Shown: positions 1 through 64,000 of the stretch, in pieces
Layout of the letters: the number at the start of each line of letters is the position of its first letter
How positions within the stretch are numbered: position 1 is the first letter of the stretch
Source of the DNA: Exiguobacterium sp. 9-2
GTDB taxonomy: Bacteria; Bacillota; Bacilli; Exiguobacteriales; Exiguobacteriaceae
NCBI RefSeq assembly: GCF_036287235.1
Contig: NZ_CP142850.1
Span: forward strand, 1,691,127 to 1,755,126
DNA length: 64,000 nucleotides
Direction: 5' to 3'
Notes under the pieces: generated by a model
The model's input: the letters and a program-made list of their open reading frames with translations, nothing else
Told to the model about the DNA's origin: nothing
Databases searched by the model: none
Translations under genes and position numbers: made by a program

Positions 1-401
1 GCAATTCCGTTGACGGCAATTGGATCCGTTGGCGATAAGATTGCGGCTAAGGCAAACGCAGCAGCGACTGGAATGACCGGAATCAACCAATTGATGAAGT
101 ATCCTCCGACGATCGTCGTCAATAAGACGAGGATGATTGCATTACCGAAGATCGCTGTGCGCATCCGCCACAAATCTTCGCGTGGAAAGTGAGAGCTATC
201 GTTATAAAGTAACGGAGCAATAAATAACAGGAGGAACCATTCGGATTCGACCTCAATCGTCAAGCCACTCATCAGGAGAGCAGCGACGGTTCCGGCAATG
301 ATTTGGATCAAAGCCGTTGGGATGAAACGGATGTAATGTCCGACGACTTGCGTCAGTAAGATGAGCGCAAGCATCAATAAAATCAGTGATAGTGTTTCCA
401 T
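1..401 (-). CDS. Na+/H+ antiporter, CPA1 family (NhaK-like), 3' end cut off by the window
   Basis: Only the first 133 codons are present; the gene continues past base 1. The ATG at 399-401 follows a GGGG-rich Shine-Dalgarno on the minus strand. The product begins METLSLILLMLALILL and shows at least three hydrophobic segments. It carries the signature stretch APLLYNDSSHFPREDLW (about residues 62-78) and the motif LSPTDPIAV near the cut. Both are typical of CPA1 Na+/H+ exchangers of the NhaK/NhaP type, which exchange cytoplasmic Na+ or K+ for H+ at the membrane. The family call rests on these motifs; ion specificity is not visible. Its upstream neighbour on the same strand ends at 458, leaving a short gap, so it could share transcripts with that WYL regulator. 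Confidence 0.8.
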   Translation of the reverse strand, partial: METLSLILLMLALILLTQVVGHYIRFIPTALIQIIAGTVAALLMSGLTIEVESEWFLLLFIAPLLYNDSSHFPREDLWRMRTAIFGNAIILVLLTTIVGGYFINWLIPVIPVAAAFALAAILSPTDPIAVNGI

Positions 402-457
402 GGAAGACCCCTTCCTCTATTGTTTCTTTCTAGCTATATCGTAACATAGTTTTTTGA

Positions 458-1366
458 TCAATTCTGTCCGAACGGCTTATCGGACTGTTGCACAGCGATC
501 ATTTTTTCTGCTTGACGAATCAATTGTTCGCGGAGATCCTGCGGTTCTATGACTCGAACTTCCGGACCGAGCCGCATCAATTGTCGTCCTAAAAAAGTGA
601 GCTCGCGAATCGGAATTTGCCATGTTCGGTCACGACGAAGAGGTAAAATGCCTTCGAGCATTCGTTCACCTAAAGAAGTTAATTCTAGTTTCACCGTCGT
701 CATCGGTACATGTGTCATGTTCTTTTCTAAATCAGAAAAGGTCAAATCAGTTGCTGGCAACTCATGAAGCGATACACCTAGAACTCGGTCGACACGGAAC
801 TGCCGAAATCCACGGTCAGTCCGTCCATAAAAATACCAGCGATTCTGTTCGAACGATAAACCAATCGGATCTACAACGATCATGCGTCGTCCTTTTGTCG
901 TCTCATAGAGAATATTCCCCATACGTCCGCTCTCTAAAAGGTCGAGTAACGCAGGATTTTGCGGTGACGGTGGTGTATCGACCGCTTGAAATCGAAAGCG
1001 GTCTTTCCATTTTACAATCTGTTGCTCCGTCATCTTCGGTAACTCGTTCGCATAGCGTTCAGCGACTTCCTGGCGGATCGTCCCGAACGGAAAATCTGGA
1101 ATCTGACCGACCCATTCGAGTAGCATGAACAAGACAATCGTCTCTTCATTTGTCAAAACGAGTGGCGGCATATTCCGGTGCGGCAGCATCCGGTAGCCCC
1201 CGGCTATGCCCGGTTCACTGTAAATCGGATAACCATTTGCTTCAAGAACGGTCATGTCTCGTTGAATCGTCCGGATCGATACCTTACATTCTTCCGCTAG
1301 CATACGTGCAGAAAAGTGTTCCCCCCGGTTTAATAAACGGACCAAACGCCATTGTCTCGTATTCAT
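458..1366 (-). CDS. HTH/WYL-domain transcriptional regulator (YafY/DeoR-like)
   Basis: A 302-residue cytoplasmic regulator. Residues 1-60 form an HTH_11-type winged helix (SARMLAEECKVSIRTIQRDM). A WYL-type ligand-binding domain follows around residues 125-200, with the motif reading WYFYGR instead of WYL. The ATG at 1364-1366 is chosen because it has AGGAGG seven bases upstream; a longer frame reaching 1429 runs through the operator and lacks a site. It is divergent from a DHFR-like reductase gene at 1449, and a perfect 10-bp inverted repeat lies between them. Autoregulation and control of that neighbour are inferred. The ligand is unknown; relatives respond to nucleic-acid or small-molecule signals. 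Confidence 0.85.
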   Translation of the reverse strand: MNTRQWRLVRLLNRGEHFSARMLAEECKVSIRTIQRDMTVLEANGYPIYSEPGIAGGYRMLPHRNMPPLVLTNEETIVLFMLLEWVGQIPDFPFGTIRQEVAERYANELPKMTEQQIVKWKDRFRFQAVDTPPSPQNPALLDLLESGRMGNILYETTKGRRMIVVDPIGLSFEQNRWYFYGRTDRGFRQFRVDRVLGVSLHELPATDLTFSDLEKNMTHVPMTTVKLELTSLGERMLEGILPLRRDRTWQIPIRELTFLGRQLMRLGPEVRVIEPQDLREQLIRQAEKMIAVQQSDKPFGQN

Positions 1367-1380
1367 AAAGTTCCTCCTCA

Positions 1381-1405
1381 AATGACGACATCTTTTGTCG
1401 TCATT
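1381..1405. promoter_or_regulatory. Probable operator of the WYL regulator, overlapping its promoter
   Basis: AATGACGACA (1381-1390) is repeated perfectly inverted as TGTCGTCATT (1396-1405) with a 5-base spacer. A consensus -10 (TATAAT on the minus strand, 1403-1408) overlaps the right arm, so a bound regulator would block the promoter of the WYL gene. GACGACA/TGTCGTC arms are typical beside this regulator family. The repeat is seen directly; the operator role is inferred. Confidence 0.75.
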
Positions 1406-1448
1406 ATACGCTAAGATGAAGTCACACAAATCTTAAGGAGGAATTTTA

Positions 1449-1973
1449 ATGTCTCAATCTACGACCGTACTGTATATCGCTTGTAGTCTTGATGGAAAAA
1501 TTGCTAGACACGATGGTTCCCTCGACTGGTTATTTGCTGTTGCTGGAGACGGTGATAATGGCTATCAAGCTTTTTATGAACAGATTGGTGCCGTCATCAT
1601 GGGTCGAAAAACGTATGAGGAAGTCCTTCAACTCAGCGAGACGTATCCATACGCGGATATTCCAAGTTATATTTACAGCCGGACACAACGAACGTCAGAG
1701 ACGGTCACCTATACGGATGAACCGCTCGATCAATTACTTGAGCGGATCACACCGACAATTGATGGCAAGGTCTGGCTTGTTGGTGGCGGCGAATTGATTC
1801 AAGAAGCGCTACGGTTACAGTGCGTCAGTTCAATCGAACTCGCGATTGCCCCTGTCATTCTCGGAACGGGCATCCCGTTATTCCCAGAAGGAACCGTTGA
1901 AACGAAACTTCACTTGAAGGACAGTCGTCAATCGGGACAATTCCTGATGGCGACATATGATGTCTTGACTTAA
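1449..1973 (+). CDS. Dihydrofolate reductase-like / RibD C-terminal domain protein
   Basis: A 174-residue soluble protein starting at an ATG with AAGGAGG upstream. It opens with VLYIACSLDGKIARHDGSLDWL, the substrate/NADPH-pocket signature of the RibD-C/DHFR-like fold, followed by VIMGRKTYEEV and the glycine-rich KVWLVGGGELIQ (about residues 113-124). It therefore probably reduces a pterin- or pyrimidine-like substrate with NADPH. Stand-alone proteins of this class (YwjB/YyaP type) have no firmly assigned substrate. It is divergent from the WYL regulator and is probably the regulator's target. It ends at a terminator shared with khtU. Confidence 0.85.
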   Translation: MSQSTTVLYIACSLDGKIARHDGSLDWLFAVAGDGDNGYQAFYEQIGAVIMGRKTYEEVLQLSETYPYADIPSYIYSRTQRTSETVTYTDEPLDQLLERITPTIDGKVWLVGGGELIQEALRLQCVSSIELAIAPVILGTGIPLFPEGTVETKLHLKDSRQSGQFLMATYDVLT

Positions 1974-1980
1974 ACAAAAC

Positions 1981-2013
1981 AACAGCCAGTTCGAGAAATC
2001 CGAACTGGCTGTT
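1981..2013. terminator. Bidirectional terminator between the DHFR-like gene and khtU
   Basis: A perfect 13-bp stem, AACAGCCAGTTCG (1981-1993) paired with CGAACTGGCTGTT (2001-2013), loop of seven. It lies between convergent stop codons and has short A and T tracts on the two sides. Confidence 0.8.
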
Positions 2014-2026
2014 CGTTTACATCGTA

Positions 2027-3247
2027 TTACGCATTTTTCTTTGTCTTTTTCTCTTTCGGTTCCGTCCACTTGAAGATTTTATTCATGACGTTGTAAATGC
2101 GTTTCGATTCCTTCGTCATCAGTGGTCCGAGAATCGCGAGAATCAAGACATAAAGAGCCGAGAATGGGGACAAGATGTCCATCAATCCACCAGCGATTCC
2201 GAGATTTGCGACAATGATCGAGAATTCTCCCCGCGAGACGATCGTCAAGCCGATGTTCGATGAAGCTTTGTGCGATAGACCTGCTTTGCGTCCTGCAATC
2301 ATTCCCGCGACATAGTTTCCGACAATCGTGATGACGACAGCACCAAGTGCGAGCCAGACAGCATCTAAGAGCATCGTCGGATCGATACTCAATCCGAAAC
2401 TAAAGAAGAAGATGGCGCCGAAGAAGTCACGGAACGGTACGACAAGATGTTCGATCCGCTCTCCTTGATCCGTTTCCGAGAAAACGAGACCGAGTAACAA
2501 GGCACCAATTGCTTCTGCGACATGAATCGTTTCCGAAAAACCAGCAACGAAGAACAGGGAAGCAAAGACAACGATGATGAAGACTTCATCCGAAGCGATT
2601 TTTAGCATTTTGTTCAAGAGTGGTGTCGCTTTTCGAGCAATGATGAAGAACAACAACATATACCCAAGAGCAATCAAAATCGATGTGACAGAAGACATTA
2701 AGGTTGTTCCGTCACCAAGCAAGAGTCCAGATAAAACAGACAAGTAAACTGCTAGGAAAATATCCTCGAACATAATGATTCCAAGGATCAATTCTGTCTC
2801 CGTATTACCAGTCCGACGTAAGTCGACTAAGACTTTTGCGACGATCGCACTCGAGGAAATCGTGATGATTCCAGCGATGATCAACACTTCGTAAAGTGGG
2901 AACCCGGCGATGAATCCATAGAGTAGACCACCCGTAAAGTTAATGGATAAATAAATCGTTCCACTCGTAACGATTGATTTCCCAGACCGGATCAATTTAC
3001 CAATCGAGAACTCGAGTCCGAGATAGAATAAAAGGAACAGGACGCCGATTCGTCCGAGAAAACTGATGAACTCAGCACTTTCGATGAACTTGAAGTCTAG
3101 TATCCCGATTGTCGGAGCGTGCGGTCCAACAATCATTCCTAAAACAATTAAAAACGGAATGATCGAGAAGTTAAGTTTATTCGCGAGCAATGCCGCGATC
3201 GCCACTAAGATAAGCGCGGTACCGACTTCAAATATGAGATGATCCAT
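2027..3247 (-). CDS. khtU: K+/H+ antiporter membrane subunit, CPA2 family (KhtU-like)
   Basis: A 406-residue membrane protein of about 12 hydrophobic helices, opening with MDHLIFEVGTALILVAIAAL. It carries the CPA2 features GLEFSIGKLIRSGKS, an EAIGALLLGLVFSETDQ stretch and SRGEFSIIVANLGIA. It lacks the cytoplasmic RCK/TrkA-N domain of KefB/KefC, which fits KhtU, whose regulatory subunit is encoded separately. That partner, khtT, ends four bases upstream, so the two are translationally close. The pair exports K+ (and NH4+ in some species) in exchange for protons under alkaline stress. ATG is preceded by GGAGG. The family is clear; cation preference is inferred. Confidence 0.9.
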   Translation of the reverse strand: MDHLIFEVGTALILVAIAALLANKLNFSIIPFLIVLGMIVGPHAPTIGILDFKFIESAEFISFLGRIGVLFLLFYLGLEFSIGKLIRSGKSIVTSGTIYLSINFTGGLLYGFIAGFPLYEVLIIAGIITISSSAIVAKVLVDLRRTGNTETELILGIIMFEDIFLAVYLSVLSGLLLGDGTTLMSSVTSILIALGYMLLFFIIARKATPLLNKMLKIASDEVFIIVVFASLFFVAGFSETIHVAEAIGALLLGLVFSETDQGERIEHLVVPFRDFFGAIFFFSFGLSIDPTMLLDAVWLALGAVVITIVGNYVAGMIAGRKAGLSHKASSNIGLTIVSRGEFSIIVANLGIAGGLMDILSPFSALYVLILAILGPLMTKESKRIYNVMNKIFKWTEPKEKKTKKNA

Positions 3248-3250
3248 ATA

Positions 3251-3751
3251 TTATCCGCCTCCTTCGATTGAGAATAATGCTTTCGTGATGTGACGGACGT
3301 TTTGACGCTCACCTGATAAGACGATCGTATCTCCCACTTCAAGACGCGTTTCTGGTCCAGGATTCAGCGATTTTGAACGGTCATGCTTGAGCACGGCAAT
3401 AATCGAGATATCATACTGGTTGCGGACATCGAGTTCTCCGATCGTTCGATTGTTGACTTTTGAATCCTGACCAACTTTAAACCATTCGATCACAAGATCA
3501 TCAAATGCTAATTCGATTTTCTCGAGATCTTTCGGCTTATAGGACAGTCCTCCGAGAATTCCTGCCATTTGACGAGCTTCTGCGTCATTAAACGTCACAC
3601 TCGAGATGCTCTCATCAAAATCATCATCATCATAATGATGGACCTCTCGACGTCCGTCGTCGTGAACGATGACGACCACCTTATCTCCTCGTGTCGTGAT
3701 GCCTTCGAACTTCCGTCCGATTCCTGGTAAATCTACTTCTCGCATATCCAT
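3251..3751 (-). CDS. khtT: K+/H+ antiporter regulatory subunit with RCK_C domain (KhtT-like)
   Basis: A 166-residue soluble protein. The N-terminal half contains LPGIGRKFEGITTRGDKV, typical of KhtT. An RCK_C/TrkA-C domain occupies about residues 75-160 (ELAFDDLVIEWFKVG ... RLEVGDTIVLSGERQNV). In Bacillus, KhtT inhibits KhtU and binds c-di-AMP through RCK_C; the same role is inferred here. The ATG has AGGAGG at good spacing. An acidic run YDDDDFDE lies near residue 45. It sits between an AbrB-type gene and khtU in one compact operon. Confidence 0.9.
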   Translation of the reverse strand: MDMREVDLPGIGRKFEGITTRGDKVVVIVHDDGRREVHHYDDDDFDESISSVTFNDAEARQMAGILGGLSYKPKDLEKIELAFDDLVIEWFKVGQDSKVNNRTIGELDVRNQYDISIIAVLKHDRSKSLNPGPETRLEVGDTIVLSGERQNVRHITKALFSIEGGG

Positions 3752-3777
3752 GTTATATTTCCTCCTATTTTTAAATT

Positions 3778-3996
3778 TTACAAATGGTGATTCGCTTTGT
3801 GGATGAGTGCCTTGAACGTCTCATCACTCAATATATCTTGAAGATCATGCAGCTGTTTCAAATCCGCTTTCGCCATGATGACAAATCCGTCCTCCTCAAT
3901 GAATGCCACGCGATCTCCTTCCTCCACTTGCAAGGCTTGCCTAATTTTTTTAGGAATGGTGATCTGTCCTTTTGACGTTAACTTTGATAGCTCCAT
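3778..3996 (-). CDS. AbrB/MazE-type (SpoVT_AbrB) DNA-binding protein
   Basis: A 72-residue protein. Residues 1-45 (SKLTSKGQITIPKKIRQALQVEEGDRVAFIEEDG) are a textbook swapped-hairpin AbrB domain, followed by a short helical tail. It is the first gene of a unit with khtT and khtU, 26 bases upstream of khtT. The known Bacillus operon has the unrelated khtS in this place, so a local regulator seems to occupy that slot here. No toxin gene is adjacent, which argues against a MazE antitoxin. An autoregulatory role is inferred. Confidence 0.85.
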   Translation of the reverse strand: MELSKLTSKGQITIPKKIRQALQVEEGDRVAFIEEDGFVIMAKADLKQLHDLQDILSDETFKALIHKANHHL

Positions 3997-4109
3997 TACG
4001 AACTTCCTTCTTCCTGTGTTTTTCTTGTATTCCTTACTTCCTTACTTTTCTTATTTCCAATATATCATAAAATTAAACTTATTCCGAGTGTTTTGCTTTG
4101 AATTAAAAT

Positions 4110-4280
4110 TTAAAAAATGAATAAAGAAAAAACGCATCCTAAGCTGAGTGGATGCGTTCGTTCTTCATATCGTTCTAGTTCTTCATATCGTTCTATTAGA
4201 AGGAATCGAGCAGGCTCTATTTCCGGTAGTAACATAATCAATCGTTGTCCGATATAGGCATGCATTAGCCGTGAACCCAT
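4110..4280 (-). CDS. Possible small protein (56 aa) containing an in-frame hexapeptide repeat
   Basis: An ATG at 4278-4280 lies three bases after the acetyltransferase stop codon, with GGAAGG six bases upstream. The frame stays open for 56 codons and reads ERYEELERYEER in its second half because of an 18-bp tandem duplication at 4160-4195. Against it: the frame runs straight through the hairpin at 4132-4158 and ends in low-complexity AT-rich sequence, as expected if translation were fortuitous. No homology recognised. Confidence 0.3.
   Translation of the reverse strand: MGSRLMHAYIGQRLIMLLPEIEPARFLLIERYEELERYEERTHPLSLGCVFSLFIF
4132..4158 (-). terminator. Probable terminator of the acetyltransferase transcript
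   Basis: Stem CGCATCC / GGATGCG around a short loop, followed on the minus strand by a run of T. It ends the minus-strand unit coming from 4853. Confidence 0.65.
4160..4195. repeat. Perfect 18-bp tandem duplication
   Basis: GTTCTTCATATCGTTCTA occurs twice head to tail (4160-4177 and 4178-4195). It lies in the short non-annotated stretch after the acetyltransferase and keeps the reading frame of the possible small ORF. Confidence 0.95.
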
Positions 4281-4283
4281 CTC

Positions 4284-4853
4284 TTACCTTCCTTCATAAT
4301 CACTACGTGTGATCGCATAAATCTTTAAATCCCAGAAACGCTCTTTAACGTACAAAGCACTCCGAGAGACGCCTTCAAATGTCATGCCGATCTTTTCCAT
4401 GACACGAGCTGATCCGTCATTCGCAACAAAACAACGAGCTTGAATACGTTCAAGACCGAGCGTCTCAAAACCGTACTGTACAAGACGCGCTGCTGCTTCC
4501 GGCATCAAACCTTTCCCCCAGTACTCGCGCGACAGCGCATAACCGAGTTCTGCTTGCTGTTGCTCAAACGAGACTTTGATGAAATCAATCGTTCCGATGA
4601 CCCGTCCGCTCGTTTTGTCTTCGATTGCCCATGGTGCAGGATTCCCTAGTTCGTATTGGCGAAGGATGTGTTCGACGAATTGTTCAGAATCCGTAAGGCT
4701 TTTATGCGCATGCCAGCTGACATATCTTGCTGTCTCTTCATCTTTCGTATAGGCATAGATATCTGCTGCATCTTCTATGCGAACTGGACGCAAACGGAGT
4801 CGCTCTGTTTCAAGTACAGGTAATGCTTGATATAAGTCGATGGTTGATATCAT
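4284..4853 (-). CDS. GNAT N-acetyltransferase (RimJ/RimL type)
   Basis: A 189-residue protein with LETERLRLRPVRIEDAADIY at the start, ELGYALSREYWGKGLMPEAA (acetyl-CoA motif A) in the middle and RVMEKIGMTFEG near the end. This is the arrangement of RimJ/RimL-like acetyltransferases, which use acetyl-CoA to acetylate N-termini or amino groups. The ATG at 4851-4853 follows AGAAGGAC; an upstream in-frame extension to 4895 has no better site. Monocistronic or with the small downstream ORF. Substrate unknown. Confidence 0.88.
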   Translation of the reverse strand: MISTIDLYQALPVLETERLRLRPVRIEDAADIYAYTKDEETARYVSWHAHKSLTDSEQFVEHILRQYELGNPAPWAIEDKTSGRVIGTIDFIKVSFEQQQAELGYALSREYWGKGLMPEAAARLVQYGFETLGLERIQARCFVANDGSARVMEKIGMTFEGVSRSALYVKERFWDLKIYAITRSDYEGR

Positions 4854-4983
4854 AAACAAGTCCTTCTTTCTTCGATTTTTTCCAAGTATACCCACTCATC
4901 AGGAAAAAGTATAGAGATATACGAAAACGTTATCTGAATTTTCTGGTATACTATTGGAAAATGATGTAAGAAAGGATGCTGTC

Positions 4984-6195
4984 ATGTCTTCTCGGGAACG
5001 AATACTCTTAAGTGCGCTCGGTATTTCACAGTTTGGTGACTTCATTTATCTCGTTGCGATCAATGTCTATATCTACCGTTTGACCGGTTCAGCGTCTGCC
5101 GTTGCTGCGCTGTGGATCATCAGTCCAGTCGTCTCTCTCGTCATCAAGTCGTTCGCAGGAAGTTGGGTCGACCGATTCGACTTACGTCGACTGTTGATTC
5201 AGACTGATGTGTTGCGTGCTTTCTTAATCGGTATCATGCCATTTTTACCACTATCGTTGCTTTACATCGACTTGATCGCCTTAGCCATTATCAAAGCAGT
5301 CGTTGAACCGGCAACGTTGACCTACATCACGACGCTTGTTCCACAAAACGATCGGACGTCGTTTAATGCCTATCGTAGTCTGATCACGTCAGGTGCCTTT
5401 TTGATTGGTCCTGCTCTCGCTGGAGGATTGCTCTATGTTGCTTCTGCCGACGTTGCCATTTGGCTCAACGCTGTCTCGTTTTTCGGATCAGCTGTTCTGC
5501 TGATGCGCTTGCCGCGTTTTACCGCTTCGGTCGAACGAGGGATGCGGCTGCAAGACATCCTGTCCGATTGGCGGCTTGTCTATCAGTTCAGTAAAGACGC
5601 GCCTTACGTGACTGGATTGTATGTCCTCGCGATGCTAATGATGATTGCGACGCTTGCACTCGATACGCAAGAAGTCGTCTTTTTACAGCGAAGCATCGGC
5701 TTATCAGAAACCGACTACGGCTTACTGATGAGCCTGACGGGGATTGGTTCTGTTGCCGGTAGCTGGATCGTCGCTCGCTACGCTAAAACCCTTTCCGTTC
5801 GGACGATGCTGACGATTGGCTATACGTTTGTCGCTATCGGTTATATGCTGTACGCAAGTGCAAATTCGTTTTCAATCGTCTGTACTGGTTTCTTGTTGCT
5901 CGGATGTTTCCACGCATTTGCAGGAACCGGTTTTCTGACGTTCCAACAGACGAATATTCCACTACACTTAATGGGACGCTTTACGAGTCTTTACGGTGTC
6001 GGCGTCAGTCTGCTCCAGATTCTAGCGATCGTCAGCATTGGTCTACTCGGCGATATTTGGTCGTTTCGCTTCAGTACGATTCTATTTGCCTGCCTCCTCG
6101 TGTTGGTGACAATCTGTTTTCTCGGATTGGTTCTCCTCCCGAGCAAGCAACGGTACTTTACGACGAACGAAGTTGAAGCAGAACGACACGCCTAA
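4984..6195 (+). CDS. MFS drug/solute exporter
   Basis: A 403-residue protein with about 12 transmembrane helices. The loop between helices 2 and 3 reads GSWVDRFDLRRLL, matching the MFS signature. Overall character resembles macrolide-efflux-type (DHA3) proteins. The ATG at 4984 has AAAGGA eight bases upstream; an upstream TTG at 4954 overlaps the likely promoter (TATACT at 4948) and was not chosen. Single gene ending in a hairpin shared with the convergent DUF402 gene. Substrate cannot be read from sequence. Confidence 0.85.
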   Translation: MSSRERILLSALGISQFGDFIYLVAINVYIYRLTGSASAVAALWIISPVVSLVIKSFAGSWVDRFDLRRLLIQTDVLRAFLIGIMPFLPLSLLYIDLIALAIIKAVVEPATLTYITTLVPQNDRTSFNAYRSLITSGAFLIGPALAGGLLYVASADVAIWLNAVSFFGSAVLLMRLPRFTASVERGMRLQDILSDWRLVYQFSKDAPYVTGLYVLAMLMMIATLALDTQEVVFLQRSIGLSETDYGLLMSLTGIGSVAGSWIVARYAKTLSVRTMLTIGYTFVAIGYMLYASANSFSIVCTGFLLLGCFHAFAGTGFLTFQQTNIPLHLMGRFTSLYGVGVSLLQILAIVSIGLLGDIWSFRFSTILFACLLVLVTICFLGLVLLPSKQRYFTTNEVEAERHA

Positions 6196-6196
6196 A

Positions 6197-6232
6197 AAAC
6201 AGGGAACCCCGTCAACGCGGTGTTCCCTGTTT
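6197..6232. terminator. Bidirectional terminator between the MFS gene and the DUF402 gene
   Basis: AAACAGGGAAC (6197-6207) pairs with GTTCCCTGTTT (6222-6232), with further CCG/CGG pairing inside. The last codons of the DUF402 gene (stop at 6212) are within the stem. Confidence 0.8.
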
Positions 6233-6769
6233 AAATTGCTGTTCTAGCCGTTCTTTTATCACTTCTGCATGCGCGACTAGCGGAAAAGACCCGTCTTGTA
6301 GTTGGTTCTGGAGTTGCTTTGCTTCTGCCCAAGCGAGCGCATAGTCTGATTGTGAGACCGTCCCTTGCTCCTGCGCTGCTTCCAGTTCGTCCGCATCGAC
6401 TAATAAGACTTCTCCTGATGGCAAAACGATCAGATCGAGAAACAGATCCTCCCAGTAGACTCGTCCGTCCTCCACACCGGTACGAAGACAAATATCGATA
6501 TAGGTTTGTACCAACTGACCTGTGGCGTCAAACATCGAGGTCACGGCATGATGAGCATCGCTTGGGAATTGTTGTACCCAGACGTAACCAGCGTCAGCGA
6601 TTCGAAACGTTTCGTCGCCATATTTGACGTCTAATGGTGAAGCGACTTCAATAAGTTGAAGAAGCGTCACATGTCCGTTAAACACTTCGTTTTCTACTTG
6701 TTCATGAACATAGTGTCGTTGTGTAATGCGACGCCAGTCATGTCGATCGGCATAGCGTTTTTTGATCAT
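6212..6769 (-). CDS. DUF402 family protein
   Basis: A 185-residue protein with the DUF402 core from about residue 60 to 150: GYVWVQQFP, FDATGQLVQTYIDICL and YWEDLFLDLIVLPSGEVLLVDADELEAA. Members include Bacillus nucleoside tri/diphosphatase-like enzymes (NtdP type) and FAU-1-like RNA-associated proteins; the acidic EDLFLD and DADEL clusters fit metal-assisted phosphate chemistry. The ATG follows a weak purine stretch (GGACCGGT). Single gene; its 3' end lies inside the shared terminator. Exact activity is not assignable. Confidence 0.8.
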   Translation of the reverse strand: MIKKRYADRHDWRRITQRHYVHEQVENEVFNGHVTLLQLIEVASPLDVKYGDETFRIADAGYVWVQQFPSDAHHAVTSMFDATGQLVQTYIDICLRTGVEDGRVYWEDLFLDLIVLPSGEVLLVDADELEAAQEQGTVSQSDYALAWAEAKQLQNQLQDGSFPLVAHAEVIKERLEQQFKQGTPR

Positions 6770-6873
6770 TACCGGTCCTCCGTTTTTTCCTTAGTGTGCC
6801 ATACCCCACTACTTTTTCATTCTAATTCTTAAAAAAAAGAGGCAACGGATTTTTTCCGATACCCCTTACATCA

Positions 6874-8355
<1,482 letters not shown>

Positions 8356-10248
8356 TTACTTGATGATCGTCAAAATCTGTGTATTTGCCGTCGTGACCGT
8401 CTCGTCCGTCGGTAGAATTTGCGCATAACTCTGTGTGTTCGTAATGATGATTGGTGTGATCGTCTCGAGTCCATGTGTCTCAATCGCTGTCGCATCAAAC
8501 GTCATGAGGAAATCACCTGTCGTCACCGCCTCACCTTCTTTGACGTGAAGTGTAAACGGTTTGCCGTCAAGTGTCACCGTCTCAAGACCGACATGAATCA
8601 AGACTTCGACGCCACTCGTTGACCGTAGCCCGATTGCGTGACCGGACGGGGCAATCATGACGATAGTCCCATCAAATGGTGCGGTTACCACATTGCCAGT
8701 TGGACGAATCGCTATCCCTTGTCCCATCGCACCGGATGCAAAGACAGGATCCGGTACATCCGATAAGGCAACAATTGTTCCTTCAAGCGGTGCACGCAGT
8801 GTCTCTTCGTTCGTTAGTGTCGCACTGACTTCTTGTTCAGCAACAGGGGTCGCTGTCGTTTCCGTTGCGACGACAGGTGATGCTTGTTCACCGAAACCGA
8901 ATACTTGAATCAAGACAATCGGCAGGATCAAGGCAATCGCTGTTCCAATCAATAAACCGATGATGGACGACGGGTAGTCGGAATCGATTCCATTGACGAG
9001 CGTCAATGGTCCCGGTAATCCGGCGTAAGCAAAGTAATACGGTTTAAAGAAACTCGCCGTGACGGCGCCGATCGCACCAGAGATACAACCGTAGATGAAT
9101 GGTTTCTTAAAACGAAGCGTCACACCATAGATGGCTGGTTCTGTAATGCCGAAGATACCTGTTAGTCCTGCTGAGACACCGACTTTTTTTGTTTCTTTGT
9201 TTCGTGCTTTTAAGATGACGCCGATGACAGCACCGATTTGGGCGATGACGGCAATCGTTTGATACGCCTGGAATGAATCACGACCATATTGTTCGAAGTT
9301 CGCAAGCACCATCGGCGTGACACCCCAGTGGACACCGAAGATGACGATGACTTGCCAGAAGCCACCAATGATCAGACCAGCGACCGCAGGAGCATTCTCT
9401 GCTAAGTAGTTATACCCATTTGCAATCCCTTCTGCACCAAGTGTCGTAATCGGTCCGATCAAGAGAATCGTGAATGGAACCATCAACACCATACTAAAGA
9501 ATGGCACGAACAATGGACGAACGACTTCGTGGATCGTCTTGTTCAGGAATCGTTCGACGTAGGACAAAATCCAGACGAGGAATAATGGAGGTAAGACCGA
9601 TGATGTATAAGTTGTTCCGGATAAAGCAATTCCTAGAAACGTGATGGATTCACCTGCAGTAATTCGCGCCGCGATGTCTGCCCACGTTGGACTGACCAGT
9701 GCTGCACTACACGCAACGGCAATGAATGCATTGACTTTAAAATGGTTCGCTGCCGTGATGGCAATGAAAATTGGCAAGAACGTAAAAGGCGCCCACGAGA
9801 TAAAGCTGAAGACTTCATAAGTGCCCGTCTTCACGAATGCCGGAAAAGCAAGTGTCGCTAAAATCAATGTTCCCTGCAGAATCCCTGCTGCAGCTAAGAT
9901 ATAAACGAACGGTGCAAATACGGCTGACATCGTCGCTATGATTCGGTTAAGGACCGTCCCTTTCGGTGCCTCTTCCGTGTCCGGTTGCTCTAGATCGACG
10001 AGTTTCACAAATTCTTGATGGACTTCTCCAACGTGTTGACCAATGACGATTTGAAATTGCCCGCCAGACTCAACGACCGTAATGACGCCAGGTAATGCAC
10101 TGACCGTTTCTTTGGCTACTGGATCTGAACGTTTTAAGACAAGACGAAGTCGTGTAGCGCATCGAACAGCACTGATGATATTCTCTTCTCCTCCGACCGC
10201 TTCTAAAATCGAGTGCGCCAGTTTTTGATAATCGCGAACCTTGCCCAT
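8356..10248 (-). CDS. bglP: Beta-glucoside PTS transporter, IIBCA fusion (BglP-like)
   Basis: A 630-residue fusion in the order IIB (residues 1-80, phosphorylated Cys30 in VRCATRLRLV), IIC (about 100-450, roughly ten membrane segments with GITEPAIYGV) and IIA (about 480-630, phospho-His in VLIHVGLETV). It imports and phosphorylates beta-glucosides at the expense of PEP. The start ATG is preceded by GGGGAGG. First gene of a two-gene unit with the GH1 hydrolase. In B. subtilis bglP is controlled by LicT antitermination; I see no RAT-terminator structure in this leader, and a GntR gene is divergent instead. Confidence 0.93.
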   Translation of the reverse strand: MGKVRDYQKLAHSILEAVGGEENIISAVRCATRLRLVLKRSDPVAKETVSALPGVITVVESGGQFQIVIGQHVGEVHQEFVKLVDLEQPDTEEAPKGTVLNRIIATMSAVFAPFVYILAAAGILQGTLILATLAFPAFVKTGTYEVFSFISWAPFTFLPIFIAITAANHFKVNAFIAVACSAALVSPTWADIAARITAGESITFLGIALSGTTYTSSVLPPLFLVWILSYVERFLNKTIHEVVRPLFVPFFSMVLMVPFTILLIGPITTLGAEGIANGYNYLAENAPAVAGLIIGGFWQVIVIFGVHWGVTPMVLANFEQYGRDSFQAYQTIAVIAQIGAVIGVILKARNKETKKVGVSAGLTGIFGITEPAIYGVTLRFKKPFIYGCISGAIGAVTASFFKPYYFAYAGLPGPLTLVNGIDSDYPSSIIGLLIGTAIALILPIVLIQVFGFGEQASPVVATETTATPVAEQEVSATLTNEETLRAPLEGTIVALSDVPDPVFASGAMGQGIAIRPTGNVVTAPFDGTIVMIAPSGHAIGLRSTSGVEVLIHVGLETVTLDGKPFTLHVKEGEAVTTGDFLMTFDATAIETHGLETITPIIITNTQSYAQILPTDETVTTANTQILTIIK

Positions 10249-10277
10249 ATTGTGTACCTCCCCTGAATATGACGCGT

Positions 10278-10313
10278 TGAATACCCTTTCATTTTAATTG
10301 TACATGCACAATT
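10278..10313. promoter_or_regulatory. Likely GntR/UTRA operator (10296-10313) with a weak cre-like site (10278-10291)
   Basis: AATTGTACATGCACAATT is palindromic at 16 of 18 positions and resembles operators of UTRA-type GntR regulators. On the minus strand it contains TACAAT, a possible -10 for bglP. TGAATACCCTTTCA resembles a catabolite-response element but misses the central CG. Operator role is inferred from position between divergent genes. Confidence 0.6.
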
Positions 10314-10414
10314 AATCAATACATAAATAATTTAATTAACTATTCTATTTTGGAGACATCAATAATATGCTAAACTCACATTAGAAATCAGTTCGTGAGA
10401 AAAGAAGGTGTCCT

Positions 10415-11125
10415 ATGCTGAAATACCAGCAAACTGCCGATGAAATCGAGCAATACATAGAAAAACATGAGTTAAAGCAAGGCGACAAACTACCTATCCT
10501 CGAAGAACTAATCCGGCAGTTCGCCGTCAGTAAAACGACGATGACAAAATCACTCGAATTGCTTGAACGAAAAGGCATCATCTTTCAAGTCCGTGGAAGC
10601 GGGATTTTTGTCCGTAAGACGAATCGGACCGGCTATATTCGACTGTTCTCGACTCAAGGATTCAAGCAGAATCTCGTCGGTCATACGATTGAGTCAACTG
10701 TTCTCGTACTCGAACCAATCGATGCAACGGATAATATCGCGAAGAATCTTGGGATCGAATCGGGTGAGACAGTCTATTACGTTAAGCGAATCCGTTTCAT
10801 TGACGGCAAAATCCTCTGTCTCGAAGAGTCTTATTATCGTCAATCGATCGTTCCGTACTTAAATCGCGAAATCGTCGAACAATCGATTTTCGAATACTTA
10901 GAGACAGCACTCCAATTGAACATTGGATTCTCGGATATGTACATGCACGTCGGGAAATTAAGCGCAGAGACGGCTCGTCATCTGGATCTCGCCGAGGGCG
11001 ATCCTGGATTGACGATCGAGACAGTCTTTCACTTAACGAATGGTCGTCCGTTCGACTATTCCGTCATAACCTACCACTACGAACATTCACACTTCGTCGT
11101 CCAGGCGAACGGACTATATTTATGA
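10415..11125 (+). CDS. GntR-family regulator with UTRA domain
   Basis: A 236-residue regulator. Residues 1-70 are a GntR winged helix (YQQTADEIEQYIEKHELKQGDKLPILEELIRQF). A UTRA ligand-binding domain follows (about 90-230, VYYVKRIRFIDGKILCLEESYY). Members sense phosphorylated sugars. Divergent from bglP with a palindrome between them, so it most likely represses the beta-glucoside operon until a 6-phospho-beta-glucoside appears. ATG with AAGGTG upstream. Family certain; ligand and target inferred. Confidence 0.88.
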   Translation: MLKYQQTADEIEQYIEKHELKQGDKLPILEELIRQFAVSKTTMTKSLELLERKGIIFQVRGSGIFVRKTNRTGYIRLFSTQGFKQNLVGHTIESTVLVLEPIDATDNIAKNLGIESGETVYYVKRIRFIDGKILCLEESYYRQSIVPYLNREIVEQSIFEYLETALQLNIGFSDMYMHVGKLSAETARHLDLAEGDPGLTIETVFHLTNGRPFDYSVITYHYEHSHFVVQANGLYL

Positions 11126-11143
11126 GGAACGGAGCAAACTTGA

Positions 11144-11599
11144 ATGAATGGTGAACTTATTCAATACTATGGAATGCTCATCCTCGGAATCATTACACTT
11201 TTTGGCGGCGTTTTTTTTACGATTAGTACATGGAAAGACTCAACAGAATCATTTAAAACCAAACTTCAATTCATCTTGATCACGTTATTTGGAGTTGGAC
11301 TACTCTACTGGACGGTTCCTAGCCTTACGCAGATCGTTTTCAAGAACCATGCTGTCATCAAAGGTGACTGTTATGTAGAGGAAAACTCGGGTAAGACTCA
11401 CTCCATTTCTATTATTTTCGACTCAACAGAGGATTATGAGGATTTCACCTTCCTAGAAAATCCGGAATTAGGAGCGTACGGAGAAGACGTGCCCTATTAT
11501 TGTCGCGTCATTTCAACGAAGAATCATCAGTTCCCGATTTCCTATAAAATTTATGATTCTAAGACCCATAAACAACTCTCCTCTTCTAAAGACGATTAA
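11144..11599 (+). CDS. Hypothetical membrane protein, two transmembrane helices
   Basis: A 151-residue protein. Helices at about 8-30 (GMLILGIITLFGGVFFTI) and 42-62, then a roughly 80-residue polar domain beginning KNHAVIKGDCYVEENSGKTHS with two cysteines. Topology suggests a small extracytoplasmic or cytoplasmic beta-rich domain. It starts 18 bases after the GntR gene, so it may be cotranscribed, but its AT-rich composition and unknown family give no functional link. Ends at a strong terminator. Confidence 0.65.
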   Translation: MNGELIQYYGMLILGIITLFGGVFFTISTWKDSTESFKTKLQFILITLFGVGLLYWTVPSLTQIVFKNHAVIKGDCYVEENSGKTHSISIIFDSTEDYEDFTFLENPELGAYGEDVPYYCRVISTKNHQFPISYKIYDSKTHKQLSSSKDD

Positions 11600-11603
11600 A
11601 ACA

Positions 11604-11640
11604 AAAAGGATTGCATGAGCCAGTGCCATGCAATCCTTTT
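11604..11640 (+). terminator. Intrinsic terminator
   Basis: AAAAGGATTGCATG (11604-11617) pairs with CATGCAATCCTTTT (11627-11640); loop of nine. Confidence 0.85.
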
Positions 11641-11685
11641 GAAGTTCTTACAGCAATGATCCAATCATGGCCTCATTTTGTGATT

Positions 11686-12027
11686 TTATAATCGAATCTC
11701 TTCTTTACTAGAATTTTCGAGGTACAGTTCCCCATCAAACGTCGTCAAGGCAACCACTTTCCCGTCTTTTTCATACCACGCTGTTGCGCCTTCACGATCG
11801 AGTTCTTTCCAACCGGCTTGTCGGATCCGAGTTCCATACAGTAAACCCGGTCCATCGGTTTCCGAGACAAGTCGAGTTTTGATCTTCCACTCACCTTGTA
11901 TTTCAATTGCCGTAGCAAATCGCGGCACCGGAAAACCAGATACTTGTGATTCTTTAAAACTGACATACCAACCACCAATTATTACAATGAGACCGATAAC
12001 CAGAATTGCGATCCATTTCTTTTTCAT
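11686..12027 (-). CDS. Small membrane-anchored hypothetical protein
   Basis: A 113-residue protein with a lysine-rich start and one N-terminal helix (KKKWIAILVIGLIVIIGGWYV) that could be an uncleaved signal anchor, then an exported-looking domain rich in short beta segments (EWKIKTRLVSETDGPG, TAWYEKDGKVVALTTFDG). The ATG has AAGGAGGAG upstream. No lipobox cysteine. I do not recognise the family. Convergent with the gene at 11144. Confidence 0.65.
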   Translation of the reverse strand: MKKKWIAILVIGLIVIIGGWYVSFKESQVSGFPVPRFATAIEIQGEWKIKTRLVSETDGPGLLYGTRIRQAGWKELDREGATAWYEKDGKVVALTTFDGELYLENSSKEEIRL

Positions 12028-12351
12028 ATGTACTCCTCCTTCACTTTTCCATCTGAGTTTTTAACTTACCAAAATATGGTCCTCCTGCCCTCCTTCTATA
12101 GGCGGATTACTGATTTTTTAAATTATGAAAACACATGAAAATTGTTTCGATTTTAAGAAAACATCTAAAAAAATTTCAATTTTTTTCATAAAAAATGCAC
12201 ACCCCTGTTCGTCCTTAGAGCATCAACGGTTTGACAACCCCCGGCATAGAGCCGTTTTCAGTCATTTTCAATTGGTTAAGCACATTGTTAACTTGACTTC
12301 ATTTCTCCCTATGGTACGATACAAACTTATCAAAGGGAGTGAACAGAACTT
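12028..12351. promoter_or_regulatory. Intergenic region with the promoter of the ProP-like gene
   Basis: AT-rich, no convincing small gene. On the plus strand TTGACT (12293-12298), a 16-base spacer and TACGAT (12315-12320) form a good sigma-A promoter, followed by AAAGGGAG before the ATG at 12352. The rest shows only weak partial repeats. Confidence 0.65.
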
Positions 12352-13737
12352 ATGAAATTCAGAAAAGAAAAAGTCAATGTCGTTGACATGCAGCAAACCA
12401 AAAAGAGTGTCTACGCGACCGGAATTGGGAATGCGATGGAATGGTTCGATTTTGGTCTTTATTCCTATCTCGCAATCATCATCAGTCAAAACTTCTTTAG
12501 CGCTGTTGAAAATGATGAACTGAAGCTTGTCTTTACTTTTGCGACCTTTGCGATCGCTTTTTTAATGCGACCAATCGGCGGAATCGTCTTTGGACGCATC
12601 GGAGATCGACTTGGACGGAAGGTCGTCTTAACGACGACAATTGTTATGATGGCCGGTTCAACGCTTATCATCGGATTATTACCGACCTACGATCAAATTG
12701 GAATTTGGGCACCCATCCTTTTACTATTAGCCCGCATCTTACAAGGGTTCTCGACTGGCGGAGAATATGCCGGAGCAATGGTCTACATTGCCGAGTCGTC
12801 ACCTGATAACAAACGGAGTGCTCTTGGAAGTGGTCTTGAAATCGGAACACTCGGTGGGTACATTCTTGCCTCATTACTTGCTACAACACTTTTTGTCACT
12901 TTATCAGATGATCAAATGGCATCTTGGGGATGGCGGATTCCATTCATCCTTGGAGCACCACTCGGTTTATTCGGTCTCTATTTACGTCGTCATTTGGATG
13001 AGTCGCCAATCTTCGAAAATGAGATTAATGAAAATACAGAAGAACCCGCGACATTCCGCGAAATCTTACGCGATCATAAGCGTGATATCATCCTTTGTTT
13101 CATTGCTGTCGCGTTCTTCAACATTACGAACTATATGCTCTTGTCCTACATGCCATCATACCTTGATGAAGTCATTGGTATGTCAAGTTCGACAAGTACG
13201 ATTCTCATCACCGGTGTCATGGTGATCATGATTCCACTCGCTTATTTCTTCGGAAAACTAAGTGATAAAAAAGGCAATCGCAATATCGTCCTCTTCGCGT
13301 TAGCAGGACTATCGTTGCTTTCGATCCTGTCGTTCTTCTTGATTGGTCTTAAACCACTCTTGTTCGTCGGAATCGGAATCTTCATCCTCGGATTCTTCTT
13401 GGCGATCTTTGAAGGAACGATGCCTAGTCTCCTACCAAGTATCTTCTATACGGATGTCCGCTACCGGACACTATCCGTGACGTTCAATGTCTCGGTCTCG
13501 ATCTTCGGTGGAACGACGCCACTCGTTTCGACTTGGCTCGTCCATGAGACGCAAAATCCGCTCGCTCCTGCTTTCTATCTAACAGCAGTCAGCGTCATCG
13601 GGTTCGTCACGTTCTTCTTCCTCTTTAAAAATACAGCCGGTAAAGCACTTAAAGGATCGCATCCGACTGTATCGAGTGAAAAAGAAGTCGCGTCGATCGC
13701 AAAAAAACCAGACGATGCCCTTTGGTGGGCAGAATAA
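12352..13737 (+). CDS. MFS metabolite:H+ symporter, ProP-like
   Basis: A 461-residue protein with 12 predicted helices. It begins the conserved core with [20 protein letters not shown], has [18 protein letters not shown] between helices 2 and 3, and [22 protein letters not shown] in helix 4, all hallmarks of the metabolite:H+ symporter subfamily that includes ProP (proline/betaine uptake) and citrate or shikimate permeases. The C-terminal coiled coil that senses osmolarity in E. coli ProP is absent; the tail is short and polar. Own promoter and terminator. Compatible-solute uptake is the likeliest role, not proven. Confidence 0.85.
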
Positions 13738-13750
13738 TTGCTACAAGTAA

Positions 13751-13776
13751 GAGCCGTCTTCCGCAGAAGACGGCTC
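13751..13776. terminator. Bidirectional terminator
   Basis: GAGCCGTCTTC (13751-13761) pairs with GAAGACGGCTC (13766-13776), tetraloop CGCA, T-run after it. Serves the ProP-like gene and the convergent HAD gene. Confidence 0.85.
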
Positions 13777-13779
13777 TTT

Positions 13780-14412
13780 TTAGTAGACAGCACTCAGCTC
13801 TGTTACGATTCGGTCCGCGACTACGAGTTCCTGCTCTTGCGCAAAATCGAACTGGCAACCGATTGCTACTAGTCCGTTCGCTTGCGCCGCTTTGAAATCG
13901 GACAATCGGTCGCCGACGACGTATCCGGACGAGATGTCGTGCGTCTTACAAATCTCTCGTACGAGTGCTGATTTATCGCCGGAACGAATGTCTTCAATGC
14001 TATAGACATGATCGATATACGCCTCAAGACCATACGTCGTTACGATCGCTGATAGGTAGGACGGCCACCCGTTACTAGCGATATAGACCGAGTGACCCGC
14101 TTGTTTCAAACGAGCGAGCAACTCGACCGTTCCTGGATATAGACAACCATGCCCGGACTTGACTGCCTGCTCTAAGCTATGTCGAAACTTTTGATCCACA
14201 ACCTGTTGGTCTGCGGCTGAAAAATCCGGAAGTAATGTCTCCCATACTTTCGGTAGCGAGACGCCCATGATCTTCTGATAGAGCGCGAGTGGAGTCTCTC
14301 CTTCCCAGCGCCCCGTCTGACGCAATTCATGAAAGACCTCTTCTAACGTATGCGCAAGCACAGCATTTGTTTGAAACAATGTTCCATCCATGTCAAAAAT
14401 ATAGTGTGTCAT
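13780..14412 (-). CDS. HAD-superfamily phosphatase (phosphoglycolate phosphatase-like)
   Basis: A 210-residue protein with HAD motif I FDMDGTLFQT (D7, D9), motif II VYIASNGWP and the motif III/IV region GDKSALVREI ... VVGDRLSDFKAA. It has a small alpha-helical cap between residues 15 and 85, as in PGP/beta-phosphoglucomutase-like enzymes. It probably removes phosphate from a small metabolite. Its start overlaps the stop of the P-loop kinase gene by four bases, so it is translationally coupled and last in a three-gene operon. Confidence 0.88.
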   Translation of the reverse strand: MTHYIFDMDGTLFQTNAVLAHTLEEVFHELRQTGRWEGETPLALYQKIMGVSLPKVWETLLPDFSAADQQVVDQKFRHSLEQAVKSGHGCLYPGTVELLARLKQAGHSVYIASNGWPSYLSAIVTTYGLEAYIDHVYSIEDIRSGDKSALVREICKTHDISSGYVVGDRLSDFKAAQANGLVAIGCQFDFAQEQELVVADRIVTELSAVY

Positions 14413-14903
14413 TGACTCTCTCCTATCTGCTCACGCTTTATTATCTGAATCATGGCTTCTATGGATCTATCCTTAGCAATCAGACGATCCGTCGGGCGGT
14501 GATCCTGATCAATCCACCAGCGTTTCATATCCGTCTCAGAAAACTCCGTCGGCTGGCGCATTGCGTGGCGACGGACGGTTTCTTCGAATGAAACGTCAAA
14601 ATAATATGCCACGTACCGTGAAGTAAAGCGTCGTTCCAACCGGTCAATCATCTCACCGTACCAATCCTGTGCGAGAATTCCTTCTAGCAGAATCGTCGCA
14701 TGACGTCCGTCAGCAAGTTTGACCAACTCCTCGATCCAGCGAATCGTCGGATTTCCTGGTCCATCTTTTACGTTCAACATTTCTCTACGGATGACATCTT
14801 GCGAAAACAGGATACTATCCGGTAAGACCGATCGTAATGCCTTAGCTAGCGTCGTTTTTCCACTACCGGAGTTTCCACGGATGACGATCAAGCGCGACTT
14901 CAT
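14409..14903 (-). CDS. P-loop ATPase/kinase (zeta-toxin-like or small-molecule kinase)
   Basis: A 164-residue protein with Walker A GNSGSGKTT at residues 10-18, a QDVIRREML switch segment, TILLEGIL (Walker B-like) and a lid-like RRHAMRQPTEFSETDMKRWW. Proteins like this are annotated as AAA or chloramphenicol/uridine-kinase-like, and phosphorylate an unknown small substrate. Four-base overlaps with both neighbours (MBL gene upstream, HAD phosphatase downstream) show tight coupling. A kinase next to a phosphatase suggests the two act on related substrates, which is inference. Confidence 0.8.
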   Translation of the reverse strand: MKSRLIVIRGNSGSGKTTLAKALRSVLPDSILFSQDVIRREMLNVKDGPGNPTIRWIEELVKLADGRHATILLEGILAQDWYGEMIDRLERRFTSRYVAYYFDVSFEETVRRHAMRQPTEFSETDMKRWWIDQDHRPTDRLIAKDRSIEAMIQIIKREQIGESQ

Positions 14904-15712
14904 GTCGTGAACCAGTCTCCGTTCAAGGCAGCAATGTACCGCTCTGCAGAGCGCACTACAGCTTCAGACGCATCGGTTTCGATCTTCCGATGAAAGGCGT
15001 CATATAATTTTTCAAAGCGAAGCGGGCGTATCGTTTCTGCCATGCGCGCGACCGTCTTTGCAGGAAGCGGAATCATATTCGGATAACTGTACATGAAACT
15101 GACCCATGCCCGATCGGCAACGATTCGAATGATGTCTCCTGTCAACAAAAGTCCTGCTGACGCATCTTTTCGTTCACAGATGACTGCTCCTTTGAAGTGA
15201 CCACCGACGCGATGTAACATCAAATCTTCCGTTAACTCCAAGCGTTCACCACTCCAGAATACGATGCGCTCACTTGGTCGCGTCACGAACGACGCATCGT
15301 CTTCATGAATATAGATCGGTACGTCAAAAGCCTCTGCCCATTCGACTTGTGTCGCGTAATAATGCGGATGTGATAAAGCGATCGCCTGAAGCCCGCCTAA
15401 TTCGTCAAGCTGCTCTTTCGTTGCGGAATCAAGATATGTAATGCAGTCCCATAACAGGTTAAACGATTTTCCTTGGACGAGATATGCCGTTTGACCGATG
15501 CCGAATGCTGGTGTCGTCTGAATCGCATAGACACCTGCTCCGTCGTCCATAATGATATTTTGGTACGTTCCTGACGCTTGCATGGCAGCGAGTGTCGTCC
15601 ATGTTTGACCGGTCGGATTGACATACTGTCGTTCTTCTAAGCAAATCGGACACGTTTCGCGATGCGGATTGATTTGTTCGACACCACACGTCGTACAGAT
15701 GATGGTTTCCAT
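14900..15712 (-). CDS. Metallo-beta-lactamase-fold hydrolase with N-terminal zinc ribbon
   Basis: A 270-residue protein. Residues 1-30 hold two CxxC pairs (CTTCGVEQ ... CPICLEE), a zinc ribbon. An MBL-fold domain follows: ALSHPHYYATQVEW replaces the usual HxHxDH, later metal-ligand candidates are the histidine in HRVGGHFKG and the aspartate in LLTGDIIRIV. The ATG at 15712 is preceded by AAAGGA; the longer frame needs TTG at 15730. Relatives with the HPHYY variant are uncharacterised. First gene of the kinase/phosphatase operon, with a four-base overlap. Confidence 0.8.
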   Translation of the reverse strand: METIICTTCGVEQINPHRETCPICLEERQYVNPTGQTWTTLAAMQASGTYQNIIMDDGAGVYAIQTTPAFGIGQTAYLVQGKSFNLLWDCITYLDSATKEQLDELGGLQAIALSHPHYYATQVEWAEAFDVPIYIHEDDASFVTRPSERIVFWSGERLELTEDLMLHRVGGHFKGAVICERKDASAGLLLTGDIIRIVADRAWVSFMYSYPNMIPLPAKTVARMAETIRPLRFEKLYDAFHRKIETDASEAVVRSAERYIAALNGDWFTT

Positions 15713-15922
15713 ATCATCATTCCTTTCCAATTCGTAAATGATTTTCCTGATATATCATAACATATTCCAATTATAGGGATTGAATGTAGGGATTAAGATG
15801 CGCTCGCCGAAATGAACATGTATGAAGAATGAGATTATTATACCGATTTCGCCTCCTCTCATTGCGCGCTGGCTTACTTTATTCCTAAGGCAACGTCTTG
15901 ATGCTCTGCACAGGGTAAGACA

Positions 15923-15960
15923 AAAGCAGGTCGAACCACTGATGTGGCTCGACCTGCTTT
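15923..15960 (-). terminator. Terminator of the 142-residue hypothetical gene
   Basis: AAAGCAGGTCGA (15923-15934) pairs with TCGACCTGCTTT (15949-15960), with an inner CCAC/GTGG pair. Confidence 0.8.
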
Positions 15961-15962
15961 AT

Positions 15963-16391
15963 TTAATAAGACGTTCGATCGTCATTTATGACGCTTTGAA
16001 AATGTTCTGTGAACCGATTGATTGATTCTTCTGTATCAAGATTTCCAGAAAACCAGATCTTTTTGTCTTCCGAAAACGTAAGATGCAATGAGTCGTCTAT
16101 TGTAGACTGCACTTTAAGTGTAGCAATCGTATCTGACTTCATTAATGTCTTTTGTGATAGAGTGACCAGTTCATTCGTCAACGTTTCGCGTGTATCTTCT
16201 GACGTCTTTTCCTGGAGAAGATCAACTGTCTTATGAAGCAATACGGCTTTTGAGACTTGCGATAGATTCAACTCTCGAATTTCAAACATGTAGGCGTTCT
16301 CATGTTCATGCTGACGCTGGACGATGAATCGTGGAGAATGCACTAAATGTTGAACGAAGTGAACGAACATTTCGATGGTCATTTCGGACAT
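15963..16391 (-). CDS. Hypothetical cytoplasmic protein, 142 aa
   Basis: No signal peptide or membrane segment. The sequence is mixed helix/strand with a polar, acidic character (QEKTSEDTRETLTNELVTLSQ) and ends in a possible beta sandwich (ATLKVQSTIDDSLHLTFSED). A purine-rich GGGAGGG precedes the ATG by about eight bases, which supports translation. Single gene with its own terminator. I do not recognise the family. Confidence 0.65.
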   Translation of the reverse strand: MSEMTIEMFVHFVQHLVHSPRFIVQRQHEHENAYMFEIRELNLSQVSKAVLLHKTVDLLQEKTSEDTRETLTNELVTLSQKTLMKSDTIATLKVQSTIDDSLHLTFSEDKKIWFSGNLDTEESINRFTEHFQSVINDDRTSY

Positions 16392-16718
16392 ACCGAAACC
16401 CTCCCTTTTGCATGGATCAACGGACGAATGCCTTTAATCCTTTATGTGAATGGACAGTAAGAGTCCTGTATGAAATCAAGCAGGTGAATTGGGAAAAAAA
16501 CCTCCCTTCTGTAAAGTTATACCACAAAAACAAGTACAAAGTGTACATGTTTATGTTTCAAAACTAAGATTCGAATAGCCTCCGAATCTTGTTTATAGTA
16601 ACATAAAAGATACTAGTTTTAATCATAATTAACATACTCATTTGATAAAAAACTATATGACTGAATTATGTACACGGATGAAGAGTCAGAGATCATCTAT
16701 CCCTCTCTGACTCTTACA
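16392..16718. other. Gene-free region with two hairpins
   Basis: Contains a stem AAGATTCG (16566-16573) / CGAATCTT (16582-16589), and the terminator of the Rrf2 gene: AAGAGTCAGAGA (16681-16692) paired with TCTCTGACTCTT (16704-16715). The sequence between is AT-rich with no convincing ORF; it probably also carries the promoter of the gene ending at 15963. Confidence 0.6.
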
Positions 16719-17120
16719 TCAGTCATTCATCGTTGGCGCGATTAAATCTTGTAACGTGTATGCCTGCAGCGCATCCGTAAAGGACGTGAATGCTTGATCG
16801 AACGCTTGTCGTGTGTTTTGCAAACTACCATTTTTATTTGGAACTGTCACATTTTCAAGATAGGATACTTCTTCAAATAAATGAACGATTTCTCCTAACG
16901 TAATCGTTTCTGGGGATTTTGCTAATTTGAAACCTCCATTACGACCTTGTACGGAAATGATGAGACCAAACCTGCTCAATGAATGGACAATCTTCATCAA
17001 ATGATTTTTAGAAATATCATAATGGGTTGCCACTTCTTGAATTTGTACGAGTCGAGTCGGATGCGACGCTGCGAAAATAAGCACACGAATGGCATAGTCC
17101 GTAGAGCGAGTCATCTTCAT
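16719..17120 (-). CDS. Rrf2-family transcriptional regulator without any cysteine
   Basis: A 133-residue protein. The N-terminal winged helix (RSTDYAIRVLIFAASHP, ISKNHLMKIVHSLSRFGLI, QGRNGGFKLA) is clearly NsrR/Rrf2. NsrR and IscR carry three cysteines in the loop before the last helix to hold an iron-sulphur cluster. Here that loop reads SYLENVTVPNKNGSLQNT and the whole protein has no cysteine, so no such cluster can form. The ATG at 17120 has AAGAAGG eight bases upstream; a GTG at 17129 is less well placed. Divergent from the histidine-kinase operon. Ligand unknown. Confidence 0.85.
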   Translation of the reverse strand: MKMTRSTDYAIRVLIFAASHPTRLVQIQEVATHYDISKNHLMKIVHSLSRFGLIISVQGRNGGFKLAKSPETITLGEIVHLFEEVSYLENVTVPNKNGSLQNTRQAFDQAFTSFTDALQAYTLQDLIAPTMND

Positions 17121-17232
17121 CCATTTCACCTTCTTTTTCTTTCCTTTATATAGACATAGTACAGAAGCTCACTCATTTTCACAATCAATAGTATGGCTTA
17201 AAGTGTCGTTCATAGTGATTTTGCACATATGT

Positions 17233-17255
17233 ATATCTTTTATCTTAAAGGATAT
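17233..17255. promoter_or_regulatory. 23-bp palindrome, candidate Rrf2 operator
   Basis: ATATC-T-TTTA-(3)-TAAA-G-GATAT: nine of ten arm positions match in inverted symmetry. It lies in the roughly 290-bp gap between the divergent Rrf2 gene and the histidine-kinase operon. AT-rich interrupted palindromes are what Rrf2 proteins bind; the assignment is inference. Confidence 0.55.
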
Positions 17256-17409
17256 GAAGTGTCAAAATCTAGGGATTTCTCGGAAAAAGTAAAATGATAT
17301 TTTAATTCGATGAAGTAAATCATTCAGACTATTCAATGTCTATGATAAGATTCTTTTAAACATGTACGTTTCAAGTTTGTTTATATATTTGTTAGAAAGA
17401 GGTTTAGTC

Positions 17410-19725
17410 ATGAAGTGGCTCTCATCAAGTATGTTCCACCGGTTTTATATTTTATTGTTTTCAAACTTCTTAATTTTTGCAAGCATCGGCGTCTTGACAT
17501 TTTACTTCGCTCAAAAAGAGCTAGAGCAACACCGAACTTCATCACAGAAGATTACATTACAAAAAACGCAAGCTCGCACGCTTTGGAATGAAGCACAACA
17601 AGTCAATCTCCAAGTCCAACAAATCGATTTTAATGATCAAGATGATCTTAAGCAGGTCAATAAAAGATTGAAACGTTTACAAAAAAACGTTGAATCGTTC
17701 AGTCAACGTTATTCAGATCCATCAGACGACCGATTTTCGCATCAACTCGTTCAATTTTCAAGATTTTTGGAACAGGAAGTCACTTTGCAAATACCTACGG
17801 ATAATCAAAAGCTGGTTCAGCAGTCTGACTTCGTCGTTAACGACTACTTTCGAATGATTCATAATGAAGAGAAAAACGCACAGCAGTCGCTACAACAAAG
17901 AACCGCTGAAGTATTACGCTACGCCTTTGGTGTGATGATCATCGCTTTTTGTCTTCTCAGTTACTTGATTTTAAGACTTGTGCGGTCTTTTCGAACAGAT
18001 TTACTCGATCTCGTCGATCAAACAAAACAGCCTGATCGATTGGAACAGAATCATTTTCACAATCGTCACGATGAGATTGGTACACTTGGGCGATCGATGC
18101 AACAAATGACAACGTTGCTCGCATTTGAACACCAGCAAACGCAAGTTGCTAATTTACAACTTCAAGAGTCTTTATACCAACAAAAAACAATCAAGCGACA
18201 ACTTCAATTTCAAAACCAGTTAGCCACTCAAATTTTGCGTCATCAATCTGCTTCAGGGCTTCACACCTGGCTACAAGCAATCGGTAGTCATTTTCGGGCG
18301 GCTCATATCTATTTTTCACCGCAGTCGGAGAGTTTTGAACCTGTCCATATCGCACTATCAGACGAACCAATTTATGACCAAGAACGGCTGGAGTTAGAAG
18401 CGAAGACCGAGCTAGATACATCCATCCATCTAGTAGAGAAGGAGCAATTGACGTTGTGTGCTCTCCCTTTACACAGTTCGTCAAAATTCATCGGGACATT
18501 GACATTACAATTTCATCATCGTTTTACTGAGACTGTCGCACTTCAGAAAACGACTCATTTATTAAATATCGGGTTGATGCGATTGCTTGATGACATCCGT
18601 ATAAAAGAACACCATCAATTGATTCAGCGCATTTTAAATGGTTTACGAGAAGCTATCTTATTCGTCGATGTGACGAATACGAATATCTTTACGAATCGCG
18701 TGTTTCATCAATTATTTCCGAACTGGTCACCTTCTGAAAACCAATCTGAAAACTTAGCATTCGTCATCGAAGCCTTCGAACCGTTGATTCTCGAAACAGA
18801 GGCGTTATATGCATATGTCGAACAAATCAAAGCAGGCTTTGACCACGCATCAGTTATTCCAGCTCAGGATTTTTCAATGCCAGACGATCGTCATTTACGA
18901 CTTTACACAGAATTTTTACCCGAACGTCAAGGTATTCTATTTGTTTTTCGTGAACGCACAGTTGAAGTCAACCATGCTAAAAAGGAGCAAAACTTCATTT
19001 CGGTTTTATCACATGAGCTTCGAACGCCACTTGCATCCATCGAAGGGTTCAGTGAATTAATGTTACACCGGTCGTTATCTCCTTCAAAACAGCGAAAATA
19101 TTTAGAAACCATGCGGAGTGAGACACAGCGACTCAGTCAACTGTTAACCGAATTCCTAGATTATCAGCGACTTAGTCATCAAAAAGAATCCTATCAGTTA
19201 GAATCATTTTGCATCGAACATATGCTCATCGAGTTAACAGAGTGGTTGAACGTTGCGACATCGACGCATCATTTACAAATCCAAACTGACGGTCCTTGCC
19301 TGATTACGGCTGACCAAGAAAAAATCCGGAGGGTCTTATTAAACATCTTAAATAATGCGATAAAATACTCTCCCGTTGATTCAAATATCCAAATCTCGTT
19401 AGCGTGCTGTGAAGCTGAAATCGTCATCACCATTAGCGACGACGGATATGGTATCCCAAAACAAGATCTTCCCTACCTCTTTGATCCGTATTACCGTGTC
19501 GAACAAGCAGACCACCTCCAAGTTCAAGGAACAGGTCTCGGTTTACCGATTTGTAAGGAAATCATCGAAGCGCATGGTGGGAGAATCACCGTTCATTCAG
19601 AAATCGGAAAAGGATCTGACTTTTTTATCCGTTTACCTCGTGATGAAGAGTGGAACACAACCAATAACATGTACAATAACAGTATGAATAATCTACAACT
19701 AGGAAGTGAAGAACGTGGAAGCTGA
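17410..19725 (+). CDS. Membrane sensor histidine kinase, orphan
   Basis: A 771-residue kinase. TM1 is at about residues 10-32, a helical extracytoplasmic sensor of about 135 residues follows (EQHRTSSQKITLQKTQ ...), TM2 is at about 170-193, then a HAMP-like linker. Next come a GAF-like region (about 270-400), a PAS-like region (about 405-520), HisKA with phospho-acceptor H535 in SHELRTP, and HATPase_c with N-box NILNNAIKYSP, G1 DDGYGIP and G2 GTGLGLPI. The ATG at 17410 follows AGAAAGAGG. No response regulator is encoded nearby. The reading frame of the next gene overlaps its end by 11 bases. Base composition is richer in A/T than the housekeeping neighbours. Confidence 0.9.
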   Translation: MKWLSSSMFHRFYILLFSNFLIFASIGVLTFYFAQKELEQHRTSSQKITLQKTQARTLWNEAQQVNLQVQQIDFNDQDDLKQVNKRLKRLQKNVESFSQRYSDPSDDRFSHQLVQFSRFLEQEVTLQIPTDNQKLVQQSDFVVNDYFRMIHNEEKNAQQSLQQRTAEVLRYAFGVMIIAFCLLSYLILRLVRSFRTDLLDLVDQTKQPDRLEQNHFHNRHDEIGTLGRSMQQMTTLLAFEHQQTQVANLQLQESLYQQKTIKRQLQFQNQLATQILRHQSASGLHTWLQAIGSHFRAAHIYFSPQSESFEPVHIALSDEPIYDQERLELEAKTELDTSIHLVEKEQLTLCALPLHSSSKFIGTLTLQFHHRFTETVALQKTTHLLNIGLMRLLDDIRIKEHHQLIQRILNGLREAILFVDVTNTNIFTNRVFHQLFPNWSPSENQSENLAFVIEAFEPLILETEALYAYVEQIKAGFDHASVIPAQDFSMPDDRHLRLYTEFLPERQGILFVFRERTVEVNHAKKEQNFISVLSHELRTPLASIEGFSELMLHRSLSPSKQRKYLETMRSETQRLSQLLTEFLDYQRLSHQKESYQLESFCIEHMLIELTEWLNVATSTHHLQIQTDGPCLITADQEKIRRVLLNILNNAIKYSPVDSNIQISLACCEAEIVITISDDGYGIPKQDLPYLFDPYYRVEQADHLQVQGTGLGLPICKEIIEAHGGRITVHSEIGKGSDFFIRLPRDEEWNTTNNMYNNSMNNLQLGSEERGS

Positions 19726-20020
19726 TTTAAATCAAATCGTTCACTGTTTAAATCAAGATTTTAAACAGCATAAAACTGTCTTCAGTGCAATGGCACTGAA
19801 AGAAACCAACCCCTGCATCGTCTTGATGGAGGATCACCGCAAAAGACGATTGAATGATGCTTTGTATCAATACTCTGATTTCATCGCTGAATTGGAATCA
19901 CTTATTTATCGCTGTTTAATTGATGTCCGGGGAGCCCGTGAATCAGCCTCCCCTTCCGAGATTTTTATCTCAAAAGCCCAGCTCTATTCGCCTTATCATT
20001 ATTTAGTCACTTTTTTATGA
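19715..20020 (+). CDS. Small unknown protein coupled to the histidine kinase
   Basis: A 101-residue protein starting at a GTG eight bases after AGGAAG; another GTG at 19706 lacks a site. No membrane segment. It is mainly helical, with two cysteines in the first 40 residues (IVHCLNQDF, NPCIVLMED) and one in YRCLIDVRG. It overlaps the kinase 3' end, so it is made from the same message. It could be a partner of the kinase, but nothing in the sequence identifies a receiver or HPt domain. Family not recognised. Confidence 0.6.
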   Translation: MEADLNQIVHCLNQDFKQHKTVFSAMALKETNPCIVLMEDHRKRRLNDALYQYSDFIAELESLIYRCLIDVRGARESASPSEIFISKAQLYSPYHYLVTFL

Positions 20021-20032
20021 GAGGAGTCCGCC

Positions 20033-20587
20033 ATGACTGTTCAAGAAAATACAGCATTATTGATCATTGACGTCATTAATAAGATGGATTTTGAAGGAGC
20101 TGAGCAGTTAATGCAACAAACGCTCCCTATCCTCTCACCACTCACAAAATTAAAACAACATTGTAAACGTCAAAATATTCCCGTGATTTACGTTAATGAC
20201 AATTTTGGTCTGTGGCAGGAAAACGTCACTCAAATCATTGATGAGTGCCGCGGGGGTCTTGGGGATGTACTCATCGAAGCACTGCATCCAGAAGAGGATG
20301 ATTACTTCATCATCAAGCCCAAGCACTCAGGTTTTTTCGGTACTCAGCTCGATATTTTATTGAAGCATTTGGATGTCTCGCGTCTTATTATCACCGGGCT
20401 AACGACCGATATGTGTATCTTATTTACAGCAAATGACGCCTATATGCGGGAATATGCCATTCATGTCCCTGCAGACTGTACCGCAGCAGAAACCGCTGTC
20501 GCAAAAGATCATGCCTTAGAAATTCTCAGTTCGACATTATCACTGGATTGCTCCTCGAGTTCATGCTTGATGAATAAGGAGGAATAA
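20033..20587 (+). CDS. Isochorismatase-family cysteine hydrolase
   Basis: A 184-residue cytoplasmic protein with the family triad: D13 in LLIIDVIN, a lysine in FIIKPKHSGF (K95 or K97), and nucleophile C128 in TTDMCILFTANDAY. Members hydrolyse amides such as nicotinamide, N-carbamoyl compounds or ureidoacrylate. The serine/cysteine-rich tail (LDCSSSSCLM) is unusual. GAGGAG precedes the ATG. Third gene of the histidine-kinase operon, 12 bases after the small protein. Substrate not assignable. Confidence 0.85.
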   Translation: MTVQENTALLIIDVINKMDFEGAEQLMQQTLPILSPLTKLKQHCKRQNIPVIYVNDNFGLWQENVTQIIDECRGGLGDVLIEALHPEEDDYFIIKPKHSGFFGTQLDILLKHLDVSRLIITGLTTDMCILFTANDAYMREYAIHVPADCTAAETAVAKDHALEILSSTLSLDCSSSSCLMNKEE

Positions 20588-20589
20588 CC

Positions 20590-21729
20590 ATGCTTCATTA
20601 TTTTTCTGGAACGTATGAATCAGCACGCCAACGTTTCAATGAGACTGCACAGCACATTCTTTCTCAGCATTATCCGAAGCTAACGCATGATTCACTGGAA
20701 CAACAAGCGTCACTCTATTCCGATTGGTGGCACGGCCAGTCCGGTGATAATTCAACATTACTGATCTTAACCAGTGGATTACATGGAATCGAAGGGTACG
20801 CAGGGAGTGCCATGCAGCTTCAGTTTTTATCAGACCATATGAAACAGGTAAATACGGGAGAAGTCGATATTTTGCTGATCCATGGTATTAATGCATATGG
20901 GATGAAACATCATCGAAAAGAAACACAGCATAACCTCAATTTAAATCGAAACGCGATTCACGATTTTTCAAAGGCAGATTTACGCAATCCGGGTTTTGAT
21001 GAGTTGCAATCTTTGTTTATAAAACGGTCAGGTTCAGGACGGCGTCTGGATTATATACCGTTTACACTGCATGTCTTATACGACTTGCTTCGTCTAGGTC
21101 CACACGCTTTTTTAAAGGCTGCGACACTTGGACAATTCAAGCATCCGACCGGATTCTATTATGGCGGACATACGCAAGACGCTTACTTCTCCGATGTGTT
21201 AAGTCGGCTCGTCGATACACTATCTGCTTACCAACATGTTGTGATGCTCGACTGCCATACGGGTTATGGACCAGCGGGTCAAGTCCAACTCGTCATGTCA
21301 TCGGAAGATCCACGACACGCTAAGGAGGTAGAAGCATACACACGTTATCCGATCGTCGATCAACCACGAGATCAACAGTTTTATGCAATCGAAGGAGAAT
21401 GGTTAAATTATCTGTATGAAGAAACAAAAAAGCGGCACATCGGTTTTTTAGGTTTAACCGTAGAATGTGGGACGCTTGGAAAGCACCCTTTTGCCCTACT
21501 CCGAACGTTAAAAGCAACGATTGATGAAAATCGTCTCTTTTTCAATCAAGCAGTTGCCCCTCGACGGATTAGAGAGCGATTCGACACACTTTACATCCCT
21601 AAAAGCAAGCAATGGCGACGGTCCATCTTGAACGAGACATCCTTCATCTTTAACAACATCACTGAGTGGATCAATGATCCTAAAAGTCATTCTTTGATTA
21701 AACGTTCACTTCAACCTATCGAAAAATAA
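20590..21729 (+). CDS. M14-like zinc carboxypeptidase, DUF2817 family
   Basis: A 379-residue protein without a signal peptide. Zinc-ligand candidates are H65 and E68 in SGLHGIEGYAGS and the histidine in MLDCHTGYGPAG; NLNLNRN is the typical M14-like arginine/asparagine region. DUF2817 proteins are predicted metallocarboxypeptidases or amidases of unknown substrate. It starts two bases after the isochorismatase stop with AAGGAGG, so it is the last gene of the kinase operon. The two hydrolases together suggest breakdown of an amide- or peptide-linked compound, which is inference. Confidence 0.8.
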   Translation: MLHYFSGTYESARQRFNETAQHILSQHYPKLTHDSLEQQASLYSDWWHGQSGDNSTLLILTSGLHGIEGYAGSAMQLQFLSDHMKQVNTGEVDILLIHGINAYGMKHHRKETQHNLNLNRNAIHDFSKADLRNPGFDELQSLFIKRSGSGRRLDYIPFTLHVLYDLLRLGPHAFLKAATLGQFKHPTGFYYGGHTQDAYFSDVLSRLVDTLSAYQHVVMLDCHTGYGPAGQVQLVMSSEDPRHAKEVEAYTRYPIVDQPRDQQFYAIEGEWLNYLYEETKKRHIGFLGLTVECGTLGKHPFALLRTLKATIDENRLFFNQAVAPRRIRERFDTLYIPKSKQWRRSILNETSFIFNNITEWINDPKSHSLIKRSLQPIEK

Positions 21730-21739
21730 GGTAAAACAG

Positions 21740-21769
21740 GTTTGAAAGAAACTGATTAAGGTATATAAC
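21740..21769 (+). promoter_or_regulatory. SigB-like promoter of the manganese catalase operon
   Basis: GTTTGA (21740-21745), 13-base spacer, AGGTAT (21759-21764), against the sigma-B consensus GTTTAA-N12-15-GGGTAT. A sigma-A reading also exists: TTGAAA (21742-21747), 16 bases, TATAAC (21764-21769). Control of a manganese catalase by the general stress factor has precedent in Bacillus. Confidence 0.55.
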
Positions 21770-21812
21770 ATGTGTAACTCGCATATGTTTAAAACTTAAA
21801 GGGGGTCTTTTC

Positions 21813-22694
21813 ATGTTTCGCCATCAAAAAGAATTACAATTCGAAGTCAAGGTTGATCGACCCGATCCAAAGCTTGCTCGGGCCGTGCAAGAGGTACTCG
21901 GTGGACAATTCGGTGAGATGACGGTCATGATGCAATATCTTTTCCAAGGCTTCAATTGCCGTGGTGAAGAAAAGTACAAGGATATGCTGATGGATATCGG
22001 GACGGAAGAAATCGGGCACGTTGAAATGCTGTGTTCCCTCATTTCTCAATTGCTCGACGGGGCGTCACCGGATGATCAGGCAGAAGCTGCCAAAGATCCA
22101 GCGACGGCAGCAATTCTCGGGGGTATGAATCCACAGCATCTTCTTGTCAGCGGTCTCGGTGGACTGCCATCGAACGCCAACGGCATTCCGTGGAACGGAT
22201 CTTATATCGTCGCGAGCGGTAACTTATTGGCAGACATGCGTTCGAATCTACATGCTGAATCACAAGGTCGTCTTCAGGTCGCTCGCCTCTATCATATGAC
22301 GACGGATGAAGGCGTTCGCGCTACCTTCCGTAAGATGCTCGCTCGCGACCGGTATCATCAGTATCAATGGATGGCTGCGATCGAAGAACTGGAGACGAAA
22401 AACGGAGTTGTCGTGCCTGCTACTTTCGCACCGGAAGATGAGATGGAAGCGCAACCGCATGCTTATGAGTTCTGGGACCTATCGGAAGGCACAGCTTCAA
22501 AAGAAGGTCGCTGGGCTCAAGGGGAAGCGCAGGATGGAACCGGTGAATTCGTTCATCTAGAAAATCCTGCACCGCAAGGAAATATTCCGAACATGAAGGT
22601 ACCGGCACACAAACTTCACCACGACCTATCAGAAAAAACAGGAATGCAAAACGTCAAAGATACTGTCAAACGTATGTTACATGATAAGGAGTGA
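21813..22694 (+). CDS. Manganese catalase
   Basis: A 293-residue ferritin-fold enzyme with the full dinuclear manganese ligand set: E35 in GGQFGEMTV, E66 and H69 in TEEIGHVEM, E149 in LHAESQGR and H182 in DRYHQYQW. It disproportionates hydrogen peroxide in the cytoplasm without heme. Length and ligands match active enzymes. ATG with AAAGGGGG upstream. It heads a unit with two CotF-like genes (stop and next start nearly touch). A similar manganese-catalase fold (CotJC) belongs to spore coats in Bacillus. Likely stress-induced from the SigB-like promoter. Confidence 0.93.
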   Translation: MFRHQKELQFEVKVDRPDPKLARAVQEVLGGQFGEMTVMMQYLFQGFNCRGEEKYKDMLMDIGTEEIGHVEMLCSLISQLLDGASPDDQAEAAKDPATAAILGGMNPQHLLVSGLGGLPSNANGIPWNGSYIVASGNLLADMRSNLHAESQGRLQVARLYHMTTDEGVRATFRKMLARDRYHQYQWMAAIEELETKNGVVVPATFAPEDEMEAQPHAYEFWDLSEGTASKEGRWAQGEAQDGTGEFVHLENPAPQGNIPNMKVPAHKLHHDLSEKTGMQNVKDTVKRMLHDKE

Positions 22695-22699
22695 GATCG

Positions 22700-22918
22700 A
22701 TGGCTAAATCACCACTTGCAATCCATGAAACACTCGAAATCCATGAAATCATGACGATGAAACAAGCCTGTCTCGTTAAAGCTGTTGCCGTACGTTCTTT
22801 CGTCAAAGATGAGACGCTTGAAAAATTGATTGCTCAAGACATCAAAGATAGCGAACAAGCATTAAACGATTTACAAAAGCTATTGGCAGATCATGAAGGA
22901 GGCGGTTTGCATGAATGA
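22700..22918 (+). CDS. CotF-like spore-coat-family protein, short form
   Basis: A 72-residue all-helical protein (LAIHETLEIHEIMTMKQACLVKAV ... IAQDIKDSEQALNDLQKLL) resembling the first half of the Coat_F domain. The ATG at 22700 has AAGGAG nine bases upstream, better than the GTG at 22691. It overlaps the next gene by eight bases. Coat_F proteins form ferritin-like helical bundles; outside sporulation their role is unknown. It is cotranscribed with the manganese catalase. Confidence 0.75.
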   Translation: MAKSPLAIHETLEIHEIMTMKQACLVKAVAVRSFVKDETLEKLIAQDIKDSEQALNDLQKLLADHEGGGLHE

Positions 22919-23204
22919 AGCTCTTCAATCCATTAGCCGTCCCAGTAAAAAACGCGACGAGTTGATTGCGACAGACTTCTTGATCAGCAGCAAATCACTT
23001 GTCCGCGCTTATGCTGTTGCAATTACGGAAACGGCTTCTCCTGACGTTCGAAAAGTCTTGACTGAACAGCTGAACAAAGCCATTCAGACTCACGCAGCAA
23101 TCGCCGGATACATGATCGATCATGAGATGTATCACGCGCATGACTTGAAAAAACAATTAAAACACGATCAAGAAAAACTAGAAGTCGCTAAAGGCTTACT
23201 ATGA
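22911..23204 (+). CDS. CotF-like spore-coat-family protein
   Basis: A 97-residue helical protein with Coat_F features: RDELIATDFLISSKSLVRAYAVAITETASPDVRKVL and a histidine-rich HEMYHAHDLKKQ near the end. ATG preceded by GGAGG. Together with the preceding 72-residue protein it may form a split two-part bundle. No sporulation genes are visible in this window. Ends at a terminator. Confidence 0.78.
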   Translation: MNEALQSISRPSKKRDELIATDFLISSKSLVRAYAVAITETASPDVRKVLTEQLNKAIQTHAAIAGYMIDHEMYHAHDLKKQLKHDQEKLEVAKGLL

Positions 23205-23209
23205 CGTTC

Positions 23210-23247
23210 CCCCTTCCCTTCTGATTTTGAAGTGGAAGGGGTTTTCT
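23210..23247 (+). terminator. Terminator of the manganese catalase unit
   Basis: CCCCTTCC-CTTC (23210-23221) pairs with GAAG-T-GGAAGGGG (23229-23241), followed by TTTTCTTTC. Confidence 0.8.
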
Positions 23248-23278
23248 TTCAGAATTCGTGTAAGGAGCGATCAGTCTC

Positions 23279-24391
23279 ATGATTGACATCAATCATATTC
23301 AAATCAAACAAAGTGGAGAAACTGTTTGTCTCACCTGGGAAGGGACAAGTAACGTCCGTCTCTTATTGAATGGTAGACCGTGTTTCATTCAGAACTCGAA
23401 TAGCTATCAAACGGAGACACTTCCTTTATTTGAGCCTTTGTCATTCGAACTGATCGATTCAGATTCGAAGACACGTATCGTCACCGCTCTTGTTTCAAGT
23501 ACAGATGATTTGTTCTGGAACCGAAAAATGACTGTCCTGATCCAACAAGATCATGCTGTCCGACTGTTGTGGGGTGAAATCCCAGAGGTATCGCATTATA
23601 CGGTATTTCAAGATGGGCATCGATTAGGTCAAACTGCGTCACCTGAATGGCAAGGAACGATTAACCCTGAACAATTTACACGTTTCGAAATCCGGGTGCT
23701 CCGTCCTATTTCCAGAAAATCGATGCCGTTCGCACGGATGATTGAGACGTTCGCCCGCGTTACGAATCAGATAAAACAGGAACAAGACCGGGAACGAGAA
23801 TTCGAACAGTTCGTGCTCTATTTTTCTTTGTACCCGCTATCCGCTTCACATACGAAGGTTTCTTCTTACCGATTGCGTGTACTGACGTTCATTGCTCCTC
23901 CGATTCTCATGAACCCGAATCCGTTTTCTCCGCATCGTTATTTCGAAGGCGATGCGCGACAATATTCACCTTTTTCAAAAGAGTATCGTACCTTTACAGA
24001 AGTCCTGACATTTGATGGTGAAACTACTCATCAACTATCAAAACAAGCAAACCCTACCCGATCTTTTGATGCTCGTCATCAGTTATATCGAGAAGATGTA
24101 GCGTCGACTCAGCGGGTCTATTTATCAGATCAATCACCAACACGATATACGCTCCACCACTCTGTCGGCAATCCGCTCGTCGTCTCACCTAATATCGACT
24201 ACGAAATCAAGGTAGCGCATCATTCAAATCTTTGGCGTATCGCAGGAACACATCTCCAATCACCGCACCATGAAGTATATCTGGATGAAGGAGACGATTG
24301 TTTTGAAACAATCCACCAAGCCCATGATTTAGGTTTAAGTTTCCTCGGCAACCCGTTGCCAAGTTGTCACTGGTTGCATGTGACCAACTAA
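23279..24391 (+). CDS. Hypothetical protein, 370 aa (possible DUF3238-like C-terminal part)
   Basis: No signal peptide or membrane helix. The first 180 residues look like two beta-rich, fibronectin-III-like repeats (VCLTWEGTSNVRLLLNG; VRLLWGEIPEVSHYTVFQDG). The C-terminal part begins LRVLTFIAPPILMNPNPF and contains RYFEGDARQYSPFSKEYRTFTEVL, which I think resembles DUF3238 proteins of Bacillus; this is recollection, not a search. The start has AAGGAG about 11 bases upstream. Single gene between two terminators. Function unknown. Confidence 0.7.
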   Translation: MIDINHIQIKQSGETVCLTWEGTSNVRLLLNGRPCFIQNSNSYQTETLPLFEPLSFELIDSDSKTRIVTALVSSTDDLFWNRKMTVLIQQDHAVRLLWGEIPEVSHYTVFQDGHRLGQTASPEWQGTINPEQFTRFEIRVLRPISRKSMPFARMIETFARVTNQIKQEQDREREFEQFVLYFSLYPLSASHTKVSSYRLRVLTFIAPPILMNPNPFSPHRYFEGDARQYSPFSKEYRTFTEVLTFDGETTHQLSKQANPTRSFDARHQLYREDVASTQRVYLSDQSPTRYTLHHSVGNPLVVSPNIDYEIKVAHHSNLWRIAGTHLQSPHHEVYLDEGDDCFETIHQAHDLGLSFLGNPLPSCHWLHVTN

Positions 24392-24401
24392 TGAACAGAA
24401 G

Positions 24402-24429
24402 AAAACCGCGACCGATTCGTCGCGGTTTT
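24402..24429. terminator. Bidirectional terminator
   Basis: AAAACCGCGAC (24402-24412) pairs with GTCGCGGTTTT (24419-24429) between convergent genes. Confidence 0.85.
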
Positions 24430-24435
24430 TCATAT

Positions 24436-24825
24436 TTAGTCGTGAAATCGAGCACGTGTCTCCGGAGATGGCAGTGCACACTGCTGCTTTTGTCCAAACC
24501 AACGATGACGATTGTTTGCAACGAAATCATAGACGCGATCTCGGAGTGAACGTGGAACAATGCGAAGCACTCTCAACAGACGCCATCCACCTCCTAAATG
24601 ACCGGCAATCCGTAACGCAGCATCCGATTTGATATACGGTACACCCCGGTCAATTACGACGACACTGTCAATCGTTTCCGGGAGATGGTGGCGCTTTACG
24701 AGTTCTTGCCCTGTCTCCCCTTGTAACGATGCAAAATCATGGTACCCCTGGTCTCGTTTTAAGATGAACTGGACGCTCGCGTCACAGAGATTGCATTCTC
24801 CATCGAATAAGACGATTGCTTTCAT
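24436..24825 (-). CDS. DCC-family thiol-disulfide oxidoreductase-like protein (DUF393, YuxK-like)
   Basis: A 129-residue protein starting MKAIVLFDGECNLCDASVQFIL; the DGxCxxC motif (C12, C15) gives the DCC family its name and predicts a thioredoxin-like redox fold. Later conserved parts are DSVVVIDRG, DAALRIAGHLGG and RDRVYDFVANNRHRWFG. The ATG at 24825 follows AAGGG; a longer frame to 24906 lacks family similarity. Electron partner unknown. Single gene. Confidence 0.88.
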   Translation of the reverse strand: MKAIVLFDGECNLCDASVQFILKRDQGYHDFASLQGETGQELVKRHHLPETIDSVVVIDRGVPYIKSDAALRIAGHLGGGWRLLRVLRIVPRSLRDRVYDFVANNRHRWFGQKQQCALPSPETRARFHD

Positions 24826-25019
24826 GATTGATTCACCCTTCCCTAACTGTTTAACGAATGATTTTGTACACTTTTCCTTTACCACACTTTGGGTATAAAC
24901 ATGCAATTATTTAGTATGTTAAATCATGATAACGCTTTCTCTTCTTCTCTTCATTCCGTTATACTGATTCTGTAAACATTTGATTTTTACAAATCCATCT
25001 ACTTAAAAGGAGCATATAT

Positions 25020-25763
25020 ATGACAAAACGATCGATTGCCATCGTGACCGGTGCCAGTCAGACACGCGACATCGGAGCTGCAATCTGCCGCCAACTTGTC
25101 TCTTCCGGACATGACCTGGTCTTTACTTATTTTAAAGCAACAGCGGATTGGGCGGCTAGTTTTACAACCGAACTCGAAAATCAAGGTGCCCGAGTCCTTG
25201 CGATTGAACTTGATTTAAGTCAATCAGATGCTGCTGACGAGTTATTCGCACGCATAGAAGATGTTGGAGCACCAAGCATCCTGATCAATAACGCTGCTCA
25301 TTCGACAATGACAGATTGGCAAACGCTCGATGCAGCAAGCCTCGACCAACACTATGCCGTTAATCTCCGGGCACCGCTATTACTCGCGACACGTTTTACA
25401 AAGCGATTTGCTGAAGCACATCTAACTTCCGGTCGTATCATCCAATTGACGTCCGGACAAGACCTCGGTCCAATGCCTGACGAGATTGCGTACGCTACGA
25501 CGAAAGGTGCATTGTCAACATTTACGAAGACGTATGCGGCAGCCGTAGCACCGCTTGGTATCACCGTTAATGCCATCAATCCGGGTCCGACTGACTCGAC
25601 TTGGATGGATGAAGCAACACGGACAGCGCTTAAACCTAGTTTTCCATTTGGGCGAATCGGTGCGCCGGAAGATGTTGCACGATTGATTCAATTCCTCGTT
25701 AGTCCAGACGGTGGCTGGGTGACCGGACAAGTCATTCATTCCGAAGGCGGATTCGAACGCTAA
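25020..25763 (+). CDS. Short-chain dehydrogenase/reductase
   Basis: A 247-residue classical SDR. The nucleotide-binding segment is VTGASQTRDIGAAIC (a divergent TGxxxGIG with an insert), INNAAHS follows, and the catalytic tetrad region shows QLTSGQDL (Ser) and YATTKGAL (Tyr-Lys). The C-terminus ends GGWVTGQVIHSEGGF as in FabG-like enzymes. It reduces or oxidises a hydroxyl/carbonyl group with NAD(P)(H). AAAGGAG precedes the ATG. The expanded TGASQTRDIG glycine loop resembles 3-ketoacyl reductase-like paralogues. Substrate unknown. Confidence 0.9.
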   Translation: MTKRSIAIVTGASQTRDIGAAICRQLVSSGHDLVFTYFKATADWAASFTTELENQGARVLAIELDLSQSDAADELFARIEDVGAPSILINNAAHSTMTDWQTLDAASLDQHYAVNLRAPLLLATRFTKRFAEAHLTSGRIIQLTSGQDLGPMPDEIAYATTKGALSTFTKTYAAAVAPLGITVNAINPGPTDSTWMDEATRTALKPSFPFGRIGAPEDVARLIQFLVSPDGGWVTGQVIHSEGGFER

Positions 25764-25776
25764 ACGTGTAGCATGC

Positions 25777-25816
25777 AAAAACATCCCTCTGACGTCAAAA
25801 TCAGAAGGATGTTTTT
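25777..25816. terminator. Bidirectional terminator
   Basis: AAAAACATCC (25777-25786) pairs with GGATGTTTTT (25807-25816), plus inner CTGA/TCAG. Serves the SDR and the convergent NUDIX gene. Confidence 0.75.
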
Positions 25817-25818
25817 CA

Positions 25819-26277
25819 TTATCGAAAGACCGGACCCATTTCCGTCAAAAAATCGTTCCAGGCGACTTGATGCAAGTCGCTATAGAGTTCTGGCATCTGG
25901 TCTCTTTCAAAAAAGGCAATGTCCAATGATTCATTGGAGTCGATCGTTAACTGTCCTCCATTGACTTGGCAAACAAAAAAATGAACGATTGGTTGGGCGA
26001 CATCCCCATTCGGATAAATCTCTTCGTACTGCGAATAAACACCACTCAAACGTTCAATCGCGACATGAATTCCGGTCTCTTCAAAAATCTCACGCTTGGC
26101 TGCTTCGACAATCGACTCTCCGAGTTCCAGTGCGCCGCCGGGAAAGCCCCACGCTTGTTGCTCCCGCCGTTTTTGTAGAAGAATGCGTCCCTCTTCGTCG
26201 AAGACGATGCCACCTGCAAAGTTCAACATCACTTTTTCCTGACCGACCTTACTGCGGAGAAAACGTATATAGTCCAT
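25819..26277 (-). CDS. NUDIX hydrolase
   Basis: A 152-residue protein. The Nudix box GGALELGESIVEAAKREIFEETGI lies at about residues 45-68. It opens MDYIRFLRSKVGQEKVMLN, the usual lead-in of the small MutT-like group that hydrolyses nucleoside diphosphates linked to another moiety. It overlaps the 3' end of the alpha/beta hydrolase gene by 29 bases, so it is the last gene of a coupled four-gene unit. Confidence 0.9.
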   Translation of the reverse strand: MDYIRFLRSKVGQEKVMLNFAGGIVFDEEGRILLQKRREQQAWGFPGGALELGESIVEAAKREIFEETGIHVAIERLSGVYSQYEEIYPNGDVAQPIVHFFVCQVNGGQLTIDSNESLDIAFFERDQMPELYSDLHQVAWNDFLTEMGPVFR

Positions 26278-26974
26278 CTGTCGCCCCTTGAAGTTTGACT
26301 TGCTTCACCCAGACAATCAGTTGTTCGATCATCGCCTCCGTCACAGTATGATTCACACCCGGAAAAACACATAATTCAGTCGTTTGCGTCATACCTGCTT
26401 GAACTGCTGTTACGTGATAGTACTGCTGGATTGATAGTGGAATAATGTCATCAGCATCCCCGTGCAGGAGCAAACGCGGACGCTCATCCATCACATCGAT
26501 CGGATCGATCTTCCATGGTACATCTGTTTCTTTGATAGCAGGTCGTCCGTCGCGCGTGCGGAATTGATGCTCCGCTTCAAGAAAGGCACCGCCCCCATTG
26601 ATCGCAATGAGAGCTTTAATCGGCAAATGCGCCATGATTCCGTGGGCAATGAACCCACCCATCGAGACGCCGATCGCGATCACATCTGAAACATGCCAAC
26701 CTGATTGTTCGATGATAGCTATCGCTTCCTTGATCGATTGTTCAACGACCGTCCAAAAATAGGTCGTCGATACTTCTGGATCAAACGGATGATCAAACGG
26801 TTCACGTTGATCGTGTCGAATAAGTTCCGGGATAAAGACATCGAACCCTTCTTCAGATAATTGTCGTGCAAACTCTAGATAAGAAACAGCCGTACCGCCC
26901 CAACCATGGTAGAGTAGAATGGCTCCTGTTGGGTGAGAGGAGCGGACGCTATGGACATGAAAATCAAGCTTCAT
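26249..26974 (-). CDS. Alpha/beta hydrolase (esterase/peptidase-like)
   Basis: A 241-residue cytoplasmic protein. The oxyanion segment is LLYHGWGG, the nucleophile serine is in GVSMGGF, the acid is probably in LLHGDADDIIPL and the histidine in GVNHTV, a complete catalytic triad in family order. Resembles the YitV-type dienelactone-hydrolase-like branch. It overlaps its upstream RDD gene by 11 bases and its downstream NUDIX gene by 29. Substrate unknown. Confidence 0.85.
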   Translation of the reverse strand: MKLDFHVHSVRSSHPTGAILLYHGWGGTAVSYLEFARQLSEEGFDVFIPELIRHDQREPFDHPFDPEVSTTYFWTVVEQSIKEAIAIIEQSGWHVSDVIAIGVSMGGFIAHGIMAHLPIKALIAINGGGAFLEAEHQFRTRDGRPAIKETDVPWKIDPIDVMDERPRLLLHGDADDIIPLSIQQYYHVTAVQAGMTQTTELCVFPGVNHTVTEAMIEQLIVWVKQVKLQGATDGLYTFSPQ

Positions 26975-27377
26975 TTTTTAGCTTCTCCTGGTTCAAGCGG
27001 ACGATCGTTCTCGCAAAGTCATCTTCCGGTAATCGTTGTCCGTTCTCGAGAAACGGTTTCCAGTACGGTCGAATCTTAAACAACGAGACCGTATCGCGAT
27101 AAACTGTTCGACGGACGATTTGTTTCGTCGTCAACGGCAATCCGTTCTCGCTCTCGACCTGAATACCACAGATCTGACCACCAATCGTTTTTCCATTCAA
27201 CAGTTTTAATTGCGCGACTTCTCCTAGAAAACTGATCGTCGGTTGTGTCACGACGGCGTGAACGACTTCTGACTTCACACGTCGTAATACCGTTTTTTCG
27301 ATGACGACGGAAAGTCCGAGATAGACAGCCTGGTTGATGATATACGCACCGATTCGTCGTTTTGTTGTTGAGTGCAT
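26964..27377 (-). CDS. RDD-like protein
   Basis: A 137-residue protein beginning KRRIGAYIINQAVYLGLSVVIEK and containing LKLLNGKTIGGQICGIQVE and VRRTVYRDTVSLFKI, which follow the RDD domain order (R...D-type first segment, GKTIG turn, then R-rich segment). The first hydrophobic part is short, so membrane insertion is uncertain. GGAGGATC precedes the ATG. Second gene of the four-gene unit; function of RDD proteins is largely unknown (transport or Na+/H+ exchange in some). Confidence 0.7.
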   Translation of the reverse strand: MHSTTKRRIGAYIINQAVYLGLSVVIEKTVLRRVKSEVVHAVVTQPTISFLGEVAQLKLLNGKTIGGQICGIQVESENGLPLTTKQIVRRTVYRDTVSLFKIRPYWKPFLENGQRLPEDDFARTIVRLNQEKLKNEA

Positions 27378-27389
27378 GGATGATCCTCC

Positions 27390-27557
27390 TTATACGTTAA
27401 AATAGACGACAGCGCCGAGTGCACTGACAGCAATCAAATAAAAGACGATCGCGAGTCGTTTGTTTGCGGTAGAGATATCTTTTCGGACGAGGATTTTACT
27501 ATACCGATACGTCAAGAATGCGAACACGAGCAATGCTAAAATCAATAATGGTTCCAT
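27390..27557 (-). CDS. Small membrane protein, 55 aa
   Basis: A short gene: ATG at 27555-27557 after GGGGAGG, TAA at 27390-27392. Two hydrophobic helices (LLILALLVFAFLTYRY and LAIVFYLIAVSALGAVVYF) separated by a charged loop KILVRKDISTANKR. The stop lies 12 bases before the RDD-like gene's ATG. Good Shine-Dalgarno, sensible topology and tight spacing support it as the first gene of the unit ending at 25819. Confidence 0.72.
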   Translation of the reverse strand: MEPLLILALLVFAFLTYRYSKILVRKDISTANKRLAIVFYLIAVSALGAVVYFNV

Positions 27558-27679
27558 TCGACCTCCCCCTTCCCTTACTTATTCTACCTCATTTCTGGTT
27601 TCGAATTGTTATATTTTACAAGTAAAGTGGTATATGCTTAATTTATATGTAATCAATCCAATAATGAAATGAGGTTCAT

Positions 27680-28606
27680 ATGTTGAACACTACAACGATT
27701 TGCTGTCTTGTGGAGCCGAAGACGCCCGGTTATCTCGTTCGGGAACTGCCGCCGCTCGGCATCCATGACGTCCACGTCCGCACCCTTGCCGGTGCCATTA
27801 GTATCGGCGCCGAACTTCCGCAATGGCTAGAACAAGACATGACTGAAACCAGCTATAACTATCCGCTCGAGACCGGATATGAAAGTTACGGTAAGGTGCT
27901 TGCTGTTGGTGAAGCGGTCCAAACCGTCAAACCCGGTGATCGGGTCGTCGGCTTCTATGGTCATCAAGATCAAGCGGTCGTACCTGAGTCGAAGGTCATT
28001 TTGGTTCCTGCTTATGTCTCACCACGTGAAGCCTTGCTACTAATTCTATCTTGTGACGCGGCAAAAGGCGTCCGAAAACTGACATTGACGCCCGACGCGA
28101 GAGTCTTAGTTTCTGGAATGGGTACGATCGGTTTGTTGACGGTACATTACTTACGGCATTACGTTAACGTTCGCCAGATAGATATCATCGAGCCGCTCGC
28201 CTCCCGAGCTGAATTAGCACGTCAATTAGGCGCACACATCGTCACGCCGGATTCAGACACGTATGACGCCGCCATCGAATGTTCCGGGCGTCAAGCGGCC
28301 TTTGCCGAACTTCAATCCGCTGTCCGTCCTCATGGTGCAATCTGCGTCTTATCGGACGGCAACCGTGAATCTTTGACGTTGACGCCCGCGTTTCACGCAA
28401 GGGAACTTCAGATCATTGCATCGAGTGACGGTTGGAACTACCGGCAGCATGCAGACTGGCTTTTTTCCAACGATCGTCACGCGACATTACCTGCTTTGTT
28501 CGAACAAGAAACTTCGTTTTCGGAGCTCGCCAACTGCTTCGCTGCCTTAATGGCATCGACCGATCTCCCGATCAAAGTCTTCGTTGATTATGAGCAGACG
28601 AGCTGA
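27680..28606 (+). CDS. Zinc-type alcohol dehydrogenase-like (MDR) oxidoreductase
   Basis: A 308-residue MDR-superfamily protein: GroES-like half with TGYESYGKVLAVGEAVQTVKPGDRVVGF, then a Rossmann half with VLVSGMGTIGLLTVHYLRHY and IECSGRQAAF. The usual catalytic-zinc cysteine near residue 40 and the structural four-cysteine lobe are absent, so it may be zinc-free. Shorter than typical ADHs (about 340). GAGG precedes the ATG. Its last 19 bases overlap the convergent VOC gene. Substrate unknown. Confidence 0.82.
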   Translation: MLNTTTICCLVEPKTPGYLVRELPPLGIHDVHVRTLAGAISIGAELPQWLEQDMTETSYNYPLETGYESYGKVLAVGEAVQTVKPGDRVVGFYGHQDQAVVPESKVILVPAYVSPREALLLILSCDAAKGVRKLTLTPDARVLVSGMGTIGLLTVHYLRHYVNVRQIDIIEPLASRAELARQLGAHIVTPDSDTYDAAIECSGRQAAFAELQSAVRPHGAICVLSDGNRESLTLTPAFHARELQIIASSDGWNYRQHADWLFSNDRHATLPALFEQETSFSELANCFAALMASTDLPIKVFVDYEQTS

Positions 28607-29184
28607 ACACCGTTCGGATCCGTACCTGCTAGCGATACGTCGGAAAAGACTGCTTCTTGCAAGACGGTCTTCTCTCCGCGGACGGTTTGGATTTGCGGAA
28701 CCGGTTGATCGAACAGTTTCGCTAAATCCGCCTCTAATCCTTCGAGCGGCGTCGCTAGGATCAGACGCTCAAGTGTCGTTCCATCAGTATCCGCAATCGC
28801 ATCTTCATGGATTTGCAGTTCAATCCGTAATCCGTATGGTGTCTGCAAAAACGTCCGACGCTCATTCGGTTGGACTGTAAATGAAAGTGTTTCTGCACGG
28901 TCAAGGATCATTTGCAAGTCATCTGATTGAATCAAAAATCCGATGTGGTCGAAGCGAATGACCTTCCCGTACCCGATAGTCACGTTCACTGCCCCGCGTT
29001 TCATTTCAATGATCCGAAACACAATCTTATCCGTTCGAAAATCGTTCCATGTCAGAGGTGGATTAAACGAAGAAAACTCTCCATCTTTCTTTCCAATGCG
29101 CTGAGAAACGTGAAACCCGCGTGCTGTATACCAGGCTTCTGTTTCCTCCAAATGTGGTGTCCAAATATGGTAGTGAAATAGCAT
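28588..29184 (-). CDS. VOC-family (glyoxalase/bleomycin-resistance fold) protein
   Basis: A 198-residue protein with two betaalphabetabetabeta modules: YHIWTPHLEETEAWYTARGFHVSQR at the start, then RFDHIGFLIQSDDLQMILDRAE. Metal-ligand-type residues (H4, E in RIELQIHED) are present, but the active-site set cannot be confirmed. The start codon directly follows the stop of the DUF5694 gene with AAGGAG inside that gene's end, so the two are cotranscribed. Could be a dioxygenase, isomerase or resistance protein. Confidence 0.8.
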   Translation of the reverse strand: MLFHYHIWTPHLEETEAWYTARGFHVSQRIGKKDGEFSSFNPPLTWNDFRTDKIVFRIIEMKRGAVNVTIGYGKVIRFDHIGFLIQSDDLQMILDRAETLSFTVQPNERRTFLQTPYGLRIELQIHEDAIADTDGTTLERLILATPLEGLEADLAKLFDQPVPQIQTVRGEKTVLQEAVFSDVSLAGTDPNGVQLVCS

Positions 29185-29916
29185 TTACATACACTCCTTA
29201 TCGTTGTTCCAATCGCTCCATGTCATCACTACAACTTGGTTCGATTCATTTAAGTATTGTCTTAATAGCGGAAGATGCGCAGCACCGTACAAACAGACGA
29301 TTCGCTCGGTCGTCTGGGCAAGTTGCAGTAGACGATCGGCAATCTTTTGATTACGGGCATGCCAGTAGCGTTCGATCCAAATTCGCCCGTTTTCCAGCTG
29401 TTCGATTTGATCGTAGACCTTAGCGGACGCTGCAATCGTCTCTTCAGCGTGCAATCGATCGAGCCACTCGGAAAAGGATAACTGCTCCATCGCGTTCTCT
29501 AACTGTTCAGTCCGCTTCATCTCAGCAGTGACGATCGTCTCGAAAGCTTCCGGATGATGTGAACGGACTATTCCTAAATCCGGTACGCCTGGTACGATTT
29601 CGTTCCAATCGACTCCATGCAACTGTGCTAATCCTGCCATCCGGGCTAGGCGAAAGCCGATTTGTTGCCGTTCATTAGCGGTTAAATCACTCTCGTGTTG
29701 ATAGGTGTCATATGTATGTTGCAGGTCACTTATGCGTTCAGGTGACGTTTCAAGAGCAACGCATGTCGGTTGAAATCTGTTTAATCGAACGACGACTTCC
29801 TTGATTTCCTGTTGCCGTCTCTCTGATGCGACATCAAAAATTACTGGACGAATCAGATCACCATTTGCCGGTCGATCAAGATGGAACATGCCTAACAGTA
29901 AAATCTGGGGCTTCAT
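29185..29916 (-). CDS. DUF5694 (TraB/TIKI-like) protein
   Basis: A 243-residue protein starting KPQILLLGMFHLDRPANGDL, with CVALETSPE, GVDWNE and VCLYGAAHLPLLRQYL. The G-F-H / ET / GAAH pattern is that of TraB/PrgY/TIKI-superfamily predicted metalloproteases or erythromycin-esterase-like folds. No signal peptide. GGAGG precedes the ATG. First gene of a two-gene operon with the VOC protein. Activity unproven. Confidence 0.78.
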   Translation of the reverse strand: MKPQILLLGMFHLDRPANGDLIRPVIFDVASERRQQEIKEVVVRLNRFQPTCVALETSPERISDLQHTYDTYQHESDLTANERQQIGFRLARMAGLAQLHGVDWNEIVPGVPDLGIVRSHHPEAFETIVTAEMKRTEQLENAMEQLSFSEWLDRLHAEETIAASAKVYDQIEQLENGRIWIERYWHARNQKIADRLLQLAQTTERIVCLYGAAHLPLLRQYLNESNQVVVMTWSDWNNDKECM

Positions 29917-30025
29917 CTACATTCCTCCTTTTCCTTATTTTACCTTATATTTGGTAAAGGAAGCGACCTTTACCTATTATGAATTTACGTTACCATTCAA
30001 CAAATACTCATATAAGGAGGTTCCG

Positions 30026-30379
30026 ATGAAAAGGATATTCGTCATTGTGTTCATTGGATTTTTATTCGGATGCAATCAAACCGGTATAGAGGATGAAACT
30101 AGTTATGCCATGATCGTCATTGTGAACAATAAAGAATATAACGGAACAGAAGCTGAATTGGACGCATCTAAACAACAAGGAGAAAAAATTAGTACGATAC
30201 TAAAGAAAACAAAAGCATACGAAATGCCCCAAGCGAACAGTCAATCGAATCTCTTTTCAGTCGGATCCACCATCTATGCTGTTAAAGGAACAGAAGATTT
30301 CATCATCGTAAAAGACAAAGAAAATAAAAAATGGCTTTTACAAAAGGTAAGGGATATCGAAAAAAATCTAAATCAATGA
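30026..30379 (+). CDS. Small lipoprotein
   Basis: A 117-residue protein. The ATG at 30026 follows TAAGGAGG. A short signal peptide KRIFVIVFIGFLFGC gives a lipobox-like FLFGC, so C16 would be the lipidated residue at the outer face of the membrane. The mature part is hydrophilic and lysine-rich, with alternating strands (TSYAMIVIVNNKEYNGTEAEL; IYAVKGTEDFIIVK). AT-rich relative to neighbours. Family not recognised. Confidence 0.75.
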   Translation: MKRIFVIVFIGFLFGCNQTGIEDETSYAMIVIVNNKEYNGTEAELDASKQQGEKISTILKKTKAYEMPQANSQSNLFSVGSTIYAVKGTEDFIIVKDKENKKWLLQKVRDIEKNLNQ

Positions 30380-30480
30380 GGCACTTTAACACTTTTAACG
30401 TGGTACATCTTTAGAAATACTATCAGCGGAGATGTTTTTTACTTTTACATGAGGTATGGTGAGAAAAAATTAGAAAGGGG

Positions 30481-30655
30481 CTGACTCAAAAGTCAGTTTC
30501 TACAAAGATAAGGGTGGTAAAATAATGATCTGCCACCCTTACCTCATAACAAAAAGAATTAACAAAAAGAATGACGTGTTTCACGCAACTCTTACAGGAA
30601 AACTGGCTCGTGTCTCGCCTGAAGACAGGGCGTGAAAAGACACGTCATTCTTTTT
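30481..30655. repeat. Cluster of three inverted repeats in non-coding DNA
   Basis: Gap 30380-30674 has no credible gene. It holds (a) CTGACT/AGTCAG at 30481-30496, (b) TAAGGGTGG/CCACCCTTA at 30509-30541, and (c) a long nested hairpin: AAAAAGAATGACGTGT (30564-30579) with ACACGTCATTCTTTTT (30640-30655), then TTTCACGC with GCGTGAAA, and an inner TGTCT/AGACA. Structure (c) could terminate the PaaK-like gene, but its size suggests a structured RNA or a small mobile element. Confidence 0.7.
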
Positions 30656-30674
30656 TTGGGTCAACCTCTTTCTT

Positions 30675-32120
30675 TTATCCTGTTAAGCTTGATTTAATGA
30701 GCAAAATCTTTCCGCTTTCCTCAGCATCGATATATGAAACGGCTTGGACATCAAGTTTGATATCACGACCAAATAAACGGTACAGACGCTCCATCAGAAG
30801 GTGTTCGTCTGATTGGCTGAATCGCTCCGCGTCAGGAACGTAGTAGATCGATACGCTATCCGGCGTCGATTGGACATATTGAATACGCTCGATATTGTTT
30901 GATAAATGTTTGACGATACTCGACAGTTGCGCTTCAAAAATCTTTTGACCATCCGGTTTTTGGATGAACGCCCGCCCCCTTCCGTCAATTGATTCGATGA
31001 TTGGTCCCGGGTGACCACAGGAACAGGTGCACTGACTGAGCGTCATCCGATCTCCGACCCGGTAGCGAATGAGGGGGGTGCCGTGTGTATCAAAACTCGT
31101 CACGAGAATCTCCCCGTCTGTATCGAGTTCGATGATCCCCATCTCATGATGCAGATGTTTTTGACCAAGTCGACATTCCGAGACAATTGGTGCTCCTTCA
31201 GACGATGCATATTGATCAAAAACTGGTCCATGAAACACTTCTTCGATGACCTGGCGCTCTTCCGCGTCGATTCGTTCAGCCGTTGGAAAAATCGCAATCG
31301 GTTGACATGTCAAGCGGATCCCTTCTCGCTTCGCAAACCGGGAGAGTTCAATCATCGCTGACGGAAGACCATCGATTGTTTCTGGTTGAAAACGTTCGAT
31401 GGCTTCAAGATACGCTGCCATCGTCCGTGGGGATAATCGTTTTACCGTGAATAAGAGTTGATTCGCCGCTCGATTCATCCGCCAGTAGACGTCCGTCTGT
31501 TGACGCTCGGGTACGAGATCCTGTGCCGTAAAGCTGATCCGTCGCATGCCACGGTAGACATTGGGGGTCGCCTTAAAATAATCCAGATGAGCCATTCGAA
31601 TTTGCATATCCGGTATCGTATATCGTACTTGCAGTGATGTGCCTGTTGTTCCGCCCGTTTTCCCTATAATTGGCGCAACAACATCTGTTTGAATGTCCTC
31701 CATGTGCGTTCGTAATATTTCTTTTGACAGTACCGGAATATGTTTTAGTTCGGATAGGTCCTTTAACGGTAGGATAATACCATGCAAAATGAAGAGCTGA
31801 CGATAATAGGAACTGTGTTCAATGCAAAAGCGAAGGAAGTCATTTAAACGGTCAAGTTGTTCCGCTTTGACGTCGATCGTCGATTGTTCTCGTTCGAGGA
31901 GCATCCGAAACCGTTCTTGATAGACCGGTCCATAACGTTCGCGATGCAATTGATACCCATAGAGGGTTGTGAAGAGGTGCTGGAGAAATAGAGGAGAGCG
32001 ATTGTAGATTTGCTCTTTGATACCCGTGTCATCACGTCCTTTCGCAAGGGAAGTAACGGTTTCGATGTCTCTACGATAGCCTATGTACCTGACAAGAATA
32101 TGACAAATACAAGGGAACAT
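30675..32120 (-). CDS. PaaK-like adenylate-forming enzyme, copy 1
   Basis: A protein of about 481 residues (from the ATG at 32120) related to phenylacetate-CoA ligase and CapK-type enzymes. The AMP-binding P-loop is GKTGGTTGTS, then QYASSEGAPI and PLIRYRVGDRMTL; a CxCxCG cluster (CTCSCGHPG) follows the RYRVGD motif. It adenylates a carboxylate of unknown identity. Similarity with copy 2 starts near codon GIKEQIYNRSP, but no in-frame start codon exists there; an out-of-frame ATG with AAAGGA lies at 32032. So the N-terminus is doubtful. Divergent from the AraC/GyrI gene, with an 80-base gap. Confidence 0.75.
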   Translation of the reverse strand: MFPCICHILVRYIGYRRDIETVTSLAKGRDDTGIKEQIYNRSPLFLQHLFTTLYGYQLHRERYGPVYQERFRMLLEREQSTIDVKAEQLDRLNDFLRFCIEHSSYYRQLFILHGIILPLKDLSELKHIPVLSKEILRTHMEDIQTDVVAPIIGKTGGTTGTSLQVRYTIPDMQIRMAHLDYFKATPNVYRGMRRISFTAQDLVPERQQTDVYWRMNRAANQLLFTVKRLSPRTMAAYLEAIERFQPETIDGLPSAMIELSRFAKREGIRLTCQPIAIFPTAERIDAEERQVIEEVFHGPVFDQYASSEGAPIVSECRLGQKHLHHEMGIIELDTDGEILVTSFDTHGTPLIRYRVGDRMTLSQCTCSCGHPGPIIESIDGRGRAFIQKPDGQKIFEAQLSSIVKHLSNNIERIQYVQSTPDSVSIYYVPDAERFSQSDEHLLMERLYRLFGRDIKLDVQAVSYIDAEESGKILLIKSSLTG

Positions 32121-32199
32121 GCATCCTGACAAATTGATATCACCTTGGACAGGTCCGATGATCAACGCTCTACTATACTGAAAACAAGGAGGTGACAAG

Positions 32200-33054
32200 A
32201 TGTGGCTCGAATCGATTCAACGCGTCATTGACTATATCGAAGATCATTTAGAAGACTCGCTTGATCTCAACGTTTTGACAAGCGTGGCTCAGATGCAAAC
32301 GTATACTTTACAACGAACGTTTTCCTTACTTGCGATGATGACCTTACCGGAATACATCAGAGGGCGACGTCTGACGCTTGCTGCGCAACAATTGACACAG
32401 ACGGACGAAAAAATCATCGATCTTGCCTTACGTTTTGGTTATGAGACACCGGAAGCTTTCACAAAAGCTTTCAAACGTCAGCATGGTTGTTCCCCGACGT
32501 TGATGAGAAACGAGCGACGTCGGGTTCACGCCTATAACCGCCTGAGCATTCAGGTGACTTTGAAGGGACTGGATCAAATGGATTATCAACTCATCGAACG
32601 ACCTGCTTTACAGATTTCAGGATGGCGAAAACATTTCCCTACGCAAGATGGTGCCCAACAACAACTGATTCCATTGTTTTGGAATGATGTGAATCATTCC
32701 GGTCAAGATGCTACCTTGTTCAAACAAAATGACGGTCAGATTGAGGGTGTGATTGGTGTCTGCTCCAATTTCACCGAAGCATCGATGGATTATTGGATCG
32801 CGACGACGACAACGGAAGTCTTGCCCGGTCAGGAAACGATGACGATTCCGGCGAGTCTTTGGGCGACGTTCCCAGTTGTCGGTCCGATGCCGCACGCCAT
32901 TCAAGAGATGTGGCACCGCATCTACCAAGAATGGCTTCCGTCACATGGTTATGAGCCGTTACCTCATGCAGAACTCGAAGTCTATTCGGCAGGCGACCCG
33001 TCTGCCGCCGATTATCAATCTGCCATCTGGATTCCGGTGCGTCCGCGCGACTGA
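32200..33054 (+). CDS. AraC-family regulator with GyrI-like effector domain
   Basis: A 284-residue protein. Two HTH motifs of the AraC domain occupy residues 1-105 (IIDLALRFGYETPEAFTKAFKRQHGCSP is the second). A GyrI-like small-molecule-binding domain follows (about 125-284, ending YQSAIWIPVR). Such proteins resemble Rob/MarA-like or BltR-like regulators that sense lipophilic compounds. AAGGAGGTGA precedes the ATG. It sits between two PaaK-like genes, both on the opposite strand. Regulating them is inference. Confidence 0.88.
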   Translation: MWLESIQRVIDYIEDHLEDSLDLNVLTSVAQMQTYTLQRTFSLLAMMTLPEYIRGRRLTLAAQQLTQTDEKIIDLALRFGYETPEAFTKAFKRQHGCSPTLMRNERRRVHAYNRLSIQVTLKGLDQMDYQLIERPALQISGWRKHFPTQDGAQQQLIPLFWNDVNHSGQDATLFKQNDGQIEGVIGVCSNFTEASMDYWIATTTTEVLPGQETMTIPASLWATFPVVGPMPHAIQEMWHRIYQEWLPSHGYEPLPHAELEVYSAGDPSAADYQSAIWIPVRPRD

Positions 33055-33064
33055 TGGTTTCAGG

Positions 33065-33110
33065 ACATACGAAAAGGCGAGATCATCGGCGATCTCACCT
33101 TTTCGTATGT
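33065..33110. terminator. Bidirectional terminator
   Basis: ACATACGAAAAGG (33065-33077) pairs with CCTTTTCGTATGT (33098-33110), with an inner GAGATC/GATCTC stem. Lies between the AraC/GyrI gene and PaaK copy 2. Confidence 0.85.
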
Positions 33111-34459
33111 CATACATACTGTTGCTTAATCAGTAGCGTCTTTCCACTGATTTCTTTCGGAATTTCGGGTACGGCACGCATGACGACATTCAGTTGTCCT
33201 TCAAACAATCGGTCAAGAACGAAAAAGAGTTTCTTCTCGTGTTCTTTTTCGAAGCACCGTTCATCTGGTACATACAATAACACAATCTCATCCCGCGTCT
33301 CTTGAATATATTGCACACGTTCGATACAGTTCGGGAACGCTCGAACGATTCCTGAGAGCTCCCCTTCAAAGACACGGTGTCCATTTCGTAATTGGATGAA
33401 ACTTCGTCCTCGTCCGTCAATCGAAGCGATGATCTGACCTTGGTGACCACAAGGACACGTTTCCTGACTGAGCGTCATGCGATCTCCAACTCGATAGCGA
33501 ATAAGTGGTGTGCCGTGCGTATCGAAGCTCGTCACGAGAATTTCGCCATCCTCATCGCGTTCAATGATTCCCATCTCATAATGTAAATGTTTTTTGCCAT
33601 ACGGACATTCCGCGACGATCGGAGCCCCTTCTGAAGACGCATACTGATCATAGATTGGCGCATGGAAAACATCCTCGACAAGTGCTCGCTCTTCTGCCGT
33701 CATCATCTCAGCCGTCGGAAAAATCGCTTTTGGACGAAATGTGCAAGTCAAACCATATTTTTTAGCGTATCGTGCAACTTCGATCATTCCTGAAGGCAAA
33801 CCATCAATTGATTCCGGCTGAAACCGATTGAGTTGTTCAATATATGCAGCTGCGGTTTTCGGATTGATGTTTTTGATCGAGAATAACATTTGATTGATGA
33901 CTTTGTTTGTCCGCCAATAAACCGGTGCCTTTTGTTGAGGCGAGGCAAGCATTTGACCGGTAAAACTCGCACGGCGCATCCCTTGATCGACGCCATGTGT
34001 CCATTTGAAAAAGTCGAGATGCGCCATGCGGATTTGCATGTCTTCTTTCGTGTAATGGACTTGAATTGATTTGCCGGTCGTACCGCCCGTTTTCCCGAGA
34101 ATCGGAGCATGGACGCGCGCATGGACATCCTCATTTTGTTGTCGTAAGATTTCTTTCGTCAAAGGAGGAATTTGTGTTAGTTCGTCAATCGATCGTAGAG
34201 GGAGCTCTAACGCAAGAGAGGAAAACAATTCCTGATAATACGGACTATGCGTTTGGCAAAAAGAAAGGAAGTCGTTTAATCGATGCAACTGTTCCGCCCG
34301 TATGTCATTCGGTCGTCCTAACTTCTGCTTCAGTTCTTGTAGGCGTTGTTGATAGGCTGGACCATATCGTTCGTGGAACAGGCGACGTCCTTGTAAAGTC
34401 GTCAACAAGTTTTGGATGAAGATCGGTGAGTGAAAGTAGATCGATTCTTTGAGCTGCAT
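33110..34459 (-). CDS. PaaK-like adenylate-forming enzyme, copy 2
   Basis: A 449-residue paralogue of copy 1. It begins MQLKESIYFHSPIFIQNLLTT. The AMP-binding motif is GKTGGTTGKS, followed by QYASSEGAPI, PLIRYRVGDRMTL and ETCPCGHQG. It shares long stretches with copy 1 (DEDGEILVTSFDTHGTPL against DTDGEILVTSFDTHGTPL). AAGGAGTG precedes the ATG. The product activates a carboxylic acid as an acyl-adenylate; the acid, and whether CoA is the acceptor, cannot be told. Confidence 0.88.
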   Translation of the reverse strand: MQLKESIYFHSPIFIQNLLTTLQGRRLFHERYGPAYQQRLQELKQKLGRPNDIRAEQLHRLNDFLSFCQTHSPYYQELFSSLALELPLRSIDELTQIPPLTKEILRQQNEDVHARVHAPILGKTGGTTGKSIQVHYTKEDMQIRMAHLDFFKWTHGVDQGMRRASFTGQMLASPQQKAPVYWRTNKVINQMLFSIKNINPKTAAAYIEQLNRFQPESIDGLPSGMIEVARYAKKYGLTCTFRPKAIFPTAEMMTAEERALVEDVFHAPIYDQYASSEGAPIVAECPYGKKHLHYEMGIIERDEDGEILVTSFDTHGTPLIRYRVGDRMTLSQETCPCGHQGQIIASIDGRGRSFIQLRNGHRVFEGELSGIVRAFPNCIERVQYIQETRDEIVLLYVPDERCFEKEHEKKLFFVLDRLFEGQLNVVMRAVPEIPKEISGKTLLIKQQYV

Positions 34460-34651
34460 GATGTCACTCCTTCCATAGATAAACCACCTTTTACTGATAC
34501 TTTCATCTTATTTCCAGTCGTCACCCACCTCAATTAGTTCTTCGTGAATAAACTTAGCTTTTATTTTCAGGACGATTTATTTTATTGAACTCTGATTTAC
34601 GAACATCTTCTCATCGATTCTTGAACTTACAACTTTTCTTCCATCATAAAA

Positions 34652-34693
34652 AATCCGACCGACGAATCAGGAAATCTCTTCGTCGATCGGATT
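34652..34693 (-). terminator. Terminator of the 129-residue gene
   Basis: AATCCGACCGACGAA (34652-34666) pairs with TTCGTCGATCGGATT (34679-34693) with one mismatch; T-rich flank on the minus side. Confidence 0.75.
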
Positions 34694-34708
34694 CATATAC
34701 GTGTACCA

Positions 34709-35098
34709 TTACGATTTCGCGACTTTTTGTAGCATCTGACACCCGTAAGCCCGTAATTTAATCGATTCGAGTACAAGCGACATCTGTTGTTCATCCAATC
34801 GTTCAATCAACTCGATGATCGTTATCGTCGTTCGCCCATTATATAATTGTACGATCAAGTGGATGATTGCTTCTAACGCTGGACTTGGATAGGGTTCTGA
34901 CAGAAATTCACGATCAAAAAACTCACCACTATCCGGAAAGAAATAATCCGAGAATCGTTCGAGCACTTGTGGCTGTCCTGTTGCGAGATACAGCATCGAG
35001 ACCATCGCTGAATCTTCTCGTTGTTTCGGCTTTAAGCGTCTCCACAACAGATCGAATCGTCGTTCATGTTCCGCTTGCATGAATTGTATCGTCTGCAT
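34709..35098 (-). CDS. Hypothetical protein, 129 aa (DUF6075-like)
   Basis: A helical cytoplasmic protein: FMQAEHERRFDLLWRRLKPKQREDSAMVSMLYLATGQPQVLERFSDYFF. The pattern of an EH...RF helix, then an 'alanine-methionine-Y-L-A-T-G' segment, resembles DUF6075 proteins as I recall them; this needs a search. GGAGGC precedes the ATG. Single gene with a terminator. Function unknown. Confidence 0.6.
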   Translation of the reverse strand: MQTIQFMQAEHERRFDLLWRRLKPKQREDSAMVSMLYLATGQPQVLERFSDYFFPDSGEFFDREFLSEPYPSPALEAIIHLIVQLYNGRTTITIIELIERLDEQQMSLVLESIKLRAYGCQMLQKVAKS

Positions 35099-35259
35099 GG
35101 TTGAAGCCTCCTTTGTTTTTCATTCTTCCTGTTGATTCTTTTCCTTATATTTTTATTCCCTATTCCATCCAACTGAATCATCTCAGCGTATCCTCTTGCG
35201 ATTGAACTGACACGATTGGGGGTACATTACAACAGATAATAAGAGAGGAGTTTACATCC

Positions 35260-36684
35260 ATGCCAACGCGCCTAGCTTTAGCCGGAGCTACCGGTTACAT
35301 CGGTCACAATCTACTGAACGAACTGAAGAAAAAATATGACGTCATTGCCCTTTCTCGAAACGGCGATGATAAGGACAATGAGGAACGTGTCGAATGGCGA
35401 TCGTGCGATCTCTTTTCTCTAGACGATACGATTGCTGGTATGAAAGGAGCGGACATCGCTGTCTACCTCGTTCATTCGATGATGCCTTCTGCTAAATTGA
35501 CACAAGGGTCGTTTGAAAACATGGACTTATTGTTAGCCGATAACTTTGCCCGTGCAGCAAAAGAAAATGGTATCCGACAAATCATTTACTTAAGTGGTAT
35601 CATTCCTGAGGAAACAGAAAATCTATCGCGTCACTTAAAGAGCCGACTCGAGGTCGAACGCGTTCTTGGTGCTTATGGCACACCGGTGACGACGATCCGT
35701 GCCGCATTGATTGTCGGTCCAAAAGGCTCATCTTTCCCAATCTTATCGAAGCTCGTCAAACGCCTCCCCGTCATGGCACTCCCACGATGGACACGTAACA
35801 AGACACACCCCGTCGCTTTACCGGATGTCATTCATGCACTTGGTGAAAGTGTCGATCGCGATGATGTTAAAGACCGGGCAATCGATATCGGTGGACCGGA
35901 AGCGATGACCTATAAAGAGATGATCCTTCGAACTGCTGACATCATGGGAAAACGACAACCGACCATCGATATTCCTTTATTGACCGTTAAATTATCTCGA
36001 CTTTGGGTGACGCTCGTGTCTGGAGAACCAAAAGAAACCGTCTATCCACTCGTTGAAAGCATGGTTCATGAGATGGTTGCAGATCCAGAAAAAATGGTTC
36101 CAGGGATCAGTGACGGAAAAATTACATTCGAACAATCGGTCCGTGATGCGCTAAAAGAGGAGGAAGAAAAAAAAGGTTCTTCTTCCTCGTCGTCTTCAAC
36201 ACCAGACGCCCTTGACGTTCGTTCAGTTCAACGTGTTCTTTTGCCGAAGGATCGCGATGCCGACTGGGCAGCTGACGATTACATGGATTGGTTATCTTCG
36301 TTTGCACGTCCTTTCCTATCATCAACTATGAAAGATCAAGTCGTTGGAATAAACATTCCATTTTACGAACAACCCCTACTTGAATTGACGAAGGAACCGG
36401 TTCGTGATCGACAAATGGCGACATACCGGATTACCGGCGGACTGTTCGCAAAAGTCGAGGAAGATAGCCGGGGTCGGATTGAATTTCGGCAAATTCCCGG
36501 TACACAGGAATGTATCATTGCCATTCACGAATTCGTCCCTGCTTTACCGTGGATACTCTATAAGGTGACGCAGGCGAACGTTCACTTGCTCGTCATGTAT
36601 CTCTTTAAATTACACTTATTGCGTCGAATTCATTCGACGGAACAAGAATCAACACACGCAGACGAAATCGTTCCGTCATCTTGA
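35260..36684 (+). CDS. NAD(P)-binding SDR protein with a second C-terminal domain joined by a serine linker
   Basis: A 474-residue protein. Residues 1-300 are an atypical SDR/NmrA-like domain (RLALAGATGYIGHNLL, YLSGIIPEE, TTIRAALIVGPKGSSFP). After DALKEEEEKKG there is a run of serines (SSSSSSS) and then a roughly 150-residue domain beginning ALDVRSVQRVLLP and ending in a hydrophobic stretch LPWILYKVTQANVHLLVMYLF. The second half may be a lipid- or steroid-binding SRPBCC-like domain. The ATG follows AGAGGAG. Substrate unknown. Single gene with terminator. Confidence 0.75.
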   Translation: MPTRLALAGATGYIGHNLLNELKKKYDVIALSRNGDDKDNEERVEWRSCDLFSLDDTIAGMKGADIAVYLVHSMMPSAKLTQGSFENMDLLLADNFARAAKENGIRQIIYLSGIIPEETENLSRHLKSRLEVERVLGAYGTPVTTIRAALIVGPKGSSFPILSKLVKRLPVMALPRWTRNKTHPVALPDVIHALGESVDRDDVKDRAIDIGGPEAMTYKEMILRTADIMGKRQPTIDIPLLTVKLSRLWVTLVSGEPKETVYPLVESMVHEMVADPEKMVPGISDGKITFEQSVRDALKEEEEKKGSSSSSSSTPDALDVRSVQRVLLPKDRDADWAADDYMDWLSSFARPFLSSTMKDQVVGINIPFYEQPLLELTKEPVRDRQMATYRITGGLFAKVEEDSRGRIEFRQIPGTQECIIAIHEFVPALPWILYKVTQANVHLLVMYLFKLHLLRRIHSTEQESTHADEIVPSS

Positions 36685-36692
36685 TCCCGATT

Positions 36693-36728
36693 AAAACGAT
36701 CCGCCTCTTCCTTGGCGGATCGTTTTTT
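36693..36728 (+). terminator. Intrinsic terminator
   Basis: AAAACGATCCGCC pairs with GGCGGATCGTTTT (36714-36726) and a T run follows. Confidence 0.88.
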
Positions 36729-36805
36729 GTCGCTTGCAGAAGGATGACGAAACTAAAAAAATCGTGATACACTGAACGATGACTGAAAGAAAGGGGTTTC
36801 ATTGC

Positions 36806-39800
36806 ATGCGCTCATTTGAGGAACGATTATCGAACCAACTCGAAGCGACAGCTTCACTCGCCACGTTGATTCAACCTTCAACGGATCAACTCCGTTTAGA
36901 TAAACTAGATAAATTCGCTATGAAACTATTGAAACGAGAGTTCACGATTGCTTTCGCTGGTCATTTCTCGGCTGGAAAGTCAAGCATGATCAACGCCTTG
37001 ACGGGTGAATCGGTCTTACCGACAAGTCCGATTCCGACGAGTGCGAACATCGTGACACTTCAACAAGGGGACACTGATTCAGCGATCGTTCACTTTCATG
37101 AACAGCCTTCTGTTCGTCTGACAGCAACAGAGCAAGAGGAGCATCTTAAAACACTTGGGAAGAGTGGTGATGTCCGTCAAATCGATTTGACGCATGCTGC
37201 GTCCGATCTGCCTCCTGGTCTCGTCTTGATGGATACACCAGGCGTCGACTCGGTCGATGATGCCCACCGTGTATCAACGGAATCCGCCCTTCACTTGGCT
37301 GACATCTTGCTTTACGTCATGGACTACAATCATGTTCAATCTGAATTGAACTTCATGGTGACGAATGAATTACAAGCTGCCGTACCGGAACTATATTTAA
37401 TCGTCAATCAAATCGATAAACATCGTGAAGATGAACTATCATTCGACGCCTTCCGCCGCTCGGTCCATGCATCTTTCGCTGAACATGGTGTCGCGCCGAA
37501 AGGGATCTTCTTTACAAGCCTGCGGAAACCAGATCATCCGTATAACGATTTCATGGAAGTCGAACAGCTCGTCAAACAAAGCATTCGTGATGCTCAACCG
37601 AAGTTGTTGGCTTCTGCCGCTTTAACGCTTGAAAGTCTTCATCAAGAGCATACACGTTATCTCACACGTCTCGTCTCAGAAGCCCACGAGACGATGGCTG
37701 AACAATTGAATGACGCTGAACGACGTGATCCAGAGACGATCGAAACCGAATTAGCCCACGTTTCGCAACAATTAGAAGCACGTCAGCCGGACCGCTGGGT
37801 ACAGACGTTTTCGTTGCATCGAGATCAACTATTGAAAAATGCGACATTGATGCCGTTCGAATTACGCGAGAAGATGCGCCGTTTCCTCGAGTCACGCCAA
37901 CGCGACTTCAAGGTCGGATTGTTCCGAAGTACAAAAAAAACGGAAGCGGCTCAAGCAGAGATTGCACAAGATGTGTTGCGTGCCTATCAGACGGTGACCG
38001 CTTCCGAGATTTCGCTCCATTTACGTAACTTGATGAAACAATCGTTACGCGACCTTGGTCTCCTGCAGGATATGCATATCGTCGCGATCGATCAGCTTTC
38101 ACTCGCCCCGCCGCTTTCCGTACTCGAGAGTGCCCTGCCGACTGGCATTACGATCACGGGTGAATCGGTGCTCCAGTTCACGAATCGTGTCGCCGAACAG
38201 ACACAAGCTTGGTTCGTCAAGGAAACGAATGCGTGGCGGGAGCATGTTCGACTAGAGTTGACATCAACTTTCCCGAAAGAACAAGCTGAGCTATTGCAAC
38301 AACAAACGTCACTACAGCATAAATGGGACAACGTTCAAGCATGGCAACAGGCTACCGTAGCACTCGAGCGATATGAGTATGGCGTTGCCAATCCATCTGA
38401 CCAACAGCTCGAACAGGCTCGGACACAAGTTTCAGTCTGGGAAGAGCAATTGATTCAGCAAGAAGCGACAATCGTTTCCTTTACCGGGTATGAATCGGTG
38501 ACAGAAACAACTGCGTTTGAGCTCGCGAAGACGATCAGTGAGCAACAATCCGTCCGGTTTGCACCAGAAGATGTTGCTCAAATCCGTCAGCAGCTGAATG
38601 GTCTACAGGGCTTTGAAGAAGCCGTCGCTTATTTAAATGACAAATTGGATCGACTGACACACCAATCGTTCACGATTGCCTTATTCGGTGCCTTCAGTGC
38701 CGGAAAATCATCGTTTTGCAATGCTTTGCTCGGAGAGAAGGTACTACCCGTCTCTCCGAACCCAACGACCGCGTCCATCAACCGGATTCATCCCGTTGAC
38801 ACTACACACTCGCACGGCGTGGCAGAAGTCACATTCAAGTCGGAAGCAGCGATGCTTGAAGACTTAAATGAAGCGATGGTCGCAACGATGACGTTCGAGT
38901 CAACGAAACATGCATACGATACGCTCTTACCACGTGCCGCATCGCTGACGGATCCGTTCTTGCGTGCTTTCTTGACAGGATTCCCAACCGTTCAATCATT
39001 CATCGGTACCGTCCAGACGGTCGATCAAGAAGCTTTTAAACAATATGTCGCACAGGAAGAACGAAGCTGTTTCGTCGATGTCATCGATTTCTATTATGAT
39101 AGTCCCTTAACTCGTCTCGGCGTGACACTCGTTGATACACCAGGAGCGGATTCAATCAATGCCCGTCATACCGATGTCGCCTTCGATTACATCAAAAATG
39201 CGGATGCAATCTTGTTCGTCACGTACTTCAACCATGCCTTTGCTCGCGCTGACCGTGAATTCTTGATTCAACTCGGTCGTGTCAAAGATGCATTCGAACT
39301 CGATAAGATGTTCTTCCTCGTCAATGCGATTGATCTCGCTGCTTCAGAAAGCGAACGTCAAGATGTCTTGAACTATGTCGCTACGGAACTGCAACGCTTC
39401 GGGATTCGGTCGCCCCGACTGTATGGAGTCTCGAGCTTACAAGGACTCGCCGAAAAGCAGCAAGAGCGAACGGATTCAATTTCCGGTTTACCCGAGTTCG
39501 AGGAAGCATTTCATCAATTCCTAGCGGAGGACTTGACCGGTCTTGCTAAAGTATCGTTGTCTGAGCAGACGGAAAAGACCGTCGAGCGCCTCGAACGGTT
39601 CATCGTTGCGACTGAAGCAAACCTCCTGCGAAAAGAAGAACGGCTGGCTGAACTGTCTACTTTAGAACAGCAGGTCACCGATCGTTTCGAGGACAATCGT
39701 GCTACTTTGATCGAACCTGCACTCAAAGCAGAGATTCATGAACTGTTGCACCATGTCGTACAACGCATTTATTACCGTTTCCCTGACTTCTTCAAAGAAG

Positions 39801-40393
39801 CCTATAATCCCGTTCGTTTTGCTCAGACGAGTAAAGGAGTAGCACTACAGGAGGCCTTGACGGAACTGTTGACATTCCTACGGTTCGACTTTGAGCAGGA
39901 GCTCCGGGTCACGCATTTCCGCATCGACCAATGGCTCGAAGCGGCCTTAGTCCGTCGTCAGCAAGAGGAGCAACAGTTGCTTGAGCAATGGAACGAATCC
40001 TTCCAGCTCGCGCCTGTCACGGTCTCTCGGTTGAAAGAAATGACGTTCGACGGACCCTTCGAGGATGCAACCCCTTATATTGGTGTCAAACGCCACTTCC
40101 GGAATGCGAAAGCCTTCTTTGAGAAGAATGAGAAAGAACAACTGAAGGAAGAACTGGCGACGTTAACTAAACAAGAAGCACTCGCATACACTACTGCTCA
40201 ACAAGAGCGTTTGCTGACAGTCGCGACGGCACATCTAGATGTCTCTTTAACATCCCTTTCAGAGCACCTGTTACGCCAAGCACTCGAACAACTCGAGAGT
40301 GAACGTGCGACGTTACAGGCACAAGAGACACTGACACCTTATAAACAAGCTGCCGCAAAGATTCGCAATCTGACGCAGCACGTCACGTCATGA
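36806..40393 (+). CDS. dynA: Bacterial dynamin with two GTPase domains (DynA-like)
   Basis: A 1195-residue protein, close in size to B. subtilis DynA (YpbR, about 1190). It consists of two tandem dynamin modules. P-loop 1 is GHFSAGKSS from G52, with DTPGVDS at 143. P-loop 2 is GAFSAGKSS from G628, with DTPGADS later. Each GTPase is followed by helical stalk sequence rich in Q and E. DynA tethers and fuses membranes and helps resist phage and membrane damage. The ATG at 36806 has AAAGGGG about nine bases upstream; ATG at 36779 has no site. Single gene with its own terminator. Confidence 0.93.
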   Translation: MRSFEERLSNQLEATASLATLIQPSTDQLRLDKLDKFAMKLLKREFTIAFAGHFSAGKSSMINALTGESVLPTSPIPTSANIVTLQQGDTDSAIVHFHEQPSVRLTATEQEEHLKTLGKSGDVRQIDLTHAASDLPPGLVLMDTPGVDSVDDAHRVSTESALHLADILLYVMDYNHVQSELNFMVTNELQAAVPELYLIVNQIDKHREDELSFDAFRRSVHASFAEHGVAPKGIFFTSLRKPDHPYNDFMEVEQLVKQSIRDAQPKLLASAALTLESLHQEHTRYLTRLVSEAHETMAEQLNDAERRDPETIETELAHVSQQLEARQPDRWVQTFSLHRDQLLKNATLMPFELREKMRRFLESRQRDFKVGLFRSTKKTEAAQAEIAQDVLRAYQTVTASEISLHLRNLMKQSLRDLGLLQDMHIVAIDQLSLAPPLSVLESALPTGITITGESVLQFTNRVAEQTQAWFVKETNAWREHVRLELTSTFPKEQAELLQQQTSLQHKWDNVQAWQQATVALERYEYGVANPSDQQLEQARTQVSVWEEQLIQQEATIVSFTGYESVTETTAFELAKTISEQQSVRFAPEDVAQIRQQLNGLQGFEEAVAYLNDKLDRLTHQSFTIALFGAFSAGKSSFCNALLGEKVLPVSPNPTTASINRIHPVDTTHSHGVAEVTFKSEAAMLEDLNEAMVATMTFESTKHAYDTLLPRAASLTDPFLRAFLTGFPTVQSFIGTVQTVDQEAFKQYVAQEERSCFVDVIDFYYDSPLTRLGVTLVDTPGADSINARHTDVAFDYIKNADAILFVTYFNHAFARADREFLIQLGRVKDAFELDKMFFLVNAIDLAASESERQDVLNYVATELQRFGIRSPRLYGVSSLQGLAEKQQERTDSISGLPEFEEAFHQFLAEDLTGLAKVSLSEQTEKTVERLERFIVATEANLLRKEERLAELSTLEQQVTDRFEDNRATLIEPALKAEIHELLHHVVQRIYYRFPDFFKEAYNPVRFAQTSKGVALQEALTELLTFLRFDFEQELRVTHFRIDQWLEAALVRRQQEEQQLLEQWNESFQLAPVTVSRLKEMTFDGPFEDATPYIGVKRHFRNAKAFFEKNEKEQLKEELATLTKQEALAYTTAQQERLLTVATAHLDVSLTSLSEHLLRQALEQLESERATLQAQETLTPYKQAAAKIRNLTQHVTS

Positions 40394-40410
40394 AACATGA
40401 TCAATCCATA

Positions 40411-40445
40411 CAAAAGACCGGAGCGCGACGCGTTCCGGTCTTTTG
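40411..40445. terminator. Bidirectional terminator
   Basis: CAAAAGACCGGA pairs with TCCGGTCTTTTG around a GCGC/GCG loop, between dynA and the convergent LysR gene. Confidence 0.85.
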
Positions 40446-40453
40446 TATTTTCT

Positions 40454-41362
40454 TCACCGCACAGGCGTTGGCCAGAACGATTGAAAATAGTGGACGATGT
40501 ATTGATGGACGTGCCGGACGACTGGGCGTAATTCTGTCCCGACAAGTCGGTTCAACGAGACATCCCATAACATCGGCGGCTCGAACGGGATGATTTTAAT
40601 GTCATCCGCATGATGAAACCGCAGAATCGGTTCCGGTAGGATCGAGATGACGTCGAGTTCTTGAACCATCCCGATCAACAAGTCCCATGCACCAGACATG
40701 AAGAAGATATTCGGTTCTTGCTGCACTTTGCGAAACTCCGATAGTATTTGATGATGTAACATGAATCGATCATTTAAGATGACGAGTGGTTCATTTCCGA
40801 TATCACTATAAGATAGAGCTTCTTTTGCTTGAAACGGATGATTTGGGCGAACGGCAACGACGACTTCATCTTCAATCAATCGAAAACGTTCAATGCCATA
40901 GGATTCACCTGGTTCGATCAAAATAGCCAAATCGAGTTCTTCAAGTAGCAGTCGACGTTTGAGTTCAAACGCCCCTTCTTCGATGATTTCGAGTTCAATC
41001 CCAGGATGTTCCGCCATGAACTTCGGGATTAACTGTGAAAATAACACAGGGAGAATGACAGGCGGGATTCCGAGACGGACTTTCCCTCGGACGACGTTTG
41101 AGCGTTCGCGCAGATGCCCCATCAATGCTTGATGACGTGTCAGAACGATCTTCGCATCTTCATACAATTGACGTCCCGTTTCCGATAACCCTGTCAACCG
41201 TCCGTGCTTTCGAATGAATAGTTCCACTTGCTCCAGCTGTTCGAAGTCGCGAATCATCTGACTAAGCGCCGGTTGCGAAATCGACAAGTGTTTCGAAGCA
41301 CGCGTTAAGTTATAGCCTTGCTCGACAATTGTCGTAAAAAAAAGTAACTGTCGAATATCCAC
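40454..41362 (-). CDS. LysR-family transcriptional regulator
   Basis: A 302-residue LTTR. The HTH is residues 1-60 (MDIRQLLFFTTIVEQGYNLTRASKHLSISQPALSQMIRDFEQ), followed by a linker helix and an effector-binding domain (VRLGIPPVILPVLFSQLIPKF ... ELDVISILPEPILRF). Similar to CitR/CynR-type regulators. Its ATG lies only 12 bases after the stop of corA on the same strand. It may be cotranscribed with corA. No divergent target gene; ligand unknown. Confidence 0.88.
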   Translation of the reverse strand: MDIRQLLFFTTIVEQGYNLTRASKHLSISQPALSQMIRDFEQLEQVELFIRKHGRLTGLSETGRQLYEDAKIVLTRHQALMGHLRERSNVVRGKVRLGIPPVILPVLFSQLIPKFMAEHPGIELEIIEEGAFELKRRLLLEELDLAILIEPGESYGIERFRLIEDEVVVAVRPNHPFQAKEALSYSDIGNEPLVILNDRFMLHHQILSEFRKVQQEPNIFFMSGAWDLLIGMVQELDVISILPEPILRFHHADDIKIIPFEPPMLWDVSLNRLVGTELRPVVRHVHQYIVHYFQSFWPTPVR

Positions 41363-41374
41363 TTACATCTCTCC

Positions 41375-42325
41375 TTATTCATCAAACCAACGATTTTTTT
41401 TGAAGAACAGAATCATCACTAAAGCAAGGAGTCCCATTGCCCCTAACGTCACGAAATAACCATACCGGGTGGTCAGTTCTGGCATATGTTCAAAGTTCAT
41501 GCCATATATACCAGCGATGAACGTCAACGGCATGAAAATCGTCGTAAAGATCGTTAACGTCTTCATGATGCTATTCATCCGGTACGAATTGAGGGAAATG
41601 AAGTTATCCCGAAACTCAGATGTCATCAATCGGTTGTATTCAATCATTTCGGATAACTTTAGTAAATGATCATACAAATCGCGAAAGAATGCTTGCTTCT
41701 TCGGATGAATCGATAACCGCTTCGATTCGACGACCCGATACAATAAGTCCCGCATCGGCATGACTGTCCGCGAGATTCGAAGTAACTGCGCTCTTAGTTC
41801 GAAAATTTCTTCCATCAACCGACGATCGTTTCCGCGTGATCGATAGCGTTCCTCAAGCGCAAACAATTCATCTTCTGTCGCATGGACGATCGGAAAATAA
41901 CCGTCGACGATCTTATCCATGATTTTATGTACGAGATCGACCGTTTCTTGTGTGTGTAGGCAATGACTGTATTGTTCAAACACGACGTCAATTTCCGGCG
42001 AGGATTGCTCATGGTAGCTAACAAGATGCCGATCACTTGCGAACAAATTGATTTCACGACTCATCAACGTTCCTTCATCAAGTGCATGAAGGACAAAAAA
42101 ACTATGATCCGCATAATACTCGAGCTTCGGACGTTGTAAATAATGAAAACAGTCTTCAATCGCCAGCGGATGAAAATCAAAGGCATCGATCAATTTTTGC
42201 TTTTCTGTATCTGTCGGTTGATTAAAATCAACGAAATAGCGTTTGATACCCGGCTCTTGTATCCGAAATATATCATCTGTCAAAATGATCGTATCGTTCG
42301 CATCGATCAATATACAACGAATCAA
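41375..42325 (-). CDS. corA: CorA-family magnesium/divalent cation transporter
   Basis: A 316-residue protein. The large cytoplasmic funnel domain is N-terminal (HPLAIEDCFHYLQRPKLEYYADHSFFVLH). Two C-terminal helices follow, with the signature YGMNFEHMPEL between them, and a short KKNRWF tail. It forms a pentameric channel for Mg2+ or Co2+. The start is TTG at 42323-42325, with GGGGGAGAGGA upstream; no ATG is available. No M-box riboswitch is visible in the short 5' region. Confidence 0.92.
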   Translation of the reverse strand: MIRCILIDANDTIILTDDIFRIQEPGIKRYFVDFNQPTDTEKQKLIDAFDFHPLAIEDCFHYLQRPKLEYYADHSFFVLHALDEGTLMSREINLFASDRHLVSYHEQSSPEIDVVFEQYSHCLHTQETVDLVHKIMDKIVDGYFPIVHATEDELFALEERYRSRGNDRRLMEEIFELRAQLLRISRTVMPMRDLLYRVVESKRLSIHPKKQAFFRDLYDHLLKLSEMIEYNRLMTSEFRDNFISLNSYRMNSIMKTLTIFTTIFMPLTFIAGIYGMNFEHMPELTTRYGYFVTLGAMGLLALVMILFFKKNRWFDE

Positions 42326-42379
42326 GTTCCTCTCCCCCCTTTTATTATTTAAGCGTACTATATTATTTCAAATGCAACA

Positions 42380-42411
42380 AAAAAGGATTCCAGAAAGGGA
42401 ATCCTTTTTCT
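42380..42411 (-). terminator. Terminator of the 182-residue membrane protein gene
   Basis: AAAAAGGATTCC pairs with GAATCCTTTTT around an AGAAAGG-like loop, lying just before the corA start. Confidence 0.75.
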
Positions 42412-42420
42412 TATAGACAA

Positions 42421-42969
42421 TCAACCATGTTCAATATAAAAACCGCTCCAATATACTTGACGATACGTAAATTCTTTACCGCTTTTCGTCGTTACAAGCA
42501 TTTCATCTTCTGCCATGACGGCGATTTTAATCGGAACTTCACCGTGATCCGTCAAATAATTGAGGATCTCAAGGTGTCGATTCAACCAGAGACGACGACG
42601 GAACCATCGAAAACGACTAAACGCTGCACTGAAGTGGAGTAAAGCGAGTGACAGAATAATCAAGGCAAATGGAAGTGGAATATCGAACAAAGCAATCAAA
42701 TATACATCTGCGATGAGTAAAGATAGCGAGAGACCCATTTCCGTCATCTCCATAAAAGATGCTTTATAGGTCGCGAAGTAGGTCATCACGCGAAACAACA
42801 AGATGACCGTTAGATACGGTACGAAATACATTTGAAACACATGGTCCGTGCCACTGTTGACGAACATGAGCAGTGGCAGGAAGAATAGCAATTTCCAGAT
42901 TAGGATGGCGGAATAAAATAAAGTATGATCCGTGTAGCGTTTGCGTACGATGGCTTGACTCATATTCAT
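42421..42969 (-). CDS. Membrane protein, 182 aa, four transmembrane helices
   Basis: The ATG at 42967-42969 has GGAGGGG upstream; a frame to 43053 extends further without a site. Helices at about 23-43, 55-75, 83-102 and 105-122. A soluble C-terminal tail ends DEMLVTTKSGKEFTYRQVYWSGFYIEHG, with a basic RFRWFRRRLWLNRH junction that suggests a cytoplasmic side. Family not recognised. Single gene. Confidence 0.7.
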   Translation of the reverse strand: MNMSQAIVRKRYTDHTLFYSAILIWKLLFFLPLLMFVNSGTDHVFQMYFVPYLTVILLFRVMTYFATYKASFMEMTEMGLSLSLLIADVYLIALFDIPLPFALIILSLALLHFSAAFSRFRWFRRRLWLNRHLEILNYLTDHGEVPIKIAVMAEDEMLVTTKSGKEFTYRQVYWSGFYIEHG

Positions 42970-43253
42970 TGCCTTCCCCTCCTTCATGATGGACCGTTTC
43001 AAAGTCAATGATGACAGGACATGATGCCTATAAGGGTATGTTTCCAAATTCAACTGTTTCTAATCATCTAATTCACAGTTTATAGAAACTGTATATTTAG
43101 TATACGTGATTGGTTTCGAAAAAGTTCACTTTCCCCATCATTTCCCATTATTCGATGTGCTACCGATCCGATTCTCACTCTTGCTAGTCGCCCGGATCTT
43201 CTACTGCTACAATATAAGATATTCCAATTGAATAGAATCGAGTTGAATTTTTC

Positions 43254-44372
43254 ATGTACACCCATATCATTGTCGGTGCCGGAATTCTTGGTGCCTCGAC
43301 AGCTTATCATTTATCAAAGGCTGGTGAACGCGTCTTACTCGTTGATCGGAAGGAACCCGGTCGCGCCTCCCATGCGGCAGCGGGCATCATCTGTCCATGG
43401 ATGACACAACGACGCAATAAAGCATGGTACAAGTTAGCGAATAACGGTGCTCATTTTTACAAGACATTGATTCCTGAACTCGAAGCACTCGGCGAGACGA
43501 GCACAGGTTATCAGCAAGTTGGAGCGATCGCCTTACACGAAACATCAAAAATCGATAAGATGGAGACGATTGCGCAAAACCGCTTTCCAGAAGCCCCTGC
43601 CATCGAACGGATCGAACGACTCGATCAAGAACGTGTCAAAACGCTGTTTCCGCTCGTTGAACAGATCGAAGATGCCTTATTCGTCTCTGGCGGTGCACGT
43701 GTTGATGGACGTGCCTTATGTGCCGCTATGATCCGTGGGGCTGTCGAACACGGTGCGACTGTACTAGAAGGAGATGCTTCTCTTGTCGTAGACAAAGGAG
43801 TCGTCACCGGTATAACCATGGAAAACGAACAGTACTCGGCAGACCACTTCATTTTAACGGCAGGCGTTTGGTTGAATGACCTTCTTCGGCCGCTTGACCT
43901 TAAAATCGATTTGCACCCAGAGAAGGGACAAATCCTACAACTCGACTTGACGGATTCTACATCAACGACGTGGCCTGTCGTCATGGGACAACGCGGATTG
44001 TACCTGGTTTCGATCCACGAAAAGAAACTGATCGTCGGTTCGACACATGAGAAACAGACCGATTACAACTTAAAGCCGACCGTCAAAGGAATGCATGCTT
44101 TATTGAATCGTGCTTTACCTGTCTTACCAAGTCTCGAGGAAACGACAATTGATGAACTCCGTATCGGCTTACGTCCCTATACAAAAAACTCGTTACCAGT
44201 AATCGGACCGCTTCAAAATCATCCAAACGTGTTCTTAGCAAACGGACTCGGCGCATCCGGTTTGACGATTGGACCTTATCTCGGTAGCCAATTAGCGAAG
44301 CTTGCAAATCATCAAACGCTTGATATCGAATGGCAGACCTATGAGCCGACATACGTCTCTTTCGACTCCTAA
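43254..44372 (+). CDS. FAD-dependent amino-acid oxidase-like protein (DAO family)
   Basis: A 372-residue flavoprotein. The dinucleotide-binding motif HIIVGAGILGASTAYHLSKAGERVLLVD starts at residue 4, then HAAAGIICPWM, RALCAAMIRGAVEHGA and the C-terminal LIVGSTHEKQTDYNLKPT and FLANGLGASGLTIGPYLG. This is the DAO/ThiO-like order, oxidising a primary or secondary amine such as glycine, sarcosine or D-amino acids with oxygen. The Shine-Dalgarno is weak (GAG), but the Rossmann motif fixes the start. Precedes the CsaA-like gene by about 30 bases. Confidence 0.87.
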   Translation: MYTHIIVGAGILGASTAYHLSKAGERVLLVDRKEPGRASHAAAGIICPWMTQRRNKAWYKLANNGAHFYKTLIPELEALGETSTGYQQVGAIALHETSKIDKMETIAQNRFPEAPAIERIERLDQERVKTLFPLVEQIEDALFVSGGARVDGRALCAAMIRGAVEHGATVLEGDASLVVDKGVVTGITMENEQYSADHFILTAGVWLNDLLRPLDLKIDLHPEKGQILQLDLTDSTSTTWPVVMGQRGLYLVSIHEKKLIVGSTHEKQTDYNLKPTVKGMHALLNRALPVLPSLEETTIDELRIGLRPYTKNSLPVIGPLQNHPNVFLANGLGASGLTIGPYLGSQLAKLANHQTLDIEWQTYEPTYVSFDS

Positions 44373-44405
44373 CTCACTTTATGCTTTTTGAAAGGAAGTA
44401 CGTCA

Positions 44406-44735
44406 TTGTCCATGAAACCAGTAGTTTCACTTGAATTATTTGATGCTTTAGATATTCGTGTCGGTACGATCCAGTCGATTTCGAATCGCACGGATGGCTC
44501 AATTCAGCTTGAGCTACAATTCGACGGATTTACACGTTCTTTTTCACTCGCTTGGGATTCACTACGACCTGATGTCCACGAGCTGCTTGGAAAACAAGCG
44601 ATTGCTGTACTCAACGTACCTGGTCGTACGCCAGAAGAGTCCGGACGAGTGCTTGAGATTGGGCGTTCAGAACAATGGATGCCGATTCTCGTCGTGCCGG
44701 AACATCCGATACCTGAAGGTGCACGGATCGAATAA
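44406..44735 (+). CDS. csaA: CsaA-like tRNA-binding-domain protein
   Basis: A 109-residue protein of a single EMAP/tRNA_bind OB fold: LELFDALDIRVGTIQSI, KQAIAVLNVPGRTP, SGRVLEIG. CsaA is a secretion-associated chaperone; the same fold is the C-terminal domain of MetRS. The TTG at 44406 fits AAAGGAAG seven bases upstream, while the ATG at 44412 is six bases further on; TTG was chosen. Ends at a terminator. Confidence 0.78.
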   Translation: MSMKPVVSLELFDALDIRVGTIQSISNRTDGSIQLELQFDGFTRSFSLAWDSLRPDVHELLGKQAIAVLNVPGRTPEESGRVLEIGRSEQWMPILVVPEHPIPEGARIE

Positions 44736-44751
44736 GACACTTTAACCTATG

Positions 44752-44805
44752 AAAAACACTCCCCAGTCATGCTTTTAACGGAAGCTTACGTGTAGGAGTG
44801 TTTTT
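44752..44805. terminator. Terminator between csaA-like and egtD
   Basis: AAAAACACTCC (44752-44762) pairs with GGAGTGTTTTT (44795-44805) around a 32-base loop. Confidence 0.65.
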
Positions 44806-44819
44806 TAGTTATGACGCCG

Positions 44820-45779
44820 TTACATTTTTTCTAAATAATGCACGCTAAATCGTTTGTCATCATCAATCCAGCAATTGACCGGATGAAAACCACTTTGACG
44901 AGCGAGAGTCTCAAACTCTTCTTTACTGTATTTATAGGAGTTCTCCGTATGAACCGTCTCCCCCTGTTTAAACGGAACCGTCACGTCTCCGACTTGTACT
45001 AATTGATCAAGTTGACTCCGAAGATGCATTTCGATTCGTCCTTTTTCTTCATTATAAAAAGCATGATGTTTAAATCGGGTCACATCAAACGTTCCATCGA
45101 GCATCTGGTTCAAGTGCGTCAACATGTTCAAATTGAATGCTGCCGTGACACCGGCTGCATCGTTATAAGCACGTTCAAGGACATCGGTCGATTTTTTTAG
45201 ATCAACGCCGATCAAGAATCCATCTCCACTTTCAAGGATCCGCGATGAATGACGTAAAAAGTGCATCGCTTCCTCCGGTTCAAAGTTCCCGATCGTCGAA
45301 CCCGGGAAAAAGATGACCCGTTTTTGAGACTCCTCTACCGGTAAGGAAATGGCTTGTGAATAATCACCACAAACAGCTTTAATATGCAATGCAGGATACC
45401 GCTCCGATAATTGACGAGCAGATTCCATCAAAAAGTCTTTTGAGATGTCGATCGGCATGTACGTATCCAAGTGCGTAAACGTCTCAAGCAACATCTGGAT
45501 TTTACGACTGCTTCCACTTCCATATTCGATCAGCGTATGCACATCCCCAATACTCTGAGCGATTTCCGCTCGGTGTTGCTCCAAGATAGCAAGTTCCGTT
45601 CTTGTCGGATAATATTCCGGTTGTTGCGTGATCTGCTCGAACAACTGGGAGCCGATATGATCATAAAAGTATTTCGCCGGTAAGACTTTTTGTTCGCGCA
45701 TCAGACCTTCGATGACTTCTAAACGCATGTTTTGTTGCGGAGTATATAAGTCGTAGCCAATGACCGTCTCGCGCATCAC
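44820..45779 (-). CDS. egtD: Histidine N-alpha-methyltransferase EgtD
   Basis: A 319-residue SAM-dependent enzyme. Family landmarks are PAKYFYDHIGSQLFEQITQQPEYYPTRTE, LIEYGSGSSRKIQMLLE (SAM pocket) and RVIFFPGSTIGNFEPEEA; the C-terminus contains the histidine-binding region HTENSYKYS. It trimethylates the alpha-amine of L-histidine to hercynine. The start overlaps the end of egtB by four bases, so the two are translationally coupled. No egtC, egtA or egtE is nearby. Product identity (ergothioneine or hercynine) is inferred. Confidence 0.92.
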   Translation of the reverse strand: MMRETVIGYDLYTPQQNMRLEVIEGLMREQKVLPAKYFYDHIGSQLFEQITQQPEYYPTRTELAILEQHRAEIAQSIGDVHTLIEYGSGSSRKIQMLLETFTHLDTYMPIDISKDFLMESARQLSERYPALHIKAVCGDYSQAISLPVEESQKRVIFFPGSTIGNFEPEEAMHFLRHSSRILESGDGFLIGVDLKKSTDVLERAYNDAAGVTAAFNLNMLTHLNQMLDGTFDVTRFKHHAFYNEEKGRIEMHLRSQLDQLVQVGDVTVPFKQGETVHTENSYKYSKEEFETLARQSGFHPVNCWIDDDKRFSVHYLEKM

Positions 45780-47056
45780 ATGTCACCCGCCAATCGGAAG
45801 CCGCCAAATAACCAGCGTTTATCGGGTGGGAAGAAGTTTCGGTACGTCTCGCGAATATGATCGTCAGGCGTCACGCACGCTCCTCCACGTAGTACCATTT
45901 GATTACACATGAACTTCGCATTGTACTCTCCAAGTGCTCCCTCAAGTGGTTTACTGCCTGGATACGAACTATAAGGACTTGATGTCCATTCCCAGACGTT
46001 ACCGAACATGCTCGCAAGTGTCGTCTCTGACTCTTTGACTACGACTGGATGAAACGTACCATTTCCCATCATGTTGCGCTTCGTAACGGAATCGACTTGA
46101 CGAGAAGCCCATTCCCATTCCGCTTCTGTCGGCAAACGCTTCCCTTTAAAACGGCTGTAAGCATCCGCCTCATAAAAGCTAACGTGACAGACTGGTTCGT
46201 CGAGCCGCAATGGTTCGACGCCATTCATCGTAAAGATCGTCCATTCTCCCGCGTCATCCTTCATCCAATATAATGGCGCTTTCCAGCCTTCTTTTTGAAC
46301 CGTTGCAAAGCCATCAGATAACCAATACTCTGACTTTTCATAGCCACCTGCTTCAATAAATGCCAAATACTCCCCGTTCGTGACAGGACGTGTCGCTAAT
46401 TCAAACGGATGCAGCCACGTTTTATGGCGCGGACTCTCGTTATCAAACGCAAAACCGTCTCCTGTATGACCAATCTCGACGAGTCCTTCCTCAAATGGGA
46501 TAAAGGATGTTTCCATGAGTGCATTTTCAGGCACGTCCGGTTCTAACGACTTTGACTGATAGGCAGGTAATAACGGATTCGTGAAAAAGTTATACTTCAC
46601 GTCCATCAAAATCAATTCCTGATGTTGTTGTTCGTGTTGTAGTCCCATCTCGACCAATGCTTCGATTTTTCGTTGGTCTTCTGGAGTCCGTTCTTCTTTC
46701 AAGAACTCGATCATTTGTCCATCGACATATGCCCGGTAAGCGATGATGTCCTCGACGGTCGGACGTGACAACATTCCCCGTTGTTGACGAGGTTGATAAG
46801 GTCCGATTGAATTGTAGTACGAGTTGAACAAATAATTGTATTTCGGATGGAAGACTTGATAGTTTTCACTATATTCCTGTAGTATCATCCGTTCAAAAAA
46901 CCAAGTCGTATGGGCAATGTGCCATTTTGGCGGACTCACGTCTGAACTAGCTTGAATGATGAAATCCTCTGCTTCGAGCGGTTCGATTAAGGCAATCGTT
47001 TGGTTGCGAACGGTAGCGAATTTTTCAATTAAGTACGATGTCGTTTCAAATAGCAT
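45776..47056 (-). CDS. egtB: Ergothioneine-type sulfoxide synthase EgtB
   Basis: A 426-residue protein. The N-terminal DinB-like domain contains HIAHTTWFFE and the iron-binding LQHEQQHQELI (HxxxHxE), and the C-terminal formylglycine-generating-type domain contains WLHPFELATRPVTNGEYLAF and RGGACVTPDDHIRETYRNFFP. EgtB joins hercynine to a thiol donor with oxygen. Some EgtB enzymes use cysteine instead of gamma-glutamylcysteine, which would fit a two-gene cluster. ATG at 47056 follows AGGGAG at eight bases; GTG at 47065 is less well placed. A 12-codon ORF with its own strong site precedes it. Confidence 0.9.
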   Translation of the reverse strand: MLFETTSYLIEKFATVRNQTIALIEPLEAEDFIIQASSDVSPPKWHIAHTTWFFERMILQEYSENYQVFHPKYNYLFNSYYNSIGPYQPRQQRGMLSRPTVEDIIAYRAYVDGQMIEFLKEERTPEDQRKIEALVEMGLQHEQQHQELILMDVKYNFFTNPLLPAYQSKSLEPDVPENALMETSFIPFEEGLVEIGHTGDGFAFDNESPRHKTWLHPFELATRPVTNGEYLAFIEAGGYEKSEYWLSDGFATVQKEGWKAPLYWMKDDAGEWTIFTMNGVEPLRLDEPVCHVSFYEADAYSRFKGKRLPTEAEWEWASRQVDSVTKRNMMGNGTFHPVVVKESETTLASMFGNVWEWTSSPYSSYPGSKPLEGALGEYNAKFMCNQMVLRGGACVTPDDHIRETYRNFFPPDKRWLFGGFRLAGDM

Positions 47057-47149
47057 GTCAATCACTCCCTATCCAAAATATTCCGAATTTTTCGGTCCAT
47101 TTGACTTATACCCCTCCTATGGAAGAGTTATGCTAAGGAAACAAAAAAA

Positions 47150-47172
47150 GTCCGCTCTGTTAAGAGCGGATT
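47150..47172 (-). terminator. Terminator of guaC
   Basis: TCCGCTCT (47151-47158) pairs with AGAGCGGA (47163-47170), followed by a long T-run on the minus strand (A-run at 47142-47149). Confidence 0.85.
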
Positions 47173-47180
47173 CATCATAC

Positions 47181-48164
47181 TTAAAATACTTTATCACCGT
47201 TGAAAATCGAGTTTTTGACGACGACGTAGTCGACCGTCCGTATCGCCTTCAATTTATTTCCACCAGCGTATGAGATCGCTGATTGCAAATCTTGCTCCAT
47301 TTCAATCAATGTATCTGCTAGACTTCCTTTATGCTCGACGAACATCTTTTTCCCTTCAACATTCTTGCGTTCGCCTTTTTGGAACTCAGAAGCAGAACCG
47401 AAATATTCCTTGACGAGCACCCCGTCCACTTCATGTGTCTCACCAGGCGATTCTTCATGCCCTGCGAAAAGTGAACCGATCATGACCATCGAAGCACCGA
47501 ACCGAACCGACTTCGCGATATCCCCATGCGTCCGAATACCACCATCGGCGATAATCGGTTTGCTTGCTGCCTTCGCACACCAACGAAGTGCTGCGAGTTG
47601 CCAACCACCTGTACCGAAACCTGTTTTAATTTTCGTGATACAAACTTTACCTGGTCCAATCCCGACTTTTGTTGCGTCTGCTCCTGCGTTCTCAAGTTCG
47701 CGTACCGCTTCCGGTGTACCGACGTTTCCAGCAATAACGAAACTTGTTGGCAAAAGCGATTTGATGTGGCGAATCATCTGAATGACTGCTTCCGAATGAC
47801 CGTGTGCGATATCAATCGTGATGTATTCAGGAGTTAGTCCCTCTGTCGCGAGCTGTTCGATCAGCTGATATTCTTCTTCCTTGACACCGACGCTAATCGA
47901 AGCGAACAGTTGACGCTCTTGCATCATACGAACGAACGCTAGACGTCGTGCCGGTTCGAATCGATGCATGATATAGAAATAATCGCCTTCAGCTAAGAAC
48001 AAAGCAATCGATTCATCAATGATCGTTTGCATGTTTGCGGGTACGACCGGAAGCTTGAAACGACGACCGCCGAACTCGACTGACGTATCACATTCCGAAC
48101 GACTACCAACGATTGATTTTGCTGGAATTAATTGAATATCTTCATAATCGAATACTACATCCAT
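47181..48164 (-). CDS. guaC: GMP reductase
   Basis: A 327-residue enzyme of the IMPDH/GMPR superfamily, starting [29 protein letters not shown]. Catalytic cysteine lies in [15 protein letters not shown]; the flavin-free TIM-barrel motif [15 protein letters not shown] is complete. It converts GMP to IMP with NADPH. The ATG at 48164 has AGAGGTG upstream, giving the same length as B. subtilis GuaC (326-327). A consensus sigma-A promoter and a PurR box lie upstream. Confidence 0.93.
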
Positions 48165-48226
48165 GAATAACACCTCTAATTACGAATATTTTTTATATAT
48201 CGGCGATAATCATTCGCCCATTGACT

Positions 48227-48323
48227 ACTATAACGAACTGTTATCATAGTGTCAAAGAAATTTTCGTGTTTTTAAGGTTTTTCATGAACTTTTTTAGTTA
48301 ACAAAAAAATAATGTTCGGATTT
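48227..48323 (-). promoter_or_regulatory. guaC promoter and PurR box
   Basis: On the minus strand TTGACA (48250-48255), 17-base spacer, TATAGT (48227-48232). Upstream, AAATCCGAACATT (48311-48323) matches the PurBox consensus AWWWCCGAACWWT exactly; a degenerate inverted partner AAAGTTCATGAAA follows after 18 bases. PurR operators normally have 16-17-base spacing, so the second half is weak. PurR control of guaC is known in Bacillus. Confidence 0.8.
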
Positions 48324-48829
48324 TAACAATATTGTTGTTGTAAATCAGTCAACCACTGCTCTTCCCAATCGAAATAACTCGATGCCTCCGATTTCTCAAA
48401 CACTTGATCAGGATAAGGCAAGGCAAGTGGCGGACGCTCATTTTTTGGAAAATAAGCCAGTTGCTTAGATTCCCCATCAATGGCCTCGAGCTTCCCACTG
48501 ACTACCTCACATTCGAACATCGTTGCTACATACTCGACCTCGTTTCCGTCAGGATACGTAAGTCGAAACGATTCCCCACCAAATGTCGCGATTAGTCGGA
48601 CGGGTCGAACGAATAGACCCGTTTCTTCATAGACTTCGCGAATGACTGCTTGTGCAGGGGATTCTCCTAGTTCAATCGCCCCGGCAGGCAAACTCCAAAA
48701 CGGACCACCTGGATCCTGGAAAAGGATATGCCCTGCTTCGTTTCGAATGATTGCTGCGACGCATGGTGTAAACAGACATTGTGTTCCGACATGTCGCCGT
48801 AGATTGGCATAATAATCAGAGATTGGCAT
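48323..48829 (-). CDS. NUDIX hydrolase
   Basis: A 168-residue protein with Nudix box AGAIELGESPAQAVIREVYEETGL at about residues 48-71. It is of the ADP-ribose/general NUDIX type with no extra domain. It overlaps the 3' end of the acetyltransferase gene by 14 bases. Stop lies within the PurR box region of guaC. Substrate unknown. Confidence 0.88.
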   Translation of the reverse strand: MPISDYYANLRRHVGTQCLFTPCVAAIIRNEAGHILFQDPGGPFWSLPAGAIELGESPAQAVIREVYEETGLFVRPVRLIATFGGESFRLTYPDGNEVEYVATMFECEVVSGKLEAIDGESKQLAYFPKNERPPLALPYPDQVFEKSEASSYFDWEEQWLTDLQQQYC

Positions 48830-49373
48830 GACCTGACTCCTCCCGGTCTTCTTTTAATAGAGCAAACAAAATAAAATCTTCCCAGGCATCATTGATGAAG
48901 AGGTTTTGCTTCGCGATTCCTTCTTTACGAAATCCGACTTTTTCAAGAACACGAATCGATCCGACGTTCGCCGGCATGACCTCAGCACGAATACGGTGGA
49001 ACTGATGGACATCAAATAGATGGTCTACGAACAATCCGACCGCTTGAGCCATATATCCTTTTCCACCATAGACGGCATCTAACTGATAGCCGATCATGCA
49101 CGTCTCGGCTGGTCCACGCTGGATGAACATCGCTGAGACATCGCCAATCAATTGATCGGTCTCTGATAAAAAAACACCGTAAGCATAATAAGCATCTTGT
49201 TTCATCAACTCTTGATGACGAAAAATTCGTTCCCGCTGCCCCTCTAACGTGTACTGTTCGGGTAACGGCTTAACTGGCATCCAGTATTCGAAGTGTTCAC
49301 GATTTCGTAAGTTCATCTCAAGAATAACTGCCGCATCATCTAAGACATACGGGCGAATATATATAGGTAACAT
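48816..49373 (-). CDS. GNAT N-acetyltransferase (RimJ type)
   Basis: A 185-residue protein: IRPYVLDDAAVILEMNLRNREHFEYWMP, motif A MIGYQLDAVYGGKGYMAQAVGLFVDHLF and IRVLEKVGFRKEG. It acetylates an N-terminus or amine with acetyl-CoA. Two adjacent ATGs exist; the second (49371-49373) is seven bases from AAGGAGG and was chosen. Transcribed with the NUDIX gene. Substrate unknown. Confidence 0.87.
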   Translation of the reverse strand: MLPIYIRPYVLDDAAVILEMNLRNREHFEYWMPVKPLPEQYTLEGQRERIFRHQELMKQDAYYAYGVFLSETDQLIGDVSAMFIQRGPAETCMIGYQLDAVYGGKGYMAQAVGLFVDHLFDVHQFHRIRAEVMPANVGSIRVLEKVGFRKEGIAKQNLFINDAWEDFILFALLKEDREESGHANL

Positions 49374-49515
49374 CATTTTTCCTCCTTTTGATTATTATCT
49401 TTAGTTCAAGAAGTTTGGGTGTTTCATAATTCATCCAGCGGGAATCTACATAATAGTTTCATTACATTACTGTGACAGCATACTATAGAGAAAACTGTCG
49501 AAGAAGGAGTGACCT

Positions 49516-49773
49516 ATGTATTCAGACACTGATTTGCTCAATCAAATCAAACAGCGTGATTCTGTCGCGCTCGAACGATTATACGATCGTTACGAAAAAA
49601 CACTCTTTCTTTTATTTCGTCGTACACAGGTCGATGAAGCACTTATTCATTCTGCAATGACCGAATTATTCCGAACTGTTTGGGAACAACCGACACGTTA
49701 CCCGAACTTCCAAGGATTCATTTTGCATACATTACGACAACTCAGTAGTAAAAGAGAACATATTCCGACTTAA
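49516..49773 (+). CDS. Sigma-70 region 2-like protein lacking region 4
   Basis: An 85-residue protein: DTDLLNQIKQRDSVALERLYDRYEKTLFLLF matches the beginning of ECF sigma factors (region 2.1-2.2). The tail LFRTVWEQPTRYPNFQGFILHTLRQLSSKRE fits the end of region 2. The gene stops there; region 4 is absent and none appears downstream in any frame. AAGGAGTG precedes the ATG. A stand-alone region 2 is known from B. subtilis RsoA, which works with SigO. Could also be a degenerate relic. Confidence 0.7.
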   Translation: MYSDTDLLNQIKQRDSVALERLYDRYEKTLFLLFRRTQVDEALIHSAMTELFRTVWEQPTRYPNFQGFILHTLRQLSSKREHIPT

Positions 49774-50030
49774 TTGAAAGAATCAGTTATACTCTTTCGA
49801 CACAGGTAAAATGAACCCTTTAATTCAATGATGTATTTAGAGAAGAACAGCTTACTTTGTTTTACTTTGTTCTTTTTTTGTTTTGTCCTTTCTTTTTCGA
49901 TACGGGCATGCTATATTATTAAGTAATTATTGTTGTTCGGTGGAGATACGAAGTGTTTCACTTTATATTCGATGAAATTGATCACGGTAGTAATAATCAG
50001 TGTGCCAGTCACACGCAGGAGGCAATACAC
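49774..50030 (+). promoter_or_regulatory. Promoter and long leader of the cold-shock gene
   Basis: Extended -10 TGC-TATATT at 49909-49917, giving a leader of about 105 bases. A stem GTGTG/CACAC (50000-50004 with 50010-50014) sits directly before AGGAGG (50017-50022). Long structured leaders regulate bacterial cold-shock genes after transcription. The stretch before 49900 has no gene and is T-rich. Confidence 0.55.
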
Positions 50031-50231
50031 ATGGAACAAGGTAAAGTAAAATGGTTTAACGCAGAAAAAGGATTCGGCTTCATCGAGCGCGAAAGCGGAG
50101 ACGACGTATTCGTACACTTCTCAGCAATCCAATCTGAAGGTTTCAAATCACTTGACGAAGGTCAAGAGGTTTCTTTCGAAGTTGAAGAAGGTCAACGCGG
50201 ACCACAAGCAACTAACGTTGTAAAACTTTAA
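50031..50231 (+). CDS. Cold-shock protein (CspA family)
   Basis: A 66-residue OB-fold protein: [30 protein letters not shown] contains RNP1 KGFGFIE and RNP2 DVFVHF. Binds single-stranded RNA and DNA and melts RNA structure at low temperature. ATG with GCAGGAGG upstream. Single gene ending at a classic terminator. Confidence 0.96.
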
Positions 50232-50240
50232 TTTCTTTTA

Positions 50241-50268
50241 GACCCTGCTCCGGCAGGGTCTTTTTTTG
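50241..50268 (+). terminator. Terminator of the cold-shock gene
   Basis: GACCCTGC-TCCG-GCAGGGTC followed by eight T. Confidence 0.92.
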
Positions 50269-50313
50269 TTTAAATATGCTACACTGGCGATTCAAGAAGA
50301 AAGGAGATGTAAC

Positions 50314-50679
50314 ATGACACTCGAACAAACCGTGCAACACCTTAAAGATGCTATGCTAAAAGGAGATTCATCACAAGTTTCACATCTATTATCTCCCGAA
50401 TTCACGTTCATCGATGCGTTAGGGCGATCGTTCGACGCCGAAACGTATCTTGATCATTACGTTGACCCTGCGAATATCCGCTGGTTATCCCGGACCGATG
50501 ATTTTTCATACATTGATCACTTTGAAGATACAGCGATTCAGTATAGTTTAATAGAAGATCGTTTTGAATACGGGGCAACTCAATACGTAGGACGTTTCCG
50601 GATCGTATCAATCTATCGTGCTACGTCAGATGGTTGGAAATGGCACTTTGGTCAATTAACATCTCTTGATCCGTCGTGA
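50314..50679 (+). CDS. SnoaL/NTF2-like protein (DUF4440-like)
   Basis: A 121-residue cone-shaped NTF2-like fold: TLEQTVQHLKDAMLKGDSSQVSHLLSPEFTFIDALGRSFDAETYL, then strands ending VGRFRIVSIYRATSDGWKWHFGQLTSL. The ATG follows AAAGGAGA. A frame to 50266 was not used. Ligand or enzyme activity unknown. The last codons form the left arm of its terminator. Confidence 0.75.
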   Translation: MTLEQTVQHLKDAMLKGDSSQVSHLLSPEFTFIDALGRSFDAETYLDHYVDPANIRWLSRTDDFSYIDHFEDTAIQYSLIEDRFEYGATQYVGRFRIVSIYRATSDGWKWHFGQLTSLDPS

Positions 50680-50698
50680 CGGATTCAAGAGATGTTTT
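50659..50698 (+). terminator. Terminator overlapping the 3' end of the SnoaL-like gene
   Basis: AACATCTCTTGATCCGTC (from 50659) pairs with GACGGATTCAAGAGATGTT (50678-50696), one bulge, then TTTTG. The stop codon (50677-50679) lies in the loop region. Confidence 0.85.
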
Positions 50699-50803
50699 TG
50701 TTTTCATTTTCCATTCATCGTTAGTTAGAATTGCTTCTCATTTTTCATTCCGTTACACTTGAGTGGTACATATTTTCTGAAAATTCAAGAAGGAGTGTAT
50801 CCC

Positions 50804-51868
50804 ATGACGGTTTATAACTTTTCTGCCGGTCCTGCAGTCCTTCCTGCCCCGGTCTTAATGAAGGCTCAATCCGAGCTACTTAATTATGAAAATTCAGGAC
50901 AATCGGTTCTTGAAATGAGTCATCGTTCGCCAATCTTCGAATCGATTCGAGATGCAGCCGAACAATCATTGCGAAGGCTCATGTCGATTCCTGATACGTA
51001 CTCCGTCTTGTTTCTTCAAGGTGGAGCTACACTTCAGTTCGCGATGTTACCCCAAAATTTAGCGACGAAGACCGGACGGATTGATTTCATCGATACCGGT
51101 GGCTGGTCGACCAAAGCAATTACGGATGCCAAACAGTATGCGACGGTTAATGTCCTCGCCTCTTCTGCTGATCACGGTTATCGCTTCATCCCAGAAGGTC
51201 CGTTCGCGTCATCAGCCGACTATTTGCACATCACTTGGAACAACACGCTCGAAGGAACGACGTATCACACACCGCCTCACGTCGATGCGTCACTCGTCGC
51301 CGACGTTTCTTCTTCCATTTTGTCTGAATCTTTGCCAGTCGAGGCATTTGATGTGTTGTACGCCGGTGCTCAAAAAAACCTTGGCGTCGCCGGTTTGACG
51401 GTTGTCATTGTAAAAAATGAGCTACTTGATCGTGTTCCGGATACGATTGGTACCTATTTACGGTATGACATTCATGCAAAACAACGGTCTTTGTATAATA
51501 CACCGCCGACATTCAGTCTTTACATGACGAAATTAGTACTCGATTGGATTGAAGAGACGGGACTCGAGACGATTGAGGCAAGAAACGTCTCACAAGCGCG
51601 CATGTTATATGAAGCAATTGATCAATCCGATCTATTTCATAACCATGTAGCCATCAAGGATCGAAGCCGGATGAACATTCCATTTTCGACCGGAAGTGAG
51701 ACGGAAGACGCTGCTTTCTTGACCTTCGCTGCGCGTCACGATCTAATCAATCTTGCCGGTCATCGTTCGATTGGTGGAATGCGCGCGAGTCTTTACAATG
51801 CGATGCCGACCGAAGGGGTTACGGCACTGATTCACATCATGCACCGTTTTGAACAGGGGGAACGTTAA
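50804..51868 (+). CDS. serC: Phosphoserine aminotransferase
   Basis: A 354-residue PLP enzyme (class V). MTVYNFSAGPAVLPAPVL at the start, HRSPIFESIRDAAEQSLRRLM, and PLP lysine in YAGAQKNLGVAG (SerC pattern). It converts 3-phosphohydroxypyruvate to phosphoserine with glutamate. The ATG at 50804 has AAGGAGTG upstream. serA begins at the next base after the stop codon, so serine synthesis genes are translationally coupled. Confidence 0.95.
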   Translation: MTVYNFSAGPAVLPAPVLMKAQSELLNYENSGQSVLEMSHRSPIFESIRDAAEQSLRRLMSIPDTYSVLFLQGGATLQFAMLPQNLATKTGRIDFIDTGGWSTKAITDAKQYATVNVLASSADHGYRFIPEGPFASSADYLHITWNNTLEGTTYHTPPHVDASLVADVSSSILSESLPVEAFDVLYAGAQKNLGVAGLTVVIVKNELLDRVPDTIGTYLRYDIHAKQRSLYNTPPTFSLYMTKLVLDWIEETGLETIEARNVSQARMLYEAIDQSDLFHNHVAIKDRSRMNIPFSTGSETEDAAFLTFAARHDLINLAGHRSIGGMRASLYNAMPTEGVTALIHIMHRFEQGER

Positions 51869-53026
51869 ATGTATCAAGTCCAACTATGGAATGATCTATC
51901 GGATAAAGGATTAAAACGATTCACAGACGACTATCACGTCCAGCGAGAAACGGAGCAGCCAGACGCCTTTCTCGTCCGCAGCAAGGATTTACATGACATG
52001 CGCTTTCCGGACAGTCTTAAAGCCGTCGCCCGAGCTGGCGTCGGCGTCAATACGATTCCACTCGATCAACTTGCGAACCGCGGGATTCCCGTCTTTTCGA
52101 CACCAGGCGCTAATGCAAATGCCGTCAAGGAACTAGTCATCGGCAGTTTATTCCTGACGGCGCGAAAGCTCGTCCCTAGTCTGCTTTGGACGAACAACTT
52201 ACGCGGACCGGATATTCCGGAGCGGATTGAAGCGAACAAAAAACAATTTGTCGGAACGGAGTTGCTTGGGAAACGAATCGGAATCGTAGGACTTGGAGCA
52301 ATCGGCGCGAACTTAGCCAACACTCTCCATGAGCTTGGCATGACCGTTACAGGCTATGATCCACATATGTCCGTTGAGTCCGCTTGGCGCGTCTCAAATC
52401 AGATTCAGCGGGCAACACAGCTCGAGGATCTGCTCGCGACAAGCGACTACATCACCTTGCATCTTCCGCTCGTTGACGCAACGACAGGTTTACTCGATGC
52501 ATCACTCTTGTCGAAGATGAAACACGGCGCGACTTTGCTTAACTTCTCTCGTGGCGAACTCGTCGATGAACAAGCGTTAGCCGATGTACTCCGGTCTGGT
52601 CGTCTGGCCAATTATGTGACGGATTTCCCGAATGCCTTCATCTTGTCCCTTCCACGGGTCATCGCTTTGCCACATATCGGGGCATCAACGAGTGAAGCGG
52701 AGGAAAACTGTGCCATCATGGCGGTCGATCAACTGCGTCTGTTCCTTGAGACAGGAAACATCCGTAATGCTGTCAATTTCCCTGCTGTCGAGTTACCGTT
52801 CACCGGAAAACGACGGATTACGATTGCTCACCATAACATTCCGAATATGGTCGGTCAAATTGCCTCCGTGTTAGCACAAGAGTCGATCAATATCGCGAAT
52901 ATGATCAATGGTAGCAAAGATGCTATTGCCTATACGATCATCGATATCGATAACCATGCGGATGAGTTGATTTCGCTCGACCGACTGAATCAGATTCCTG
53001 GCGTCTTGAAAACACGTCTACTTTAA
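51869..53026 (+). CDS. serA: D-3-phosphoglycerate dehydrogenase
   Basis: A 385-residue NAD-dependent enzyme, shorter than the 525-residue long type. Lacking the intervening domain, it has the nucleotide fold GIVGLGAIGANLANTL, active-site NFSRGELVDE and LPHIGASTSEAEENC, and a C-terminal ACT-like domain (RITIAHHNIPNMVGQIASVLA). It oxidises 3-phosphoglycerate, the first step of serine synthesis. Feedback inhibition by serine is possible through the ACT domain. Directly abuts serC upstream and a DUF1015 gene 14 bases downstream. Confidence 0.94.
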   Translation: MYQVQLWNDLSDKGLKRFTDDYHVQRETEQPDAFLVRSKDLHDMRFPDSLKAVARAGVGVNTIPLDQLANRGIPVFSTPGANANAVKELVIGSLFLTARKLVPSLLWTNNLRGPDIPERIEANKKQFVGTELLGKRIGIVGLGAIGANLANTLHELGMTVTGYDPHMSVESAWRVSNQIQRATQLEDLLATSDYITLHLPLVDATTGLLDASLLSKMKHGATLLNFSRGELVDEQALADVLRSGRLANYVTDFPNAFILSLPRVIALPHIGASTSEAEENCAIMAVDQLRLFLETGNIRNAVNFPAVELPFTGKRRITIAHHNIPNMVGQIASVLAQESINIANMINGSKDAIAYTIIDIDNHADELISLDRLNQIPGVLKTRLL

Positions 53027-53040
53027 AAGGAGTGATCCCC

Positions 53041-54243
53041 ATGCCAACGTTTGAACCTTTTGCGGCGTTACGACCGGATTCAAAATATGCAGCAGACTTT
53101 GCCGCCTTACCGTATGATGTTTATTCTCGCGATGAAGCACGATCTGAGATTCGTCGTCATCCGCTGTCTTTTTTACGGATCGATAAAGCAGAAGCCACGC
53201 TTCCGTCATTAATCGCTGAAGATGATCCACGCGTTTATCAGCAAGCAGCTCTTGCCTTCGAAGAGAGTCAAACAAACGGCATCTTACAGCTCGACACGGA
53301 CGAGACGTATTACATTTATCAACTGTCTGACGGGACACATATCCAATCCGGTTTCGTCGGATGTGTTTCCGTTAACGATTATGAAACGAATCAAATTCGT
53401 AAACATGAGTTCACGCGTCCGGACAAAGAGCGCGATCGTGTCCGACATGTCGAACATCTAAATGCTCATACGGGACCGATTTTACTTGCCCATCAAACGG
53501 ATGCCCAGCTTCAAGAAATCGTCTCGACGATTACTGCAGGTGATTCTCTATACGACTTTACTGTCGATGGAATCACACACCGAATTTTTAAAGTCATCGA
53601 TCGCCATCATCTGTTGACGATCGGAAGCCAGTTCGCGCGCCACGACGCCCTCTATATCGCTGATGGTCACCATCGTGCTGCAGCGGCAGCCGTCGCTGCC
53701 AGTCGGACGGATCAGGAAGAAGCCCAACGCTTCCTTGGTGTCTCCTTTCCGCAGGAACAATTACGAATCCTCGGCTATCATCGGGTCGTTGAAGATTTGT
53801 ACGGTCAATCCGTCGTTGATTTCCTTGAGCGATTAGCCCATCGCTTTACGATCACAAAAGGACGTGCCGAACAAACAAAACGTCACCAAATCGAGATGTA
53901 TCTCAACCGGCAATGGTATACCCTTTCGTACGATTCTGAACGAACAGGGACGAAAGCGAATCTCGACGTGTCGATTTTACAAGAAGAGTTGTTGACACCG
54001 TTACTCGGTATCGAAGATCCACGGACGGACGCACGTATCCAGTTCGTCGGTGGTCATAAGGGGTATGCCGGTCTTGAGCAAATCGTGGATTCCGGACATG
54101 CCGCGGTCGCTTTTCACTTGCATCCGACTTCGATCGAAGATTTAATGGCTGTGGCTGATGCGGGAGAAGTAATGCCGCCGAAGTCGACTTGGTTCGAACC
54201 GAAGCTTCGGAGTGGTTTACTGATCCATCCGTTTGATTCGTAA
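53041..54243 (+). CDS. DUF1015 family protein
   Basis: A 400-residue protein. Opens FEPFAALRPDSKYAADFAALPYDVYSRDEARSEIRRHPLSFLRIDKAE, a hallmark of DUF1015, with HKDFTRPDKERDRVRHVE-like and LYIADGHHRAAAAAVAAS (about residues 205-222) motifs. The DGHHR motif recalls the ParB/sulfiredoxin/serine-kinase fold. Third gene of the serC-serA unit with AAAGGAG upstream, an association seen in other phyla. No activity is established; a role in serine or phosphoserine metabolism is inference. Confidence 0.85.
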   Translation: MPTFEPFAALRPDSKYAADFAALPYDVYSRDEARSEIRRHPLSFLRIDKAEATLPSLIAEDDPRVYQQAALAFEESQTNGILQLDTDETYYIYQLSDGTHIQSGFVGCVSVNDYETNQIRKHEFTRPDKERDRVRHVEHLNAHTGPILLAHQTDAQLQEIVSTITAGDSLYDFTVDGITHRIFKVIDRHHLLTIGSQFARHDALYIADGHHRAAAAAVAASRTDQEEAQRFLGVSFPQEQLRILGYHRVVEDLYGQSVVDFLERLAHRFTITKGRAEQTKRHQIEMYLNRQWYTLSYDSERTGTKANLDVSILQEELLTPLLGIEDPRTDARIQFVGGHKGYAGLEQIVDSGHAAVAFHLHPTSIEDLMAVADAGEVMPPKSTWFEPKLRSGLLIHPFDS

Positions 54244-54256
54244 TGCACACGCACTA

Positions 54257-54297
54257 AAAAAGCAAGTCGTGGATATCGTATCCGCGACTTGCTTTTT
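54257..54297. terminator. Bidirectional terminator
   Basis: AAAAAGCAAGTCG (54257-54269) pairs with CGACTTGCTTTTT (54285-54297), with inner GGAT/ATCC, between the serC operon and the convergent GH13 gene. Confidence 0.9.
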
Positions 54298-54298
54298 C

Positions 54299-56071
54299 TT
54301 AAACGTGTCGTAAAAGAAGAGCCGACACAGCTTCTACTTGAATAGTTCCCGACAACGTCGTTGCATCTAACAGACTTTCATATGTTTCTTCGAGCGAAAG
54401 AGATTGTTCTTCTTCACTTAAGTTGACTACGAGCAAGTAAATGTTTTCGCCCTGACGTCGCTCGACGACAAATATCTGTTTTGTATCATCGATCCTTTGG
54501 AATTGATACGTTCCGGCATTTGCTAAAACCGGATGCTGTTTTCGAAGGGCGATCAACTGTACAACGTGATCGAACAAATCACGGTTCTGCTTCGTCTCAT
54601 CCCATTCCATGCATGCACGGTTGGCCGGGTCTTGTCCGCCCATCATTCCGATCTCATCACCATAATAGATGACAGGCGTACCCGGAAACGTCAACAGTGT
54701 AGTGAAGAGCAATTTCATCCGTTCGATATTCCCCTTCGCACGCGTTAAAGCACGCGGCGTATCATGCGAATCAATCAAATTGAACATGACCTCGTTGACA
54801 TTTTGAGAATGCCAGTTTAAATTTCTGCTGACAGCATACGAGAAATCACGAACGCTGGTCTCGCCCGTCGCAAAACAAGTCAGGAAGCTCTCTGTCAAAC
54901 CGTAATTCATGACGGCATCGAACTGATCGCCGAGGAGCCACGGTTGTGAATCCGTCCAACATTCGCCGACGATATAACACGTTCCGTTCGCAGCCCGGAC
55001 TTCCTTTCGAAAGTCACGCCAAAACGCATGATCGACTTCACTTGCAACATCCAGACGCCAGCCGTCGATTCCGAATTCCTCAACCCAATAACGTCCGACA
55101 TGAAGCAAATATTGTTTGACGTCTGGATGAGCGGTGTTCAACTTTGGCATGTTCCGTTCAAATGCAAACACTTCATAGTTCGGGATTGACGGATCGACCG
55201 GGAAGGAGTCAATCGTGAACCAGTTGACATATTTTGAGTCTTGTCCCTTTTCTAATACATCCTGAAATGCGGGGTGATCTTCACTAATATGATTAAAGAC
55301 GGCATCGAGTAATACGCGGATACCATTCTCATGCAGCACATCTATCATCTTGCGGAATGTTTTCTCGTCACCAAAGGCAGGATCAAGCTTTAAGTAATCA
55401 AGCGTATCGTATTTATGATTCGATGGTGCTTCAAAGATTGGACAGAAGTAGACACCGGTGACGCCGAGACGTTGTAAATGATCGACGTGATCGATGACCC
55501 CTTGAAAATCTCCACCGAAGAAATTCTGAAAAGCTGGTGCTTCACTTCCCCACTCCTTCGCTCCCGCTGGATCGTTCGTTGGATCACCATTTGCGAATCG
55601 TTCTGGGAAAATTTGATACCAGACCGTATCTTTTACCCAATTCGGTGTATCAAAGACGTCCGTCGCATGAACATATGGAACAGAAAAATAATAGCCCGGA
55701 TGATCGAGTGGCGCTTCGTCATACCAACCGCGTTCGGTCAAAACGGCTGTGGTTTCGCCATGAACCTCGAACCCATATCGTACCCGCTTTCGTTCTGGAC
55801 GGATTGCAATGAACCAATAGTCATACGTCGCGTCACTTCCATTGTATTGCATCGACTTCTGTTGCACTTTCCAGGATTTTTCTTTCTCCGGATCAAAATT
55901 CCAATCTCGGTCTTCTTCTTTTTCCGCTTCCCATTCATAAGGATCACCATATATCAATTCAACTTTTTCAATATCGTCTTTAGCCGTCATGAGTCTAATA
56001 TGAACGGTCTCTTGATCATAGGCATAAACGAATGGTGATAATGCGCGATGAACTACTCCAGCCTGGTTCAA
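54299..56071 (-). CDS. GH13 neopullulanase/cyclomaltodextrinase-type amylase
   Basis: A 590-residue cytoplasmic enzyme (no signal peptide). An N-terminal starch-binding CBM34-like domain (about 1-130) precedes the TIM barrel: VLLDAVFNH (region I), GWRLDVASE (nucleophile Asp), YIVGECW (acid/base Glu) and LIDSHDTPR (transition-state Asp). These are all four conserved regions. It hydrolyses cyclodextrins, pullulan or maltooligosaccharides. Weak GGGAGAG upstream of the ATG. Single gene. Confidence 0.93.
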   Translation of the reverse strand: MNQAGVVHRALSPFVYAYDQETVHIRLMTAKDDIEKVELIYGDPYEWEAEKEEDRDWNFDPEKEKSWKVQQKSMQYNGSDATYDYWFIAIRPERKRVRYGFEVHGETTAVLTERGWYDEAPLDHPGYYFSVPYVHATDVFDTPNWVKDTVWYQIFPERFANGDPTNDPAGAKEWGSEAPAFQNFFGGDFQGVIDHVDHLQRLGVTGVYFCPIFEAPSNHKYDTLDYLKLDPAFGDEKTFRKMIDVLHENGIRVLLDAVFNHISEDHPAFQDVLEKGQDSKYVNWFTIDSFPVDPSIPNYEVFAFERNMPKLNTAHPDVKQYLLHVGRYWVEEFGIDGWRLDVASEVDHAFWRDFRKEVRAANGTCYIVGECWTDSQPWLLGDQFDAVMNYGLTESFLTCFATGETSVRDFSYAVSRNLNWHSQNVNEVMFNLIDSHDTPRALTRAKGNIERMKLLFTTLLTFPGTPVIYYGDEIGMMGGQDPANRACMEWDETKQNRDLFDHVVQLIALRKQHPVLANAGTYQFQRIDDTKQIFVVERRQGENIYLLVVNLSEEEQSLSLEETYESLLDATTLSGTIQVEAVSALLLRHV

Positions 56072-56280
56072 ATACTGTCACTCTCCCTTAAATTGATATT
56101 TCTCTAATTGATATTTCTCTATCGGTAAAGTTCCTTTCTTCCGCATCACTTAAACGCATTTAGTAGAAATTCAACTGTTCGACCGACATTTTAGTTCAGT
56201 CTATCAGGTAGTTTAAGGTATACTGATAACGCATAAGAAATCATGGATTTCTGACATTACGGAAAGAGAGTGGATACGAA

Positions 56281-56994
56281 ATGGGTCGTAAATGGAATAA
56301 CATTAAGGAAAAAAAGGCATCAAAAGACAAAAATACGAGTCGGATCTACGCAAAGTTCGGTCGTGAGATTTATGTAGCGGCAAAACAAGGCGAACCAGAT
56401 CCAGAATCTAACCAAGCGTTAAAGGTCGTACTCGAACGAGCGAAGACATATAACGTTCCCCGTGCCATCGTTGATCGAGCGATTGAAAAAGCAAAAGGTG
56501 GAGCGGAAGAAAACTATGATGTACTTCGTTATGAAGGATTTGGTCCAAGCGGTTCAATGGTCATCGTCGAAACATTGACGAACAACGTCAACCGGACGGC
56601 TTCTGACGTGCGTGCTGCATTTGGGAAAAATGGCGGAAACATGGGCGTTAGTGGATCCGTTGCTTACATGTTCGATGCGACTGCTATCTTTGCGTTTGAA
56701 GGAAAATCTGCGGATGACGTGCTCGAATTGATGATGGAAGCGGATATTGATGTGCGCGACATCCTCGAAGAAGACGATTCTGTCATCATCTACGCCGAGC
56801 CAGAACAATTCCATGTTGTGCAAGAAGCGTTGAAAGCTGCAGGAATCACCGAATTCTCGCTTGCTGAACTCGTCATGCTCGCTCAAAACGAAGTCGTGTT
56901 ATCTGAGGACGACGTTGCACAATTCGAGAAAATGATCGATGCACTTGAAGATCTTGAGGATGTACAACAGGTCTACCATAACGTAGAGTTATAA
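56281..56994 (+). CDS. yeeI: YebC/PmpR-family protein (YeeI type)
   Basis: A 237-residue protein that matches the B. subtilis YeeI architecture closely: [61 protein letters not shown] and [12 protein letters not shown]. YebC-family proteins were called transcription regulators; recent work points to ribosome-associated rescue of proline stalls. GAAAGAGAGTG precedes the ATG. Single gene with an exceptionally long terminator stem. Confidence 0.93.
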
Positions 56995-56996
56995 TC

Positions 56997-57038
56997 AAAA
57001 AGACAAGGGGATGGTCGTAACCATCCCCTTGTCTTTTT
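56997..57038 (+). terminator. Terminator of the YeeI-like gene
   Basis: AAAAAGACAAGGGGATGGT (56997-57015) pairs perfectly with ACCATCCCCTTGTCTTTTT (57020-57038), tetraloop CGTA. Confidence 0.92.
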
Positions 57039-57239
57039 GATTATACAGTTTCTATATCGGTTAACGCCCGTAATCGGTCACGCACCGTCTATCATCATCA
57101 TAAAGTATGAAACGCGTTTCATAACAAGAATAAAAAAGATTCATTTGTGATGTTTATTTCTTCAATTTTATGGGAACAGTAATATTCGGAGTTAATTATA
57201 ACTTATCTTGTTTTGAAGAAATAAAGGGAGGAACGAACG

Positions 57240-57533
57240 ATGACATATTCTTTAATTGAAACATTTAAGCACATCGTAAGCGAGGCGACCCGTTTCAAAC
57301 GTGTTGATTTCGGAGGTTACGATATTTATATGCAGACGACGGATGGACGAACGATTACGGCACATATCCGCTATGACGGTGGTGGCACTGATTTTAATGA
57401 GGCTTATTTGATGCTCGAATCTAGCACTGGACAGCGTCGTACAGCAACCTTAACGCTTTATCAGTTCGAACATCTCTCTTCTTATACCGCACACAGTGAA
57501 CGGACACGTGCCCTTGTCACAACGAGTGCTTGA
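57240..57533 (+). CDS. Hypothetical protein, 97 aa
   Basis: A cytoplasmic protein with alternating strands: RFKRVDFGGYDIYMQTTDGRTITAHIRYDGGGTDFNEAYLML. GGGAGG precedes the ATG. No transmembrane helix, no recognised family. Convergent with the small membrane-protein gene at 57573. Ends at a hairpin. Confidence 0.68.
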   Translation: MTYSLIETFKHIVSEATRFKRVDFGGYDIYMQTTDGRTITAHIRYDGGGTDFNEAYLMLESSTGQRRTATLTLYQFEHLSSYTAHSERTRALVTTSA

Positions 57534-57538
57534 TGATC

Positions 57539-57574
57539 AAAAAACACGCCTCTCATGCGAGAGACGTGTTTTTT
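57539..57574. terminator. Bidirectional terminator
   Basis: AAAACACG-C-CTCTC (57541-57554) pairs with GAGAG-A-CGTGTTTT (57559-57572); serves the 97-residue gene and the convergent 83-residue gene. Confidence 0.8.
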
Positions 57575-57824
57575 AGTTTTCTTCTCGTTCTAAGCGTTCG
57601 AGTTCTGCGTGCGTTTGTGGGAATCCATTCGCTTGCCAATCTGCCCGATGAATGGAATCAAGCTGTGTCAGTCCGACTTCAGCCGGATCGCGTTTCGCGT
57701 CGACGCTTGGTCGATGATCAATATCGTTAGACGTCGTTTTTTGTTGTTGGTATTGTTGATAGGCGATTGTCGCAATCGCCGCTAAACCACCTAAAATGAC
57801 ACCTGTCTTGAATGTTGCTCTCAT
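57573..57824 (-). CDS. Small membrane-anchored hypothetical protein, 83 aa
   Basis: One N-terminal helix (TGVILGGLAAIATIAYQQY) and a hydrophilic acidic/glutamine-rich tail (DIDHRPSVDAKRDPAEVGLTQLDSIHRADW). The signal-anchor start with KTG and a GGLAA small-residue helix suggests insertion with the tail outside or inside; direction unclear. GGGGGAAC precedes the ATG. Family not recognised. Confidence 0.65.
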   Translation of the reverse strand: MRATFKTGVILGGLAAIATIAYQQYQQQKTTSNDIDHRPSVDAKRDPAEVGLTQLDSIHRADWQANGFPQTHAELERLEREEN

Positions 57825-58181
57825 GAAAGTTCCCCCTCTATGATCATTAGTTGTGCTCTAGATAGATGTACCCGGGTTACTTGATTTTGAATCATTCTTC
57901 GCATGGATCAACGTGTTTTTGAAAAAAACAAAAAAAAAAAATCAACCTATTTCTGCCGTGTTCCTACATATTTAATAATCAAAAGAGAAAATGGCTCAAT
58001 CCCTTATGCTTCAATGCTTCACGTCATGCAAGAAGGAAAAAAGTACGCTATACTTGATTCAGAAACATCTTCGACGAACAAAATGAATCGTGTTTTCTAC
58101 TGGACAGTTCCGAGCTTCAACAGCTTGCGTTCGCGTCCCTTTTTCATTTTTGGTCGTCGATGTCACAAAGGAGGGAATTTC
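57825..58181 (+). promoter_or_regulatory. Leader region of the mrp operon
   Basis: A 357-base stretch. A frame continuous with mrpA reaches back to 57903, but its product is polylysine-like and unlike any Mrp protein, so I treat it as non-coding. A possible -10, TATACT (58049-58054), lacks a clear -35; a T-rich tract ends the region before GGAGGG at 58170. Could hold a regulatory leader. Confidence 0.4.
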
Positions 58182-60587
58182 GTGTCCGTGATGCACGGGG
58201 CTATTCTACTGCCCATATTGATCAGTCTTTTCATTCCGCTTCTAGCGAAACGCCTTCCGAACATTCATACTGGTTGGTTTGTACTTGTAGTACCTGTACT
58301 GCTCGTTTCGTATTTCAGCCACTTTCTCCCTGGTACGATGTCAGGTGAGACCTTTACGGCACGCATGCCGTGGATCCCATCGCTCGGTATCGATTTCGTC
58401 ACGTATCTCGACGGACTCGGCTTATTGTTCGCACTATTGATCACAGGAATTGGCTCACTCGTCGTTCTTTATTCCATTTTTTATTTAGATGCGAAAAAAG
58501 AATCACTCGGAACATTTTATGTCTATCTTTTGATGTTCATGACCGCCATGCTTGGGGTCGTGCTGTCAGATAACATGATCGTCCTCTATCTGTTTTGGGA
58601 ATTAACGTCGATTTCGTCGTTCTTATTGATTGCCTACTGGTACGAGCGAGAACGTTCTCGTTACGGCGCTCAAAAATCGATGCTGATCACCGTCTTTGGT
58701 GGACTAGCGATGCTTGGGGGAATTGCGATTCTCTCTACACTCAGTGGATCGTTAAGTATTCGTGAGACCTATGCGTCGCTTGAGTCGATTCAAGGTGAAC
58801 CCTTCTTTACGGTCGCCCTTGTTTTGTTCTTGCTAGCTGCCTTCACAAAATCTGCTCAATTTCCGTTCCATATCTGGTTACCGGATGCGATGGAAGCACC
58901 GACCCCTGTCAGTGCCTACTTGCACTCGGCAACGATGGTCAAGGCAGGGTTGTATCTTGTCGCTCGTTTCAGTCCGATTTTTGCGGATGAATCGCTTTGG
59001 TTCTATCTCGTCTCATCTGTCGGAATATTCACCTTATTCTGGGGTTCACTCAATGCGGTGAAACAACATGATTTAAAGGGAATCCTTGCTTACTCGACGA
59101 TTTCTCAGCTTGGATTGATCATGTCCTTACTTGGACTCGGAGCAGCCGCCCTGCACGTCGACGCGTTAGATGACGGATTATATACGATTGCGACAGTCGC
59201 TGCGATTTTCCACCTGATCAACCATGCGACATTTAAAGGCAGTCTCTTCATGATGGCGGGAATCGTCGATCACGAAACCGGTACTCGCGACATTCGGAAG
59301 CTCGGTGGTCTTGCGCAACTAATGCCGATCTCTATGACGATCGCAATGATCGGGACCCTCTCGATGGCGGGAATTCCGCCATTCAATGGTTTCTTAAGTA
59401 AAGAGATGTTCTTGACGGGTGTACTTGAAGTTGCAGGATCAGATTTGTTCCACTTACCGTCTTACGGTTGGATCATTCCTGTACTCGCCGTCGTCGGAAG
59501 TATCTTCACATTCGTCTACAGCATCTTGATCGTCCGCAGAACGTTCTTCGGTAAGCGTCAAGACGATAAGTTGCCGAAGACACCCCATGAGGCACCGATT
59601 GGCATGTTGATTCCACCACTCGTCCTCGTCTCGCTCGTCGTCATCATCGGACTCTTCCCGAATATATTATCGGATACGTTGATTCGACCGGCAGTCGAAG
59701 CGATCTTACCGCAAGTCGTTGATGCGGGTGGGAAGATTGATGTGCACATTACGATGTGGCATGGATTCCAACCAGAATTTTTCCTGACGTTACTCATCTT
59801 TACAGTCGGGTTCATCTTGTATAAGACACTCCCACGCTGGCAGTCGCTCTATAATCGGATGCCTCGTGCAGTCTCCTTGAATCATCAATATGACGCTTTG
59901 TTACGCCGTGGTGAACAGACCTCGACAAAGATCCATGATACGGTCATGACCGGATACATGCGGTCGTATCTCATCTATATCTTCGGATTCATTGTCATCT
60001 TGATTTTGACAGCACTATACGGGTTCGACGCTTTCCGCTTCGCGGTAGACCCAATTAGCTCGATTCATGCGTACGAGATCATTCTCGCGCTCGTTCTTGT
60101 CTCAAGTGCTCTCTCAATCACTTTTGCACGATCGCGGCTGACATCGATCATCTTACTCGGTGTGACAGGTTATACGGTTGCTCTGTTCTTCGTCTTGTTC
60201 CGAGCTCCAGACCTTGCCTTGACGCAACTCGTCATCGAGACAGTATCGGTCGCTCTATTCCTACTCGTTTTCTATCATTTACCGGAAATCAGCCGGAAAG
60301 AAGAGCGAATTCCGTTCAAGCTCGGCAACGCCTTGATTTCGGCACTCGTCGGATTGACAGTGACCCTTGTTGCACTTGCTTCTCTTAGCCAACGATCGTT
60401 TACTTCAATCGCCAAGTATTACATCGATAATGTCGCTGATCTTGCCGCTGGCGGTAATATGGTCAACGTCATTCTTGTCGACTTCCGTGGCTTCGATACG
60501 TTGTTTGAGATTGCCGTTCTAGCACTTGCTGGAATCGGAATTTATACGATGATTAAATTCAGACAAACAGGAGGGATCGATAAATGA
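58182..60587 (+). CDS. mrpA: Mrp Na+/H+ antiporter subunit A
   Basis: An 801-residue subunit with about 20 helices, homologous to complex I NuoL with an MrpB-like C-terminal extension. The GTG start at 58182 (GGAGG seven bases upstream) gives exactly the length of B. subtilis MrpA; the frame extends to 57903 but that part is unlike MrpA. Conserved proton-channel parts are visible: YLHSATMVKAGLYLVARF (lysine), ELTSISSFLLIAYW and MAGIPPFNGFLSKEMF. It exchanges Na+ (Li+, cholate) for protons together with subunits B-G for pH and salt homeostasis. Confidence 0.95.
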   Translation: MSVMHGAILLPILISLFIPLLAKRLPNIHTGWFVLVVPVLLVSYFSHFLPGTMSGETFTARMPWIPSLGIDFVTYLDGLGLLFALLITGIGSLVVLYSIFYLDAKKESLGTFYVYLLMFMTAMLGVVLSDNMIVLYLFWELTSISSFLLIAYWYERERSRYGAQKSMLITVFGGLAMLGGIAILSTLSGSLSIRETYASLESIQGEPFFTVALVLFLLAAFTKSAQFPFHIWLPDAMEAPTPVSAYLHSATMVKAGLYLVARFSPIFADESLWFYLVSSVGIFTLFWGSLNAVKQHDLKGILAYSTISQLGLIMSLLGLGAAALHVDALDDGLYTIATVAAIFHLINHATFKGSLFMMAGIVDHETGTRDIRKLGGLAQLMPISMTIAMIGTLSMAGIPPFNGFLSKEMFLTGVLEVAGSDLFHLPSYGWIIPVLAVVGSIFTFVYSILIVRRTFFGKRQDDKLPKTPHEAPIGMLIPPLVLVSLVVIIGLFPNILSDTLIRPAVEAILPQVVDAGGKIDVHITMWHGFQPEFFLTLLIFTVGFILYKTLPRWQSLYNRMPRAVSLNHQYDALLRRGEQTSTKIHDTVMTGYMRSYLIYIFGFIVILILTALYGFDAFRFAVDPISSIHAYEIILALVLVSSALSITFARSRLTSIILLGVTGYTVALFFVLFRAPDLALTQLVIETVSVALFLLVFYHLPEISRKEERIPFKLGNALISALVGLTVTLVALASLSQRSFTSIAKYYIDNVADLAAGGNMVNVILVDFRGFDTLFEIAVLALAGIGIYTMIKFRQTGGIDK

Positions 60588-61024
60588 AAAAGCAGGCAAA
60601 AAAGCATACGAATGACGTCATCTTAGAGTCAGCAACTTCCTTTATCACGTTCGTCATCTTCCTGTTTGCTGTTTACTTGTTCTTTGCCGGACACTATACA
60701 CCGGGTGGTGGATTCATTGGTGGTCTCGTGACGGCGTCTGCTCTTGTCTTGATCTTACTTGCTTATGATATCAAAACGTTGCGCCGGATTTTGCCATTTG
60801 ATTATAAATGGATCACAGCACTTGGTATGTTGATTGCCGTACTGACGGCGTCAGGAGCGCTTCTGTTCAACGTGCCGTTCTTCACGCATGCGCATGACTA
60901 TTTTACCCTGCCGTTGTTCGGTAAGACATCGCTACACACCGCGATGTTGTTCGATCTTGGCGTTTATCTTGTCGTCGTCGGTGTGACGATGACGATTATT
61001 CAAACGATTGGGGAGAGTGAATAA
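60584..61024 (+). CDS. mrpB: Mrp antiporter subunit B
   Basis: A 146-residue membrane protein, four helices: [43 protein letters not shown] has the MrpB/MnhB signature HxxPGGGFxGGL. Overlaps the mrpA stop by four bases, indicating translational coupling. GGAGGGAT precedes the ATG. Required for antiporter activity. Confidence 0.95.
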
Positions 61025-61025
61025 T

Positions 61026-61367
61026 ATGGAAATCATCATGGCAATCGCCGCAGGCATCCTGACGATGTGTGCCATTTATCTCATTCTTTCAAAAAGTATT
61101 CTTCGTATCATCATCGGAACAGGACTGCTCAGTCACGCTGCCCATCTGCTCGTCATGACGATGGGGGGATTAAAACGAGGCGCGGCTCCGGTTTTAAAGG
61201 ACGGCGTGACTTCCTATACGGATCCACTGCCGCAGGCACTCGTCCTGACTGCCATCGTCATTAGCTTTGGTGTCACTGCCTTCTTCTTGGTGCTTGCGTA
61301 TCGCGCTTATCAAGAGCTCGGGACCGATAATATCGAAGAGATGAAAGGAACCGATTCGAATGATTAA
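61026..61367 (+). CDS. mrpC: Mrp antiporter subunit C
   Basis: A 113-residue homologue of NuoK, the same length as the Bacillus protein: [32 protein letters not shown] and [26 protein letters not shown] after GGGGAGAG; starts one base after mrpB. Three helices. Confidence 0.95.
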
Positions 61368-62847
61368 CTTACCGCTATTACCGATCATCATTCCTTTGTT
61401 GACCGGTGTCATCTTGATGTTTTTCCCGCGATACCTCAAAGGACAACGGATCGTTTCCATCATTTCGACGATTTTAACTGTCTGTGCTTCCATCTACCTC
61501 GTTCTGACTGTCCGTTTGAATGGCATTTTAACCGTCACACTCGGTAGCTGGCCAGCACCTTTCGGGATTACGCTTGTCTCTGATATGCTGTCTGCCCTAC
61601 TCGTCACGACGACGAGCATCCTCGTCCTTTGTATCATCTGGTATGCCATCGCCTACTTGAGCGACGCCTATCAACGGTACTACTATTTCATTGCCGTACA
61701 GTTCCTGCTCGTTGGGGTCAACGGTGCGTTCACGACAGGTGATATTTTTAATATGTTCGTCTTTTTCGAAGTCTTCCTGATTTCGTCTTATGTCTTAATC
61801 GTTCTCGGTGGAAAACCGGCCCAATTACGAGAATCGCTCAAGTATCTTTTGATTAACGTCATCTCGTCCGCGTTATTCGTCATGACGGTTGCCTTCTTGT
61901 ACGGGATCATCGGTTCACTCAGCATGGCGGACATCAGTCAGAAGATCACAGAGATTGGACAACCAGCGATTCTAAACGTCATCGCCTTGTTGTTCCTGAT
62001 CGTTTTCGGATTAAAAGGCGCGATTTTCCCACTCTACTTCTGGTTACCTGGTTCTTATCAAGTACCACCGACACCTGTTCTTGCCTTGTTCGGTGCCTTG
62101 TTGACGAAGGTCGGGGTATACGGAATTTTACGGACGTATAGCTTGTTCTTCTCAAACGAGATCGGAACAATTCATCAAATCTTAAGTGTCCTTGCCCTCA
62201 GCACGATCATCATCGGTGTGATTGGCGCATTAGCGACACGGGATGCGAAACAGATCATCATCTACAACATCATCGTCGCAGTCGGGGTCATCTTGTATGG
62301 GGTTTCCCTTATGACACCGCAAGCACTAGAAGGTGCGATTTTTTACCTGCTTCACGATATGGTGATCAAGGCTGCATTGTTCCTGCTCGTCGGCATCATG
62401 GTCGGAATTGCCGGATCAAATAAACTAAAGGATATGGGTGGCATGATCAAAGCCTTTCCGGTGCTGGGTTGGACATTCTTCATTGCAGCGTTATCGCTTG
62501 CCGGCATTCCACCGCTTAGTGGGTTCATCGGGAAGTTCTTGATTGTTCGTGGCGGCATTGAAGCTGGTGAATTGGTCGGACCGATCATCGTTCTACTATC
62601 CAGCCTGCTCGTCTTGTATTCGGTCGTCCAACTGTTCATGCGTGCTTTTTGGGGGATACCCAAACCGTACTCAGGTGAAAAGCAAGCGCTCGTTTCTCGA
62701 CTGCTTACACCTGCGATTGCCTTAGTTGCGCTTAGCGTCCTCTATGGCGTAGGCGCTGAGGCGATGCGTCCACTGATTCAACAAGCCGTTGAACCTCTGA
62801 CGAATCCAACGCTCTATATCGATGCCGTACTCAAAGGAGGTCGTTAA
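61360..62847 (+). CDS. mrpD: Mrp antiporter subunit D
   Basis: A 495-residue NuoM/NuoN-like subunit with about 14 helices. Signature stretches: [39 protein letters not shown] and [20 protein letters not shown]. Overlaps mrpC by eight bases. Together with A it forms the ion-translocating pair. Confidence 0.95.
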
Positions 62848-62850
62848 TTC

Positions 62851-63327
62851 ATGGCATTTCAAGTCTTGCTCAACTTATTTCTTGCTTTCTTGTGGATGTT
62901 TCTTGCGAATAATTTCTCGGCCTCCGGTTTCGCCATCGGCTATGCATTAGGTCTGATTGCGATGTTCGCTTTCCGTCGCGGCTTTAAGGGTCGTTTTTAT
63001 CTCGGACCTGTCGTCGCACTCGTCTTGTTGTTTTTCCGCTTTCTCTATGAACTTGTCGTAGCGAACATCGATGTCCTTAAAATCATTTTAAAGCCGAAGT
63101 TAGATATTCAGCCTGGTATCTTTGCCTATGAGACGGAACTCGATCAACCGTGGCAAGTCACATTGTTATCGATGCTGATTACCTTGACACCTGGAACACT
63201 TGTCGTCGATATCTCGGACGATAATAAGATACTCTATATTCATGCGCTTCATATGCCAGAAGTCGACGAAGCCGTAGCATCGATTCGCGATAGTTTTGAG
63301 AAAGCCATTCTGGAGGTGAGTCGGTGA
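62851..63327 (+). CDS. mrpE: Mrp antiporter subunit E
   Basis: A 158-residue membrane protein, the same length as Bacillus MrpE. Landmarks: FRFLYELVVANIDVLKIILKPK, PGIFAYETELDQPWQVTLLSMLITLTPGTLVVDISDD. AAAGGAGGTC precedes the ATG. Three bases after the mrpD stop. Confidence 0.95.
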   Translation: MAFQVLLNLFLAFLWMFLANNFSASGFAIGYALGLIAMFAFRRGFKGRFYLGPVVALVLLFFRFLYELVVANIDVLKIILKPKLDIQPGIFAYETELDQPWQVTLLSMLITLTPGTLVVDISDDNKILYIHALHMPEVDEAVASIRDSFEKAILEVSR

Positions 63328-63611
63328 TGTTCGATATTTTTATCTATATCGCACTCGGGGGTGTCTTCCTCTCGATGCTCGGTCTATTCTACCGTGTCAT
63401 TAAAGGTCCAAGTGTTGCGGATCGAGTCATTGCGCTGGATTCGATTGGTATCAGCTTGATTTCGATTGTCGGTCTTGTCTCAATCATCTTACGGACGAGC
63501 GACTACCTCGAAGTCATTCTTTTGATTGGTATCCTTGCCTTCATCGGTACGGTTGCCTTTTCAAAATATATCGAGAAAGGAGAGATCATCGAACGTGATC
63601 GCAATCAATGA
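63327..63611 (+). CDS. mrpF: Mrp antiporter subunit F
   Basis: A 94-residue, three-helix protein: FYRVIKGPSVADRVIALDSIGISLISIVGL is the MrpF motif. ATG at 63327 overlaps the mrpE stop (TGATG coupling); a GTG one codon earlier is possible. GGAGG lies ten bases upstream. Confidence 0.93.
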   Translation: MFDIFIYIALGGVFLSMLGLFYRVIKGPSVADRVIALDSIGISLISIVGLVSIILRTSDYLEVILLIGILAFIGTVAFSKYIEKGEIIERDRNQ

Positions 63612-63969
63612 ATGGATCGTCGCGGTCTTTGCCTTGCTCGGTATGGGATTTAGTCTCGTTACCGCGCTCGGTTTGATCCGCTTACCCGATGTCTATACGC
63701 GTGCGCATGCCGCATCTAAAAGTGCGACATTAGGCGTCATGTCGATTTTGATCGGCGTCATTATTTATTTCGTCACTGAAGATGGATTTTTCTCCTCTCG
63801 TGTCGTGCTTGGTATCCTATTCGTACTCATCACGGCACCGATTGGTGGACATTTAATTGCGCGTGCTGCTTACTATAGCGACGTGCCATTATGGAAATCG
63901 TCTGTCCGTGACGACCTGTCTAAGAATAAAGAACATGTGGAACCGAAGAAACGCCAAGATGACATGTGA
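63595..63969 (+). CDS. mrpG: Mrp antiporter subunit G
   Basis: A 124-residue membrane protein, same size as Bacillus MrpG: VTALGLIRLPDVYTRAHAASKSATLGVMSILIGVIIYF. Starts at GTG 63595 inside the mrpF end (17-base overlap); an upstream frame to 63526 is unlike MrpG. Closes the operon. The polar tail KNKEHVEPKKRQDDM is cytoplasmic-looking. No terminator is complete before the window ends. Confidence 0.93.
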   Translation: MIAINEWIVAVFALLGMGFSLVTALGLIRLPDVYTRAHAASKSATLGVMSILIGVIIYFVTEDGFFSSRVVLGILFVLITAPIGGHLIARAAYYSDVPLWKSSVRDDLSKNKEHVEPKKRQDDM

Positions 63970-64000
63970 GTATATCGACATGACAAAACCCTCGCTTCCG

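Follow-up and report, generated by a model that had tools for sequence, protein, structure and literature searches.

Which regulatory system is served by a sensor histidine kinase that has no response regulator encoded beside it? The question is raised by positions 17410-21729 of a 64,000-nucleotide stretch of the Exiguobacterium sp. 9-2 genome (the window), where the original prediction placed a four-gene system of an orphan kinase, a small protein and two hydrolases that would sense and then process a peptide- or amide-linked compound. In our view, the balance leans modestly towards an optional sensory cassette for redox or other stress, switched by an Rrf2-type regulator and feeding a shared single-domain receiver, a reading drawn from sequence. 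Of the first interpretation, the orphan kinase and the order of three genes stand, whereas the DUF2817 gene as a core member and the peptide or amide theme do not.

Gene content and boundaries of the locus

The open reading frames have the sizes and order originally given, and the genes of the locus and its flanks are as follows.

15963-16391, minus strand: 142-residue protein without a family (p142), with the window's strongest operator upstream
16719-17129, minus strand: cysteine-free Rrf2-family regulator; NsrR is its top-scoring named Rrf2-type model, below cut-off
17410-19725, plus strand: orphan sensor histidine kinase of 771 residues, with two hydrophobic segments, an extracellular helical bundle, GAF-like, PAS-like, HisKA and HATPase_c regions
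19715-20020, plus strand: 101-residue protein of an Exiguobacterium-only family, predicted alpha-beta-beta-alpha-beta-beta fold
20033-20587, plus strand: isochorismatase-like cysteine hydrolase, closest solved relative 3eef (N-carbamoylsarcosine amidase related)
20590-21729, plus strand: DUF2817 protein, assigned by its domain match, an optional member
21813-22694, plus strand: manganese catalase
22691-22918, plus strand: 75-residue protein without a family (p75), overlapping the stop of the catalase gene
22893-23204, plus strand: Coat F domain protein, with a terminator-like hairpin downstream (23210-23241)
23279-24391, plus strand: 370-residue protein, the cassette's last gene, whose match to DUF3238 is weak at 19.9 bits against a cut-off of 21.1
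24436-24828, minus strand: DCC1-like thiol-disulfide oxidoreductase in the cassette flank, with an operator-like site at 24898

The overlaps and tiny gaps reported for the four genes are present: the kinase and small-protein genes overlap, 12 nt separate the latter from the isochorismatase-like gene, and 2 nt separate this from the DUF2817 gene. The lower GC content is likewise evident, with 0.405 for the kinase, 0.392 for the small protein, 0.418 for the isochorismatase-like gene and 0.431 for the DUF2817 gene, compared with 0.455 for the window, and all four are under purifying selection (dN/dS of 0.05-0.11 against close relatives). The genes and order of the proposed four-gene unit are real, but its boundary was misplaced, and the unit continues into the manganese catalase operon. 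A terminator between the DUF2817 and catalase genes was considered and rejected, as the hairpin found there is largely an operator palindrome; a terminator-like hairpin lies just past the 370-residue protein gene (24401-24430). Literature searches found no paper combining Exiguobacterium, a two-component system and Rrf2, none combining histidine kinase, isochorismatase and manganese catalase, none combining Rrf2 and manganese catalase, and one unrelated paper mentioning DUF2817.

An optional block of one Exiguobacterium lineage

The kinase, 101-residue protein and isochorismatase-like genes are kept together in 9 of 19 genomes of the genus, and the gene order is in this respect conserved beyond the strain, whereas the fourth gene, encoding the DUF2817 protein, is intact in only three of these nine cassette genomes (broken or shortened in two, absent from four). 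The gene for manganese catalase, an enzyme that breaks down peroxide, follows downstream in all nine. Three relatives (genomes G001, G012 and G016) retain the adjacent Rrf2 gene but lack a block of about 7.1 kb (17308-24390), its absence marked by tight junctions. The block is a gain-or-loss cassette, optional within one Exiguobacterium lineage, and its presence and absence in sister species amount to a natural experiment. A tRNA as insertion point was rejected, as none is found within 8000-34000, and no mobile-element family was detected among the window proteins scanned against Pfam.

The Rrf2 neighbour and its candidate operators

The adjoining regulator is cysteine-free, as the original prediction had it: it matches the Pfam Rrf2 winged-helix domain (E 1.4e-30, 106.6 bits, cut-off 30), and cysteine is absent from it and from its nine aligned copies (10/10). 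With 92.4 bits against the NsrR model, for which the cut-off is 182, and without cluster cysteines in any of the 10 copies, the protein falls outside NsrR, the iron-sulfur sensor of NO, and, having no cysteine, it can neither hold an iron-sulfur cluster of the NsrR type nor work as a thiol switch. What it shares with NsrR and other Rrf2 regulators is the Rrf2 domain and, apparently, an operator whose core, cATGTAT-N5-ATACATg, departs from the published NsrR motif, gATGyAT-N5-ATrCATc, at the symmetric outer pair alone. This candidate operator, a 23-bp palindrome scored as matches out of 20, came from comparing the regions upstream of the catalase and kinase genes.

16529-16551, no strand: candidate Rrf2 operator of p142, 17/20 against AACATGTATAnnnTATACATGTT, outside the set from which the consensus was built
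17359-17381, no strand: candidate operator before the kinase, 13/20 here and 13-15/20 in 8/8 genomes tested
21767-21789, no strand: candidate operator of the manganese catalase, 15/20 here and 15-18/20 in 10/11 genomes, 46-50 nt before the start

The sites at 16529 (17/20) and 21767 (15/20) are the top two matches in the 64-kb window; simulated windows (60 runs) held on average 0.18 sites at 15/20 or more and 0 at 17/20 or more, and none of 55 other window ORFs had a match above 13 in the 300 nt before it. The p142 site scores 17/20 in six of six same-clade genomes, a second orphan kinase, encoded outside this locus, has a 16/20 site 140 nt upstream, and the site at 24898 before the DCC1-like gene is also found in cassette-free relatives; no operator precedes the Rrf2 gene itself in those relatives (10-11/20). 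The kinase site scores 13/20 in this strain, which 5 of the 55 unrelated upstream regions also reach, and draws its support from its conserved place and from better matches in relatives.

Because a palindrome close to the NsrR/Rrf2 motif lies before the kinase, catalase, p142, DCC1-like and second orphan kinase genes, the cysteine-free protein is likely the local repressor, and we regard it as a probable regulator of the cassette and a candidate binder of the palindrome. From the conserved sites, the repressed units would be p142, the kinase-small protein-isochorismatase(-DUF2817) genes, the manganese catalase-p75-Coat F genes, the DCC1-like gene and the second orphan kinase. The catalase and the thiol-disulfide oxidoreductase suggest that the signal for the Rrf2 protein may be redox- or peroxide-linked.

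An alternative, which we consider unlikely, is that unrelated genes merely travel together in a block gained or lost as one, with Rrf2-type control on the catalase only; the tight junctions, the low GC content, the fast divergence of the kinase and the weakness of its operator in this strain would all fit. However, the kinase operator is conserved in two deep clades, Rrf2-type genes lie close to the small-protein gene in two further arrangements (genomes G016 and G006), and there is neither a tRNA at 8000-34000 nor a mobile-element family among the window proteins scanned.

The kinase and its proposed receiver

HisKA (65 bits) and HATPase_c (103 bits) matches above the Pfam cut-offs, with the phospho-histidine in the H-box HELRTPL, identify the protein as a histidine kinase. 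Its structural model, usable for domain layout only because of its quality (mean pLDDT 76, pTM 0.39), has a long four-helix N-terminal region followed by a GAF-like fold (residues ~282-368), a PAS-like fold (~415-515), and DHp and catalytic domains, in agreement with the helical sensor, GAF-like and PAS-like regions first proposed. The nearest of the 24 response regulators of the genome is encoded ~214.7 kb away; the kinase thus departs from the ordinary two-component arrangement, in which a cognate regulator lies alongside, and is a true orphan, as predicted. Between two deep clades its identity is 70% in the DHp domain, 28% in the sensor and 23% in the GAF-like region. The E. sibiricum-type form, at 36% identity, was considered as a replacement by an unrelated kinase, a reading rejected because both forms belong to one clade (support 100/100).

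Within the genome, the window kinase groups with eight others (support 98/99); all of these nine are orphans except the ninth, which is encoded next to a CheY-like receiver. Among the 17 other kinases listed, 16 have a receiver within 2.2 kb, the tally starting from 34 HATPase_c matches and leaving out eight presumed to be non-kinases or other types. All nine members carry S-G-L at +8/+11/+15 from the phospho-histidine, as do none of 10 other kinases. At five HK853 receiver-contact positions, placed by alignment to HK853 and read by eye, the window kinase has the same residues (S, G, L, T, S) as the receiver-linked ninth kinase, as would be expected of a kinase served by a hub, although it is among the more diverged members, with E for Y at +10. 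The CheY-like receiver (125 residues, ~950 kb from the window kinase) is 94-100% identical in 18/18 genus genomes searched and adjoins its own kinase in 23/23 family genomes. The window kinase probably reports to this single-domain receiver, common to nine such sensors, but duplication may have left nine kinases with like contact residues and no common receiver. By its sequence class, the membrane kinase would sense an outside signal through its fast-changing helical domain and pass phosphate to the distant receiver also used by its eight sister kinases.

Since genes for Spo0F, Spo0B and Spo0A are present, Spo0F is a rival receiver. A sporulation-type kinase kept in a non-sporulating genus would signal through Spo0F and Spo0B to the transcription factor Spo0A; a receiver encoded between pyrG and fba, where Spo0F is canonically found, a Spo0B-like protein encoded after rpmA and the Spo0A gene itself would provide the route, and the usual donors to Spo0F are orphan kinases. 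We nevertheless find this route rather improbable, because a separate orphan kinase at 868 kb has a KinA/KinB-like H-box (HEIRNPLT), whereas the window kinase, with HELRTPL, is one of a class whose ninth member is tied to a non-Spo0F receiver. In Bacillus, KinA-E relay from many orphan kinases to one receiver, Spo0F; the proposed hub resembles this relay in layout but differs in H-box class, and Spo0F is separately present in this genome.

We favour the shared CheY-like receiver. The solved kinase core closest to that of the window kinase is HK853, paired with RR468 in Thermotoga maritima (PDB 3dge, 4jas; E 7e-42 to 2e-43), and RR468, a single-domain receiver, is among the closest solved relatives of the proposed hub. 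There, one kinase pairs with one receiver, whereas in the proposed hub nine kinases would share a single receiver, and the window kinase has no receiver linked to it. The MrrA hub of Caulobacter is likewise a single-domain receiver for several kinases in a stress pathway (PMC5964349), although in another phylum, and receiver sharing in Exiguobacterium is only predicted. More tentatively, and with some doubt, we envisage a many-to-one network in which nine fast-sensor kinases feed one near-invariant receiver, possibly followed by a stand-alone HPt protein and a receiver-SpoIIE phosphatase, and into which a cysteine-free Rrf2 repressor might plug optional kinases together with a genus-specific helper and manganese catalase. 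If the hub is real, the design of many kinases with one receiver would also exist in Bacilli outside the sporulation pathway, and the locus would illustrate how new sensors join through a cassette with its own regulator sites. A vague orphan kinase is thereby turned into testable predictions, with a named receiver and a named repressor with listed operators.

Hydrolases and the small protein

Both domain assignments agree with the original prediction. The isochorismatase domain matches with E 3.5e-32 (112 bits), and the Asp-Lys-Cys triad, by which isochorismatase-like cysteine hydrolases are recognised, is found in all eight aligned copies (D, K and C in LLI(I/V)D, KPKHSGF and TTDMC); no NCBIfam equivalog matched at its cut-off. 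The DUF2817 domain matches with E 2.6e-59 (201.9 bits), and the protein contains HGIE, CHTG and VECGT, which may correspond to the M14 zinc-ligand motif and would make it M14-like; sequence searches gave no solved relative at E below 0.1. Nothing was found in support of the sensing-then-processing theme, and an operon in which the kinase signal leads to peptide or amide hydrolysis by both enzymes, as their tiny gene gaps and the amide or peptide substrates of their families might suggest, is very improbable with DUF2817 intact in so few cassette genomes, a catalase as the constant downstream partner and no transporter or peptide gene seen in the cassette. Within the redox or stress cassette, the substrate of the isochorismatase-like hydrolase might, at a guess, be a small molecule connected with this stress, and the 101-residue protein could conceivably partner the kinase in the cytoplasm and adjust its activity.

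The small protein has 101 residues from a GTG start, or 104 with a start at 19706, and, as originally stated, lacks a known family, with no Pfam or NCBIfam match. A search of genome contigs gave 14 loci, all in Exiguobacterium. Foldseek searches against PDB and viral libraries returned nothing at E <= 0.001, and as the best VIA-align score (Z 7.1, YajQ; H-NOX and TRAPP at Z 5-6) is within the range that the tool calls common, we make no fold claim. A relationship to MpsC (DUF2294), suggested by a like order of helices and strands, was rejected (hhalign probability 0.3%). Six of seven sister-genus genomes have MpsC itself; none of 18 Exiguobacterium genomes does.

Composition and limits of the cassette

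The window studied here (1691127-1755126) is part of a 3.06-Mb single-contig genome. The original prediction described a four-gene unit, composed of a 771-residue orphan sensor histidine kinase (17410-19725, plus strand), a 101-residue small protein (19715-20020), an isochorismatase-like hydrolase and a DUF2817 protein. Open reading frames and domain matches agree with this description, and all four are maintained proteins, as judged from dN/dS values of 0.05-0.11 against close relatives. The proposed limits were wrong: the order runs on into a Mn catalase gene, and DUF2817 is variable. The order Rrf2 gene, divergent kinase, small protein, isochorismatase-like hydrolase, (DUF2817) and Mn catalase is found in nine of 19 genus genomes (G000, G061, G015, G002, G004, G005, G009, G003 and G017), seven of which continue with a 75-residue protein and a Coat F domain protein; neither of these is in the automatic ORF call of G009 and G003. 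Among the nine, G000, G015 and G002 have an intact DUF2817; it is shortened to 323 residues in G017, absent from G004, G005, G009 and G003, and split into two frames (77 and 296 residues) in the same-species genome G061 (L113:11168-12307), reflecting either decay or a sequencing error. The catalase is present in 11 of the 19 genomes, including all ten with an isochorismatase orthologue (at least 55% identity). In one of these ten, G007, the two genes lie on different contigs, and the eleventh catalase genome, G006, carries the catalase on a 5.6-kb contig that also holds a small-protein homologue and an Rrf2 gene.

The block acts as a cassette. Genomes G001, G012 and G016 share its flanks (MBL gene 92-93% identical) and lack the block: alignment with the window ends at 17307 (17150 in G016) and restarts at 24391 (24399 in G012), with the two junction points 34 nt apart in G001 (8116 and 8150). 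Beside the DCC1-like gene, all three retain an Rrf2 gene, 81-82% identical; they lack p142, a 142-residue protein encoded next to Rrf2 in the window (15966-16731 unaligned). No tRNA was found near the cassette. E. sibiricum-type genomes have the same gene order at another chromosomal place, with a second Rrf2-p142 pair past the DCC1-like gene. The two pairs flank the cassette (L061:4432-5573 and 12384-13426), and in G009 operator-like sites occur at both p142 copies (16/20 and 15/20).

A candidate shared operator and its probable regulator

Comparison of upstream regions yielded a 23-bp palindrome, AACATGTATAnnnTATACATGTT; as its consensus was built from the catalase and kinase sites, these are not independent evidence. 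The two best matches in the window lie at 16529 (17/20, 138 nt before p142) and 21767 (15/20, 46 nt before the catalase). In 60 simulated windows, matches of at least 15 averaged 0.18 and none reached 17, and upstream of 55 other window ORFs the maximum was 13, reached by five. Across genomes, the candidate catalase operator scores 15-18 in ten of 11 (12 in G007), the p142 operator 17 in all six same-clade genomes and 12-16 in the other clade's six copies, the kinase operator 13-15 in all eight tested, and that of the DCC1-like gene 12-15 (14 in the three cassette-free genomes). The kinase operator of Exiguobacterium sp. 9-2 itself, at 13, is by score within background. A second orphan kinase of this genome, at 2717 kb, has a 16/20 site at -140, and its orthologues score 15 in G007 and 13 in G016.

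The core, cATGTAT-N5-ATACATg, equals the published NsrR motif gATGyAT-N5-ATrCATc (PMC1274295) except for the outer base pair, and the NsrR of Streptomyces has likewise been reported to use a site of 23 bp (PMC9338935). This type of site accordingly suits an Rrf2 protein, with the neighbouring one as the natural candidate for its binder. Unlike NsrR, a cluster-bearing sensor, it has no cysteine in the alignment and therefore cannot sense in the same manner. In G006, a 16/20 operator-like site (L065:1431) lies 60 nt upstream of an FAD-dependent oxidoreductase gene adjoining Rrf2, possibly a further regulon member.

A kinase class with a predicted common receiver

The window kinase contains hydrophobic segments at about 11-34 and 165-195, with a helical bundle between them in the model, which also shows GAF-like and PAS-like domains. 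It belongs to a clade of nine kinases of this genome (support 98/99, in a tree containing long-branched outsiders flagged by the tree tool); the seven members other than the window and 2717-kb kinases have operator scores of 10-13. In a tally taking in 26 of 34 HATPase matches, eight of the nine are orphans, their HATPase domains 9 to 215 kb from the nearest receiver, and for the ninth the distance to its receiver domain is 2.5 kb; 16 of 17 other kinases have a receiver within 2.2 kb, the exception being a kinase at 868 kb.

The ninth kinase gene is overlapped by the gene of a 125-residue CheY-like receiver. Identity of this receiver is 94-100% across the 18 genus genomes searched, against 71-73% in all five sister-genus genomes; in all 23 it adjoins the same kinase. 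At the five positions changed in rewired HK853 (A268, A271, T275, V294 and D297, from PDB titles), the window kinase carries S, G, L, T and S, as does the receiver-linked kinase (alignment read by eye); S-G-L at the first three is found in 9/9 class kinases versus 0/10 others. The two clades of the window kinase share 70% identity in the DHp domain, whereas their sensors are 28% identical and their GAF-like regions 23%: the output face is kept while the input changes. These findings support, without proving, one receiver common to the class. At L169:1482-5025, a stand-alone HPt protein and, by our own reading, a CheV-like protein accompany a receiver-SpoIIE phosphatase; the group is possibly the downstream arm of the proposed hub.

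The small-protein family is confined to Exiguobacterium: all 14 confirmed loci belong there, it occurs in 17 of 61 relatives, every one of them in the genus, and the named records with homologues are likewise Exiguobacterium (Leaf196, indicum, sibiricum and others). Its predicted structure is confident (pLDDT 89.9), and structure searches gave no convincing fold relatives. One paralogue lies near glycolysis genes (read in G000, G002 and G017). In G016, a cassette-type small protein is flanked by an Rrf2 gene on one side and the 2717-kb kinase's orthologue on the other, so that small protein, Rrf2 type and kinase class occur together in more than one arrangement. MpsC (DUF2294) was found in six of seven sister-genus genomes (L143-L149) versus none of 18 Exiguobacterium (g1) genomes.

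The individual parts are of known kinds; new, as far as the searches made go, are the way the genes are arranged, the prediction of a shared receiver and a helper specific to the genus. The functional reading of the whole cassette is one that we infer.

Spo0 genes

Three Spo0-type genes are encoded elsewhere in the genome:

L131:3924-4328, Spo0F-like gene, genome ~2776 kb
L168:1271-1993, Spo0A gene, genome ~936 kb
L194:1153-1635, Spo0B-like gene, genome ~2157 kb

They lie in the neighbourhoods usual for them in Bacillus, in a genus that does not sporulate. Exiguobacterium is counted among Spo0A-positive non-spore-formers in one paper (PMC3533761). The sole other orphan counted, the 868-kb kinase (L138:3484-5328), carries the H-box HEIRNPLT, which resembles that of KinA/KinB, and is the likelier Spo0F kinase.
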